Source: Branchiostoma lanceolatum (lineage: Eukaryota; Chordata; Leptocardii; Amphioxiformes; Branchiostomatidae). From it: a stretch of 64,000 bases of DNA. Under the pieces are notes generated by a model. That model was not told where the DNA came from. It worked only from the letters and a program-made list of their open reading frames with translations, and searched no databases. The stretch is from the NCBI RefSeq assembly GCF_035083965.1, contig NC_089728.1, forward strand, positions 16,927,955 to 16,991,954, in the 5' to 3' direction. Position 1 is the stretch's first letter. Every line of letters begins with the position of its first letter. The position numbers were made by a program, and so were the translations under genes. Below, in pieces: positions 1-64,000 of the stretch.

Positions 1-668
1 TAACCCAATTAAGAATTAAGTTTTTCTGTATCAAAGTTGAACAGTATTTTCCAACACAAAAAGAGTTTTACAACTATACCCCAATAGAGATGAGGGGCGC
101 CATAGACTTTCTGAAATATGTGATCCACTGGTCACTGAGTCACGTGTCTTATCTACATAAAATGATGTCACAGAAGCAGTGGATTGCTCACTCCTCGACA
201 GAGACTGGAGTTGATCAGTCAAGAATTCGGGTACATCCAATATTTTCTGTGTTGTAAATTACGGTTCAACATTGATACAGAATGACTTCTAGTTCTACCA
301 ACAATGCTAAACTTTTCATTAAAAGTTTGTACTGATGCAACAGGGTTCTGTACCTGTCTTGGAAAAGCAACTTGATCCTGTCTGCTGTTGTGGTTGGTCG
401 GGGAAGGGGCACCACAGCCTGCTAAAGGAATAAACAAGACCTGATGTCAACAAATATTTCTGCTTGGGCAGTCAATGAAGCTTTACAAAGAAGATCTTGA
501 ATGTGTGTAAAAAGATTTTTATCCTATACTTTCTGTGCAACACAAAATAACACAGAGTGCACTGTGACATACATAGTGAACAAGGCAATCATATTCATAG
601 ATGAAAGACTTCACCCCTTATGCATACTGAGGATGAAAGAAACACACTCACACACACATACATACATA

Positions 669-878
669 CTGTAAATCTATCTAATATTGCGGTTGGTAAT
701 TTTAGGGGTTTGGGGAAAAGTGAGTAGTTCACTGCATTTAATTTCAACGGTGGGAACAAACATAATTGTCACAAATGTTAGCGATCAAAAATGATGAAAT
801 TTTAGTGGTTGACTAGTGACCGTTAAAATAGCTAAAATTAATTATACCCCGCGGTAAGTTGCTGTTAACAAATCAGTA
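669..878. repeat. Short interspersed ~210-bp element (family E), copy 1
   Basis: An A/T-rich block with the ordered landmarks 'attgcggt', 'caacggtgggaac', 'ttgactagtgaccgtta', 'gctaaaatta' and 'taacaaatca'. The same order recurs at 2519-2737 and 21244-21443, so this is a dispersed non-autonomous element rather than unique intron sequence. No ORF is visible. Superfamily is unknown. Confidence 0.7.
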
Positions 879-882
879 CTCA

Positions 883-883
883 T

Positions 884-914
<31 letters not shown>

Positions 915-930
915 AACACACACACACACA

Positions 931-973
<43 letters not shown>
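883..973. repeat. (CA)n microsatellite
   Basis: About 90 bp of nearly pure CA dinucleotide with a few interruptions (aaacac, catacac). It lies in the intron or flank downstream of EIF2AK1 exon 4. Confidence 0.95.
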
Positions 974-976
<3 letters not shown>

Positions 977-1099
977 CATTGACAGAGAAGCCAAAAAAAT
1001 AACAGCTTTATGTCATGATCACTCCTTTTGGGGTGAAGTAGATATTAAGAGAAAAGTCTACTAGATACAAAAGATAACAAAATAGATCTGACCACTTAC

Positions 1100-3960
1100 A
1101 TCTGTAGGGACAGTCCTGATACTCTCTACTGCAGCGCTGACCAGGTTGGAGAAAGCCTTCTTGTATTGCTCTCGAACTGAACCAAACTCATCCAACCAGC
1201 TCACCCCTGATACTATCTGCAAAACAAGTTAATATTTAGCCTCCTTCGCAGACTTGTTGTAGCAGCGGCATTATTTTTTGGGAGAATTTTTTACATGGGC
1301 CGAGTTTCTCTAATGCAGGCCAATGGAGGTTTTCTGTGGAGGGAGAAACGCCTCTCCTCTAACCTTAGCCTGAATTCAATCAAGCCTCCGGTAACCGCTC
1401 GCCGCCCTGTAGCCGCCTCACAACCCAGGAGCTTGATGGCTATGGCCACTAACTTAAGGGAATCCTCCTTTCTGAATATGGATAATTTATGCAGCCGTCA
1501 TCAGCCCACAGAGCTGCCTGCCCAGGCCAGACTCTAGTTGCTAAGGATCTATTGCTGTTGCTATCCAGTGATTGACAGCTGCAGATGTCTGATCTGCAGG
1601 TGGTAGGAAGAGAGTTTCACAGGCCGTTTCTCTGTACTTTGAACATTTTTCGGCAGTCAAGTCTTTTCTTTTTGGATTTTCAAACTTGGTTTTTGATGTG
1701 GGAGAAACTGACATTGTCTGCCTCTAAAGGAACAGATAAACTAAGGAGGTTTAAAATCCCTTTTAAACGGCTTGGATACATCTCATTTCTCACCCTTCCA
1801 ACATCTGGATCTGGTTTCCCATCCCTTCCTCCCCATCTGCCAGGTGTGACAGCTAACAGACATGCTAACTAGGTGGTTTCTATGGCAATGGGAGCCTAGC
1901 TGAAGTCCTGCCCTATGATTGGTGTTACCATTTTTGATAACAGTTCTCCCGGCTTAGAGCAACCAGAGCACAAACTCCGCGGGGAGGGGAGAGAAACCCC
2001 CGGACAGCTTGAGTTTGCGTTATACAGACTACTCTAACCTTAGCCCATGTAAAAAATTGCGCATCCCCCCCCCCAAAAAAAAGCCACCCCAAGAAGTCTG
2101 CAAAGGAGGTTCTATCATATGGTCCTATTAATATAACTGTATACTTTTTCTTTAAACTTCACATGACTTTACTACTAGATGGTAAAATACTTAAAAATGT
2201 ATACAAAGTTTGCAACAAATATGGTAATGCACAGTATTTCAACTTACCTTCATTTTAGTCAAGTGCTCACATATTACTGTAGAAATAATCAAAATAAACA
2301 TGTCAGTTCAATGATATCAATAATCAACAAAATCAAAACTCAAATCATATAGTTACAGGTAGATAAAAGGAATATGATTAACATAAAAATTCCTAGTCTG
2401 ACTGGTAATGGGAACAGAACTAAGAATATTTTTTGATTGTTTCCTACAATATGTGATTCTTGATAGGCCTAAGCCTTAATATATAACATATATTATAAGC
2501 CACAAAATTGCTTATGATTACTGTAGATCCATTTGATATTGCGGTCCATAATTTCAACAGTTAAAGGAAAAAGAGTAGTTTACAGCAGTTAATTCTAAAG
2601 GTGGGAATGAATATCACTGTCTCAAACTTTAGTCTTGGAAATATTTGCTATGATGCAATTTTAGCAGCTCACTAGTGACTGTGAAAGTCGCTAAAGTTAA
2701 TTAAGTTACCATTAACAAATCAAGAATTACAGTATATTTTTCTGAAAATCATAGGTTGTATGTTGGTATCACGAGCACTGTGGGGCCTAGTAGGGAACCT
2801 TTAAACAGCTTGTTCCTCTTCTCTTGGTCTGTTTCGTACAGCGAGCAGAGATGCTCCAGCATGGACACCAGGAGCATGCTGGGAGCCGGGTTTGCGGCCT
2901 GTCTTCTCACCACGGCAAAGTTACTGGCACTGGTGTAGCTGCTGTCCTCCAGGTCCGACTCTGGAGAGATCATACAGCAAGTGTCAAACAAAAATGTTTC
3001 CTGGCAATAGTCACACTCACAAAAGACAAAAAAGGGAAAGGTACTAGTAGTCCCATGGCCTCTTTGGGTCCCATACCCTTTTTCAGGATACTACTAGGGG
3101 CAGTAGTTTATTATCTATTACTGGGTCTAGCTATAGGGCATGGTATTGGAAGGTGGGGCCTATCCCTCTCCTTCCACTGACTTAACCTCCCCAACCTAAG
3201 TCAGGTACCCATTTTTACACCTGGGTGGAGTGAGGAAAGTCGTGTTAACTGCCTTTCCCGATGGCACAACATTGAAGGCATGTCATAGGATTCGAACTCA
3301 CGACCTCTGGGTTCTGGGTGACCGGTCAAACACCCTACTGTTATGCCAACATAGTATGACGTCACACTAGATTCTTAAAAAACATTCTTATCCCCTCTGG
3401 CAGAAGATACAGAAACTGCAAGGCTTTCTCTGGTTGAACATATGGAAACTGTAGCACGGACACACGCACGCACACACGCGCGCACACACACACACACACA
3501 ACACACAGAAAACAAACACACAGACACACGCACACACAAACCCACACCTCACTCCCTTCAACATTTTGCCGGCGTGTGTTAGCATAATTTTCCTTACACA
3601 TCTGACGCCCGCCTATGCAGCTGTTTGCGGTGTCACACTTTGTGGTATCAGCTGCCCAGTGCCCCCCTCCCCTATTTGTGATTGTTTCGTTTCTAATTAT
3701 AACGGTCATATTTTTTTGTGACAAGAATTTCACACGGTAAAACGACGTAAAAGAAAGAACAAAGATCTTTCTGTCTCACCATCAAAGTCGGGCAGAGAAC
3801 GCGCAGAATCGGCGTCAAAACTGAAGCCGCTGTACGTAGAACGTTGCGAAAGTTCCTGAACATGTCGCTGATCTTGACTTTGCGGCGCTGAAGTTGTTCG
3901 AAGCGGCCAGTCGACACTCCTTCCTCGGTCCCCGACAAACCCTGCGCCCTTACCGAACAT
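1100..3960 (-). CDS. EIF2AK1: EIF2AK1/HRI-like eIF2alpha kinase, N-terminal exons 1-4 (partial)
   Basis: Coding exons on the minus strand are 3780-3960, 2799-2960, 2248-2276 (a 29-bp microexon) and 1100-1216, giving 163 codons with consistent phases (1,1,0,0) and GT-AG borders. The start at 3960 is the first ATG in frame; a TAA lies six bases upstream. The exon 1/2 junction encodes FDESDLEDS, like the YDESDV segment of vertebrate HRI. Exon 2 carries MLLVSMLEHLCSLYETDQ and LFK. The microexon supplies VICEHLTKMK, and exon 4 carries SWLDEFGSVREQYKKAFSNL. Together these match, in order, the N-terminal haem-sensing domain of HRI. HRI phosphorylates eIF2alpha under haem deficiency or mitochondrial/oxidative stress (family knowledge). 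The kinase lobes are not found in 1-1099 and must lie past the left edge. The gene is divergent from NAE1. Confidence 0.85.
1239..2109. mobile_element. TIR DNA element (~870 bp, family I)
   Basis: The ends are inverted repeats. The left end reads gcctccttcgcagactt and, about 45 bases in, ttttttacatgggc. The right end contains gcccatgtaaaaaa and closes with aagtctgcaaaggaggt. The interior includes a segment ('tagcctgaattcaatcaagc') also found at 60898. A short relative with the same terminal motif lies at 18501-18672. No transposase ORF is present, so it is non-autonomous. I could not identify a clear TSD. Confidence 0.75.
2519..2737. repeat. Short interspersed ~210-bp element (family E), copy 2
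   Basis: Same landmark order as 669-878 ('attgcggtcc', 'aaaggtgggaatg', 'ctcactagtgactgt', 'gctaaagttaatta', 'taacaaatcaagaattacag'). It is in EIF2AK1 intron 2, just downstream of exon 2. Confidence 0.7.
3040..3356 (-). mobile_element. tRNA-derived SINE (family 1), minus orientation
   Basis: Read on the minus strand, the tRNA-like head contains a box B-like 'gagttcgaatcc' near 3287-3299. It is followed by the body shared with other copies (aaggcagttaacacgac, ctcactccacccaggtg). Related copies are at 12545-12740, 19715-19858, 31660-31937, 37609-38029, 38190-38574 and 41529-41852. It sits in EIF2AK1 intron 1. Confidence 0.7.
3459..3548. repeat. (CA)n-rich microsatellite
   Basis: Imperfect CA/CG dinucleotide tract (cacacgcacgcacac, cacacacacacacacaac). 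It creates an artificial Cys/Val-rich open frame on the minus strand. Confidence 0.9.
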
Positions 3961-4338
3961 ACCTTACGCCCAGGCAATGTCACATTGCTGGTAGAAACTC
4001 CAATATTTGGAGGTTACCAGAATATTCTGTTGAACGTGTTTTTACAGGAGTCGATCTGACGAAACTTTGTACACATGCAATAGGTCATAGGTCAAACATT
4101 CAACGTTAGATAGAACATAGTCTCACATTCTATATATAAAGGTTGGAATACAAAATCACAGATTGAATGGATTCTGTAGATCAAATTCTCTATTTTCTTT
4201 CACATAACAATACAACAATTCTAATCATTTATTTTACGTTTGATAATAAAAAACATTTACGTACTTGATTGGATAGAGTTAAGATTATGTTTTGATTAGC
4301 GAATCCCGCGCTATTGTTACTACTACCAAACTAGAAAC
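3961..4338. promoter_or_regulatory. Shared 5' region between EIF2AK1 and NAE1 (candidate bidirectional promoter)
   Basis: Only 378 bp separate the two start codons (EIF2AK1 ATG at 3960 minus, NAE1 ATG at 4339 plus), so both 5'UTRs and core promoters must fit here unless there are upstream non-coding exons. An A/T motif (tatatataaa, about 4130-4139) could act as a TATA element for the plus direction. It is not a strong case, since this type of housekeeping pair often lacks TATA. Bidirectional use is inferred from the spacing. Confidence 0.55.
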
Positions 4339-5353
4339 ATGGCTGCCACCGGTGCTGGAAAAACCATGGACAAGGAAAAGAAATACGATCGTCAATTAAG
4401 GTATGTATTTGAAGAAACCTTGTACTTTTTAATGACCAGGTGTGTAACTGTCATCTTTAAGAAAAGTTGTGAAATGTTGTTGCAACGACGCTGGGCTCTC
4501 TAACTAGTCTAAGTTGTTGCTGAGTTGCAAAACGTTTGGCTGCAAAACTGTATGATATAATTTTTTTTGTAGGCCCTTGCAAAATGTTCTATCGGTAGAA
4601 ATCACAGTCTTTTCACTGTCATAATGCCATTGACAGATACTTCATATTCTCTCAAATCAAAATCAGCCATGCATGGATTGTCATGATATTGAATTTACGT
4701 AGCAAGCAAATGATTAGATGGGGGGGATCCCTAGTGGCTCTCTCAAGTACTGCAGCTGCTTTTATATATCTTGTTTGCAGATGTATGCTATAGTACCTTC
4801 ATCGGAAGAGAAACATATTGTTTGCTATGTTTCTTCTTCCTCTCCTTCTTCTTCAATTTCAAACAAATGAGGTCAATGACCTGGACCATACGCTAAGTCT
4901 TTATCCTTACTTGTAAAGTAGCAGGCACCCGTTGGTGTTTGATTACATTATGTAGCAAGTGGCAGTACAGAGCTGGAGGGGCTGGTCACCATAGCATATG
5001 AATGTGTTTGATACTGATGTTAAGCAGAGTAGTAGTTTGTTAGGCTAAACATTATAAGTAACTAAAGTTCACATAATGTTTAGCCTAATATCATTAGGCT
5101 AAACATTATGTGAACTTTAGTTACTTGAAGGTAAACATTATGTATTTGCTTGCAAACATGTTATCTTCCAGTTTATTTACCTTTTTTACATACTGTATCA
5201 TGTAGGCTGTGGGGAGACCATGGACAGGCAGCGCTGGAGGCGTCCCGAGTGTGTCTGGTGAATGTAACAGCCACGGGCACTGAGACACTCAAGAACCTCA
5301 TCTTGCCAGGTATGTGGCTCTATAGAACTATTTCAAGGTTCAAAGTGTTGAGA

Positions 5354-5396
<43 letters not shown>

Positions 5397-8300
5397 TGAA
5401 CACAATAACTTGAGTATGCCTGGGTGGATTGTCTTGATATTTAGTATGTCCGTATGAGAATTATTGAGACCTCAAAATGATTAGATTTTGGTCCCCCTAG
5501 CAACTTGTTAAGGTACTGCAGCAGGACCTCCTGTTTTGATATCTTGTGTTATAATCTTGACATGCTGTGGTCGTGATTTTTTTGTGGCAGATATTGTTTG
5601 TTATGCATTGTGTATTGTTTCATTTTATTTTCAACCAATGTAGAAGTCATCATTAATGAAGATATTTGATGATTACAGAACTATACTAGTGATGATTGGC
5701 TAGAACGAGATACAATTGTCTTGCAAACTTCCTGTCTCTTTCAGGTATCGGCTGGTTTACCATCATTGATGGTGGCAAAGTCACTGGGGAGGATGTGGGC
5801 AACAAGTAGGTTAAAATTTGTGTACCAGGGGTTTTTCTTTAAAAAAATTGCAAAGCCTACGGGAGCAGTGCGAGGTAGCAGTGCGACCAAGCGGGGGATC
5901 GTGCGGAAGGGGGGGGGGGTTGGTTTAAAGACTTTTAAGTTAAAATCACAGGAGCATTTTTTTGATTCCTGAGGGGAAAAATTGCTGTCACAGGTCACAG
6001 TTAAAGACTGTGGTCACATGTGACCAAGTAGCATCCCTGGTCAATCAGAATTGTATGCTTGTCACAGAATCTGCTCCCCAGGGTAAAGGCATGAGGGTGT
6101 TCCCCTCTTTAGATGAACCCCTGGTATACATATGTACATATATACAAAACTACACATTGTAAGTAATTTGTAACTCTTACTACTGTATTACTGTCAGTAG
6201 GAAAATAAGGTGCTTTGACACACAACCTAAATGGTGTTTACCTAGTGAATGCGATGTTCTTGTTACCTCAGCTACTACTAGTACTAGTACCTTCCTTGAT
6301 ACTAAATGTATTGAGAACCTAATTATGACTTACCAACCTGGTAATGCTAATCATGTAATTGTCAGAAGTGTTACATTGGTCGATGAGCTATCATGTGAAT
6401 TTTAATGAAGCATTCTATCAATATGTCTAAAATATTTTATTTTCTTTTGATCAATGTGACAGCTTCTTCCTTGAGAGGGACAGCATTGGAAAGGTGAGAT
6501 TGAAAATATGACTTCCTTGCTTTGTAGTGAAGGTATACTGCAGTTTAGAATTAATCTGCAAGGTGGCATCGTGTTTAGGATTTGAAAAACTACAACTTGC
6601 AACTTAGCAAGTGATTAGCACGAAAGTTCATCTGTTTTGGTATCAGGGCTTGAAATTTATTTTTGGAAATAGGTGCACCGGTGCACCCAACCAAAATAAT
6701 TAGGTGCACAGAGAGAATTTTGGGTGCACCACATAGAATAAAGCTGAATGTCAGCAAAATATATCTAAGTTAACGCTCTCAAGAACTTCAATCTTTAATT
6801 CTATAGCTAACTTCAAAATTACAAACAAGTAATGCATCAAACAAAGTACAACAAAGGTTATGTTACTTTTTCAGATACTCGAATTTCAAGAAAGTGTTTA
6901 CCAGTGTACAATCATAGTACCTTTACCCTATAGCCTACTAAAATTTCTAGGTGCACTGGTGCACCCACAGTCTAAATTTGGTGCACAGCTCCAATTTTGG
7001 GTGCACGCAGGTGCACATGCACCCACTATTTCGAGCCCTGGGTATGTTTATGACATTATATGGAAACAGTTAAACTATTGCCCAACTACAATGTAGAAAT
7101 AGACTCACCAAATACAGTGTATTGGCTAGTCCTCCTCTTCAGCTGATGCTATATAGTAAACTACTTGTACCTCTAATCTACAATCTACATATGACAGTAC
7201 TATACTGAAGCCTTTAACAGATGGGAATAAAGAAGCTATATTAATTACTCAATAATGTGATTATTGGCTCAAGACTTTGTTCTTCCTTCCAGTCTCGTGC
7301 AGAAATGGCTACGGAGTGTCTGTTGGAGCTGAACTCAGATGTGCGTGGGGACTTTATTGATGAGGTTAGTAAATTCTTAAGGATCTCTGTTGTCTTAAGT
7401 TACTTAAAGGTAATGTTTAAAGAAGCTCAATGTTATCAAATCTTGAGACACTTAAGGTTTTGTTGATTTGATACTGACACCAGGCTATTAGCTAGCAGGG
7501 CGTCAGGGTGTCTTCTGGGTGCCCTACACTAAGAAAACAAAGAAATTAGATGCCCTCCTTTTGCAGGGAACACCCAGAGGACACCCTTTACCCCTGGTAA
7601 TTATATACATGTACACTTGCCACTGCCACTGTTAGTTGTTTTTCCCTCATGGTAACCAGACACTGGGACAGCATGAAAATTGACATGCAAGCTCCTGGGT
7701 AATTGTTAATCCATAGAGTCCATTGGGAAAGTCTGCTCTATCCCTCTATGAATCCTAGCTAAAAGCCTGACTAACGCCTTTACTCTGATTGTTGTACCCA
7801 AGAACCCAGAGCACCTGTTGGAAGCCAACCCGGAGTTCTTCCGTTCCTTCAGCTGTGTTATTGCAGCCCAGATGCCAGAGAGGTGGGTCACTTTATCTTT
7901 GTATAGCTTATGTACAATTATAGGCCACATCTAGTGCTGCGTACCTAAACGTACCATCAGGTACAGGTACCTGAACAATTTGAAAAATTAACATGTGATT
8001 TCCTGAACTTCTTCAATGACAAAAACATAAACCGTTTTCAACTTGTCAGTATCTTTATTCAAAGAACACTAGGTTACCCCCAAACTCCCTGGGCCTTGCT
8101 ATCAAAACTTCCGACCTACCTGAATGATCTGTTGCAAGCTAGTTACTCTGTTCCAAGGTATCACTTTGGTCACATTTGGTGTTGCATGAGGTTAAATTAG
8201 GTTAGGAAATCAGTCCAAAAAAAGCATTATGTTGGTGTAAATTTATATCGGTACAGTACCGGTACTTCATGATCCGGTATTTTGGACCTGTACCAAATCA

Positions 8301-11300
8301 CTTTTTACGGTACAGTACCGGTACACGCACCGGTACGCAGCACTAGCCACATCAATTTGATTTGTTGCTTCTCGAGTTCAAAACAAATTCTGCTGAAATG
8401 GAAGGGTTGAAGTATTGTGACTCTTTTTGAGATATCAATTCTTAAAAATATATTTTCTGAAGTTTGAAACATATGATCATGACAAACATGTGAGAATCTT
8501 GACAATGAGGTGAGAGAAGACAGCATTTCATTACCTTATGACAATTATATGAATTTATATCTATTTCTTTGATGGCAACAAATACACATTAAAAATTCAA
8601 CAATAGGAAAGTACTAGGTACATTTAGTAGCAAGGACTTTCAGAAATTTCAGCCAACAATTTCAGACGGTGTATGTTTATTCAACATAAAATGTTTATAA
8701 TGTCAATCAAAAGTCAAGGAAACAATTATTACTGGTACTACAGGTCACTCTTGGTAATACAGGTCACTCAGCAAGATCTTATAAAGTGTCATAACCAAAC
8801 AGTTGCCTTTACCATCCTTTCTGCTAGGGGGCGTTGCTTCTGTATGACATTATATGCCACGGAGATACAGATGACTGTACTACATTGTATGTACATGTGT
8901 CTGTACCTACTCATATTCTGCTAGGTTTCCATTTTTCTTAGGGAGAAATCTACAACCACAACTGATTCAGAATCAGTTTTCTGGTATAATGCATTTAGTA
9001 TTACTATCTACTTTATCATTCACAAACACAGGAAAACTAAACAGATGAAGCATAAATCTATGTTAACATAATTGTACCTAAAAATTCAAAATTACGTCTT
9101 GTTACATGTCATAGTGTGTAATATCAAGAACACATTTTTTTCACTTATAAGAATATGTTTGTCATCAAAGCTAAAACATGTTGGAATGTACCATAAAAAA
9201 ACTAGTATTTTTGGCGAAGCTTCAGGAGCAAGGCTAATATTCAACTGTATAATGTAGTGCATTGTTTACTAATACTGTAATAGTGACTAGCTGGGTTACT
9301 AAATGACAAGTTCACAGAGAGAATCTGGTATTTATATCCTTCTCTGTCTGTCAAACCCCTGCAGATTATACATCTGAAACAAAACATCAGGAAGTTGTTA
9401 TAACACTGCGCTTTTTCTGAGGGAGCGTAATAGTGTCCGGATACCTTACATGATGAAAGGTCCCTATTTAGAGAATTAGACGAATTGGAATCATACAAAC
9501 TGGCTTCGTCATAGGGGGGGGGATTTGCTCACAAACTGTGTATGTCATCGCGCACGGCGGAATAGAACTGGGAGGGGTCAGGTGTTCGATTACAATCTGA
9601 CTTATTCACGACAAATAAGTACAAAATTAGCCTTTTTTCTTGGTATTTTTACACAAGTGAGGAAGCTTAAGGGGAACAGCCACCGGCATTGTATATCGAT
9701 ATTGATATCCGGAAACGTTTGATGGCGTTTGATGTGTGCGGGCACCAGGCCCCCCGCGGGAATCGGATATATATACCTGTGAGACACCGGGCTCTGTAAC
9801 ACCGGTCATGTTTCAGGGAATGTCGTTCAAACGGGTTCCATTCTTTATGGATGTGCGCAATGACATTGACAGTTTGTGAGCAAAATCCCCCCTATATATG
9901 ACGAAACCAGTTTGGGTGGTTCAAATTCATCTATTGTGAGATGGAGAAATTCCACTTGCATTACATCAGCAATTTCTGTCATTCAAAAATAATTACTCAA
10001 GCAACTGGATAAGATTTTGAAAATCTTAGTTGCTTGAGTAATTATTTTTGGCGTATCTTATTACCTGGATGTCTAACCTTCATTTCTGTCATTGTTAAGT
10101 AATTTGAGCTTTAAGTAGGTGTATTTATTCTTATCAAGCGCCTTCACAGAAGTAACTTGCTATATTGTAGAAGATTGTGGTAGACAAGACTATATGATAG
10201 CTTTGAAAAATGTCCAGGTATAAGTTGTTAGGTTTGAAAGTTTCTTACCCAATACAGCTGTTTCAGTAGCTGGGTATCAACGTATGAGGCTTTATATATT
10301 CACTGCGACTCTATCTCCTGCATTTATGATGTAGTAGCAATAAAAACAACATTGTCAGCAAAGCTGAGTAAATATAATGACATGTTAGCCCAATGTAGTT
10401 ACGTCAAGCCCCGGTTACACTTGGCCAAACACGGCCCCCCGACCTTCGACCAACCATGGCTGGGAGTAGTTCGGGAAATATGTACTAGTAGGTCAGTGTT
10501 CGGCATGGTTGGCTGGAGTTCGGCTGCGCCAGCCGAATGTTTTGAAATTGTCAACATTTGGCTGTGAAAGGTAGGTCTAGAATGGGTGGTTGGGAGTAAG
10601 TAAGTTAGTCTTTGGTCAGGAGTCAAATTTGACTCTTAGATTCTAAATCTAGTAAGACTGCTCGCGACCTACCGCCAACCTTGGTTGGTTAGTGGTCGGG
10701 AGCCATGTTTGGCTACTGTAATTCACTTAATTTTCACGGTAACAAAAAGTCATGGTGTAAAGAAAGTGGACATTTGTACGGATGTCCGGAAGTACGGATG
10801 TATGAGGGAATCATAATAACAATGGGTTTTTTCACGGTGATGATAAGTTCATGGTACAGAGGTGACCGTGAAAATAGTGAACATGAAGTTACAGTAAAAA
10901 AAAACAAGAATTACTGTATGTGTAACCGGGGCTTCAGTGAGAAGTCAGTGTTAAAGATGAGGTGACGTGAGTGGAGCTGGGATGGGTCCTTGCCTGCCGT
11001 ACGTACTAGGGCCTGACCAGCCCACCTGCACACTCCAACAGTTCCATACGCAGGCTGATGTAGTTGTGCCAGCTGCGGGGACGAACGCGCACGTAGCGAG
11101 CCCGGAAGGGCTGGGCGAAGATGTGCTTCACTGCAGTCACCTTGTCAAAGTTGCCTCCAAATATCTAGGAAGGTAGCATAAACAAAAGAACACGATAATT
11201 GATATCATTTAATTCTTCCACAGTCATCTATGCCTACCGTTGTATGCCATAGTCTTTTTTAAAGTTTTAAGCCCCAGGTCATGATCAGAAGTTCAGGACT

Positions 11301-14300
11301 GTCCTACACTTTTGCTCCCGACCACTCTAGATCTCCAACCAAGGTTAGCGCTGGGTTTGGAATACTCTGGACTATTCATCCTAATTTCTGGTTCCATTTT
11401 TTTGGATCAGATTAGTATCTAAGTTTTGATGGGGATTTTGTGTATTGTAATGTCTTTTTAAATGGTAGACAATATTGTGAGTTCCAGACATTTGAACTAT
11501 TCCAGACTGCATGCAAATTGCATGCCCACTTGCCTTCCCCCCTTCCTATACTCAGGGCTCTAAATACTGGGTGCATGTTCACCTTAAGTCAAAATTGGAG
11601 CTCTGCACATGTTTTTTGACTGTGGGTGCACCAATGCACCTAGATATTTTGAATGCAATAGGTTTGAATCTGATGTACTATATAATTGTACACTAAGAAA
11701 CATGGAATATTCTTCAAAGTTAAGTATCAGAAAAGAAAGGATGCCTTCAAAATTGTACTTTGATGTACCACAGTACCAGTTACATTGTACTGTAACAATA
11801 ATCATGTACTTGCTTGAACTTTTGAAGTGAGTTACTTATAGAATTACAAATAGGCAGATTCAACGTCTTAGATTATGGCAATAGGGCTATAATTGTGTTT
11901 TGCAGACATTCTATGTCAGCTTCATTTTATGTTGTGCACCCGAAATTCTTTCTGTGCAGCTAAATTTTTAAGTTAGGTGCACCTGTGCATATTTCTAAAA
12001 TTGAATTTTGAGCCCTGCATACCTGAGGGTTGCCCTTGCCATCTCTGAGATAGTCCACAGCGTTGCAGGAGTTGTTCCTGTACTGTATGTTGTAGGACGT
12101 GACCCACTCCTCCGTCAGGAAACCCTTCCCAGGTCGACCCTGGGTCACGATACCCCCGATCAACTTGTCCTCGCCCAGATCAATCTGTAAGCAAGAGCCA
12201 TGGGTACAAGCCAGTAGAAAAAGATAAAGGTAAAGGTACAGGTAGTCTGATCACACCGGTGCAATGGCCTAGTGGGTTCTCCTTGCATACAGAAGGTCGT
12301 GAGTTTGATTCCCGGCCGGGTCATATCAAAGACTTTAAAAGCGGTACATACTGCTTTCTCTGCTTTTAGCACTCAGCATTTGAGACAGAGTATTGGAAGT
12401 TAAACACACACCACTAACCAGTGGATTAATCCCCTACTGTAGCGATTGCACAAAGTTGTGTGGCCCAAGGGCTACTGAAACAGAGATGGGCGCTGACCTA
12501 TGCACCATCGGTGTGGGAAGGAACTTTGACTTTTGACAGTCTGCTAGTTTTTTTGAGACCGTAGGGGTAGTGTGTTGTTATCCTCTGTGTCTAGGGCACG
12601 GTATGGGAAGGCGGAGCCCATCACTCTCCTTCTCTTACCTCCCCAACCAAAGTCAGGTACTTTTTACACCTGGGTGGAGTGAGGAACGTTGTGTTAAGTG
12701 CACAAGGGCACAAGATCGGTAACATGACAGGATTCATGTTTGTTACAAGTTTTGTATTTCTTATCCACTTTTATGTCCTGTGTACTATATAATGTTTAGT
12801 GGTGGTGTTGATATAAGTTTGTAAACTTGAGTGCGCCACCACTACATCTGTATATCACTTGAATAAAAAAATAAAAATAAATAAATACTGCACGACAGCT
12901 AGACATGTACATTGTACAGATACCTCCATGTAGTGCCCATTGTGGATGGTGTGCGGAGACCAGGCGCCGTCGGGGTTGTTCAGAAAGCCGTAGAAGGCGA
13001 GCCCCGGGCGCTTCCTCGCGTTATAGATGGAGGAAGCCTTGTACTGGCTGGTTTTGATGATCTGTGCCTCCATACCAACCGGTTCAAGCCGCACGCAGTA
13101 TCCTGCCAGGAAAGCGAAAAATAATTATTTTGATCCAGTTTAGCTCACTCCACTGGTCGTGACTAGAGCTATGTACCGGTACACTGTACCGATACAGTAC
13201 CGGGTACAATCAATTAGGTACAGGTTCAAAATACCTAACCCTGCTGTATCGGTACTGGACCTGAATCAGGGGATGGCCACTTTGACAGATAAAATTACTA
13301 TCAAATTACCGCGGCAGTGTTCTAAAGCTACTCTAAAGCACAGAGAACACATTTGCATGGCTGGAGTCAAATTTTCATCTGTGTTTTCATAAAAATAATA
13401 GCTAGCACAATCAAATATTATGTTTTTACCAGTTCAAACATGCTTTTATCTAGCATTTTTCGGAGAAGTAGTTTAGGTACAGGTTCAGGTCCGGACCTGT
13501 ACCTTAACCCGTGTACCTGTACCTGTACCTAAAATTTGTTTAGGTACACAGCTCTAGTCGTGACAGAGAAGGGAGATGCTATGTACAGTTTTTACATGTT
13601 TACATACATTATTGTACCAGGGAAATTCCCCTAGCTCTTTTAGACAAGCACAATTAACGTCCTGTTCTAAGGACTGCAACACTTTTCGGTAGCGAGCTTG
13701 TCAGGTGAGCGACACGGCCGAAATCGATGGATGGATGAAGAAAATTTGATTTAGAATTAGATTATAGGCCCTCTGGCAACTTTTACATGGTACTGCAGCA
13801 GAACTTCTTGTTTTTATATCTCGTGTTCTAGACATGCTATGGTCCAAATCCTTCTGTCTAGAGTTGGTGATTCACTTATAATCATATCACCCGGATGGAG
13901 GCTTGGTGAACCTCCATTTCGTATCAGTCATATGGTGATTTACATTTGTACACCATTCACCCGGATGGGAGACCTGGTGCGTATCAGCCAACAAAAGGGT
14001 ATATCATTATATCAACCCATAAGGGATGGTATAACCCTGACGGTGTGTAAGTACTTCGACTGATGATGATGATGATGATGGTCATCATTTTTCACAGCTG
14101 GTAGATAGCTCTTGTTGGGATCATGAAGAAGTGGCGTAGGTTTGAGGACCCCTAGCACCTTTTTGGGAACTGCAGGGGCCAATTTTGCCTGTCACAGGAC
14201 TACAGTCATGTACATGTAGATTATGTTACATCTATTTCAATCCTTGATGGAATAGGATTGATTCAGGCACAATAAGATCAGACACAGACTTTGACTTTGA

Positions 14301-17300
14301 AACAAGGTTATATAATGTTGTATTAGGACAGGTTCCAACAACTGTTGCCAACAGTGTCACTGGCCTGGAAGGACTAGTTCCTACTCCGACACTAAAAGTG
14401 CGAGCCAAATGTACATGCACATGTAGTCCAACAACAGAGATGTACTTATTTTTATAGTCTAGTGTAATAGTTACACTGGCTTTGTGCCACCATCATTCCA
14501 TAATGTGAAACAGACAGATTCGGTCTGAGCTCAGCATTTCAAACTACTCGGGCTATGGGTTAATGAACTGTGTTCCAGTGTCATGTTTAGGCCCAGCCAA
14601 AAAAATGTAATGTTTCCGGTTTCAGTCCTGAAAAAATTAGTGATTTTCTTTTTTCTTGTTTTATATTTTTGGCTGAAGTGATTCAACAATACATTTGGGC
14701 AATGTAAAGCTGAAATCCAGCTAGTAATTTCAACATTGTTGTCAGAATATACATTGCACATTAAGTGTATAGCTTACATGAATTAGTAGTCTCTTCCATT
14801 GACCCCATGACCTGGAATGTCTGTCATTTCATAGTTTTACCACCTCTTAACTCTATTACTGTCACTCTTGCAAGTCCGACCTTTGTAACCTTCCTGTCCC
14901 ATTCATGTCATTCTAATGTCACTCTAATGTTGATTTGATTAATATATGGGTGACATCCGCACGGACATCAATTTTCATGCGTTTCAAAAAAAAAAAGTTT
15001 TCGGCTGTACTGTAAATTGTAATAAGCAGCTGCAAAAGGAGAAAATACAAGTGTAAATTGCAAAAGATATTTCAGGATACAGATTACTAAATGTTGTAGA
15101 ATGCCTTATTTTGCCAAGAAAGTTTTGAAAGAATAAAATAAAGAATTTATATTTCAGTATACCATACTCTGTGTGTTGTTCATCTTTCCTGACCACGTAG
15201 ATATCATATTGAAGCCAATGCAACTTTTGTTTGGCCAAAATTTGTTGATTTGTTACTCACACGCTTGCATCGGTTTTGGGGTCCCCGGAAGATGTCACCC
15301 ATATCATTAAATCAACATCATGGCCTTATTATACACGGACACAAAAACCTCAGTACAAAGAGGCAAAGCAGTACCTCCACACTCCAGTAGTTCAAACCTC
15401 ATGGAGATGTGGTTGTTCCAGGTGCGAGGGTTGATGCGGATCCACCTGGCCTCCAGGGGTTCAGGCAGGAGGTTCTCCACAGGTGTGTTCTTGTCAAAAT
15501 TACCCGGAAACACCTGCAAAAGTCAATATACAATATGGCTGGGTTTACACACGCGTACACGTTTTCTGAGTCGACTTCACTGGAGTCAGATCTAGACTTT
15601 GAGACTCCTTTGGGTGTTCCAAGTCACTTTGTGGCCCTCTGTGTGTAAACAGAACGACTCCGGCTGAGTCCAACTCTGAGTTGACGCAAAAATACATTGA
15701 GTAAACCCAGGCAAAGTGATGTTCCATGTAGACATTTTTATGTCTATTTCAGCTGAGATGCTGTATTCCTGAGAAATAATGACTATGAATTACAGTTACA
15801 GTAACATTAACTAACAATATGTCATGATGATATTCCTTACATGTGTATCTAGAGCAAGGCTAGGCTATTGGCAGCTTGGTTCATAAACACATGACAGTAC
15901 ATATTTGAAGAAGGTTCATATCTGAGTAACAGACAAGTCATGGGTCTGTTCTTCTGTCTAGTAGACACTTCTTAACAATTCCTTAAGGGTATCTGTGAGT
16001 GTGCATGAAGACAAACCTGTGGGCCTCCATCAGTGCTGAAGTACAGATAGAGGTCAATGAGGTTTTCCTTGTACTGTAGGGTATATAGGATGTGACTTGC
16101 TTGAAGTGTACATGTACCTTGTCAGTGTGTATGAAGCAGAATATTAGCTGGCAGGGCGTCCATGCGTCTTTTGGACACCCTACACTAAAATGAGAAATAG
16201 CTTAATGAAAACTCACCTTTGGGCCTCCATCAGTGCTTTAGTACAGATAGACAGGACTGAGTTTTTTCTTGTACTGTAGGTACTAGGATATGACTTGAAG
16301 TGTACCTTGTCAGTGTGTATGAAGCATGATATTAGCTAGCAGAGCATCCAGGCGTCTTTTGGATGCCTTACACCAGAATAAGATGAAATGCTACATGTAA
16401 ATGAAGAGTTACCTTTGGACCTCCATCAGTGCTGTAGTACAGATAGACAGGGCTAAGGTTTTTCTTGTACTGTATGGTGTAGGACGTGACCCACTCCCCA
16501 CCCCTCCTGCCCAGGTCCTGCCTCCCCTGGGTCACGATCCCCAGGATCAGTCGGTCGTACAGAAGGTCCACCTGGGGGTGGGGAAACAGGAGCTTTGTTT
16601 AGTCTTTTTTTAAGAATTAAATGCGAAATACAAGAAGTTCAACCATCCGTCAATAGTTTCATCAGGTTGTCACTGAACAAAAAGACTTTTTGTACACAAC
16701 CAAGTGTATACCACAACAATGCAATGGACATTTCAGTGACCGCATTGTTAACACCGCACTAACTATCCCTTGTATATTATGTAAATTATTTACTTCTGGG
16801 ACCGCATCTGTACTAGTAAGCAGCGACACCTATAGCTGCACATGCAGTGCAAAGTGAACCAGTCAGAATTGCCCTGAGGAAGGTGACAGATGGTCAGCGA
16901 AATGTCAGTTGAATAAAACACTGGGTTGTATATACAAAGAGTCTTCTTATTAAGAAGTTCAAACAAGAAATTAGATTGGCCTTAATTGGGTGTCAATTTT
17001 TCTTCTATTCTGATGCCTGTAATTATCTTCGCCGAGAAGATTATGTTTTCGTTTGAGCCTGGCTGTTTGGTGGGTCTATATGTATGTCAAGAGCAATTAA
17101 CTCAAGAAACCTTTGATAAATCTTTATGATTTTTGGTAGGTGTGTAGTGGTTGTGCAAATGAAGGTCAAGTTCGAAAATGGTTCACTTTTCAACAGTACT
17201 GCAGCAGTGGACTTTGCATTTTGTGTGTTTGTATGTAGGCAAAAAAAGGGACGGAAACGTTGATGGATCTTCATAATTTTTTGTAGGTGTGTAGATGTAG

Positions 17301-20300
17301 TGGGAACGGAGGTCAAGTTCAAAAATGGTTCCCCTGGTATTTTCCATCGGTACTGCAGCGGATGTGTATTTGTATGTCGCCAAGATAACTTGAGAAGCTG
17401 TTGATGGTTCTGTATGACATTTTTATTTTTAATGTTATGTAGCTGAATATAATATGTTGAACAGACCTCAATCCACTGTTGATCGTCGTTAGTAAGAGCC
17501 TTCCAGCCTCCCACGCCATGTTTGGGCATGTTACGCCGCATGTTCAAGCGGCCCCTTCTGGGCCCGGACTCCGGACCAAACTCCGAACAGGCGAAGAGCT
17601 GCTTGTCCTTGACCTTCCCCGTTTCCATGCCAACCGGCTTGACCTGCGCGCACCCTGTAGGGTACAGAATGATTGGCAGACGAGTGTCTTCTTTGGGCAA
17701 ATTGAGTCACGTCATTACTTTAAGTGTATATAGTAACCTCTCTCACTCTATGGGGGCCTGTGTGCGCTAAATTGGTGCTGGGAGATTTAAGATGACTCAG
17801 ATGCCAATGTACAAAAGAAGTGTAGTTACATTTTGTGACTAACTACCAGCCAAACTGTACATGAAGATTGGGACTAAAAATTGTATTTACGGAGACATAT
17901 ATTGTACATTGTACAATCAAGTATGACTAACTTAAAGGTAGGATTCACATGAGTGTGTTCATGTACATCTAGTCTGTACGAGTTTTGTAATTCACATTTT
18001 TGGGGGTTTAGGTAAAGTTTGCGAGGAAGAAGTTGTTTTTCACTTTGACCCACCATAGTGCAGCCTCCGGGTTATCGAACTGAAAAAAAAAACACTACTT
18101 CTTTGGCCGCAAATTCAACCTGAGACAAAAACGGAACAATATGGAATTTATATATACTTAGTACTTTATATTACTTGTAGGCACTCATGTGAACCCCCCC
18201 TAAGGCACATATGATGACAATATTGTTATAACAGTTGTGGAAAATGGGGTGAGCACACGGTTAAACACCATGTCAACCCTGGTAAAAATAAGGAATTACG
18301 GGCAAGGGAAGGCTTCATGTAAACAGTGCTTAATTTCAGATGCCACACATACCATTGTACTTGTTGCTAAACTGTTAAATGCAAGAGGTTAAGTGCCTTA
18401 AGTTTACACCATTAAGAAAAGTCACAATAATCTGGAATCTAAACAAGGCAAGATGGGTTAGAGTGAGGGGGGGGGGAGGTTCAAACTACATGTTGCTGTT
18501 AGCCTCCGTTGCAGACTCCTTCCGGCTGTTTTCATTTTCTAAGTTCCAGTTTTACTATTACATTTTTTTTTTTTTTGGGCCAGGAATCCCGGCCAGCAAT
18601 TAGAAAAAAATTTAATTATAAAAACAAAAACTTGAAAAAGAAAACAGTCGGGAGGAGTCTGCATCGGAGGCTGTAATGATAAGACTGTCACATAAAGCTG
18701 TCATTCCTGACGAGAAATGAGATATCATGTTTTGGGACCCCCTGGGACCTATGACCTAACTTCCTGACAGACAGTGCCTAGCATGTGAAAGCAGCAGCTC
18801 TACTGCATATCCTATTCTGGGATCTTTCTCGGACCTATGACCTAACTTCCTGTCAGTGTCCCTATTGCCTTGCATATGAAAACCAGCCCCTCTATACTGT
18901 ATTCAAATAAGATGATGGATACACAAGCAAACAAGCAGACAAACCAAGGGCAGAGCCTCCATGTATGCATGTATAGGCCTGGGGTTCATCTAAATCAGGA
19001 AAGAGGGGCGCTGTGCCCTCTTGTTTCAGCCCAGCGCCCCCTTGTTGAATTCAGATTTCAGCTTAATATCCAGCATATAGCATTCACTCAGCAATTGATT
19101 CTTCCATACTAATAGTATAGAATTCACTCCCTTGCTCCGTCTAATTAAATTTTTAAAGAAACACCCTGAATGAACGAGGTAGAAATATTTTACAGAAGAA
19201 AGCTCCATACTTACTGGCTGCAGCACAGCCCGCCCTTGCTCCATGGTCGTGGGTAACTATCTGTCAGATAGCGGTGAAAACACAGAAATCAAAATGTAAC
19301 CTGCTCAAATGTACACTCAGTCAGGTTATTCTATGTGTTAATATCACGTCTACAAAATGGAATGCTTGAAACAGTTTTCCTCCGGCTGGTAAAGAAAGCA
19401 TAATCATTGAAATTTGAATCCCCTGAATGCCCTCTCGCTTGTATAAAAAATTTACTTTGCGTGCTTTTTTTTCTTGTGGGACAGTCCCTTGGAACCCTAA
19501 TTTTAGTAATTTTCATAAGTTGTGACTTTTCAAAACCATAATTGCTTGTCAATGAGTAACAGAAGGGGGCTTTATTTCTAACCATTTTTGGTGTGTGTGC
19601 TCTTACCCTTCTTTAACCTATAGTTTGATTTTGATTTTATTAGAATTGCAACAGTGCAATACACGTGGGACACAGGCAGCTATTACTGGTATCGTGATAC
19701 CGGTAATATACTTGTTTTTTTACATTTGGATGGAGTGAGGAAAGTCGTGTAAAGAGCCTTTTCCCCAAGGGCACAAGATCTGTAACGTCAGAGGGATTTG
19801 AACCCGGAACCGCTGGGTTCTGGGCCGAAAACCCTGCCGTTACGCCACGCGACACAACCCCACAACCGTACCTATTAGTAACCCATGACAGTCCCTAAAT
19901 AAGATGAAGAGTTTGATAATTTGGAGGACTTTTCTGCAAGCATGAACTTTATGAGATTTAAGTCAAAGTCAACATCTCTAGTTTGAATGTATACAGTATA
20001 AATCAGATGTCACGGGAGGAATGTCAGTACAGTGTTAAGATGTTAAGGGTTAGTTGAACCCCAGCTGCAACAAGCTGGACTTAGTAACTTCCTGAGTATT
20101 TGTAATAACTTAATACTTTGATATACAATGTACAGTCAACCCTGTATTGGTGCCCTCCTCTACCTAAGGACCACAGGTTGCCATCGAGTACTGTAAATGC
20201 AGAAAAGTTTGCAGTGGTTTTATGTTCATGGTTTTCGCAGCAACCAGCAATAAACTTAAAACCATCGCGAAAATTTTTGTCCAATACAGTAGCAGTATGT

Positions 20301-23300
20301 TAAACTATAACGCTGCCATGAACTTAAAACCACTGCGAACACTCCATTATTGCCTCATTGCGAAATAAAAACCACACGGACCTAAATGTATTAAATTTTA
20401 CAGTATTCACTTTATCTTATTTTATGTACTGTTCAATAGTTTAGTAGGGATTAGGGAGGAAGCAACTTGTCACCATAAGCCTGATAAATACAAAACCCTT
20501 TCAGTATTTCAGCGCTAGATACAAAAATGTTACAATCTACATTTTTAACCCGTAGGTTGTAGAGAATAGCTGCATTGTTTAAGACTGACGTCATACTATT
20601 CAAACAGTAAAGTTTTCCTTAGCAGGGACACCCCTATGTCCGGACACCCTTGAATTTGGACTTCCGCCCCTGTGTTAGGTATAGTACATATGATGGACGC
20701 GAAGAACAAAATTAAAGGATAAACATTGCTACATGTAAGTCAAGTACATGTAAGTCAAGTACATGTAAGTCAAGTAAGGGATCCAGACCTTTCACTCTAA
20801 GAATTGTTGTACAAAATACCGTAAACTTAAGATAGGTTTTGGACAGTAGGTTCTGAGCAAATTCACAGATTTGTTGTTCAAAAATCTTTGCTTTCATGTA
20901 ACAGGAAAAAATGCCAAAGAACCTCTGTCAGCTAGTTCAGAAAATTGCTGAAAATTCTCTGGCGAAAAACAAAACTATGTGACAACTGACAGTGTTTAAC
21001 TTTCATTGCGCTGACTAATCTAGAACCATTGCAAATTTGGTGCCAACCAGCTACTAGCTATAGTACCTTAGTGTGCTAAAGGTTAAAGGACAAATGCAAG
21101 GAACAGACTAGATTTATTCATTGGTCGAGCTATAGAATTCACCAAATGAATTGATTATCAATAAGTAAATGTTCACTGGGTGACGTGACATCCAACCTAA
21201 TGGGTAGATATACATTGTATGATAATAGTATGATTATAATAATTTATTGTAAATCACTTTTTAGCGGTTGGGGGAGAACGGAGTACTATAGCTAGGTCAT
21301 GGCACTTCATTTTAACGGTGGGAACACACATTACTGTCTCAAATATTAGTGATATTTGCGATGATGACATTTTAGCTGTTGACTATTGACCGTTAAGTCA
21401 GCTAAAATCAAACTACAGTTAACAAATCAAGAATTACAGTAGTTGCATCATGCCAATTTCTGATTAAGTAAAAATAACAGAACAAAAAGGATTGACCGGG
21501 ACAAAGTTTTTTTTTCCATTACGCTTTGATTAACTTTTCAATCCTCATCCTATAGGCCCGCTGAGCAAAGATTACTAACAGGCTGGCTTTTTTCCAAAGC
21601 ACTTTGGTTCCAGTTTCACTTAAGACATCATGCTGGGGTCTTGGCAGACTAGACGGACTCATCCTTGCACACCTCATGCACTTTAAGGTCAACATCTTTG
21701 CTTCATTGTCATTAAGGTATATATATTTTGGAAAGAACCTCGCTGTGATGGACATAAGTCAGGCCACACCAATTTAATTTCTTGGTTAACAGATTTTTAT
21801 TTTCAAAAAAAAAAAAATTTAGAAAAAAAAATCATTGGCCAGCCTTCTGTTTTCATGATTTTTCTTTTTTCTAATTTTTTTTTTTTTGGAAAATAAAAAT
21901 TTGTTAACCAAGAAATTAAATTGGTGTGGCCTCATACAGAGGAATGCTAGTTTTATTGAAATTTCACTGGAGGGACAGGTTAAAAATTCTTTGTCATTAA
22001 AGGTTTATTTAGGAATTTCAAAGAACCTTAAAGTTTCTGTGATTGACATGAATCGTGCAGAGGACTGTCTAGTTTTTTATTGGAATTTATGAAGGGACAT
22101 TTTAAATTCTTTGTCATTAAAGGTTTATTTAGGAAAAAACCTTTCTGTGATCGATATAAATCGTACAGAGGACTGTCTACTTTTATTGGATTTTTTGGGA
22201 GGGACAGGTTAAATTTTTGTATGTTAAGGTTTACGGAAACAAATTGAGGGAATTCTAGCAACAGTTGTGGGACTGTGCTGTACAAAATAAAGCTGTCTCA
22301 CCAAGGGAAAAGTTTAATCTTACCATCAGTTCTGGCATAGCTTTGCTGAACTTCAAAAGTTAAATCATAATGACAAAAAGTCGCACCAAATTGTAGCTGT
22401 ACCTGTCCAGTGTTTATCAACTTAACATGCTGGATTCATTCTTGGCACAAACTTAGTGCACCTTTAGAGTTAAACTAATTCATAAAAGTCGAAACATATT
22501 GTTGAACAATTCAGAATAGTCTAGAGCACACTGTTTTATTTAGCTTGCAAGGAATATTTTCAATAAAGAATATTCTATAAGTCAGAATGTTTTGTTTGAA
22601 ACACAGTATAGATACATGTTTGTAGTTACAGCTCTATAGCCAACAGTTGAACTGTGTAACAGTGTTTATAAGAATCTTACAAATGAATGTTTGGTGAGGG
22701 TTACAAACTTGAAATGTTTCAGCAGCCAAAGAGTCTTTAATAATATTTCAGTTAGGGATAATTTGAAGAAGAAAAAAAAAGAACCAATGGCCAAGGGACC
22801 TTAAAAAGGCTTAAACTCTGATATAAATAAGGCGCCTGTAGATTTGTTGGCTCAATGTTTTGCTTTAATTTGTTACTTGGAAAATAGTTTAAAGTGTTGC
22901 TAGGTCCAACTCTTTCTCTATGAACTGAGTCAGACTGTGTATACACAATTGTGTGTGTCTCTTTGCCGAAAACGACTAGCTTAAATTGTTTATTTTTAAA
23001 TTTTAAAAGAATCATTCTCAGAAACATTGTGCAACTCATTTAGAAATACTGTAAAAGATTTTAAATTTATTTTTAGCACCATTATGCAATCACCAAGTGA
23101 CCTGTTAACTTTTTATAGCCATCTTCCTGTTGAGACAACAGCGGAAATTCATTGTCTAGCTATTCCTAGCCCTAACGTTCTTTTATAATCCATTGACACA
23201 ACAATAAATGGTAGGTATAGAGCAAATAAAAGTTTTAAAATTATTGATCTATTACTAACCTGACCGACGGGATTTCCACGTCCGTGCCCCGGCGCCACCA

Positions 23301-26300
23301 GTAAGGCCAACAGAAGCAGCGCACCCTCAACCCCCATGTTCAAGTTCACCAGGCAACACCCCTCTCTTGTCGACAAACTCCTCTGTCTCTCAATATGACC
23401 CAGCTGTTGCAGGAACGAGATAGAGTCACGTCCAACCTTTCTCTCCACATGCCAAGAAATTAGCAAGTGTCTACGGGGTGCATCCCCTTCATTTGGTTAC
23501 TAAAGTACACAAATTGTACGGGGCCAAACCACCCACTTTATTTCATAAACTGCCCTTGGAAAGGCGTGTCAATGCCCTTACAATGTAGGGCCTTGTGTGT
23601 AACCCGTGGTGCATGGAGTGTTACACCACCGCCGCACTTCTAACTGCACCTGACATAATGATCGACTGTTTCCTCTTTTGTATCTGAAGTTCAACACTCA
23701 TGTCAAAAGGTGTCGGAACCATGAAAGCTGTTAGCTCTACCTTAGCTTGTACATTTGACACCTTAAGAATCCGACTTCAGACACGTTTCTCTTTGTATCA
23801 CCATCACTTTAAGATAACGGTATCTTATGATGAAACCTAATGATATCAATTAGTCCCAGGTTTCTGCCGTTTACTTTCAATTAGGGACAAGATTACTTGT
23901 TTATCGCTTACTGTAAGTAGACTAATTGATCGCTCTGTTAGCACCTAGTGTAAACAAAGCCAGGAGGTGTATATCTAGAGTAAATAAACCGAGTACACCT
24001 GAATTCATTCTTCCGATGTGTGGTAAGTTTCTTAATGGCCCCCCTGTACAAGTGGGAGACTTAAAGAGCAGGGTATATTGTTCCAAACCTACTCTAAGAT
24101 TCAGCCAGGTATGAAAACGAAAATTAACACTACCGGTGTTGTTTCAGGCATGAATGTGTCATTGTTTCTTAAGAGACCTTTGACTTGAGTTGATGTGTTG
24201 ATGAATGACTTTTTTTTCAACTAAGGAAATCAAAAAAGGTGCTACCCAATGTTACAATGAAGATGTGTTTATTTGGTCAAGTTAGATTTCTTCTTTAACT
24301 AAAGCCACACCAATTTAATTTCTTGGTAAACAGATTTTTTTTTTACATTTTAGCAAAAAAATCATGAAAACAGAAGGCTGGGGTGAAAACTACCACCTGA
24401 CCCTGTTCACTGTGTGCACCAATTTGAAAGTACAAACTTTCCTCTGAGATTCTGTTTTCCTGTTGATTTTCCAATCTAGCATTTTTTTTAAATTCCGTTA
24501 ACCAAGAAATTAAAATGGTGTGGCCTTGAAGATATGAGCATGATAATACCAATATTTGAGCTGTTAAGTTACTGTTACAGTAGAAATTTTATAATTGGCT
24601 ATGTGTAGAACATATTTTCCAAGTCAATGTCAATGAGTGAGTGAGTGAGTGAGTGAGTGAGTGAGGGTGTGAGTGAGTGAGTGAGTGAGGGTGTGAGTGA
24701 TCAGTGAGGGTGTGAGTGAGTGAGTGAGTGAGTGAGGGTGTGAGTGAGTGAGTGAGGGTGTGAGTGATCAGTGAGGGTGTGAGTGAGTGAGTGAGGGTGT
24801 GAGTGATCAGTGAGTGAGTGAGTGAGTGAGTGAGTGAGTGAGTGAGTGAGTGAGTGAGTGAGTGAGTGAGTGAGTGAGTGAGTGAGTGAGTGAGTGTGGG
24901 TCAGTAAGTTTTTTGTTACGGAGCTTGAGCCCATCTTGTTTTTTTTATCTGTCCTTTTAAGCTTATGAAAAAGAATTTTCATGTTTTGAAATTCACATTT
25001 TTTGGACAGATAAATGTCCCAACAAATTTTCCGTCCCTGGAAAAAACAGGGACAGGTCCTTGAGACAGCCCTGGTCTGAAAATTGATTGTATAGTCTCTC
25101 TCACTCCGTGATGCTGCAATCATAACCCCTATATCACTAACATATCAGCAGGGTAAGGTCAAATGTTAACCAGTTCAAATGACCAGTTCTGTTTGACACA
25201 AACAGTAAATGTTTATTTTCCTAGGACTGTATCCCCGCATCACGGGTGAAAAACAGAAGATAAAATGGAGAATCAGTGTGTATGTGAGTGTTTCATTTGG
25301 CAACCCGTCAACGTTAACTTTGACTTTCATTGTTGACACAGAACCCTGCTGAGCCTGGCCTCCGTACTGTGGGACTATGGGATACCTCTGCTGGTGTGCC
25401 GCTCCTACGGCCTGATTGGTTACATGCGAGTCGTGGTGAAGGAACACACAGGTTTGTATACCCGAAAAAGTTCACATACCAGAAAGGCCACAGCAAGTAA
25501 ATTGTATGGATAATATTCCTCTGCTGAGTCTAAATCATATGCAAGAGCACAAAAAAAAGATTTGTTAAAAAAGCAGTATTCCTATTTAATCTTTTTTTAA
25601 TTATTGATTCAAAAAGTTCACATACCAGAAAGGCTGGATGATGTCCTCCGCTGACTTGAAATCTTATGCGAGAGCAGAAATTCAAAGAGAAACAAGATAG
25701 GCCAAAAAAAAGATGCCAAATTTTTGAAATAGAAACCATACAATGTTGTAACAAGAACTGAAGTGACAAACAAAATATCACAGCCAAATCTTGAAAAAGT
25801 TCACATACACACAATGTGGTAGCCTTAAGTATCCTTACCAGTACCATAACAGTAAGTTTCACTCAATGCTACCATACTACTATTATATAGTGACTGTTGT
25901 ACGTTTTGTACATTCAAGGCATTGCCAGAAAGAAAAAAAATCTCTCTTTTTTTCAAAATCAGACAGTATCAGGAGGGCCTGCATGCCCCTTTTCCGTAAG
26001 GCGTGATCAGGCCGTTTTAGACTTCGTAATCCGTAATCAGCCACCCAAAATCAACGTAATTCGTAATCAGTACATTGGCCGTAACGCGTAATTGGTCACT
26101 TTGATTCTACGTAAAACGTAGGCAGTTACCTTTATGCAACGTAAAACATAATCTATGAATTACCAGAAAAACGTAGGTTTATTTCCAGCAAAGTCTCCCG
26201 GCAAAGTTGCCCCTCACAATGCAGGAAATAGCATTTCAGAGGGTAAAGATCTCAAAATTTTCCCATGAAACATGTGACCCACTTAGTATTGTCGCGCCTC

Positions 26301-29300
26301 GTTCTGAGGGCGTCGCCCCTAAATATCAAGCTGGAATCATTGTGTATTTTTCAATCAAAGAGAAACCATAAAACATAGCTTAGATTACCAGCCTAATGTG
26401 CCCCTAAAAATGCAAGAAATAGCGTTTCAAAGGGTAAAGATTTCAAAATCTTCTCGGGGTGCATGCCCTCGTGCCTACTTGCGATTGTTACATGTACGCC
26501 TCCGGCGAAAATATGTCGGGAGGGCAAACCGTGAATCTACTCTTGTGTACTTTTCACTATGAGTGCAGATATTGCCCCTCAAAATGTATTTGAGTGGGTC
26601 GAGATTTTACCATTTTCCCGGGTATTCTCCCGTATCGACCTACAATATGCAATCGCCGGGTCGCTCCAGCGCGGCATCGCGCACCATACTATTAAACTCT
26701 TGAATATTCTTTTCACTTATAGATATGTCATCAAACATAGCTTAGTGTAACAGCAAAATGTGGCACTCAAAATCAAGGTTATAGCGTTTCAGGGGGTCAA
26801 GATTTTTTACAATTTTCCCAGACGTCTCGCGCCTTCGGCGCTCGACGTGGTCAACGTACGTTCCGGAATATCTTGCTGTCCCTTCCCATACGAAATTCAC
26901 TGCCGCCGTCACGGCTACTCATTATAGTTATACGGTTTAGTGTGGTCATCAACAGATTCATTGTCACCACATAAAAATGAACAGTTTTGATGCAGAACTA
27001 GATACTGTAGTTGAATCATGCGTTAACTGTTTAAGTTGGTTGGGAAGCCTCATGATTTAACGTAATTCGTAATCGGCGGCAAAAATTTTCCGTAATTCGT
27101 AATCACTACCCCCCATGCAGGCCCTCTATCAGTGCGCACATGGATGTCATCCATAGAATTTCCTTGCCGTGGCCTAACTTCCTAATTTTTAAAAGTTCAG
27201 GGAACCATGACTAACTTCAACTTGAAACTGAAACATTAAACTGACAAAAAGGGAAGATCAAAGATGTAAGCCTTAATCCCCTTACCCAACCTTGACTACT
27301 TCACCTCATGGTGAAACATCTAACTGACAACGAGATAATCAAAGATGTGAAACTTGATGCCCTAATACCCAGACTCAGTCTGGTTTGTTGACCCTTTCTG
27401 TCCCACGTACAGCAGACAAAAATAGCAGCACTTAAGAAATATCAATGGTTTAGAACTAAAGGTTCCGGTTCGGAATTCAAAGTGACCAGACCGTAAAGTA
27501 GTCCGTGAAGGACACAAATGATAGGTTTTCTCGATGGTTTTGGCTCCAGATTTTTCGGTTATCGCTATTATAGAATGTGTAATCTTTTACATTTCCTGAA
27601 AAGCCTGATCTTCGTAGCGTTTTATGGTTGCGCAGTTTTGGTCGTCCGCGAAGACTTCCTGGTATCAGTGCGCAATAACGGTAATGCGGATAATGCGGCC
27701 TTGTCGCCTGATTACCCAAATCGTGTGTTCTATGTGCGTTCTACATGGTTTTGTGCAATCGGGGACTGCGGAAAACGTATCCTCAAACTTTTTTTTATTT
27801 TTATTTATTGCAACTACCAAATGAATAAATTATGATATATGGCTTAACTCTAGTTGTAATATAGGGTTCACCTGGTTCCCCCTAAGTTCTTACAGGCACA
27901 TATCAGATACAGACTATGGTTATCTATCCTGGACCTGTGCCGTGCATGTACAGAAATGAAGCTGTATTCTCACCACGGGGGACATGGTCTTGAAAGAATT
28001 ACTAACAGTGTTCAGGATAATTTCTGGATTACAATTTAATTTCGGACTAGTTGCCTTATACCTTGAACTCAAACATGAAAATGGCCAGAAGTCTTATTCC
28101 CAATCATGAAAAGCCATGATAATTATTCATCAATATCGTTGAATAGAAATTTTATACATGATTATCATAATGATACAATCATGTAGGAGTCAGAGACAGT
28201 CTTATGTATTGACTTTAATTTGTGCTGATCACAGTAAATTGCTGTGTATAACCACCCACCGTCAGTCTATTAGCTATACAGACTAGGGCAGTCATACTGC
28301 ATGCACAGACAAAAGTAATTTACACACAAAAAGTACCAGACGGGTATGAATGTATAAATGCCAAATTTGAAGTTAGTCATTTCTCTGCAATTATTGTTGT
28401 ACCATAATTATTTATTTGATTTTGGAAATTCAGTAATGGTTTCAAAATTGTTGCCGGTTATCAAAATTTAAAAGGCAATTTGAAACCAAAATACAATTGC
28501 AAGTTCTTACTAGAGGTGCTCACAAAAGGCTGGTTTATATAAAACTAAAAGTTCACTTTATCTTCACGGTAGCAAAATTTCATACAGTGTAAGGAAAATA
28601 CACTTTTTCACTGAAATTTAACTTCACGGTGGCGGCAAGTGATTTACAGAACAGACATATATTAAGGAATCATAAATGATAACAGGTTTTTTCACAATGA
28701 TGACACTGATGATGTTACAAAGAAACAAGACTTACAGTATAGTAAAAGGTAGGAGAGGTTGATTTGCTGATTCAGACACTTCCGATGTTTGTTCTTACCC
28801 ATTAAGTGACATAGAACACTAACGACTGTTGTTTGCATGTACTAATTCTACGCCTAAAAGTGTTATTGACCCCATATGGCCTGTTACTTGAATGTCAAGG
28901 TTGATTGCCGGATCCTTGAACTTGTTCCCCCTTGGGTCTGCCATGCATAAATTATGCAAATTTATCTGACATTTGCTGTTGTCAATAAGGCCATGCAGAT
29001 TTGATTATATGGATGACATCCTCTGGGAACACCAAAACTGATGGAAAAAAGGTTTTCTAAATGATATAGATGAAAATTTTCTACGTGGTCAAAAAGGTTG
29101 AACAAATGACTAAACACAGAGTATGGTATACCGAACGAAGATTCTTCATTTTTGTTCCCTCACATTTACTTCTTTGACTTTCAAATTGACTTTGCCATTC
29201 TACGACATTTCTATATATTTTTCAATACTTTTCTTTGCAATCTACGGCATCTATTTGCTCCTTTTGCAGCTGATTTGTACAATTGACAGTATACGGAATA

Positions 29301-32300
29301 AAAACTTTTTTAATTTTTGGAAACGGACAAAAATTTATGTGCGTGCATATGTCATCCATACAATCGTATCAACATGGCCTTATAAGAAAAGTGTCTGGTG
29401 AGATTCAAGGTCGATGCGTGTGTCCCAGTGTGTGGCATCTTGGCAGACGTCCCACCTACCTCCCTGTATTAGGCTAGGGGATTGCGTGATAACCAACCTG
29501 CCAACAGGTTGACATACCAGTAAATCTTTCTGCCCAGAATCCCTAAATTGGTCTAACTGTCACTACTAGCTCAGATGAGTTTGGGACTGTCCAGTCACTA
29601 TAATATTTACTGTAAATGCAGAAATGTTTGTGGTGGTTTTAAATGTTTGAGTGTGTGATTTGTGGTGAGCTCTTTGCCGCGAACTTAAAACTACCGCGAA
29701 AATGTTTGCCCTCCTTTTAAGTTTTATACACCTTGAATTTCTCTATTTCCATAAGTGTGTGACCCAGTACACGATATGCACTTAGTATTCCGATTTGTCT
29801 TAGATACAGTAACTGTACATGACCATATATGTACGGTCAAAAGGGACCACAAGAAATTCATGATCAGGACGTCTATAGCACCCTCGCTGAGAAGATGTGA
29901 GACCGTACACTTACTGATAGCTATCTTATAGTTCTCCGTGACTGTAGTGCCACTATTCAAATGCGAACTTAAAAGCATACCAAAGATTCAATTTTCTCCC
30001 TATGACAAAATTAAATCCCTGCAAACTTAAAAGTCCTTTACAGTAAATCTTTCCTGCCAGAATTGCAGCAATTTTCTTCATGTCAAGTCTACATGACCTT
30101 TGTTGAAGTTTCGGTCTACCAAATTTTTATTTTCTCAGTTTCCGGATTTGCCTTCTTCATTTTTTAACCTTCTCCCTGCTGCCTAACTCTGTAACCAATT
30201 ATAGAAAATGGGGTCACCGTGCCAAACAGCTACTTCAGTGTGCTAAAGGTTAAAACTAAAAGATCAAAAATTAAAGTACATCAACCCCCCAAATTTTCAG
30301 ATACTACATGTCTGTAAGATAATGCAGAAGATCAAGCAATTAAACCATAGCTGGTGTAGCAAGACAATGTACAAAATGTACATGTAATACTGTAAATGCA
30401 TTTAAGTTTGCGTGATTTTTTATTTCACCGTAGGGAGGAAATGGACTGTTTGCGATGGGTTTAAGTTCGCGTTTGAAACAATAGTAGCGCTACAGTCGTG
30501 GTGGGCAAAAAGTTTTGCGGTCCGACTTGGTTTTAAGTTCGCGCTTGTAGTTTACCGCTAAAACAGCGAACATAAAACGACTGCGAATATTTCCGCATTT
30601 ACAGTACATTGTAAGTATGCTGAGTCATTAAAAAAGTTTGAAGGGATTCTGAAGCTCACTAATGGGTTGGAATCTTGGATGATTTTCAAAAAAGTTTGTT
30701 CCAAAAGTCCAACTTTACAATAAAGGCAGTCAAACTATTTTTATCTGACTTCTTTGGCAAGGAGGTTGTTTTTTCCTTTTTGGGAGGGCTAGCAGCCAAA
30801 GTTTGGTCATCTTTAGTGTTGAACTTGCAGTTTTTGTTCCAATGGGAGTCTCCTTAATGTGAAGTAATGTGTGCTAATAGGTTCCACATGGTGAAAAGGT
30901 GTGTTTATCTGGCAGTTGGTACTAGTATGGGTAAAGAGCTTCCAGACTGTTCTCATGCATGATCTTGAACTTGTCAATCACTGGATTTGTACCTTTGACA
31001 CTTAAGATGGATTCAGCCATTTTACTTCATAGGCCATAAAAGACTCAGCCTGTCCATTTTGATTAAGAGATACACTAAAATCTATTTGATTGGGTCATAA
31101 AATTTGAAGGGAAAAGTTATTTTAGGATAACCAGAACTTTTCCTTCAAAATATCAAGTACCAACCTGATCCAGGGTTCCGACTTGTCTCATAGATGTGGT
31201 GCCCCCTGGAAATGTACTTTTAGGCTGCACCAAGTAATTTTTATGGATGACGTCCTTTGGAGACCCTAAATCTAATGCGAGAGCACGAAAAAAAAAAAAA
31301 GGGCCGAAAAAAACAAGATGCCTAGATTTGAAATATGTTAGTCGACGACACATGTTAGGACGCAAATTGAATGAGAGAACACAGTGTAACAACTAACAAT
31401 TCTTTTATTCATCATGATAACAGCAATAATTTGAATAAATCAGTTGAACTTGAACAGCAGTAATCTTGTCCTGTCCTGTTTCTTTCCATATCCCATTGAT
31501 TTTGCAGGCCTGCAGAAACAATTAAATCAAAAAGGAACTCTTTGGTCATAGTTACAGGAAGCGCAATTTCTTGTTTTTTTTCTTGGAACAGACCAAAATC
31601 AATGCGCGCGCGGACGTCATCCATAAAAATTACTTGGTGTAGCCTAACAAGAATTATCTCACTTCACTCGACACCCAGGTGAAAATGAGTACATTTTGTA
31701 TCTAGCTTCAGTTAGGGACGCCCCTCGGATATAGGATATTAAATGGAGGTCCGTGTTTTAGGAGAGCCACACCTCTTGCACGTAAAAAAACAAACCCCAT
31801 CAAAAAGAGTAGGGATCCTTCCTAGTGTGAGTGGATCAAATAAATCTGTCTGGATATGCAGCTTGTACTCTTCAGTACAAACCTGGTGTGTTACGCCGTA
31901 CGACGGTTTACCGGGTATGCAATATACAAACAAAAAAGTTAATGTACATCTCAGAAAATCAATATTTGACAGGACTAAACAATGTCTGACAATTTTGATT
32001 TTAACTTGTCTACAGTTAGACCATACTTTATTTCACTGTTATTCTAATTAGTACTGGTAGACCATTACCTTGACTTATTGTTATAGTATTAAAATTATGT
32101 ATTATATAATTGTGTTTTCCAGTGATCGAGTCCCACCCAGACAATGCACACTCTGATCTGAGACTGGACCGACCATTTCCAGCGCTGGCTGCGTATGTGG
32201 ATGCCATAGACATGGATTCTCTCAGTAAGAAGGTGAGTGAAAAGTACTTGGAACAGGTGATACCTACCTAGTACCTATCTAGTCCCTTGACCTCATGGTC

Positions 32301-35300
32301 GTTGGGGGGACAAGGATGCAATGAAGATGGACATCTGTCTCCAGGCTCGTCTGTTTCTTGTGGCAGTCAGCCGTTAGGCCAGGCTAAGGTGCGTCCACTT
32401 TGCGATGTTATCCTGCTGACATTTCTAGAAGTTTGCAGAATTCTGACTGATGTTTACAGAATTCTGCAGAATTCTTCAGAACTGGACATAGCCCTAGGCC
32501 TGGAGACATCTAATTGTTACCTTGATTTTGATAACCTTTTGTTACAATGTTCATACTAAGCTAATGTAGACATTGAATTAATTTTGATCAATCTACTTCT
32601 AAGTACTAGAAAAATATGATAAGTTTATGGATCTAGATTGAATTTCTGCATTTAAAGTGTTGTCTGTTCTGGGTATTTCTGTTCCACCTTCTCTAATGAT
32701 CAGATGGTACCGCAGTCCTGACGATTGTATTACGCAATGCAAAGCAACAGCTCTGGCATTCTGTCCATCTTGACAGGTGGCCAATTGAGATGAGTAGTAG
32801 GAGGAGTTAATCTGATTGGCTGACAGCTGAATCTGATTGGCTGACAGCTGATTAGTGCCAACTGTCCCAGAAGGTCAAATGGTTAACATTGGGTTATTTG
32901 CCAGGGTTCGCTGCTGTTGGTGTCTTAAGCCATGTTGATTCAATTATACGGATGACAATCCTCTATGAAACCCAGAACTGATGCGAGTATGCGACAAAAA
33001 AAAAAGAGTGCCCCCAAAAAAGTGGTCGAGAAGGTTGTCAATGAACAAATGGCTCAACGCACAGTGCATACTACCAATAGATTCTTCATTTTGTTCTTTC
33101 ACATCTTCTTTGACTTTGGAATTGAATTTGGCATTGGCATCTATGACATTAATATCCATTTTTCGATATTTTTCTTTGCAATTTACGCCATACATTTGCC
33201 CATTTTGCAGCTACTTTGTATACAATTTACAGGTTTTTTTGTATGGTCAAAAACTTTTTTTTTTAAATACAGAGGAAAATTGATGCATGCACAAATGTCA
33301 ACCATATCAAATAAACATGGCCTAACATCATATTACAGATAAAGCAGTACTAGGGCTCATTGTTTCTTCATAAGAAATTCGGAGCTGCAGTAAACTAAAA
33401 ACCTATTCACAAGTCAAAACTGACTTCACGTTGGAAAACTACCTTTCATCAATTCGTAATAAATCCTTTATAGTTAACATATTAACCAAATTAAGAATCA
33501 GTTCTCACTGTTTAGAAATAGAAAAAGGTCGATACCATAATATACCAGCCAACCAGAGACTATGTCCTTCATGTCAAAATAGCATTGAAGATGAATATCA
33601 TTTCTTAATGACATACCCCGCATATACTGTAGATAGACGAAAATTAATGGATATGATCTCATGTAAATTCAGTAAACCCTTGCCAAAGGCAAACATAGAC
33701 ATGTTCAATCTACTTATGTCATGTCCCGACACCATATCTACGTACTTAGGCCAATACATATAATATGTAGCGCTTTACAAAAGAGAGAATGTATTTTAAC
33801 AGACCGAAACGTTTAACATATATTATATCATTACGCCATTTACGTTCAAATATTCTTGTGATTATAGTTTTCAGAATAGAATAGAATAGACTAGTTTAGT
33901 ACCCATTGTCACGTATTAATTGCACTGTCATTCTTGCCATACATTGTGCCATGTACAATTGTCGAGCAATAAAGTTCATTCATTCATTCATAACTTCCAA
34001 AGTGACAAAGTCATCTGAGCAAACTGAAACGCTTTCAGCGGTAAATTAGAAAAAATATTAGACAGTTTCTGATGACTACACCATGGGATGTGCTTCTCCA
34101 TGTACTACTAACAATACATTTCACCTTGACCTCTGACCTTTTGCAGGATCACAGCCACACCCCCTTCCCAGTCATCCTGTTGAAGCACTTAATGCAGTGG
34201 AGGAAAGAGGTAAGAGTATGAATATCATAATGATATTTACCTTGGCCAAGAAGAATCTATTTCAGAATCTTTTAATTGGGCAAAAACAATTACAGACAAC
34301 TAACAGATACCAAGATGTGTGAATGTATGTTTGTAGCTTTGATCATGATGCATATAGAAAACAGTTTTAATAATAACTTTTTTCTTTTTGCACTTTGATA
34401 ATGTTTTGAGTAAAATGGAGTAATATGATTATTTTGTTTCAGCATGAAGGAGATATGCCCAAGAATTACAAGGAGAAAGGTGTCTTCAAGGAGATGGTGA
34501 GGAAAGGTAGGATGGAATTTTTTTCAACCTTCATTTCTACCTTCAGTTGAAAATCCCATACAGATATGGCATAGACTTCTTGGCTTTGGCCGCTTTTCAA
34601 GAGTTCAAGGGATGCTGTAAGGGTTGTTCTCAACACTTTGTTTCAAATTGATACAATAACTTAAAGTCAATTTTCGATAATCGCAATCATGAGCTTGCTA
34701 ATGGAAACATTTTGAATTTCATCTTCATATAAGGCAAAATATTTGCTTGTCTACATGAATGAATGGCTTAGATATCCTAGGTATGTTTTTTTATTACAAT
34801 ACAAGGTTAATGGTTCAAATCCCAACCTATACCTGTTACAGTTCCTATACAATATATACTAATACAGTAACTGTAAATGCAGAAATGTTCGCAGTGGTTT
34901 TATGTCTGCGGTTTTCGCGGCAACCATTTCACAGCGAACTTAAAACCACCGCAAACATTTTTGTCCAATACTGTAGCCGTATGCGACTAAAGCACTGCCG
35001 CGCAATTAAAACCACCGTGAGCACTTCATTTTCCCCTTAGGCCACACCAATTTAATTTGGCCAGCCTTCTGTTTACACAATTTTTTTTTCTAAAATTTTT
35101 TTTTTGGAAAATAGAAATCCGTTAACCAAGAAATTAACTTGGTGTGGCCTTAGCGCGAAATAAAGACCACGCGAACTGAAATGCATTTACAGTTAATAGG
35201 TATGTCTGATTCAGTGCAAAGTTTAAGATATTAATGGAGCCTCTATACCGGTGTGCCTGTAGGTATGTGGGAGAATGAGGAGGGGCCAGGAGAGCCGGAG

Positions 35301-38300
35301 GAGAACTTTGAAGAAGCCATCAGACACACCAACACAGCTTTGGTACCAACTAGGGTAAGAACATTATGACTATTATTATAATTAGGGATAGAAAAACTGA
35401 CCCTTCATCTTTACTATTATTAGTAAAGACGAACGGTCAGTTTTTCTATCCCGGCCTCTTGTAAGTAACCAAGATACAAATATTTAGCAGTTCTATATAT
35501 ACATTCTACTTTCATTTATGTCTGCCAACAAGGTTTTTGAATTTTGATAACTAAGTCAAATCTAGAGTAAGTTACTTTAAAAAATTATTATGATATATTC
35601 TTTCTGAAACCTTGTGTCATGCTCCTCCACTTCTATTTATGAATACTGAGCAGACATTACCTTTTGCGGTGCAGGTCAAGGACACTAAGCTTCAGATTAT
35701 GTAACGGACATCCTGTTATGGACACAGTTGTAGACAAAAGCACCATCCCCAGTAATCCTTGTGTTTTGCTCACAGATTCCCAGTGAGATCCAGACCTTAT
35801 TTGAGGATGACGGCTGCAAGAACCTTAATGCAGAGGTATGTAAAAACATCATCTTACTCTTAAAGGATAAGAGATGCTCAAAGTACACAATCGATGGAAG
35901 TAACTGTCTTCTTTCTACAGTTGGCCAACTTCAAAGTTGATTAAACTAACCTTAAAATAATACTCTCAGTCTGTTAATTGATGCCGTGAAAAGGTTTTTG
36001 TTTGGGGTACGCCTGATTGGTAATGTTGGTCTGTGACCGTAGTTATTTGAAAACACTGTTAGTAGAGTGGCTGGAAGTGAGAGAGTAGATGACTTGTCAT
36101 AGCAGCAGGAAGTACAGTTCAGAAGAGGTAGGACTATAGTCATTACTCAGTCATGACAGTCCATTTCATGTGGTCAATAGAAGCATCTACTGATTTATAG
36201 GGTGGTGTAAGTTGTCTTGTTGCAATTTTCGATGAAGAAAAAGAATAATAAAAAATTAAGTTGTTTTTGGTCTGTCTGCATGTCTCTATTTTCATAATGA
36301 AACTTACCTGCGACCATTATCAACTCTCTTCACAGAGCTCAGACTTTTTTGTGATGACAAAGGCGTTGAAGGAGTTTGCAGAAAATGAAGGGAAGGGTAA
36401 GACTTATTGCATTTCCTAGCAGTCTTCTTGGTGTCTTATGTTGTTTGGATGTGAGAAGACGTGACTGTGATGTCTGTAATTTGTGATCAATGTTGTCTAA
36501 CTGTGACATTTTACAAGTTGTCAGTTACATGTGTATGTTGACACTCACTGGTACACATTTCCTCTCAGGTGCCCTCCCGCTTAGAGGGGCCATTCCAGAC
36601 ATGTTTGCAGACTCTGAGCGTTACATCCAGCTTCAAAACATGTAAGTTAAATGTGACTGTACATACTTGTAGTTTCACCCTTGCCAGTCTAGATGCAAGC
36701 AGGAGCAGGAGGTGTAGTTCTGATAAGTGTTGCCAGGGGGTGCTCTTTACTGGTGTTTCAAATTTCTAGACAAAATTAAGGTACCACTTAGGAGCAAACT
36801 GTACCTCAGCTGTCCTTCAGTTCTGTGATTTCTCTTGTCCTAATATATATATTTATTTCAGACCCCAGTGTAGTGCCTAGTGACACACTTTGCAGCAAGT
36901 TTCCTTGCTGTTTCAGTAACAGGGTAATATATTTTTACTGGGAGGGTTTGCCAGCGAGCCCTTCCCCTTTAACATACTGGAGGCACCTCTATTTTCCAAG
37001 ATGTCCCCATCCCAGGAGTCTCCCAATAACTTAGTCTAACTAATAGACCCCTCGCTCAATCGGTGGTTTTATTCGATGGTTATAGCCCATGACCAGGCGT
37101 TATGACACCATATACACCTCGGGGTGGGTCATTAACCCTTAATTAGCTAATGAAAAGTAAGTGTTGTTATTGTTGCCTATTTTACAGCTACAGGGACCAG
37201 GCCAAACAAGATGCCTCAGTGGTGGCCTCCAGAGTTTCTCAGATCTTGTCCTCAATAGGAAGGGTAAGTAATCGTACTTAGAGGATGTTTTAAATCAATT
37301 GACTGTACAGACATCTGTTCACATAGTGAGCCGAATCATCTCAAATTACATTGTAGCAATGAGAGAGATGGTGACCATTTTGATTCCTATATGGCCATGC
37401 TGATTTGATTATATGGATGACATCATCTGGCATATGTTTGCTCGTTTTGCAATTTCTTTGTAAAACTATGATTTTTTTTAATAATGGAAGAAAATTGATG
37501 TGGAAAAATCAAGTCGGTATGGCCTATTTTAGCAGTAGGCTCATGGAAAATAGAAGCATGTTAATTCATAGCTGTTTAGTTTGAGTTTTAGTGAATGCTT
37601 CATACAAAATGTGGCGTCGTGTGGCGCAACTGTAGAGCACGCGGCTGTCAAACAATGGGTCCCAGGATCTAATCCCAGGTGCGCCCAGAGACATGTCCGA
37701 ACTTGCGCCCTGACGTTGTGCCCTTGGGAAAGGCACTTAACACGACTTTCCTCACTTCACTCAGGTGTAAATGAGTACCTAGCTCATGGGGTTAGGGAAG
37801 TCCCTCGGATAGGACGTTAAATGGAGGTCCCGTGTTTGGGGAGAGCAACACCCCGCGCACGTTAAAGAACCCACCACACCTTTCGAAAAAGAGTAGGGGC
37901 ATGCCCCGGTGTGCGATGGTCCAAATCTTACAGTCCGGTCTGGGATGACATCTTGAAAAGGTGATAGTTCACCTGTTATGTCAATCCTTCCACAAAATGT
38001 GGTAAATCAAAATAAATAAATAAATAAACTGTTGATGTCAGTTTTAACTACCTTCCTTTACAGCCATCACACTGCATCCCAGAAGAGGCCATCAGGTTGT
38101 TTTGTGAGTAATTTGTGCTGCTTTGATTAGTTTGTGATTTTGTGGTTTAAAAGCAAAACTCAGGAAGCCTTAAGTTTCAAATTAATTTAATTTTGTGATT
38201 AAGTTGTTGACTCTGAATCTAATGGCTCTGGGTTCAAATCCCGTAATAGCAGACCCCAATGTTGTGCCCTATATGTGAAAGGCAGTTTGAATCTACATGT

Positions 38301-41300
38301 ACATGTATTTCATCAGTGACTCAGGTGAAAATGAGTAATTCTACCTACCTTCGGTTAAAGATGCCGTCTTAGATGGGAGATAAAAGCAAGAGGCCCTGTG
38401 TTTGAGTAAGAGCTAATACCTTTAAGATCCCACCACGATACTTATCGTAAAGAGTAGGGGTCCTTTCAGTGTGAGTGGAACAAACATTGCAGTCCGCTCA
38501 TATGCAGCTTGTACTTACACTGGTGTGTTACTCCTGAAGGTGGTTACCTGAGTTATGTAAAACAAAACAAAAATGTTTATGATTTAATTCTGACAGGCTT
38601 TTATTTTATCACTGCAGGCAGGAATGCTGCTTTCTTGAGAGTGGTGAGGACTCGATCTTTGGAAGAGGAGTACAACCCTGAGAAGGCCTGTGTGAATGAG
38701 ATGGGTAAATTTCACTATGTTCACTATTTTTCTTATAATACAGCATAACTTTATTATGAATATCAACTTCGAATGCAATCTTTAGAAAGAGAAATAACTA
38801 GAAACTAAGCATTTGTTTACCTTCACATAGCCTAGCGTAACAAACTTAGTCTACTGCTTTGTTTATTCTTACTTAAACACATTCATATAAAGATGTATAC
38901 ATTTGTGACAAGCACCTCCAGCTCTGACCTGCCACTTGCTGCCTAATATAATCAAAGAGAACTTGTCGTCTGCTACTTAGTAACCATTAATGGTGAGAGT
39001 CGGCTGGCTCAGGTCATTAACCTTCTTTGTTTGGATCGTGTATGAGGGAGCTCTAGGTGTCAGTCGCAAGCGTCAAACCTCTGAACATTTAAGACACAAT
39101 ACTTTTTCTGTTATCGAGACGAGAAGGGGTTGATCTGACGTGCTTGGCTAGATATGCCAGTTGTAGCAAAGCCACATATGTACTACCTAAGGAATAAGTG
39201 TCATGCTTTGTCTTCACAAACCAGTGCAATGGCCTAGTGGGTAGAGTGTTCGCCTTGCATACAGTAGGTCGTGAGTTTGAACCCCGGCCGGGTCATACCA
39301 AAGACTCTAAAAATGGTGCATACTGATTTCTCTGCTTAGCACTCAGCATTTGGGAAAGGGTATGGTTACCGTAGTTAAACACACACCACTACCAGTAGAC
39401 TAGCCCCCTGCTGTAGGGACTTGCACAAAGTTGTGTGGTCCAGGGCTGCAGAAACGGAGATGGGCGCCGCCTTATGCATCGTCTGGTGCGGGGAGGACTT
39501 TAACTTTGTCTTCAGTCTGAGGTTCGACCGCTTTACCTTTTGTATCCAGGTGTCCAACTGGAGAACCCAGACAGTGAGATAGCCCTGTACATCATGCTGA
39601 GGGCAGTGGACAAGTTCCAACAGCAGTACGGCAGATATCCAGGTCTGTACAACTGGGGAATCTTTCTGTAGTCCTCTCTGTGGTTTGATAATTCTGTAGG
39701 AGCATCCACACTAGATAACTTTTAACAAAGCTTTCAGTTAGATGTGCAAAGGTTAGGTGTAACAGGTCATTTGGTGTGATATAACCAGCTGTTGCTGTGC
39801 TGTGCGCCTGCGAAGCTGGCGTGTTATCTTGAATGGTGGTTATACCAGCTATATAGATACAGATTTGATTTGATTTTAGATTTTATTGGAACTGCAGTGA
39901 CACACTACACGTGGGACACAGGCAGCCATTGCTGGTGTCGTGACCCACACATAAAACATCACAGAACACATAGCAAAACATACTATAATTTATAATGTAC
40001 AAAACAGAAATATGAATATTTGCATTGACTGATTCTTTTCTTGTGAGAGACTGACTTAGACTGTACAGTAGAAAGATAGAATTATATTATGGTCCTTGAT
40101 CCCTCGTTTTTCCCTAGAACTATGATCCTAGAGTGGAACTTCTTGTCACCAACTTGACCAAGAACTGTATAGTATAGAAGCATTCTAATTATATAGCTTT
40201 AAACAACTCTTACAGCCAGATGTCCAAAAGTTACATGACGTGACAGGTCATTTAGTGTACATTGTAATATAACCAGTTGCTGTCACACTGTCGAAGGTCA
40301 GTTATACCAGCTTTACAAATACAGATATTGCATTGTTGTTAACATTCTGGTATTGTTATAGGTTACTATGATGATCAAGTAGAAGCTGACATCCCAAAAC
40401 TCAAGGTGAGTCAACAACTTGTTTCACACATGTAAACCTGCTCATTTTTCTCTTGAAAGGGCTATAACAAAGTAATCTAAATTGTAGTTCCTAAGTACAT
40501 GTACATGTTTATCATTTTCATATTAGACTTTTATCAGCAGCACATCAAAATGAACATTAGTCTTGTAGTCTTATTTACTGATTTATCAAACTTAAGGAAA
40601 CAAGTTTTGAATTTTGGCTTCTGCAGCTGTATTAGTGTATAGTTGTTTGTTTATTAAATAACATTAAATATGTCATAATTACCAGGCTGATTCTAAGATG
40701 ATTCACCAAAATGACACTTACTCTGGATAAAAGCAACTGGATAAAATTGGAAACAGTCAGAGGTTTCAAACAGTATCTGCTGTACAGTATTATTTCAGTG
40801 TCTAAAGGGGTTTTAAACCAAAACTCTAAAACAATTTTAAGATGGTTCAATATAAGGCGAATCCTGTTGCTTGAGTAGCTGTCTTTTGGCATGTCTTATT
40901 ACCCATGGATGTATAAGCTTCATCAACGTTCTAAGATGATTATTTCTGACTCGTAGGCGTGCATGTGTGGACTTCTACAGGAGTGGAGCCTGACACCTTA
41001 TATCAAGGATGAATATGTACATGAAATGTGAGTTGTCTTCCTTGTAGCTTACCTGTTCTAATGCCACTGAAGTGACGTACATTTTGTAGCAGCTCACCTG
41101 CGTTCATGAGGTACATACATGTGTATAGCATACAACACGGTGTATTCCGTATCAACTGAGGAGCCAGCCCGACTTGCAGGAGGGCCGGGACTGAGGTTGA
41201 TGCGGAATACACCGTGTTGCATTTTATTCATGTCATACTCACCCGAAAAAAATGCACATTTCAATGCAGAATGCACCAGAAGTTGAGAAAATTTTTGTCC

Positions 41301-43030
41301 TTGAACAAATGCATGTATCGTGCAACAGAAGTACAACTTGATACATGTACCTCTGCAAATGTTTGGCTGTCTGTGTGGTTGTTGTGTTGGTATGTAGTGA
41401 TTAGCTATATGAGCCAAAATGGTATGCTAGAAATAGTATGCTATCATTACGCAAAAAAAACAAATGTCACACTATTACTTTAACTTTATTGAAAAATGAT
41501 GGAGTAAAAAGACTGAACACTTAATATGTGGCATCGCGGTGGCGCAGTGGCAGGGTGTTTGGTCCCAGAACCCAAAGGTACTGGGTTCGAATCTGGGGTT
41601 CCCTGATTTGTCCCATTGACGTTGTGCCCTTGTGGACGTTAAATGGAGGTTCGGTGTTTGAGGAGAGCCACACCTCGAGCACATAAAAGAACGAATCACA
41701 CTTATCGAAAAGATTAGGGGTCTTTCTCGGTGTGAGATAGTGGATCAGATAAATCTGTCCGGATATGGCATATGCAGCTTGTACTGTTCAGTACAAACCT
41801 GGTGTGTTACACCTTGAAGCGGTTTACCGGTATGCAATGCAAACAAACAAACATGTCAAACAAACTTTGTTGTTTCTGCAACAGGTGCAGATATGGAGGG
41901 TCAGAACTCCACTCAGTAGCTGCCTTCATGGGAGGTAAGGAGAGAAAAAAATCTCTCAATAATGAGAAAATGATCTCAGTCATTTTTGTGCAACTAACAT
42001 CATTAAAACTCCCCAGCATTGCCTTTATACATGACATACAAATGTACATTTTATGTTGACAATCGAAATAAATGCTGTAAATCTTCATTAAAACATTCAG
42101 TGTTTTTTTAAAAGTAACTGATTTTTGCTGTCATTGTGAAAACATCACATCTGCACTTTCATTTCCATTGCGTTGCTAGACTATTTGCTACGGTACCCTT
42201 GCCAAACTGTTGTCTAATGTAGCATTAATGCCGCACTACGCGCTCCTTAGCGGAGCACATTGGGCATTAATGCTGGATTCCCTCTGCTCCCTTTGGAACA
42301 GAGCATTAATGCCAGCATACACCCCTGTCCATTAATCATCATTTATCACCCAGTCTTCTTGGACTGAAGGGGAAGTGGAAACCCTTTCCCCTGGCTGGTG
42401 CCAGTAGGGGTGGTCACACCAAATTAACCCTCTGCCCCCTAACTACAGTCCATCCTTGTTAAAATCCCCAGCTGTTGCAGGGTGCTAATGTATAGGTCAA
42501 GCATGACTAAAGGCCGTGGCAGAAAGCACTAATGCTGGAAAGATGCCAACTAATTGGTTCAAGCCTTGGTCCAAGGCATGGCTGCTAGGACATTGAGGGA
42601 CTGGTATTTGGACAGCCATAATTACCATGAAATTACCATGGCAGTGTGCACTAACCAAGCATTAGTGCTGCATAAGTATTTCTGGCATTAATGCTACATT
42701 AGACAACAGTTTGGCAAGGGTAACTGTTGATTCAACTACCCATTCAAAATATCATGAACTCTCTATTTCCATAAAAGTTCCATGTGCCATAAACTTTCAT
42801 GGAAATAAATCTATGGAGGAGCATTTACAAACAGCACAAGCCTGGCTTTTTGTTCATTTTCTTTTTCTTTTTTCCCGAGTTTCAACAGTTTTGTCACGAT
42901 CTTGATTTTGTGTTTGATAGGGGCTGCAGCGCAAGAGGTCATCAAACTGGTGACCAAACAGTTTGTACCCTTCAACAACACCTACATCTACAACGCTATG
43001 AACTCTTCCTCCGCCACATATACGCTCTGA
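4339..43030 (+). CDS. NAE1: NAE1 (APPBP1), NEDD8-activating enzyme E1 regulatory subunit, 22 exons
   Basis: Exons: 4339-4400, 5206-5309, 5745-5805, 6463-6493, 7293-7364, 7803-7882, 25342-25451, 32123-32232, 34147-34209, 34443-34506, 35263-35354, 35776-35835, 36336-36396, 36569-36641, 37188-37263, 38064-38103, 38618-38704, 39550-39642, 40362-40405, 40957-41027, 41885-41934, 42921-43030. They sum to 1614 bp = 537 aa plus stop (the vertebrate protein is about 534 aa) and all phases match. Landmarks are [14 protein letters not shown] (E1 N-terminal half), [23 protein letters not shown]-type [41 protein letters not shown] and the C-terminal [11 protein letters not shown]. With UBA3 it forms the heterodimer that activates NEDD8 for cullin neddylation. 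This subunit lacks the catalytic Cys by family knowledge. Intron 6 (7883-25341) holds an entire opposite-strand gene. Confidence 0.97.
5041..5132. repeat. Perfect hairpin (palindromic element)
   Basis: A ~32-bp inverted repeat: aagtaactaaagttcacata...gtttagccta at 5057-5090 is answered by taggctaaacattatg...tttagttactt at 5096-5127, with a loop of a few bases. It is in NAE1 intron 1, and looks like a very short MITE or snap-back insertion. Confidence 0.75.
5357..5392. repeat. (GT)n microsatellite
   Basis: Pure GT dinucleotide run in NAE1 intron 2, close to the exon 2 donor. Confidence 0.95.
6644..7040. mobile_element. hAT-like MITE with CAGGGCT termini (family B), copy 1
   Basis: Begins CAGGGCTTGAAAT and ends ATTTCGAGCCCTG. 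Inside are many repeats of a GGTGCACC-type motif. The flanks share GGTAT (6639-6643 and 7041-7045), a possible 5-bp TSD. The CAGGG-type TIR suggests hAT (inference). It is in NAE1 intron 4. The related copy is at 11553-12017. Confidence 0.75.
7932..8345. mobile_element. hAT-like MITE with perfect 8-bp TSD (family A), copy 1
   Basis: TIRs are TAGTGCTGCGTACC at the left and GGTACGCAGCACTA at the right. The flanks are an exact 8-bp duplication, GCCACATC (7924-7931 and 8346-8353). The interior is rich in GGTACCGGTAC-type motifs. The 8-bp TSD and TAGNG-type terminus fit the hAT superfamily. No ORF is present. It lies in NAE1 intron 6, just after exon 6. Confidence 0.88.
9497..9915. mobile_element. 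TIR element with ~55-bp inverted ends
   Basis: The left end carries aaactggcttcgtcatag, a G run, then ttgctcacaaactgt and catcgcgca. The right end carries the inverse (tgcgcaatgacat, acagtttgtgagcaaa, a C run, atgacgaaaccagttt). The ~300-bp interior has no recognised gene. Non-autonomous, superfamily unknown. Confidence 0.75.
9985..10080. repeat. Hairpin repeat with TTGCTTGAGTAATTATTTTT arms
   Basis: The left arm aaaaataattactcaagcaa is answered by ttgcttgagtaattattttt, separated by about 25 bp containing its own tgaaaatctt. The tail (gcgtatcttattacctggatg) resembles a segment near 40892, so it is part of a dispersed repeat. Confidence 0.65.
10406..10934. mobile_element. TIR element AAGCCCCGGTTACAC with a second element nested inside
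   Basis: The ends are perfect 15-bp inverted repeats, AAGCCCCGGTTACAC (10406-10420) and its complement (10920-10934). Within it, about 10711-10918 has the TACTGTAAxTCA...TTACAGTA architecture of another short element, so a nested insertion is likely. A degenerate relative of the outer interior (gaccactctagatctccaacc) lies near 11320. Confidence 0.65.
11006..23337 (-). CDS. Secreted protein with two discoidin (F5/8 type C) domains, 8 exons, nested in NAE1 intron 6
   Basis: Minus-strand exons: 23260-23337, 19215-19260, 17467-17654, 16413-16571, 15375-15513, 12924-13102, 12023-12184, 11006-11164 (1110 bp = 369 aa plus stop; phases agree). Exon 1 is a signal peptide ([19 protein letters not shown]). 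Exons 3-5 form discoidin domain 1 ([10 protein letters not shown] ... [18 protein letters not shown] ... GIVTQGR ... WVTSYTIQY ... [24 protein letters not shown]). Exons 6-8 form domain 2 ([11 protein letters not shown] ... [11 protein letters not shown] ... [25 protein letters not shown]). Both domains have the same exon layout, so they arose by duplication. Discoidin domains bind phospholipid, glycans or collagen at the cell surface; the ligand here is unknown. A GT (cag|gtgggc) just before the stop could instead splice to a further exon. Confidence 0.9.
11553..12017. mobile_element. hAT-like MITE with CAGGGCT termini (family B), copy 2, abutting a splice donor
   Basis: Begins CAGGGCTCTAAAT and ends AATTTTGAGCCCTG, with GGTGCACC-type subterminal motifs as in 6644-7040. 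Its right end (12017) is five bases from the end of discoidin exon 7 (12023, minus strand), so the donor GTATG is immediately followed by element sequence. No clean TSD is seen. Confidence 0.8.
12256..12500 (+). mobile_element. tRNA-derived SINE (family 2), copy 1
   Basis: The head has a box A-like tggcctagtgggt and a box B-like ggtcgtgagtttgattccc, followed by cggccgggtcatatcaaag. The same order occurs at 39222-39500. It is in the intron between discoidin exons 6 and 7. RNA polymerase III promoter elements are inferred from the motifs. Confidence 0.75.
12545..12740 (-). mobile_element. SINE family 1 fragment, minus orientation
   Basis: Shares ggcacggtatgggaaggcgg, the cctccccaacc block and tttttacacctgggtggagt with the copy at 3040-3356. 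The tRNA-like head is lost or degraded. Confidence 0.6.
13164..13556. mobile_element. hAT-like MITE with perfect 8-bp TSD (family A), copy 2
   Basis: TIRs TAGAGCTATGTACC and GGTACACAGCTCTA are flanked by an exact 8-bp duplication GTCGTGAC (13156-13163 and 13557-13564). The interior is GGTACC/ACCGGTAC-rich like 7932-8345. It lies 62 bp upstream (in transcript sense) of discoidin exon 6, so it is close to that acceptor. Confidence 0.88.
14937..15335. mobile_element. TIR element with ATGGATGACATC-type ends (family H), copy 1
   Basis: The left end is ttgattaatatatgggtgaca and the right end is gatgtcacccatatcatta then aaatcaacatcatggcc. The related copies at 28988-29380, 32927-33322, 37393-37524 and 54395-54770 share these termini and the interior (atctttcctgaccacgtaga also occurs near 54650). 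No ORF is present. Confidence 0.65.
16013..16383 (-). repeat. Two decayed tandem copies of the 3' part of discoidin exon 4
   Basis: The block containing the end of exon 4 and its donor is repeated at ~198-bp steps: ggcctccatcagtgct at 16021 and 16221, and the functional gacctccatcagtgct at 16417. The middle copy has an in-frame TAA where the functional exon has a Tyr codon. The distal copy (16017-16073 minus) keeps an acceptor-like cctacag, a 57-bp open frame ([19 protein letters not shown]) and a donor cag|gtttgt. It is either a decayed duplicate or an optional mini-exon that would keep frame. Confidence 0.75.
17041..17440. repeat. Degenerate tandem repeat (gtaggtgtgtag / tactgcagc units)
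   Basis: Units of about 130-180 bp share the order 'gatgg/gataaatctt..atgattttt', 'ggtaggtgtgtag', 'aggtcaagttc.aaaatggttc' and 'ggtactgcagc'. Two full units and one partial are seen. They overlap a long minus-strand open frame that extends from discoidin exon 3 but is intronic. Related scraps (tactgcagcag.actt) occur near 5515 and 13790. Confidence 0.65.
17932..18204. mobile_element. MITE with TTAGGGGGGTTCACATGAGTG-like ends (family J), copy 1
   Basis: The left end is aaggtaggattcacatgagtg and the right end cactcatgtgaacccccccta. The internal landmarks gtttgcgagg, 'cactttgaccca' and 'cttctttggccgca' are shared with 43042-43556. It is in the intron between discoidin exons 2 and 3. Confidence 0.75.
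18501..18672. mobile_element. Short foldback element AGCCTCCGNTGCAGACTCC (family I)
   Basis: The ends agcctccgttgcagactcc and ggagtctgcatcggaggct are ~33-bp inverted repeats extending into ggctgttttc/gaaaacagtc. The centre is A/T-rich. The terminal motif matches the larger element at 1239-2109. Confidence 0.8.
19715..19858 (-). mobile_element. tRNA-derived SINE (family 1) head, minus orientation
   Basis: The minus-strand reading gives gtgtcgcgtggcgtaacgg (box A-like) and cgggttcaaatccctc (box B-like), followed by the family body (aaggctctttacacgac, ctcactccatccaaatg). It lies in the intron between discoidin exons 1 and 2. Confidence 0.75.
20189..20405. mobile_element. MITE with TACTGTAAATGCA ends (family D), copy 1
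   Basis: Starts tactgtaaatgcagaaaagt and ends tattaaattttacagta. The interior has gcagtggttttatg and repeated gaac.taaaac.ac motifs. Copies recur at 29608, 30388, 34868, 56798 and 62676. Confidence 0.75.
21244..21443. repeat. Short interspersed ~210-bp element (family E), copy 3
   Basis: Landmarks gcggttgggggag, caacggtggg-type 'aacggtgggaacacac', gactattgaccgtta and taacaaatcaagaattacag match 669-878 and 2519-2737. Confidence 0.7.
21762..21931. mobile_element. Harbinger-like MITE GGCCACACC (family C), copy 1, in a tandem repeat
   Basis: A near-perfect hairpin: ggccacaccaatttaatttc at the left, gaaattaaattggtgtggcc at the right, and an A/T-rich centre with 'ggccagccttctgtttt'. It is flanked by the 3-bp duplication TCA (21759-21761 and 21932-21934). 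A 3-bp TSD with GGCC ends fits PIF/Harbinger (inference). It interrupts one unit of the tandem repeat at 21690-22215. Confidence 0.85.
21935..22215. repeat. Tandem ~115-bp repeats
   Basis: Repeated order: ttgtcattaaaggtttattt, tttctgtgat.ga.at.aatcgt, cagaggactgtctag/act, tttattgga, gagggacaggtt. At least two units follow the MITE, and a partial unit (cattaaggtatatat ... gtgatggacataag) lies before it, with the MITE between. Confidence 0.75.
24304..24525. mobile_element. Harbinger-like MITE (family C), copy 2
   Basis: Begins gccacaccaatttaatttct and ends accaagaaattaaaatggtg then tggcc. The interior contains agaaggctgggg like copy 1, plus about 60 unrelated bases. No clear TSD. Confidence 0.75.
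24636..24897. repeat. (GAGT)n tetranucleotide satellite with ordered variants
   Basis: About 260 bp of GAGT repeats punctuated by gggtgt and gatcagt variants in the first half, then a pure run. It lies in NAE1 intron 6, about 450 bp before exon 7. The period of 4 makes all minus frames read as Thr-His-Ser-Leu, a false ORF. Confidence 0.95.
25973..27126. mobile_element. 1.15-kb TIR element GAGGGCCTGCATG with 6-bp TSD (family F), copy 1
   Basis: Ends GAGGGCCTGCATG and CATGCAGGCCCTC lie between identical TATCAG hexamers (25967-25972 and 27127-27132). The subterminal regions are crowded with CGTAATC/CGTAAxxCGTA motifs on both sides. The centre has three roughly repeated blocks (gcccctcaaaatg-type, 'agcgtttcaaaggg', 'agattttacaa'). 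No transposase seen. The short relative is at 57853-58198. It is in NAE1 intron 7. Confidence 0.85.
28988..29380. mobile_element. Family H TIR element, copy 2
   Basis: Starts aggccatgcagatttgatta then tatggatgacatc; ends gtcatccatacaatcgtatc then aacatggcct. The interior aligns with 32927-33322 (agattcttcatttttgttc, tttctttgcaatctacggc, tttgcagctgatttgtac). Confidence 0.8.
29608..30045. mobile_element. Family D MITE, copy 2 (enlarged or composite)
   Basis: Starts tactgtaaatgcagaaatgt and ends cttaaaagtcctttacagta. It is about twice as long as other copies; the extra ~250 bp in the middle suggests a nested insertion. Confidence 0.65.
30388..30606. mobile_element. Family D MITE, copy 3
   Basis: Starts tactgtaaatgcatttaagt and ends ttccgcatttacagta. 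The interior has aagttcgcg motifs in both orientations. It is in NAE1 intron 7. Confidence 0.8.
31221..31646. mobile_element. TIR element with ~35-bp ends related to family H
   Basis: The left end is taggctgcaccaagtaattt then ttatggatgacgtcc. The right end is ggacgtcatccataaaaatt then acttggtgtagccta, a near-perfect inverted repeat. The interior 'gagagcacgaaaa...ggccgaaaaa' resembles 25495-25720. Confidence 0.75.
31660..31937 (+). mobile_element. SINE family 1 body without tRNA head
   Basis: Shares gttaaatggaggt-like 'attaaatggaggtccgtgtt', gagagccacacctc, agagtagggatcctt and 'acaaacctggtgtgttac' with 37609-38029 and 41529-41852. Confidence 0.7.
32927..33322. mobile_element. Family H TIR element, copy 3
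   Basis: Starts agccatgttgattcaattat then acggatgac; ends accatatcaaataaacatgg then cc. The interior aligns with 28988-29380. It produces two overlapping spurious open frames on the plus strand. Confidence 0.75.
33425..33985 (+). mobile_element. LINE 3'-terminal fragment
   Basis: An open frame 33431-33763 (110 codons) encodes a C-terminal segment of a LINE ORF2, with [20 protein letters not shown] and a zinc-knuckle-like [17 protein letters not shown] motif. It is followed by an untranslated tail ending caataaagttc then (ATTC)n at about 33970-33990. The reverse-transcriptase part is missing, so it is 5'-truncated and dead. It is in NAE1 intron 8. Confidence 0.8.
34868..35195. mobile_element. 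Family D MITE, copy 4, carrying a nested family C MITE
   Basis: Outer ends are actgtaaatgcagaaatgtt and actgaaatgcatttacagtt. At 35040-35149 it is interrupted by the GGCCACACC element with a TTA duplication. The outer MITE resumes cleanly on the other side ('cgcgaaataaagaccacgcg'). Confidence 0.85.
35040..35149. mobile_element. Harbinger-like MITE (family C), copy 3, nested
   Basis: A 110-bp hairpin from ggccacaccaatttaattt to aattaacttggtgtggcc, flanked by TTA on both sides (35037-35039 and 35150-35152). The centre (ggccagccttctgttt) matches 21762-21931. Confidence 0.85.
37393..37524. mobile_element. Family H TIR element, short copy
   Basis: Starts ggccatgctgatttgattat then atggatgacatc; ends aaatcaagtcggtatggcc. 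This is an internally deleted relative of 28988-29380. NAE1 intron 15. Confidence 0.7.
37609..38029 (+). mobile_element. tRNA-derived SINE (family 1), near-complete copy
   Basis: The tRNA-like head has box A-like gtgtggcgcaactgtagag and box B-like ggatctaatccca. The body has gcccttgggaaaggcactta, ctcacttcactcaggtgta, gttaaatggaggtcccgtgt and agagtaggggcatgccccgg. The tail is (AAAT)n at 38010-38029. In NAE1 intron 15, plus orientation. Confidence 0.85.
38190..38574 (+). mobile_element. tRNA-derived SINE (family 1), diverged copy
   Basis: The box B-like ctgggttcaaatcccg (38231-38246) is followed by ttgtgccctatatgtgaaag, gactcaggtgaaaatgagta, agagtaggggtccttt and the tail gtaaaacaaaacaaaaa. It ends about 45 bp before NAE1 exon 17. 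Confidence 0.75.
39222..39500 (+). mobile_element. tRNA-derived SINE (family 2), copy 2
   Basis: Box A-like tggcctagtgggtagagtg and box B-like gtcgtgagtttgaaccccgg lie about 30 bp apart, followed by gccgggtcataccaaagact, as in 12256-12500. Ends about 50 bp before NAE1 exon 18. Confidence 0.85.
40640..40922. repeat. Dispersed repeat sharing sequence with 9985-10080
   Basis: Contains agcaactggataaaattgga, gttgcttgagtagctgtctt and ttggcatgtcttattaccca then tggatgtataagcttcat, close to the 10030-10080 sequence. It sits in NAE1 intron 19 immediately before exon 20. Confidence 0.55.
41130..41220. repeat. Short hairpin
   Basis: The arms caacacggtgtattccg.atcaac and gttgatgcggaatacaccg then tgttg (about 24 bp) flank a 42-bp loop that contains its own imperfect gccagcccgac/gagggccggg pairing. 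NAE1 intron 20. Confidence 0.7.
41529..41852 (+). mobile_element. tRNA-derived SINE (family 1), best-preserved head
   Basis: Starts tggcatcgcggtggcgcagtgg (box A region) with box B actgggttcgaatctgggg about 40 bp on. The body gttaaatggaggttcggtgt, gagagccacacctcgag and 'acaaacctggtgtgttacacc' matches the other copies; the tail is aaacaaacaaac. It ends about 33 bp before NAE1 exon 21. Confidence 0.88.
42196..42720. mobile_element. TIR element CCCTTGCCAAACTG flanked by TA
   Basis: A perfect inverted repeat of about 37 bp: cccttgccaaactgttgtct then aatgtagcattaatgcc at the left, and the complement at the right (42684-42720). TA lies directly outside both ends (42194-42195 and 42721-42722), as for Tc1/mariner-type TA insertions (inference). 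The interior repeats the word GCATTAATGC. No transposase. NAE1 intron 21. Confidence 0.85.
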
Positions 43031-43041
43031 TCGAGTCGTGT

Positions 43042-43556
43042 ATAAGGGGGGGCTTCACACGAGTGTATATTTAAGTCTGTATGAGTTTTGTATTGACATT
43101 GTTTTGGGTCAGGTTGAGTTTGCTAGCATGGGTGCCATCCGGCTACTATCGGGGCTCCTACGCTACCCGTAAAAAAGTCGATCTTTCAGGGTAGCGAGTG
43201 TAGGAGCCCCCGCCCCGGTAGTAATCGGATGGCACCCAGGCTGGAAAGACGATTTTTTTCAGGGTAGCAAGTGTAGGAGCCCCGGTAATGATCGGATGGC
43301 ACTCAGGCTATGAAAACAATTTCTATTACGGTAGCGAGTGTAGGAGCCCTGGTCATAATAATCGGATGGCACCCATGCTAAAGGTTTGCAGAAAAGAACA
43401 GTTACTGTTGTTTTCACTTTGACCCACCGTTGTTCAGCCTGGTTATCGAACCGTAAAAAATACTTCTTTGGCCGCAAACTTAACCTATTGTTAATACGGA
43501 ACTCAAACGGACTTGAATATACGCACTCCTGTGAACCTCCCTTAAGACACTCTTCA
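43042..43556. mobile_element. Family J MITE, copy 2, with internal repeat block, in the NAE1 3' end
   Basis: Ends ataagggggggcttcacacg and ctcctgtgaacctcccttaag match 17932-18204. Between them 43123-43381 is a nested block of inverted/tandem units (ggtgccatccg ... ggggctcctacgctaccc; ggtagcgagtgtaggagccc ... atcggatggcaccc) present about three times. It begins 12 bases after the NAE1 stop, so it probably contributes 3'UTR sequence. Confidence 0.75.
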
Positions 43557-45260
43557 AGCAGTTATTTCTGTATTTTGATAAGAAACAAGATTTGCTCTTT
43601 GTGCAAGAAAAATCCAGTTATGGATTTAAGGTTTCTGAGGAACCGCATCGTAGAAATGTTTTTGAACCGAAATATACTAGTACCAAGTTTCAAGAACTTC
43701 ATGTAGAGATGCTATTGTGATGTATTACCAGTGTTCGTAACCTATAGTTACATGTCAGTTGTGATAGAAAACTTTTGAAGTTTCAAAACCTGATCTACGT
43801 TGTTATCCCAAGTGAGGTGTGTGTAGAACAGACAAGAAGCCTTATGTATTTACATTGTCCTTCAAATAGAATTAAAAAATAGCCATATTGTTGTATCAAA
43901 CTGCCAACCACAAGCTTATGTAGCCATTTTTTTTAGCTCCGGTAACTTTACTATCATGTCAAACAAAATGTTCACTACCAGCACATAACAATTATAGTAA
44001 TAGTACATGATGAAATTTCTAGCAGTTATGTTTCAGCCAATGACTATAGACTTTACAGTGCTGGGGATGAGCACCACTCCTGTATGATGTCATCTATTTG
44101 TCGACTTTGTTAAAGATGCTGCACAAGACGTTGTGTTGAGTATGCCCGCTCTTTCTTTAGCAATTTGTCAGATACATAGCACAGGACTGTCTCCAGGACC
44201 CATCCCTCTGTCCTGGAACGTAAATTTCCTTGTTGGGACTGAAAAGAAATGTCACCAGATCCTTCCAAAATAAATCTGAACCTAAACATGAAATTGATGA
44301 AAATGTATTTTTGTCAGCTTAAAAGGACGAAAATTAACAAGTCTACAAAACCATGAGAGGGACGGAAAGTCATTTAAACTTAATATAAAGCTGGAGACAG
44401 CCCTATACATGTCCAACAGCCATGCACCAATGTCTGTAACATGGAGCATCCTAAAAGACTGGCTACCAGGTTATGTATTGTAACTGGAACATCCTAAGAG
44501 ACTGTTTACCAGGTTATTTTTGGAGACAGCCCTGTACATGCCCAACAGCCATGCACCAATGTCTGTAACATGGGAGCATCCTAAAAGACTGGCTACCAGG
44601 TCATATGTTTGTAACTAGAACAGCCTAAGAGGCTGTTTACCAGGTTATCTCTGGGTACCCTTTAGTGTCTTATTGAAGCAGGAGGAACTGACAGTATTTG
44701 GTCATATCACTATTATCAGTTTGATGTTTCTCATGCATCGATATTGTATAAGATGAAAGAAAATTCAGGCCTCTTAAAAAGACACCACTGTTTACATGAA
44801 GGGTGAACAATGTGCAACTGTTTTGTGACCATGAAGTAAATATATATACATGATGGTGAACTGTTGTTTGTTATGAAGTTTATACTTCTGTGTCTACAAG
44901 GTAGAATTTCTGTCTGAATGTTATAATCAAGACAGGGCTCTAGCCAGTGCTTGTCATTCTGCGTATCACTACATTGGGAAAGTTTTAAGACCATATCGTC
45001 AACCTTGGTGGACAAAATTGGTCCGTAAAGATATAGAACCATTCAAGTTTGAATAAACCACACCTCTAGAAGTTGAACAATTACAAAAATTTGTACAAGA
45101 TGAAGGAAAGAAGTCTTTATGATTTTTCATTCAGTGGAAATTGCAAGAACGGTAAGAAAATTCCAAGCTAGTTAAACCCCTGGTGTAAACGAATAGAGTA
45201 AACACTGTACTTTAAGTTACATCTAATAACAGCACAACAGAATGAAGCACACACCATTTC
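43557..45260. other. Intergenic spacer between NAE1 and UQCRFS1
   Basis: The two genes converge here. No coding exon was recognised. The contents are A/T-rich unique sequence, a ~130-bp tandem duplication at 44392-44650, and candidate AATAAA-like motifs for NAE1 (for example near 44267). Confidence 0.6.
44392..44650. repeat. Tandem duplication, two ~130-bp units
   Basis: Each unit holds ggagacagccct.tacatg, caacagccatgcaccaatgt, gagcatcctaaaagactggc and actgtttaccaggttat / ggctgtttaccaggttat. The units differ at only a few positions. Confidence 0.9.
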
Positions 45261-45273
45261 ACACAGCCAAGGG

Positions 45274-45279
45274 TTTATT
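45274..45279 (-). promoter_or_regulatory. Polyadenylation signal of UQCRFS1 (AATAAA)
   Basis: AATAAA on the minus strand, about 220 bases past the UQCRFS1 stop at 45498. Confidence 0.6.
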
Positions 45280-45497
45280 CAGTGATCACAAACAATAATA
45301 GTTCTGATAACCAGTTTTCTTTTGTCCTTTAAAATACACATGTAACTACTTGTCAACCTGTTTAATGACTTGCATTCGGGCAATAAACTACACTCCGTAT
45401 GACTTGCCTTCAAACATCGAAAGCTGTCATGTTGAACAGTAATGTTGAAATGATTAATGTCTTTTCTGTACATGTATCAAACTTGAGAGTTGCTTCG

Positions 45498-46975
45498 TTA
45501 ACCTACAATAAGTGTTTCTTCATCGGGGAACGTGTACTCTGGAACTTCGAGATTGTATGGGGCGGGGCCTTTCCTTAGCCTTCCCGACGCGTCGTAGTGA
45601 GAGCCATGGCACGGGCAGTAGTAGCCGCCGTAATCGCCCGCATTGGCAATCGGCACGCAGCCGAGATGCGTGCACACGCCGATCAGAACCAGCCACTCCG
45701 CCTTCTGCACGCGGATCTCGTCGGGTTCTGGATCTCTCAGCGTGTTGTGATCTACGGCGCGGACCTCGTTGACTTCTTCGTCCGTGCGATGGCGGACAAA
45801 GAGGGGCTTCCCGCGCCACTTGATGGTCACGCTCTTCCCCTCCGGGATCTCGGACAGCTTGACCTCGATCTTGGCCAAGGCCAGGACGTCGGCGGACGCG
45901 CTCATGGTGGTGACGAGGTCCTGTACCACGTTCTTGGCAGCGTAGGCACAGGTCACCGCGCAACCACCTACCAGCATGTAGGAGAAGGCCTTGCGGGAGA
46001 CATCGCTGCTAACGGCAGGCTTGTTGGGATCCTGCACATCGCGACGGCGGTAGTCGTTGAAGTCTGGCACGGTGATATCACTGTGGGCGAACCGCACCTG
46101 GCTTGGCCCTAAAGAATAAAGGAAAATTGAAAATGTCAGCAGGTGAGAAATCACTAAAAAAATTATTTTGAAAATATGACTTTCAACGCCATAATATTGC
46201 TTAGGTTGCCTTTAAAAGAATCTCCAGTATCCTAAGGAAATTTGAAATTAGAAAAACAGGAAAAGGTTAAACAAATTATTTTATGGTTTGGCAACATGTT
46301 GTGACTTTTAGTTCTTTGTTTTTATCAATATCAAGGGTAGTCCCTTCAGTTAACCGAGTAACTAATTTCCAAAGGAGCCCTTACGTTACAAAACCATAAG
46401 TTAGCTGCTTTGTTTGGTTCAAACTGAATCAAACTAAGTTACTGTTATCTACTGTATCAGGCCACAATGGATAGACAAAGATTTCGGGACACCTAAAATG
46501 TTATACAAATATGATTGAATATGATATACTGACAGCGTTATCCAAGTGCAGGTTGTATAAGCCGTGTCAAATATGGTGGTGGTGAGAGGTAGGCACAACA
46601 AAACTACGCAATCCTAGGCACTTTTCATAACAGACTGCGAATATCTAAATATCCTGTGACGTTGAGTTTTAATCCTTAGCCTTTCTTCCCTATCCTACAG
46701 ACTTTATCTAGTTTTACATCAGTGTATAAGATCGTAATTTAGCCAGGGATGTTACGTTACGTACCGTGAACACCAGAGGTCACTCGTAGCGCACTGCGCG
46801 GTAGCGTCTTGGCCATGGTGCCGCTCGTCTGGGGCTCGACGGGAGACGGTACCAGCACCGAGTCTGCTTTCACGGCGACCGCTGGGATCAGAGGCCGTAG
46901 CTGAGACGCCACACACTGCGATGTGGCGGTCAGGTACGGCGCCAGGCCGGCGCTACGGACGACACTGCTCCACAT
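45498..46975 (-). CDS. UQCRFS1: UQCRFS1, mitochondrial cytochrome bc1 complex Rieske iron-sulfur subunit
   Basis: Two minus-strand exons, 46765-46975 and 45498-46108, make 273 codons plus stop (the human protein is 274 aa). I chose the ATG at 46975 ([19 protein letters not shown]) over an in-frame ATG ten codons upstream because it aligns with the vertebrate presequence. The order is: mitochondrial presequence and matrix N-terminus (~1-77); [10 protein letters not shown]; a single membrane helix with [20 protein letters not shown] and the flexible hinge [17 protein letters not shown]; then the Rieske fold. Cluster ligands lie in CTHLGC and CPCHGSH, two Cys and two His, with the disulfide Cys pair also present. 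It carries electrons from ubiquinol to cytochrome c1 in complex III. The intron holds a fragment of the TTAA element family at 46152-46206. Confidence 0.97.
46152..46206. mobile_element. Solo end of a TTAA-type element (family G)
   Basis: The sequence ttttgaaaatatgactttca then acgccataatattgcttagg then ttgccttta is nearly identical to the right end of 58403-60195, again with TTAA outside GGTTGCCT. It lies about 45 bp into the UQCRFS1 intron, close to the exon 2 acceptor. Confidence 0.8.
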
Positions 46976-47126
46976 ATTATAGTCGACTACCGGCGAGGTC
47001 GTCAAAATGGTGGTTACATGAGAGATTACGTCACGATCTAGTGCGCAGGATCAGTTACGTCTGGAACTGTCGTAAAATGTCGTAAGTGCTGTCGTAAACT
47101 GTTAAACCGCAAAACGGTCTCGTATC

Positions 47127-47420
47127 CTTACAGTGCAGTGGGGACATCTGGCGAGATGTACCTGAAGTGTATGAAGGAAGTTGCTGCTGACAGGATGATC
47201 CGTTATTGCAAAAAGGTTGTGGCTACTGTCAGGATGATCCTGTCAGCAGTGGAATTTTTTGCACTGCAGACAGGATCATCCTGTTAGCAGCGGAAAAATC
47301 TGCACTGCTGTCAGGATCATCCTGTCAGTGCAGATTTTTCCACTGCTGACAGGATTTTTCCTGTCAGCAGCGGAAATTTTTCTACTTCTGACAGGATCAT
47401 TTTGAAAATCTAAATTTCCT
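47127..47420. repeat. Palindrome array 1 with conserved leader
   Basis: A leader (cttacagtgcagtggggaca, tggcgagatgtacctgaagt, atgaaggaagttgctgctga) is followed by alternating palindromes built on CTGACAGGAT.ATCCTGTCAG and A/T spacers (aaaaatc, atttttc). At least five palindromes are seen at ~40-bp steps. The leader is repeated at 48178 before array 3. Confidence 0.85.
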
Positions 47421-47499
47421 GATAAAAAGCAATTGTTTGCCTGCTATTCCTCCATATGTTAGAAACGTAAAACTACAAATGACTCATACTATACTTAGA

Positions 47500-47850
47500 T
47501 CAAAATCACACGTGTCTGTGAATTCATGGGATTTATTGAACGTGGCAAAGATTCAGTAATCAATATACCCAGTGGGAGGGGGGTGAGTACTTTGTTAAGT
47601 CCGTTTCTCAAGACTGTTTAAGCGACTCAGTTTTCAGCATACAAAGTGAGTCCGAGTTGTAACAACGAACGGCTGTACGTGTTACTTGCACGTCAAGGCA
47701 ATAGGTACAAATACACGTCACTCACCGCTAAGTTCAGCGCAAAATCTAGGGTTGGAGTTGTCTGGACATGTTCTCGATGTGACGTTCGAACGCGTTATAC
47801 GTTGACGCATGTTGAAATTTGGCGGTAAACAGGACATTAGAGACAAACCC
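47500..47850. repeat. Left copy of a segmental duplication (pairs with 48775-48965)
   Basis: Shares tcatgggatttattgaac, cagtgggaggggggtg, gtttctcaag, ttcagcata.aaa.gagtc and ctgt.acgtgttacttg.acgt with the second copy. In this copy the block ends with a strong donor-like gtgagt directly after the G run, whereas the second copy has gtggat. Confidence 0.7.
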
Positions 47851-47984
47851 CCACTACAATCGCCCTTAATACGTCCCACGCTTCGATTTACGCCCAGATG
47901 AACACAGTTAAAATTGTAAAACATCCAGTAAAACAATATCCGTTGGTACAGTAACATATGCCAACAATTCTTTGAAAAAAAAGG

Positions 47985-48170
47985 AAAATCCTGTCAGCAG
48001 TAGAAAAAATCTGCACTACTGACAGGATCATCCTGTCAGCAGTAGGAAAACATTGCACTGCTGTCAGGATCATCCTGTCAGCAGTGCATTTTTTTCTACT
48101 GCTGACAGGATGATCCTGTCAGCAATGCAGATTTTTCTACTGCTGACAGGATCGTCCTGCCAATAGCCTT
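47985..48170. repeat. Palindrome array 2
   Basis: Four palindromic units (ctgacaggatcatcctgtcag, tgtcaggatcatcctgtca, gctgacaggatgatcctgtc, then gacaggatcgtcctgcc), with spacers aaaaaatctgcac, gaaaacattgcac, catttttttctac. It ends in tcctgccaatagccttaggc, the same terminal word that closes array 4 at 49566-49584. Confidence 0.85.
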
Positions 48171-48177
48171 AGGCAAC

Positions 48178-48575
48178 GTTACAGTACAGTAGCGACACCT
48201 GGCGAGATGTGGCTGAAGTGTATAAAGGAAGTTGCTGCTGACAGGATAATCCTGTATTAGAAAAATTTGATTTGCACTGCTGACAGGATGATCCTGTTGG
48301 CGAATTGGTTGTGGCTACTGTCAGGATGATCCTGTATGCAGTAGAAATTTTTGCACTGCATACAGGATGATCTTGTCTGCAGTAGAAAAATCTGCACTGC
48401 TGTCAGGATCATCCTGTATGCAGTGCAAAAAATTCTACTGCATACAGGATCATCCTGTATGCAGTGCAAAAATTTCTACTGCCGACAGGATCATCCTGTA
48501 TGCAGTGCAAAAATTTCTACTGCATACAGGATTTTTCCTGTATGCAGTGCAAAAATTTCCATTGCTGACAGGAAA
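48178..48575. repeat. Palindrome array 3 with conserved leader
   Basis: The leader repeats that of array 1 (acagtagcgacacctggcga, gaagtgtataaaggaagttg). It is followed by eight or so palindromes, mostly CTGCATACAGGATCATCCTGTATGCAG, separated by TGCAAAAATTTCTACTG-type spacers that are themselves nearly palindromic, with a repeat length of about 41 bp. Confidence 0.88.
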
Positions 48576-48843
48576 AATTTTCAGCCAATCAGAGCTCGCA
48601 AAAAGATTGCCCGCGCGAAAGGACTCAGCGAGGAACATGGCGGCAGCCATGAAGGCTGGAGATAAGTTTTCCAACTGGGCGGATTTCCAGGCCGCCCTGT
48701 TACTGAATGAGTACCAAGAGGCGAGCAGTAAACAAGACATGACTCGTAATAATAGAGCACAACCACACCTGTCTGATGAAGTCATGGGATTTATTGAACA
48801 ATTGACATTAGGATCCAGTGGGAGGGGGGTGGATTCCTTCTAA
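48576..48843 (+). CDS. Small unidentified ORF with promoter-like upstream sequence
   Basis: From ATG 48637 the frame encodes 68 codons to the TAA at 48841. It starts MAAAMKAGDKFSNWADFQAA and continues with LLNEYQEASSKQ and HLSDEVMGFIEQLTLGSSG. Upstream are a CCAAT box (cagccaatcag, about 48583-48593) and a CG-rich stretch running into gaggaacATGGCGGC, a good initiation context, so it looks like a real first exon. The frame can also be read open from inside the array. The protein has a faint look of the N-terminal segment of FAR1/ZSWIM-type MULE-derived proteins ('G..F.....F..AL..Y'), but I would not assign it. The downstream part is duplicated at 47510-47580. Confidence 0.45.
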
Positions 48844-49311
48844 TAAGTTCTATTAAAAGTGCGTTTCTCAAGCTGTCGATTCGACGGATTCAAAAATTTC
48901 AGCATAAAAAAGAGTCAGTTGTGATAACGAAACGCTGTTACTTGTACGTTGTACGTTAACTAGTAGTTCAGCTCAATTAATAGAGGGCTCGGATGGGAGT
49001 ATCAGTACCCAGGAGCATGTCAGAAATTTGGCACCTAGCATCGATGATATTTGAGATAAAACATGACTATAATCACGATCCGAAATATGCCCCATGAATA
49101 GGTTAAGCCTAGCTGAAATTATGAAATTACAATTGCCCGGTTTCCAGCTCATGCGTTCGCCGGATCCGATCGGATCGCGCTGATATCACCTGGTAGGTCC
49201 TTAGATACGCTGTGATGATGGCCGACATCTTGAAACACCTAATATCTGCTGTTACCGTAGCAATTACATATGCTAGCTTCTGATTGGTTGCGAAAATGCA
49301 TTGAAAAAAAG

Positions 49312-49575
49312 GACGATCCTGACAGCAGTGCAAAAATTTGCACTGCATACAGGACGATCCTGCCAGCAGTACAAAAATTTGCACTGCATACAGGACGATC
49401 CTGTATGCAGTGCAAATTTTTGTACTGCTGGCAGGATCATCCTGTATGCAGTGCAAATTTTTGCACTGCTGGCAGGATCGTCCTGTATGCAGTGCATTTT
49501 TTTGTTGTACTGCTAGCAGGATCGTCCTGCCAGCGGTGCAAATTTTTGCACTGCTGGCAGGATCGTCCTGCCATT
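49312..49575. repeat. Palindrome array 4
   Basis: Six palindromes (tgctggcaggatcatcctgt, gcatacaggacgatcctgcc and variants) separated by agtgcaaatttttgcactg spacers that are perfect palindromes themselves. It closes with tcctgccattagccttaggc as array 2 does. Confidence 0.88.
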
Positions 49576-49594
49576 AGCCTTAGGCTTGAGAATT

Positions 49595-49728
49595 TACTCT
49601 CCAAGCAGAGCTAGGGTTTCGGCTGGTTTTTAACGTGTTTTTAGGCGTTTTTGTCATGTAGAAGGCATGACAAAAACGACTAAAACACGTAAAAAAACAG
49701 CCGAAACCCTAGCTCTGCTTGGAGAGTA
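49595..49728. mobile_element. Hairpin MITE with perfect 8-bp TSD
   Basis: TIRs tactctccaagcagagctag and ctagctctgcttggagagta extend inward to ~60-bp arms around a short loop (tagaagg). They are flanked by TGAGAATT on both sides (49587-49594 and 49729-49736). The internal words acgtgttttt and cgtttttgtcatg recur in degraded form at 57440-57508. The 8-bp TSD suggests hAT or a similar superfamily. Confidence 0.88.
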
Positions 49729-49789
49729 TGAGAATTATGAAAGTAGAGCCGCAAAGTGTGTTAGGTGAGGAACCGATCACGTCTTTGCT

Positions 49790-49797
49790 TATATAAA
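49790..49797 (+). promoter_or_regulatory. TATA box of the UGT gene
   Basis: tatataaa followed by gctgac, about 135 bp before the chosen start codon at 49930; it is the only strong TATA-like motif between the hairpin MITE and the ATG. Confidence 0.6.
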
Positions 49798-49929
49798 GCT
49801 GACACTGTTTTGATAGCTAAGTTCCCGAAAACAAAAGCCACGCCTGGGGATTATGTACCCTTTCCCACGGTGTTAGGGACCTCCGTCATCTATACGACCA
49901 TTAGTTGGATAGCTCCACTCGAAAACGCC

Positions 49930-52900
49930 ATGGGGAGCATACCAAAGCTTCCACGTTCAATTATTCTCCTTGTTCTCCTGGGTCTTATGATCACCCACAG
50001 GAGCGGTGCAGAGAAGATTCTGTTGGTACCAATGCCAGCGTTAAGTAGCCACTGGATGGTAGAGGCGTCAATCGGGCAGGCGTTGGTGGAAAAGGGTCAT
50101 GTCGTCACGGTGGTTGTTGAAGAGGACATCGTGGAGAAACGAAGAGCAGAGAGGCCCGACTTCATGTTTGAGACATTCCAGGACCACGGATTCGGTGCTC
50201 GCCTTCGGGAATGGGAAGACAACTTCTTTGGAATGGCAGAATCGGTGTCTGCCTATCAAGAACTAAGAGCACAAACCAACGCGGCCAAGTGGGCAAAGAA
50301 ACACTGCGAGTACCTCCTTGGGAAGGAGGGGGGGGATAGCGACGTGTTGCAGAGGTTGAAAACTGCGAAATACAGTGTTGTTGTTTCCGACCCCTATTTA
50401 AGATATGGCGCTGTAGTGGCAGCAACCATTGGGGCGCCCCACGTCGCCCTCAGCCCCATGCCCAGTGCGCTCGTCGACAAAGTGGCCGCAGGTGTACCGC
50501 TCGAATTGGCATACGTGCCGCCATCCGAATCGCACTGTACCGACCAAATGACGTTCTTGCAAAGAGTGCAGAATGTATTGCTCTTCGATCTTATACATAT
50601 CGCGAGAAGCTGGCTTAACGGTTACATGTATGACGATCTGGTCAGTAAGTACATCAGTGAGAAAGAAACTATCCAGAGTGTGACGTCACGCACGGACCTG
50701 TGGCTGTCTCAGACAGACACTGTGCTGGATTTTCCCTGTCCCATCATGCCCAACATGGTCACTTTGAAACTTTGAAACTTTATTGACAAATACCACATCG
50801 CAGACTGGCAAGTCTGAATTGGCGAGTATTTTCACAATTGCTCGCATAAAAATTATGTGATTATATACAAATATATATACAAAGTTTACCAATGGTGCTA
50901 TTTAAAAAGACTTTTCATTTTCAACACAGAACACGACGTAAGGACAGCTGACGTTGTAAACATTGAAACATTCGAGCGTGACAGGATTGTGTTGTTTGGT
51001 ACAATGGAGTAGGGAAAAACATGGAATTGTTAAGGAGATCAGTCACTTGTTCAGCAGGGATACAAGGTACGGAATCGGAGAGTTTTTGAGTCTGTTGGTG
51101 CGGCAGAGTGGTGTGTTAAGTTTCTGTTTGTTTCTGGTGTTCCGGCCGGATATGTCCCCTCTTGTGCTCGGAAGCCAGTCCCTGAAGTTGGACTCCATCA
51201 GAGATCTTGCAAAGTTGAGACACAAGTCCTCTCTTCTTTGTGCCAGTGTTTTCAGTCCTAGCTAATGCAGGGCGTGGGAGTAGCCAGTGTAGTCGTTGCC
51301 CAGAATAATCCGGCAGGCACGTTTTTGGATCTGTTCGAGTTTCTCAGTTTGCAGTTTGGTGAGGCCAGATGTCCAGGCAGGTGCAGCGTATTCTAGGATC
51401 GGTCTGATATAGCATGTGTAGATCGTGATCAGGTCATTACGCGATAACATGAACCTTTTGAGTCTTTTGAGGAGGTAGAGTTTCTTTGCGGCCTTTCCCA
51501 CCATCTGCTTGACTTGGACGTCCCAATGAAGGTTGTTCTGGATGTGGAGTCCAAGGATCTTAAGGCTGGGCGCGACAGCTAGCGGTGCATTGTTGACTCG
51601 CAGTGGTGGCAGAGGGGGATAGTTCCGACAGAATGTGATGTGCATAGCAAGGCATTTAGAGTCGTTTAGTAGCATATGGTTGTTTAAAGTCCATTGGCAT
51701 AACTGATCCAGATCAGACTGTAGGGTTGAAGGTTGTTTAAGCAGTCTTGATTGGAGCATGTTCATATCATCCACGTATTTCCATACCGGACTAGAGGCAT
51801 CAGAAGCAGCATCGTCAATCAATACCAGGAATAATATGGGGCCTAGTAGAGTTCCTTGCGCAACTCCACATGTCGGGTGTTCCCACTCTGAGAGAGCTCC
51901 ACGGTAGCGCACGCGCTGTTTCCTGTCGGATATGAAGCTGGCCACCCATGGTATGAGTTCAGGTCGGAGTCCCATGGTTAACAGTTTGGTAATGACGGTG
52001 TGATGGTGGACTCTATCAAAAGCTTTGGAAAAGTCTGTAGCTACGAGAGTGCATACTGTAGATGATTTGTCCGTCCCCTTGAATAGGCTGTCTACCAGAC
52101 TGACGAGTGCATACACTGTAGACCGCCCTTTAAGGCTGCCAAATTGTCGGTTGTCGAATGTAATGTCTTTCAAAATCCAAGAAAGGGCAAAATGTTCCGC
52201 TATCTTTGAAAACTGGGAGGTCAGGGAGATGGGTCTCAGTTGATCGATCTTGGCTGGTTTGGTTTTTGGTACCGGTACCACGACTGCTTGTTTCCACTGA
52301 CAGGGCACTATGCCGCTTGCGAACGAGGCGTTGAGAACATGGCAGAATGGAGAGCTGATTTCACAAGCGAATTCCTTCAACAGTTTCAGTGGTATGTTAT
52401 CCGGTCCCGGTGCCTTGTTTGTTTTCACTGCTAGGAGGCGCTTGTAAGTGTCCCAGACTTGCAGGGTGGGCAGCTGTTGTGGTGCCGGGAGAAAGGCGGG
52501 TAGTTGAGTAAAATACAGCGCAGGAAGGGCTTTGGAGACTTCAGCAAATCTGGCATTTATGGCATTGGCAATGGTGGTGCTGTCTTCAGAGTCGAGCCCT
52601 GGGAGTGTGATTCCACAGTCAGACTTTCTCGCGTTAGCCATGTTCATGATTTCTTGATACCACTGTCTTGGGTTGGCTGTCTTTAGGGATGAGACCCTGT
52701 CTGTGTAATATGTCTTCTTTGCTTTGGCCAGTGTTCTTTGTGTCAGGTTTCTGTAGAATTTCCAGACGGTCGGAGACTGTTTGTAAAAAGCCTTCTGTCG
52801 GAGGCTAATCAGCTGTTTTATCTTGGGCGTTACCCAAGGCTTGTCAGAGTTATGTACTTTGACAGACTTGGTAGGAAAGAAAGTGTTGATGGCGTTCTCA

Positions 52901-55900
52901 AGAGTGTTATGAAAGGCACTGGCCTTTTCTGAAACCCCCTGTGCATTATACACTTCAGTCCACTTATGCGCCGTGATCCATTTGCCGAAGTCAAACATTC
53001 CAGTTTCACAGAGTTTACGGACCTGTTTCTTTGTACACTTGTTGTCAGTGGTTTTGGATTCAGGGATCCAAAGGACAGACGAATGGTCACTAAGGCCTAC
53101 TGGAGGCAGTATAGAAGGACGCTTGTACAGGTATTTCATGTTGGTCAAGATCAGGTCGAGAATGGCATTACCTCGGGTGTTGTCTTTTACAACTTGGGAC
53201 AGGAGGCCGCCTCTGCAGATATCAGAAACATCAGTCCTATTAAAGTCTCCTAGTATTGCGAAACCACAATCTGGATACTTCGTACGCATGTTGTCGGTGA
53301 CTGCAAGTACATGGCCAGCAAAAGTACATGGTCCAGGTTGGCGGATTAACCCCCCGTGCCGGTCACCCTCTTTCTGAGGTAAGGTTTCGTCACATATATT
53401 ATGTTAATGTTAGGACGTCATGTTATGATGTAATGGTAGTCTCCAACCAGACCCAATGGATTGCAAAGACCGTATCCAACTGGAAGAAGGAGCTTGTAAT
53501 GCAATCCAAGGTCTGGAACAAGTCGGTCTGAACAAAGGCTATTAACATCTAATTGTTACCTAATCATACTGTAAGTGACTTTATTACTCTCTGTCCGCAC
53601 GGGCATGCGGCGCCATGCCGGGCTGTCACGGGTCGGCTGCGCCTCCAGACCGCGACTGAGAGGCTGTCCACTTGGGCAGGGCTGTACTGCGAAAATTAAA
53701 CTTCCCAGGAAAAATAAACTTAATGTTGCCAGCAGAAAAGACTTGGTCTCTTTTTCAAAATCAATTTGTTACGAAGATCGCTACCAAAACTGCTTCAATC
53801 GTCACAGAATGCGATCAATATTGACCAGTTGCGTCGGAACTGTGAATTCCCGCCATGTGGTCACAGCGTAGAGGCTGAAATGCGAGGGCGAAATTCTTGT
53901 TTATGTTTACGTTTTTTCCTTGTTTTTTTTCCCGATGACTCTCTTCGATTGAGTGGTGGAAACGCTGCGGGCAGGCGGGGTACTTGTAATATCTAGTAAT
54001 AGTGGCTTGAACCTGAAACAGTAAACATTGTCTACGACTGTTTTTGTAAGAATGGTTTTCCTTCATGCCACAAACATCGCCGATGGGTGAAAGAAACTGC
54101 TATTGTGAGAGCTTTTTACTAGGCTCAACCAAGGCGCGAACCTCCCACTGAGACGTGCGCGGGTGACTGGGCTTGTCCCAGAAATCGGTCATAAAAAGAT
54201 TAGTAACCCGGACATTCGTACGGCTGTTAGCATTACAACGAGGAGGGGCAGCGACACCTTTATTGAATAGAAATGCTCCGCCCTGTTTGAGTTATCGCAG
54301 ATCTTGGTTGCAAAACGTACTTCCTCTGCCAGTTTGATACGGTCTTTATGCAACCTATAGATCTGCTTGGAGATTAATGTAATGGGTCACGTGCCCATTT
54401 TCAGTGCTAATTTTTGTCCATTTCCACACACACACAAAGTTTTCTACCATACTGTAAAATGTAAATCGTGGAAATCAGCTATTAAAGGAGCAAATATATG
54501 CGGTAACTTTTCAAAAAGATATTTCGGAAAACCGATAGTAATCTAGAATGTCAAACTCAAAGAAGAAGATGTGAAGGACCAAAAATGAAGAATCCGGCCA
54601 TACTTTGGTATACGATTCTCTGTCTGTTTAGTCATTTCTTCAACCTTCCTGACCACGTAGATTTCATAATGAAGGCAACTTTTTTTAGATGTTTTTTTAT
54701 TGGCACGATCGCTTCAGTTTCGGGGTTCCAAGAGGATGTCATCGATGCAATCAAATCAACATGGCCTTGTGTCAAACAAAATATGGTTGCAATTGCGCGG
54801 CCTGGGTAGCCGGATATTTCAAGCCTTGCTGTGATAGTAATCTGTTTTATCTAGGAAATGGAGGATTTTATGCAGTCATCTGGAGACGATGGAGTGATCA
54901 TTGTCAGCTTTGGGTCGATGGTCAAAACGATACCGACGGAAAAGAAGGAAATCTTAGCCGCAGTCTTCGCGAAGCTCCGACAGAAGGTGGTGTGGCGGTA
55001 CGTGGGAGAGAAGCCGACCGGTCTGGGCAAAAACACCAAGCTGATGTCCTGGCTGCCACAGAATGACTTACTGGGTAGGTAGCGAAAACGAATATGTTTT
55101 GTTGGAGTCAACGCAGGTTCTGAAAGTATATTCTTACTTTACCCCAAACAAGAGCTCGGAGACCTTATACCTCCTTGATTATGCAAATTGAATCATTTGT
55201 TATTAGCATACTCCATTCTATGTCATTGCCTTCTGTATATTTATGTGATTTATATGTAGAACCGAATATATACATGTATATACATATCATGTTTATACAT
55301 ATGCACATGTATATCGCATAAATATATATCGTATACATGTATGAATATACTAATATATCGTATACTTGAATATCTTTTTCACGGAGGCAAAATAAACATC
55401 ACTTCCCTAAAATGGTATCAAACGTTACTGTAGAAATAAGAATAGAGCACCATGATGCTGAGGATTTTATAGGAAGCTATTCGTCTGTGATTTATTTGTT
55501 CATTAGGTCCCTAAGGCTGTTTAACTTCCACAAGTGTTCTTTGTTTAATCTACAAGTAGATCTCCACGGTACCAAAATCGTATCAGCTAGCCAGAGTGGT
55601 TCCAGTCAGCCATAGAAGCTACAATAAGGTGCCTAGCTGGATCTTCTCTGGCTGACTGGATCTTCTCTGGCTGACTGGAGCTTCTCTGTCTGACTGGAGC
55701 TTCTCTGGCTGACTGTAGCTTCTCTGGCTGACTGGAGCTTCTCTGGCTGACTGTAGCTTCTCTGGCTGACTGGAGCTTCTCTGGCTGACTGGAGCTTCTC
55801 TGGCTGACTGGAGCTTCTCTGGCTGACTGGAGCTTCTCTGGCTGGCTGTTACGATTTGACACCGTGGAGATCTGCTTGGAGATTTAATACCCTTTGTTGA

Positions 55901-57831
55901 CAAAAATAATTTCCGTCGCCTTCCAGCGCATCCCAAGACTCGAGCCTTCGTTAGTCACGCTGGGTTGAACGGTGTGTACGAGGCCCTGTACCACGGCGTG
56001 CCCATGGTTTGTCTACCGCTGTTTGGGGATCACCCCGGCAACGCCGCCCGGGTCCAGGCCAAGGGGTTGGGGGTGAAGTTGGACTTCGGAACGGTCACCG
56101 CGGAGCAGTTGTACCAGGCCATTCTTCACGTTCTCACCAACGACAGGTATTTCTGAATCGAATTTTGTAAGTAAATATGTACGTAGTTTTTATTTTATTT
56201 TATATTTTTTTGGTACTTTGAAAATAGACACATAACAATGAATTTACAAGTGAGTATATGACAGTGCAGGGCAAGGAAGGCGAAACGCTATTTGCTTATG
56301 TAAAAGCTTCCCTTATATACATTATTAATCAAATTATAACAATTCAGATAAATCAATTAGACAAAAAATAAGATTGGCAATAAATGAATAAATGAAACAA
56401 TATAGTTTGAATATAGTACAATAAAGAAGTTATCACAACCTAGTCAATTATACATGGATTTCATTAAATGTGAAGCTAAACTAGAAGTAGTACACAAAGA
56501 AATGCACATTTGGAAAATGTACGGCTATTTATAAAGTCAGATTGGTGTTTCGCATGATGAGATAACTTCTTCGGTGTACTAGCTAGTGTTTGGTAAGAAA
56601 TTCAGTTTTATTGTCAACTCTATTATATAATATATGTCATTGAAAAGTTTATCTATCAATAAAGGGCTGATTCACGGTACGAGCACGTCATGGGAAAAAG
56701 GTGCCGGAATTTCCCCCGATCGTGTGTCTGATGTTTTTTCATGACGAGCATTGCGCTTCAAGTAGCCTAGATGCCGGACCCTTAATCTCTACACGATACT
56801 GTAAATGCACTTAAATTCGCGTGGTTTTTTTTTCACGCTAAGGGGAAGATGGAGTGTTGGCAGTGGCTTTAAGTTCGCGGCAGTGCTACAGTCATATACT
56901 AGCACTCCTATAGTATAGGACAAAATGATCGCGGTGGCTTTAAATTCGCGGTGGAAAGTCGCCGCGAAAACCGCGAACATAAAACCACCGCGAACATTTC
57001 TGTATTTACAGTATATATTGTTGGGATTGGGGGTCTAGCATCCAGGCTACGTACATTCCATATCTTTCGAAAACATATCTATTGTAGGTTACAATGACAT
57101 TCAATGCTGTGTGTGATGACTATGATTTTGTGTGACGAGGTCTACGGCTGATTCCATGGCTGGGTTGCCCAAATACTTAAAATTTGTCCCGCCAATCATA
57201 ATGATGAATCATTATAACGCCTTGGAATGATGAATCATAATCATAATTTGTTTTGTGACTCTCTTACAGTAGTAGCCATTGTACTTGACATGAATATACT
57301 GTGGTAGCAATAGGCATACCATAGGAAAGGAGCTACATTAACGGCAGAGATGTGAACTGTAGCCAAACCCTCTGTGATTGTTAAAAACCTGATACAATCT
57401 ATAGAGAGAAACTGGGAGAAGAAAACAGATTATGTAGAAAGCCCGACAAAAACGCCTAAAAACACGACAAAAACCTGCCGGACCCACTCCTCTGCTTGGA
57501 GAGTATGATCATGACCTCATTTGATGTTTAATTCCGCCTTTCTCTTAGTTACCGTGAGACCGCAGCCCGCCTGTCCCGCCTGCACCGTGACCAGCCCCAG
57601 TCACCCATGGAGCGGGCCGTCTGGTGGATAGAACACGTCATCAAACATGGCGGACTGCCTCATCTCCGCGCACGCGCAGTGGAGCTGCCGTGGTACCAGT
57701 ACTACCTGCTGGACGTGGCTGTGTTCCTGTTGGCTGTCTGTACAGCTGTCCTGGGTACCGTGTGGTGCAGCTGTTCGTTCTTCTGTAGGAAGATTTGCTG
57801 TAAAAGTGGCGGCAAGCTGAAGTCTCAGTAG
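49930..57831 (+). CDS. UGT: UDP-glucuronosyltransferase (UGT), exon 1 broken by a LINE insertion
   Basis: Coding pieces: 49930-50760 plus 53334-53378 (exon 1, split by the LINE), 54855-55074, 55927-56146, 57549-57831. Without the LINE these give exactly 533 codons including stop, typical UGT length. Residues 1-27 are a signal peptide (RSIILLVLLGLMI). The acceptor half has the SSHW motif with the family's catalytic His. The donor half starts VIIVSFGSM and carries WLPQNDLL and the UGT signature (HPKTRAFVSHAGLNGVYEAL, GVPMVCLPLFGDHPGNAARV). A C-terminal membrane helix (LLDVAVFLLAVCTAVLG) precedes a KLKSQ tail that fits a KxKxx ER-retrieval motif. It transfers glucuronic acid or another UDP-sugar in the ER lumen. 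Exon 2 is 220 bp, the sum of vertebrate exons 2+3, and exon 3 is 220 bp. As sequenced, translation stops four codons into the LINE, so this allele should lack the donor domain. Confidence 0.92.
50761..53325 (-). mobile_element. CR1-like non-LTR retrotransposon, 5'-truncated, inserted in UGT exon 1
   Basis: Flanked by the 8-bp duplication ACATGGTC (50753-50760 and 53326-53333). It lies on the minus strand. The 3' tail (left end) has AATAAA followed by 8-bp GTTTCAAA repeats, in the manner of CR1-group elements. The 5' end (right) stops inside the endonuclease region. CR1 assignment rests on the tail style and the protein; a phylogeny was not run. Confidence 0.9.
51043..53289 (-). pseudogene. 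LINE ORF2 remnant: endonuclease C-terminus plus reverse transcriptase
   Basis: The frame opens inside the endonuclease (GDFN and LSDHSSV motifs). It then runs through a linker and the reverse transcriptase, with KAPGPDNIP, RPISL, ATDFSKAFDRV, GVAQGTLLGPILFL and the catalytic YVDD. One in-frame TAG at 51262 interrupts it, and the same frame then continues to 51043 through the C-terminal domain. Missing the endonuclease N-terminus and any ORF1, it cannot be autonomous. The otherwise open frame points to recent insertion. Confidence 0.88.
54395..54770. mobile_element. Family H TIR element, copy 4
   Basis: Interior atcttg/cttcctgaccacgtagat and tgaagaatccggccatactt correspond to 14937-15335 and 32927-33322. 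The right end is gatgtcatcgatgcaatcaa then atcaacatggcct. It lies in UGT intron 1, ending about 85 bp before exon 2. Confidence 0.65.
55558..55872. mobile_element. Inverted-repeat element housing a minisatellite
   Basis: agatctccacggtaccaaaa then tcgta at 55558-55582 is answered by tacgatttgacaccgtggag then atct at 55850-55873. Between the arms lies the 19-bp minisatellite, so the array probably grew inside a MITE. UGT intron 2, ending about 55 bp before exon 3. Confidence 0.7.
55636..55848. repeat. 19-bp minisatellite (~11 units)
   Basis: Unit TGGAGCTTCTCTGGCTGAC, with variants gatcttc, tgtagc and tgtctgac in the first half and identical units in the second half. Because 19 is not a multiple of 3, all three minus frames read the same SQPEKLQSARE-type repeat, producing two false ORFs. 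Confidence 0.95.
56798..57013. mobile_element. Family D MITE, copy 5
   Basis: Starts tactgtaaatgcacttaaat and ends acatttctgtatttacagta. The interior has repeated ttcgcg.tggttt / aaaccaccgcgaac motifs, an inverted structure. UGT intron 3. Confidence 0.85.
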
Positions 57832-57852
57832 ACGGCCAGGATACCGCTTCAT

Positions 57853-58198
57853 GAGGGTCTGCATGCTTTTTTTCCGTAAGGCGTAGGCAGCCTATTTTTA
57901 TTTCCTGTAACTCGTAGGAGGAAACTTGATTATTTATTCCTTTTATTTAGTTCTTAAAATAATTCCTGTTAGAAAACGGGATAGTTTTGAAATGTTGGGA
58001 TAACTCTTATTTGATATTGTTATCTCATCAATTTACTATAAGATCTATTGAAGTTCTCTTACTACTAGTGTATCCGTCTTAGTCACGTAATTTGTAGCGA
58101 GGCGACCGTATATCACCTTCCTTGATTTTAGCGTAATACGTAGAGGTTTCGCCTGAATTCAGCGTAAAGCTTTGTCGGGGCCCCCCATGCAGACCCTC
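57853..58198. mobile_element. Family F TIR element, short copy
   Basis: Ends GAGGGTCTGCATG and CATGCAGACCCTC match 25973-27126. The subterminal tttttccgtaaggcgta is also shared. Flanks CTTCAT and CTTTAT (5 of 6 alike) suggest an older 6-bp TSD. It begins 22 bases after the UGT stop, so it probably forms the 3'UTR. Confidence 0.8.
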
Positions 58199-58402
58199 CT
58201 TTATCGATCTTGCAAAACTACAATAAAACATTATCGTTACTTGTGTTAGAATATTGAGTGTTTTTATTTGAAGCTTATCATTAAACAACTTAAAACAAGA
58301 TATAGTTAATCAGTATAATTCGTCACGTTTTGACTTGTATGACACATTAATGAAGTCAATGTGTATTTTAGAGATGAAGACATCGCATGCATGCTATTTT
58401 AA

Positions 58403-60195
58403 AGGCAACCTAAGCAATTTCAGGGGCGAAAAGTTGAAATATTCTGGGGAAAGCAATTCTGTTTGGTGAAATTGAAATTGACATTTACTTCCCCATATTA
58501 GCACATTTGCATCATTATTTCATACTTTGGGCCGTGTAAAAAAGAGCACAGAAACAAGCCACAAAAGAAGTATTTTATTCATTGATGCCACCCAAAAATT
58601 AGACCAGATTCCAGCCGTAACCGTTTTCTGTCGACAATAGACCTCTTTCCAGTTACGGCGGCCATTTTGAATTCCCAGAGGTCAGCTCGGGGTCATGCAC
58701 CAAAACGAGGCAGTCCCTGACTCAGATCCTACTATAACCCTGGGTAATGCCAGTTATACCATCTTCGGTTGTACATTTCGCCCCTCTAAGATGAAATAAT
58801 CTAATATATGTGCCTTTCATATGGAGAAAATATTGTTGTGGACATTTTGACTTATTTTTGGCTAAATTTTTATTCGTTTTCCACAGTTTTTTATGGGTAA
58901 CTTAAGGACAGTGTCTACATTTGTATATCCTCCTTAATATCTTTTTTACCGTAGGTTTAATACAAGACATGGAAAGACTAGCTGCAGACTGGCATCCTTG
59001 TGGGTAAAAAAATTAGAAGACAATTGGCAGTTGTTCCGACAATTTCTAGATGCCAGGATCCGTTCTGCAAACAAAGCTGTATGGGGTGATTGGGGTCCAA
59101 TGCAGAACTCAGTGCAGTGGGAAAGGTGGGGTACAGACTGGTTGCGTTTTCTATTATTGTATATTTCTATGTCAGTTTGCTCCAATGATAGTTTTGGTAG
59201 CATACACTTCCACAAGTTGAGTCCAGATAATTGTGGGCTGAAATTTAGCAGATCTATCCTGTGATTTTGATGATTTCTCAATGCTAAGATCGGCATGGCA
59301 AAGAAACGCTATACCCGTAAATGTTATCGCCAGTGGGACAGGGATCGACCCCAGTCCCTACGCATCTGTGATTTACCCCGCCTTCCCCACTGAGTTCTGC
59401 ATTGGACCGGACCGGTCGACCCCATAGAGCTTAGTGTGCAGACCGGATCTTGGTATCTAGAAATTGTCGTAACAACTGCCAATTGTCTTCTAATTTTTTA
59501 CCCACAATAATGCCAGTCTGCAGCTAGTCTTTTCAGGTCTTGTATTAATCCTACTACATGTAGTTAAGATATTAAGGAGGATACATGGTAGAGACTGTCC
59601 TTACGTTACCCATCAAAAACTGTGGAAAACGAATAAGAATTTAGCCAAAAATAAGTCAAAATGTCCACAACAATATTTTCTACATATGAAAGGCACATAT
59701 ATTAGATTATTTCATCTTAGAGGGGCGAAATGTACAACTAGAGATGGTATAACTGGCATTACCCAGGGTTATAGTAGGATCTGAGTCAGGGACTGCCTCG
59801 TTTTGGTGCATGACCCCGAGCTGACCCCTGGGAATTCAAAATGGCCGCCGTAACTGGAAAGAGGTCTATTGTCGGTAGCTTCCGTCCGCGTGACGTCACA
59901 ATGCCCGAGCACATTGAGCCATGACCATGTGATTACTTCTCCGGAAGCGTTCGGGACTTATCGGTCAGAATCGCGTATGTTCGGAAGATTTGAAATGACG
60001 GCTAGCCTTCAAGTCCTCAGATTTTCAATAAGTTCCCACCACACAACGATATCGCATTTTTGCTCCATGATGGTCGGTATGCAATGGGTTATGGGATAGT
60101 GTGATTTTAACTTACTATGGATAGAAATCACTGAAAAAAAAAATAATAATTTTGAAAATATGACTTTCAATGCCCTAATATTGCTTAGGTTGCCT
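58403..60195. mobile_element. 1.8-kb TTAA-flanked element with a giant internal inverted repeat (family G)
   Basis: The outer TIRs AGGCAACCTAAGCAAT are flanked by TTAA (58399-58402 and 60196-60199), as in piggyBac or Kolobok insertions (inference). Inside, 58634-59130 and 59385-59872 form arms of about 480 bp, diverged by only scattered substitutions and small indels, around ~250 bp. No transposase frame was seen; an 88-codon plus frame at 58998 belongs to an arm. Confidence 0.85.
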
Positions 60196-60884
60196 TTAAT
60201 CTTCATCAAAACGTCAATATTTTAAGTGCAAGTTTTAGTCCATTGATGACATCAATCTGTTTTGATTAGAACAAGCTATAGACTAAGGTTGATTCGTAAC
60301 TCTTTAGATGACGTATATGAATAATTGTTGTGAGCAATTCACTCATTCAAATAGCAATCAAATAAACACGTACATCATGTTTTGAATTGTAAACGAGCAA
60401 TTTTTAAAAAGTTTAAATCCCATAAGTAATCGCATTGTATTGTAAGGTAGTTTAATCACCTCACGCGGCGGACATGATAGAATGAAAATGAGACCAAAGA
60501 GGCAAAGAAAAAAAAGTAATGCACAGATTTAGTTTTTGCTCCCAAATCACATTAAGTTTTCAAATATGACATCCAATTATCAATGTGATAACTAGTGTAA
60601 TGCACAAAAAAAGCAATTTGAAGCCACGTTGACCGATCCCATAGTTCTGCCCTCCTCCGTCGAAACCTAGAAGTGCAAAATAAAAACATAGAAATGCAGA
60701 TATTTGAGGGGCATGCCGCCACTTCCTCATTGGTAGATTCTCTAATTAACAAGCGATCACTGGTTGAGCTGCTAATTGTGATGGACAGTTAGGACCGGTC
60801 TAATGTTTTGCCACAATGGCCTCGTTTTCGATTTCCTTCTATCATGTCCGCCGCGTGAGAAAGGTGTATACTTCCGCGCAGGCA

Positions 60885-61013
60885 TTCAGAACTTTAGCCT
60901 GAATTCAATCAAGCCTCCTGTGACCGCTCACCGCCCTGTAACCGCCTCACAACCCAAGAGGAGGAGGGGAGAGAAACCCCCCGGACAGCTGGAGTTTGCG
61001 TTATACAGACTAT
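60885..61013. mobile_element. Fragment of the family I element
   Basis: tttagcctgaattcaatcaa, ccgccctgtaaccgcctcac and 'ggggagagaaacccccc' then gtttgcgttatacagacta match both halves of 1239-2109 with the middle ~550 bp absent. It is an internally deleted copy. Confidence 0.75.
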
Positions 61014-61616
61014 CAGAACTTGTACACACATGTAAATACTTATGTACAACCAAAGTAAATGGACTCCACGTTTTAGGCTGCATGAGTCAGCCCCTGTTCT
61101 TGCGGGTCAGCTGGACAATTGAACTGCCATTTTCAGTTGAATACTGTCGTTGCCCCCGATAGATCTGCTTGACGATTTTTCCAAAAGAACAAAAACTGAA
61201 AGCGAAGTACTTCATTTAAATATCTATGCTTTATTTTCTGATAAAGTAACGTTAGTCTTAATTCAACTGTACAAGGTTGAATCATTTTTTTCTAATCAGA
61301 ATAGATATAGTCACACGCGCGTGGACATTGTATGAACTTTGACATAATGTACACCGGGGGACGGTACCGACTTCAAAGTTCCTTTGACCCGGAAGACGAC
61401 GTCATCGGTTAACCTGAAGAAGACCAGAGGACCGGTCAAGAATTCGATGAGTCTATTTTCTTGAGTTGGAAAGCAGTTGGATGCTGTTGTTTGTGTTGTC
61501 TTTTTGATGATAATTAATGAATGAAGACCTTTATTGTACATATATACCCACTGGGCTACGCACAGGTCACAAAAAGTGTAGTTTACAGATACAGATATTT
61601 TACACTACACGATGTA

Positions 61617-63957
61617 TCACCAGGTACTACTTGGTTTTCTGTTTGTCGGGATGAACAAAGTGGCGCAGGCCACTCCGTCCATGAACTCTGGAAGATCGGG
61701 ACATTTCACCCAGTTGTCATGTAGGCCATCGTACTGTTGTACACTCTTACTACACTTTCTCTTTAACCATGAGAAACCCCCAACCATGAAGATATGATGT
61801 TTCAAAACAGCCGCTCCAGCGTAACACTGCGGGAACGGCATCATCTTTACGTTAGTCCATTGGTCCGAGTCGGGGTCGTAACATTCGGTACGGTGCACGT
61901 GGATGAGCTGACCGTGTCCGTTGTAGTGGACGCCGCCGAAGACGAAGAGGCGGTCCCGTAGAGAGACCATCTGGTGGCCGTCGCGTGGCGCGTACATGGA
62001 AGCCCTCGCCGCCCACTCGTCCTCAGAAGGGTCGAAGACTAGGACGGTGTTTTCTACGCCCATAGACTCGGTACCTCCTCCACTGATGTACCTATGTGCA
62101 CAACAATGGTAAACAAACAATGATTAGGAAACTGACAACGCTGGCATTGTGCATGTAATTGTACCGGTATCAGGACAACTCGGCACCAAGACAACTCGGC
62201 ACCAGGACAACTCGGCACCAGGACAACTCGGCACCAGTTCAGTGAAATGTATATTTTCGGTCTAAATATCACCCCAAACCCTAGAATTAAACATTTTGAA
62301 GCAATGTATGCCAAAAGTGCTCAATAATTTCTGTCGGTATATGTCCTTGGCATCCTTGCGACAAATTTCAAGCCATTTGGTTGTAATTCCAGGGCACAGG
62401 AGACCTAAATATACACTTTTTGATCTAAAATGAAGAAAAAATTCAAACTAATAATTGTAAAGGCGTATATCGTTAGATTGCATAGTATGCCGAATTGTTT
62501 GACATTCATTCTGTGTAAAAAAAGATTAAGGTGTCGAATTGTCCTAGTGCCGAGTTGTCCTGCCTGGTGCCGAGTTGTCCTGCCTGGTGCCGAGTTGTCC
62601 TGGTGCCGAGTTGTCTTGGTGCCGAGTTGTCCGACATTCATTGTACCACCCGCGCCCAATTAAAAATAATGTTTTCCTGTATATGCATTTAAGTTCGCGG
62701 TGATTTAATTTCGCGGCAGGGAGAAAATGGAGTGTTCGCGGTCGTTTTTAGTTCTCGGTTGAAACATGGTGGTAGGTGGGTGGGTAGAAGACAAAAGAAA
62801 CATTTTCGCGGTGATTTTAAGTTCTTTGGTGAAGCGCTAAAGGTTGCCGCAAAAACCGCAAACCACCGTGCACTTAAATGTATTTATAGTATCTGATCGC
62901 GACTTTAATATAAGGTACGAATGGGAAGAATGTTTGAATATCGATTTAAGTGACATTTTACTCACAATTTTCCCCGAAGTTCGGCTCCTGCATGTCCGCT
63001 CCGAGGTTCGCCGAAGGCGGTGACGAAGGACCACTCGTTAGTTTCCGGATCGTACGACTCCACCGACGCCAGACGACCCTCGGGCCCGATGCCTCCGACG
63101 GCGAACAGGCGACCGTACACCGACGCCCCGAGGAAGAAGGACATCCGGGATTGATTCATACTTGCAATTTTGAACCACTTGTCATGCACCGGATCATACC
63201 TGTGAAATATTAATAAGAATTAATGCCAACATTATCATGGTTTCTTCGGACGAAAGTTAAGCATTATTGCGAACCAAAAGAAATGTTTGAAGATTGATCA
63301 TAAATTAAAACTCATATGAAAGAAATTTAAAAAAAAACTCGTTGTACGAAATGGTGAGCAGAAAAGGGAGAATTCATCAGGAGCAAAAAGAGTGACTCAA
63401 AGAGAAGGAAATGCAGAAAAAAGATATAAAAGAAAAGAATAAGTTAAGGAAGTTGTTAAGCGCTGAGCTCTGAGATTTCCTACCGCTCGCGTGCCAAATC
63501 ACGCACGCTCGCGCCAGAATGTGCTCTCGCGAGAGAAGATTCAAAATGGCGCTATTGTTTGTGAAAATGAGACTATTCTATTGGTAGCTCAGGGGCTGGG
63601 GATCACCAGAACCGACTGGAGGGTCTATGCCGAGAGCAGACCAGCCTGGCGAGCCCTATACATGTCTGCAGCCGCCATGCATCAGACACTGATGCCTGCG
63701 AACGATTGATTATTGGTAGCTCACCTTAAAACTGAGCTCTGCGGTTTCTTCTTGCCATTTCTCGGGCCTGGCCACCTGTCCTGTCCGCCTACCACGTACA
63801 GGAAGTTCCCCAGCACGGCCACGGAGTGATGGCTCCGCTTTCCGCTGAGTTCGGTCAGCTTGTTCCACTTGTTCGTCTTGGGGTCGTGACACAGGATGTC
63901 TTTGGACGCGTCTACCCCACCGTTGGACAGCATTCTGGTTCCACCTACCGTTGACAT
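61617..63957 (-). CDS. Kelch-repeat protein, C-terminal three exons (partial)
   Basis: Minus-strand exons: about 63957 (5' limit uncertain) to 63725, 63199-62966, and 62091-61617 with the stop at 61617. Junctions keep frame (SSVLR|YDPVHDKW and LRGK-L|YISGGG). Blades of a beta-propeller are visible: TVGGTRMLSNGG, LYVVGGQDRW, LFAVGGIGPEG, LYISGGGTESM, LFVFGGVHYNGHG, IFMVGGFSW. Each is followed by a YDP..D.W or FDPSEDEW strand, so about six repeats, a full propeller. In KLHL-type proteins this domain recruits substrates to CUL3 ligases, with BTB and BACK domains N-terminal. Those would be off the right edge, so membership in KLHL is inferred. The precise paralogue is not recognised. Confidence 0.85.
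62166..62639. mobile_element. Foldback-like element: TIRs made of tandem GGACAACTCGGCACC units
   Basis: The left arm (62171-62235) has four direct units of about 16 bp (caggacaactcggcac). The right arm (62531-62631) has five or six units in inverse orientation (gtgccgagttgtcct). A unique A/T-rich centre of ~300 bp has no transposase. ATTGTACC lies outside both ends (62158-62165 and 62640-62647), an apparent 8-bp TSD. It is in the kelch gene's last intron. Confidence 0.88.
62676..62892. mobile_element. Family D MITE, copy 6 (degenerate)
   Basis: ctgtatatgcatttaagttc at the left and cacttaaatgtatttatagt at the right; repeated ttcgcgg.gatttaa inside. It lies 74 bp from kelch exon 62966-63199, in the intron. 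Confidence 0.7.
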
Positions 63958-64000
63958 CAGCGTCGATGAAGATTAGACATCCATGCAGATAATGACATAT

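Follow-up and report, generated by a model that had tools for sequence, protein, structure and literature searches.

Probable recent LINE insertion into exon 1 of an otherwise intact UGT gene of the lancelet Branchiostoma lanceolatum

On the plus strand of Branchiostoma lanceolatum contig NC_089728.1, the reading frame of a UDP-glycosyltransferase (UGT) protein runs into a LINE within its first exon and is taken up again on the far side of the element. Was a functional gene broken here, how recently, and is the broken form likely to be one of several alleles in the species or the only one? We analysed the whole surrounding stretch of 64,000 nucleotides (hereafter the window, in which all positions are counted). 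Our reading, held with high confidence, is that a LINE recently entered the first exon of a functional UGT gene by target-primed reverse transcription, and that the resulting allele is most likely null and probably segregating.

The UGT gene comprises four exons on the plus strand, between positions 49930 and 57831. The start codon at 49930 stands in the context GCCATGG, and the left part of exon 1 (49930-50760) is an open frame from there to codon 277 that matches the Pfam UDPGT family (4.7e-30, profile positions 2-247). The right part (53334-53378), which reads QVGGLTPRAGHPLSE, runs to the donor GAG/GTAAGG and falls, on the profile, between the stretch of the left part and that of exon 2. 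Exons 2 (54855-55074, delimited by splice sites), 3 (55927-56146) and 4 (57549-57831) each match UDPGT as well (3.4e-27, 2e-27 and 9.2e-28, respectively); exon 3 contains the UDP-sugar signature (55947-56033, FVSHAG...LFGDH), and exon 4 encodes the stop codon and what reads as a hydrophobic C-terminal segment.

When the flanks of the insert are joined with one copy of the target-site duplication retained, exons of 876, 220, 220 and 283 bases give 532 codons plus a stop, with zero internal stops. All three introns are GT-AG, with compatible phases of 0, 1 and 2 deduced from the exon lengths; the second and third donors are TGG/GTAGGT and CAG/GTATTT, and the acceptors end in CTAG, CCAG and TTAG. 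The joined protein gives a single match to UDPGT (PF00201) of 462 bits (3.5e-138), spanning residues 29-524 and profile positions 2-495 of 499, whereas the left part by itself reaches 105 bits. On the profile, the left and right parts of exon 1 are complementary: the left part leaves the profile at position 247 and exon 2 enters it at 264, and the residues between fill this gap in the joined protein, which matches as one stretch. A PDB search with the UGT protein returned 123 distinct sequences at E <= 0.001, and the top entries among the matches listed were human UGT2B7 (7.4e-58) and UGT2B10 (4.3e-57), aligned over the C-terminal half. In the N-terminal half of the joined protein we see the motifs SHW (from residue 40) and SDP (from residue 153), which supply a candidate catalytic His and Asp; we assume these roles from human UGTs. 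A tblastn search of the window with the joined protein (E <= 1) gave five matches, all on the gene's own exons, and so revealed no further UGT copies or alternative first exons there. Outside the insert, the gene shows no lesion.

The insert itself is 2565 bases long (50761-53325, minus strand) and falls after codon 277. It holds the remnant of a LINE ORF2 (51046-53325, minus strand). The translated frame opens in the final part of an endonuclease-like region (ILGDFN...SDH), includes a reverse transcriptase and extends to the C-terminus. This frame has 762 codons, the first two of which fall within the duplication, with a sole in-frame stop at codon 690 (51262-51264) and no frameshift; a second stop, at codon 763, is probably its natural end. 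The 689-residue piece before the internal stop matches Pfam RVT_1 at residues 356-597 (7.2e-22), and no Pfam family was found in the 72-residue piece beyond it. Ten PDB sequences matched the LINE protein, seven of them named R2 or LINE-1 (LINE-1 ORF2 included) and three carrying generic reverse-transcriptase names. The endonuclease-like fragment, recognised by reading from its ILGDFN and SDH motifs, gave no significant structural match, the best being weak at E 0.06. Judged by these matches, the insert is a non-LTR retrotransposon with a predicted reverse transcriptase of the non-LTR type.

Target-primed reverse transcription typically leaves a 5' truncation, a 3' repeat tail and a short target-site duplication. 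The 5' truncation was judged by reading, from a frame that begins late in the endonuclease-like region. At the 3' end (50761-50780, minus strand) we read about 2.5 copies of the 8-base unit AAGTTTCA adjoining AATAAA (as AATAAAG); an octamer repeat of this kind would presumably place the element in the CR1/L2 group of LINEs, although this is a guess only. The duplication consists of two perfectly matching 8-base copies of ACATGGTC (plus strand, 50753-50760 and 53326-53333), which abut the exact ends of the insert. This octamer is not rare by itself, with four occurrences in the window against 2.19 expected. Identical 8-mers spaced exactly 2573 bases apart, by comparison, occur at one of 61,419 window positions, which must be the ACATGGTC pair itself. 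No second copy of the LINE was found in the window (blastn of the insert at E <= 1, self match only), and the tail pattern, allowing up to three mismatches, gave four matches there, two of them inside the LINE, against 2.19 expected, which is chance level. A pattern search for relatives of the LINE gave no match in viral contigs and three in prokaryote genome contigs, none of which was confirmed, and RNA families had zero matches in the window.

These results bear out the initial annotation, which had described a UGT exon 1 split by a LINE between intact duplication copies, a frame that reads to ...IMPNMV at 50760 and then stops, its resumption after the second copy as far as a proper donor, and 532 codons in correct phase once the LINE and one copy are removed. 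Its further claim that the gene was intact until the insertion is supported by the open joined frame, the three GT-AG introns and the 462-bit UDPGT match. We envisage that the LINE would have entered exon 1 of a functional gene by target-primed reverse transcription, would have arrived with its 5' end cut short within the endonuclease region, and would have left the 8-base duplication; the UGT frame would then have met a stop early in the insert, with a truncated product, likely decay of the transcript and a null allele as the expected outcome.

In the present allele, ...IMPNMV is followed by TLKL and a stop, and this first stop is codon 282 (50773-50775), which occupies bases 13-15 of the insert. 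Together with one duplication copy, the insert adds 2573 bases, two more than a multiple of three, so that the frame is shifted as well. The predicted product would be no more than residues 1-277 followed by TLKL. This is the N-terminal half of the protein; the half that binds the UDP-sugar would be missing, as would the hydrophobic membrane segment at the C-terminus. As the stop lies in exon 1, nonsense-mediated decay of the transcript is likely. Deprived of both the sugar-binding half and the C-terminal segment, the allele is most likely null.

Two other accounts would leave the gene intact or partly working, and both appear very improbable. Repeats often cause misassembly, and the LINE sequence might have been misjoined into the UGT exon, but a misjoin is not expected to produce an exact 8-base duplication at the LINE 3' terminus, nor to leave one exon running on in frame on either side. 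Alternatively, the LINE might be spliced out as a new intron, such that the allele still yields a protein that is shortened or close to normal. The 19 donors and 199 acceptors form 27 GT/AG pairs that would keep the frame. One pair, with 50757 as the last exon base and 53337 as the next, would cost only V277 and Q278, and the top-scoring pair, 50640/53337, would cost 41 residues and has a donor (6.4) on a par with two of those in the gene itself. However, on a splice-site matrix, the acceptor at 53337 that serves both pairs scores 1.9 against 7.1-8.4 for the acceptors of the gene, and the donor at 50757 scores 2.2 against 5.6-10.4 for its donors. It is a far-fetched idea that the weak 50757/53337 sites are used in some transcripts, removing the element together with V277-Q278 and making the LINE a newborn intron. 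If true, the insertion allele would be partly functional, and an exonic LINE would be becoming an intron while still segregating.

How recent is this insertion? Youth had been argued at the outset from the perfect duplication and from the one-stop LINE frame. The duplication turns out to be weak evidence of youth, because its 16 unchanged bases are compatible with up to ~19% divergence. The argument is instead carried by the nearly intact LINE frame, with the single internal stop as described, and by the intact UGT frame. The LINE frame is the better clock, as a truncated LINE is presumably unconstrained. Of its 6849 possible single changes, 272 (~4%) create a stop, and frameshifts from indels come on top of these. 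With one event observed in 2286 bases, divergence is bounded (95%) at 5.6% if indels are ignored, at 1.5% for an indel:substitution ratio of 0.1 and at 0.8% for one of 0.22. This last ratio is the quotient of the small-indel and SNP rates reported for the Chinese lancelet (0.98%/4.39%), which are genome-wide rather than coding values (PMC4284660). For the UGT frame, zero events in 1596 bases give a bound of 0.7-1.4% at indel ratios of 0.22-0.1, or 4.9% with indels ignored. Both frames together give 0.5-0.9%, a bound that assumes more, since the UGT frame may be clean for other reasons, e.g. exchange with working alleles. The single LINE stop might itself be older than the insertion.

The age bound can be set against the diversity of lancelet populations. 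Reported lancelet diversity is 3.2-4.2% (PMC12500494), and for the Chinese lancelet a SNP rate of 4.39% and a synonymous-site diversity of 0.070-0.075 are reported (PMC4284660). We calculated the probability of fixation as the chance that the whole population has a common ancestor since the insertion, under neutrality, random mating and the 95% age bound, combining indel ratios, bounds and diversity values in 24 ways. In the 16 combinations that count indels (ratio 0.1 or 0.22), this probability ranges from 0.10 to 1e-14, being below 0.03 in 15 of them and below 1e-6 in five; the maximum of 0.10 is reached at a ratio of 0.1 and the lowest published diversity, 3.2%. The eight combinations that ignore indels give 0.08-0.91 (0.40 to 0.91 from the 5.6% bound of the LINE frame, over four diversity values), which would allow fixation. 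Fixation in the species, with the locus a young pseudogene produced by drift in a small population or by selection for loss, would fit the single haplotype seen and these higher values, but is disfavoured by the indel-counted range and by the absence of any lesion in the remaining UGT sequence, and we regard it as unlikely. Overall, it is likely that the insertion is recent and still segregating, a conclusion that compares the age bound with published lancelet diversity and depends on counting indels.

What kind of UGT may have been lost is suggested by the end of the UDP-sugar signature. The PROSITE signature PS00375 ends in Gln. The lancelet protein does not match the strict pattern and, by reading, differs in its last residue alone, which is His 401, encoded at 56031-56033. 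A review reports that UDP-galactose-recognising homologs have His here, refers to a His in human UGT8 and describes the switch as not simple (PMC10932239). On this residue, the broken gene may be a galactosyltransferase-like UGT. If the insertion is segregating, carriers and non-carriers would constitute a natural knockout test of a UGT whose donor site is of the His type and may use galactose.

The locus is of interest because it shows an exonic LINE insertion clearly and at an early stage, when the duplication and the remainder of the gene are intact and the element can be roughly dated. Searches of the open-licence literature found no prior record of this insertion, and no article by title on lancelet LINEs, lancelet insertions or amphioxus UGT genes. 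Of 36,859 large allelic indels reported in the Chinese lancelet, 65-77% have been attributed to mobile elements (PMC4284660), so that our finding is a clear-cut case of a process already known and not a new kind of system. It resembles the polymorphic transposable element insertions of that report in being a kilobase-size mobile-element indel with an age within allelic diversity. It differs in that the element interrupts a coding exon, in a gene that can be recognised, and its polymorphism is one that we infer. For B. floridae and B. belcheri, a study of gene presence-absence variation reports that it is not robustly associated with mobile elements in the flanks (PMC12373286). A gene split by a LINE would probably still be scored as present in such a survey, and read-coverage surveys of gene presence would probably likewise count the broken UGT as present.

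Finally, the allele can be set beside two cases from other animals. Drosophila Ugt86Dd has a segregating 22-bp frameshift deletion, reported as a putative loss-of-function allele whose function was tested (PMC5586381). Both are putative loss-of-function UGT alleles, and that of Ugt86Dd is a segregating one; unlike the LINE insertion, it is a small deletion in an insect, and its function was assayed, whereas the lancelet allele is known from sequence. In exon 4 of human RP1, a LINE-1 insertion of 5.6 kb is reported to cause disease in a family and to segregate with it (PMC11919084). The two insertions are alike in that a LINE has entered an exon; the RP1 case differs from that of the lancelet in that the element is a human L1, 5.6 kb in length, found in a disease family in which segregation was shown.

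Tandem repeats lie both upstream of and inside the four-exon UDP-glycosyltransferase (UGT) gene. Upstream, a 41-base unit, whose halves are near-palindromic around CAGGATCATCCTG and GCAAATTTTTGC, forms four separate arrays (47226-49570). Approximately 360 bases separate the end of the last array from the start codon of the UGT. Within intron 2, we see 11.2 copies of a 19-base minisatellite, CTGGAGCTTCTCTGGCTGA, at 55637-55848, with 95% matches. Immediately downstream of the gene there is a large fold-back element (58399-60199), which has outer inverted repeats of 27 nt (93%) and 287 nt arms (58632-58918 and 59588-59874) with a complementarity of 97%. At 62171-62632, two oppositely oriented 16-base minisatellite arrays, CAGGACAACTCGGCAC and its complement, enclose approximately 290 bases, an arrangement that resembles a small element with inverted tandem repeats at its ends.

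The UGT gene is neighboured on the reverse strand by a gene for a Rieske protein of ubiquinol-cytochrome reductase (45498-46154), with UCR_TM and Rieske domains, and by a frame carrying kelch repeats (61617-62120). A further open frame, of 110 aa (33431-33763, forward strand), contains CPSC...DEYHFL; certain LINE reverse transcriptases have a zinc-binding tail, which we take this frame to resemble.

In UGT exon 3, the UDP-sugar signature (55947-56033) terminates in Asp-His, not Asp-Gln. The enzyme may use UDP-galactose as a donor; according to PMC10932239, such an ending is reported for UDP-galactose users such as human UGT8.
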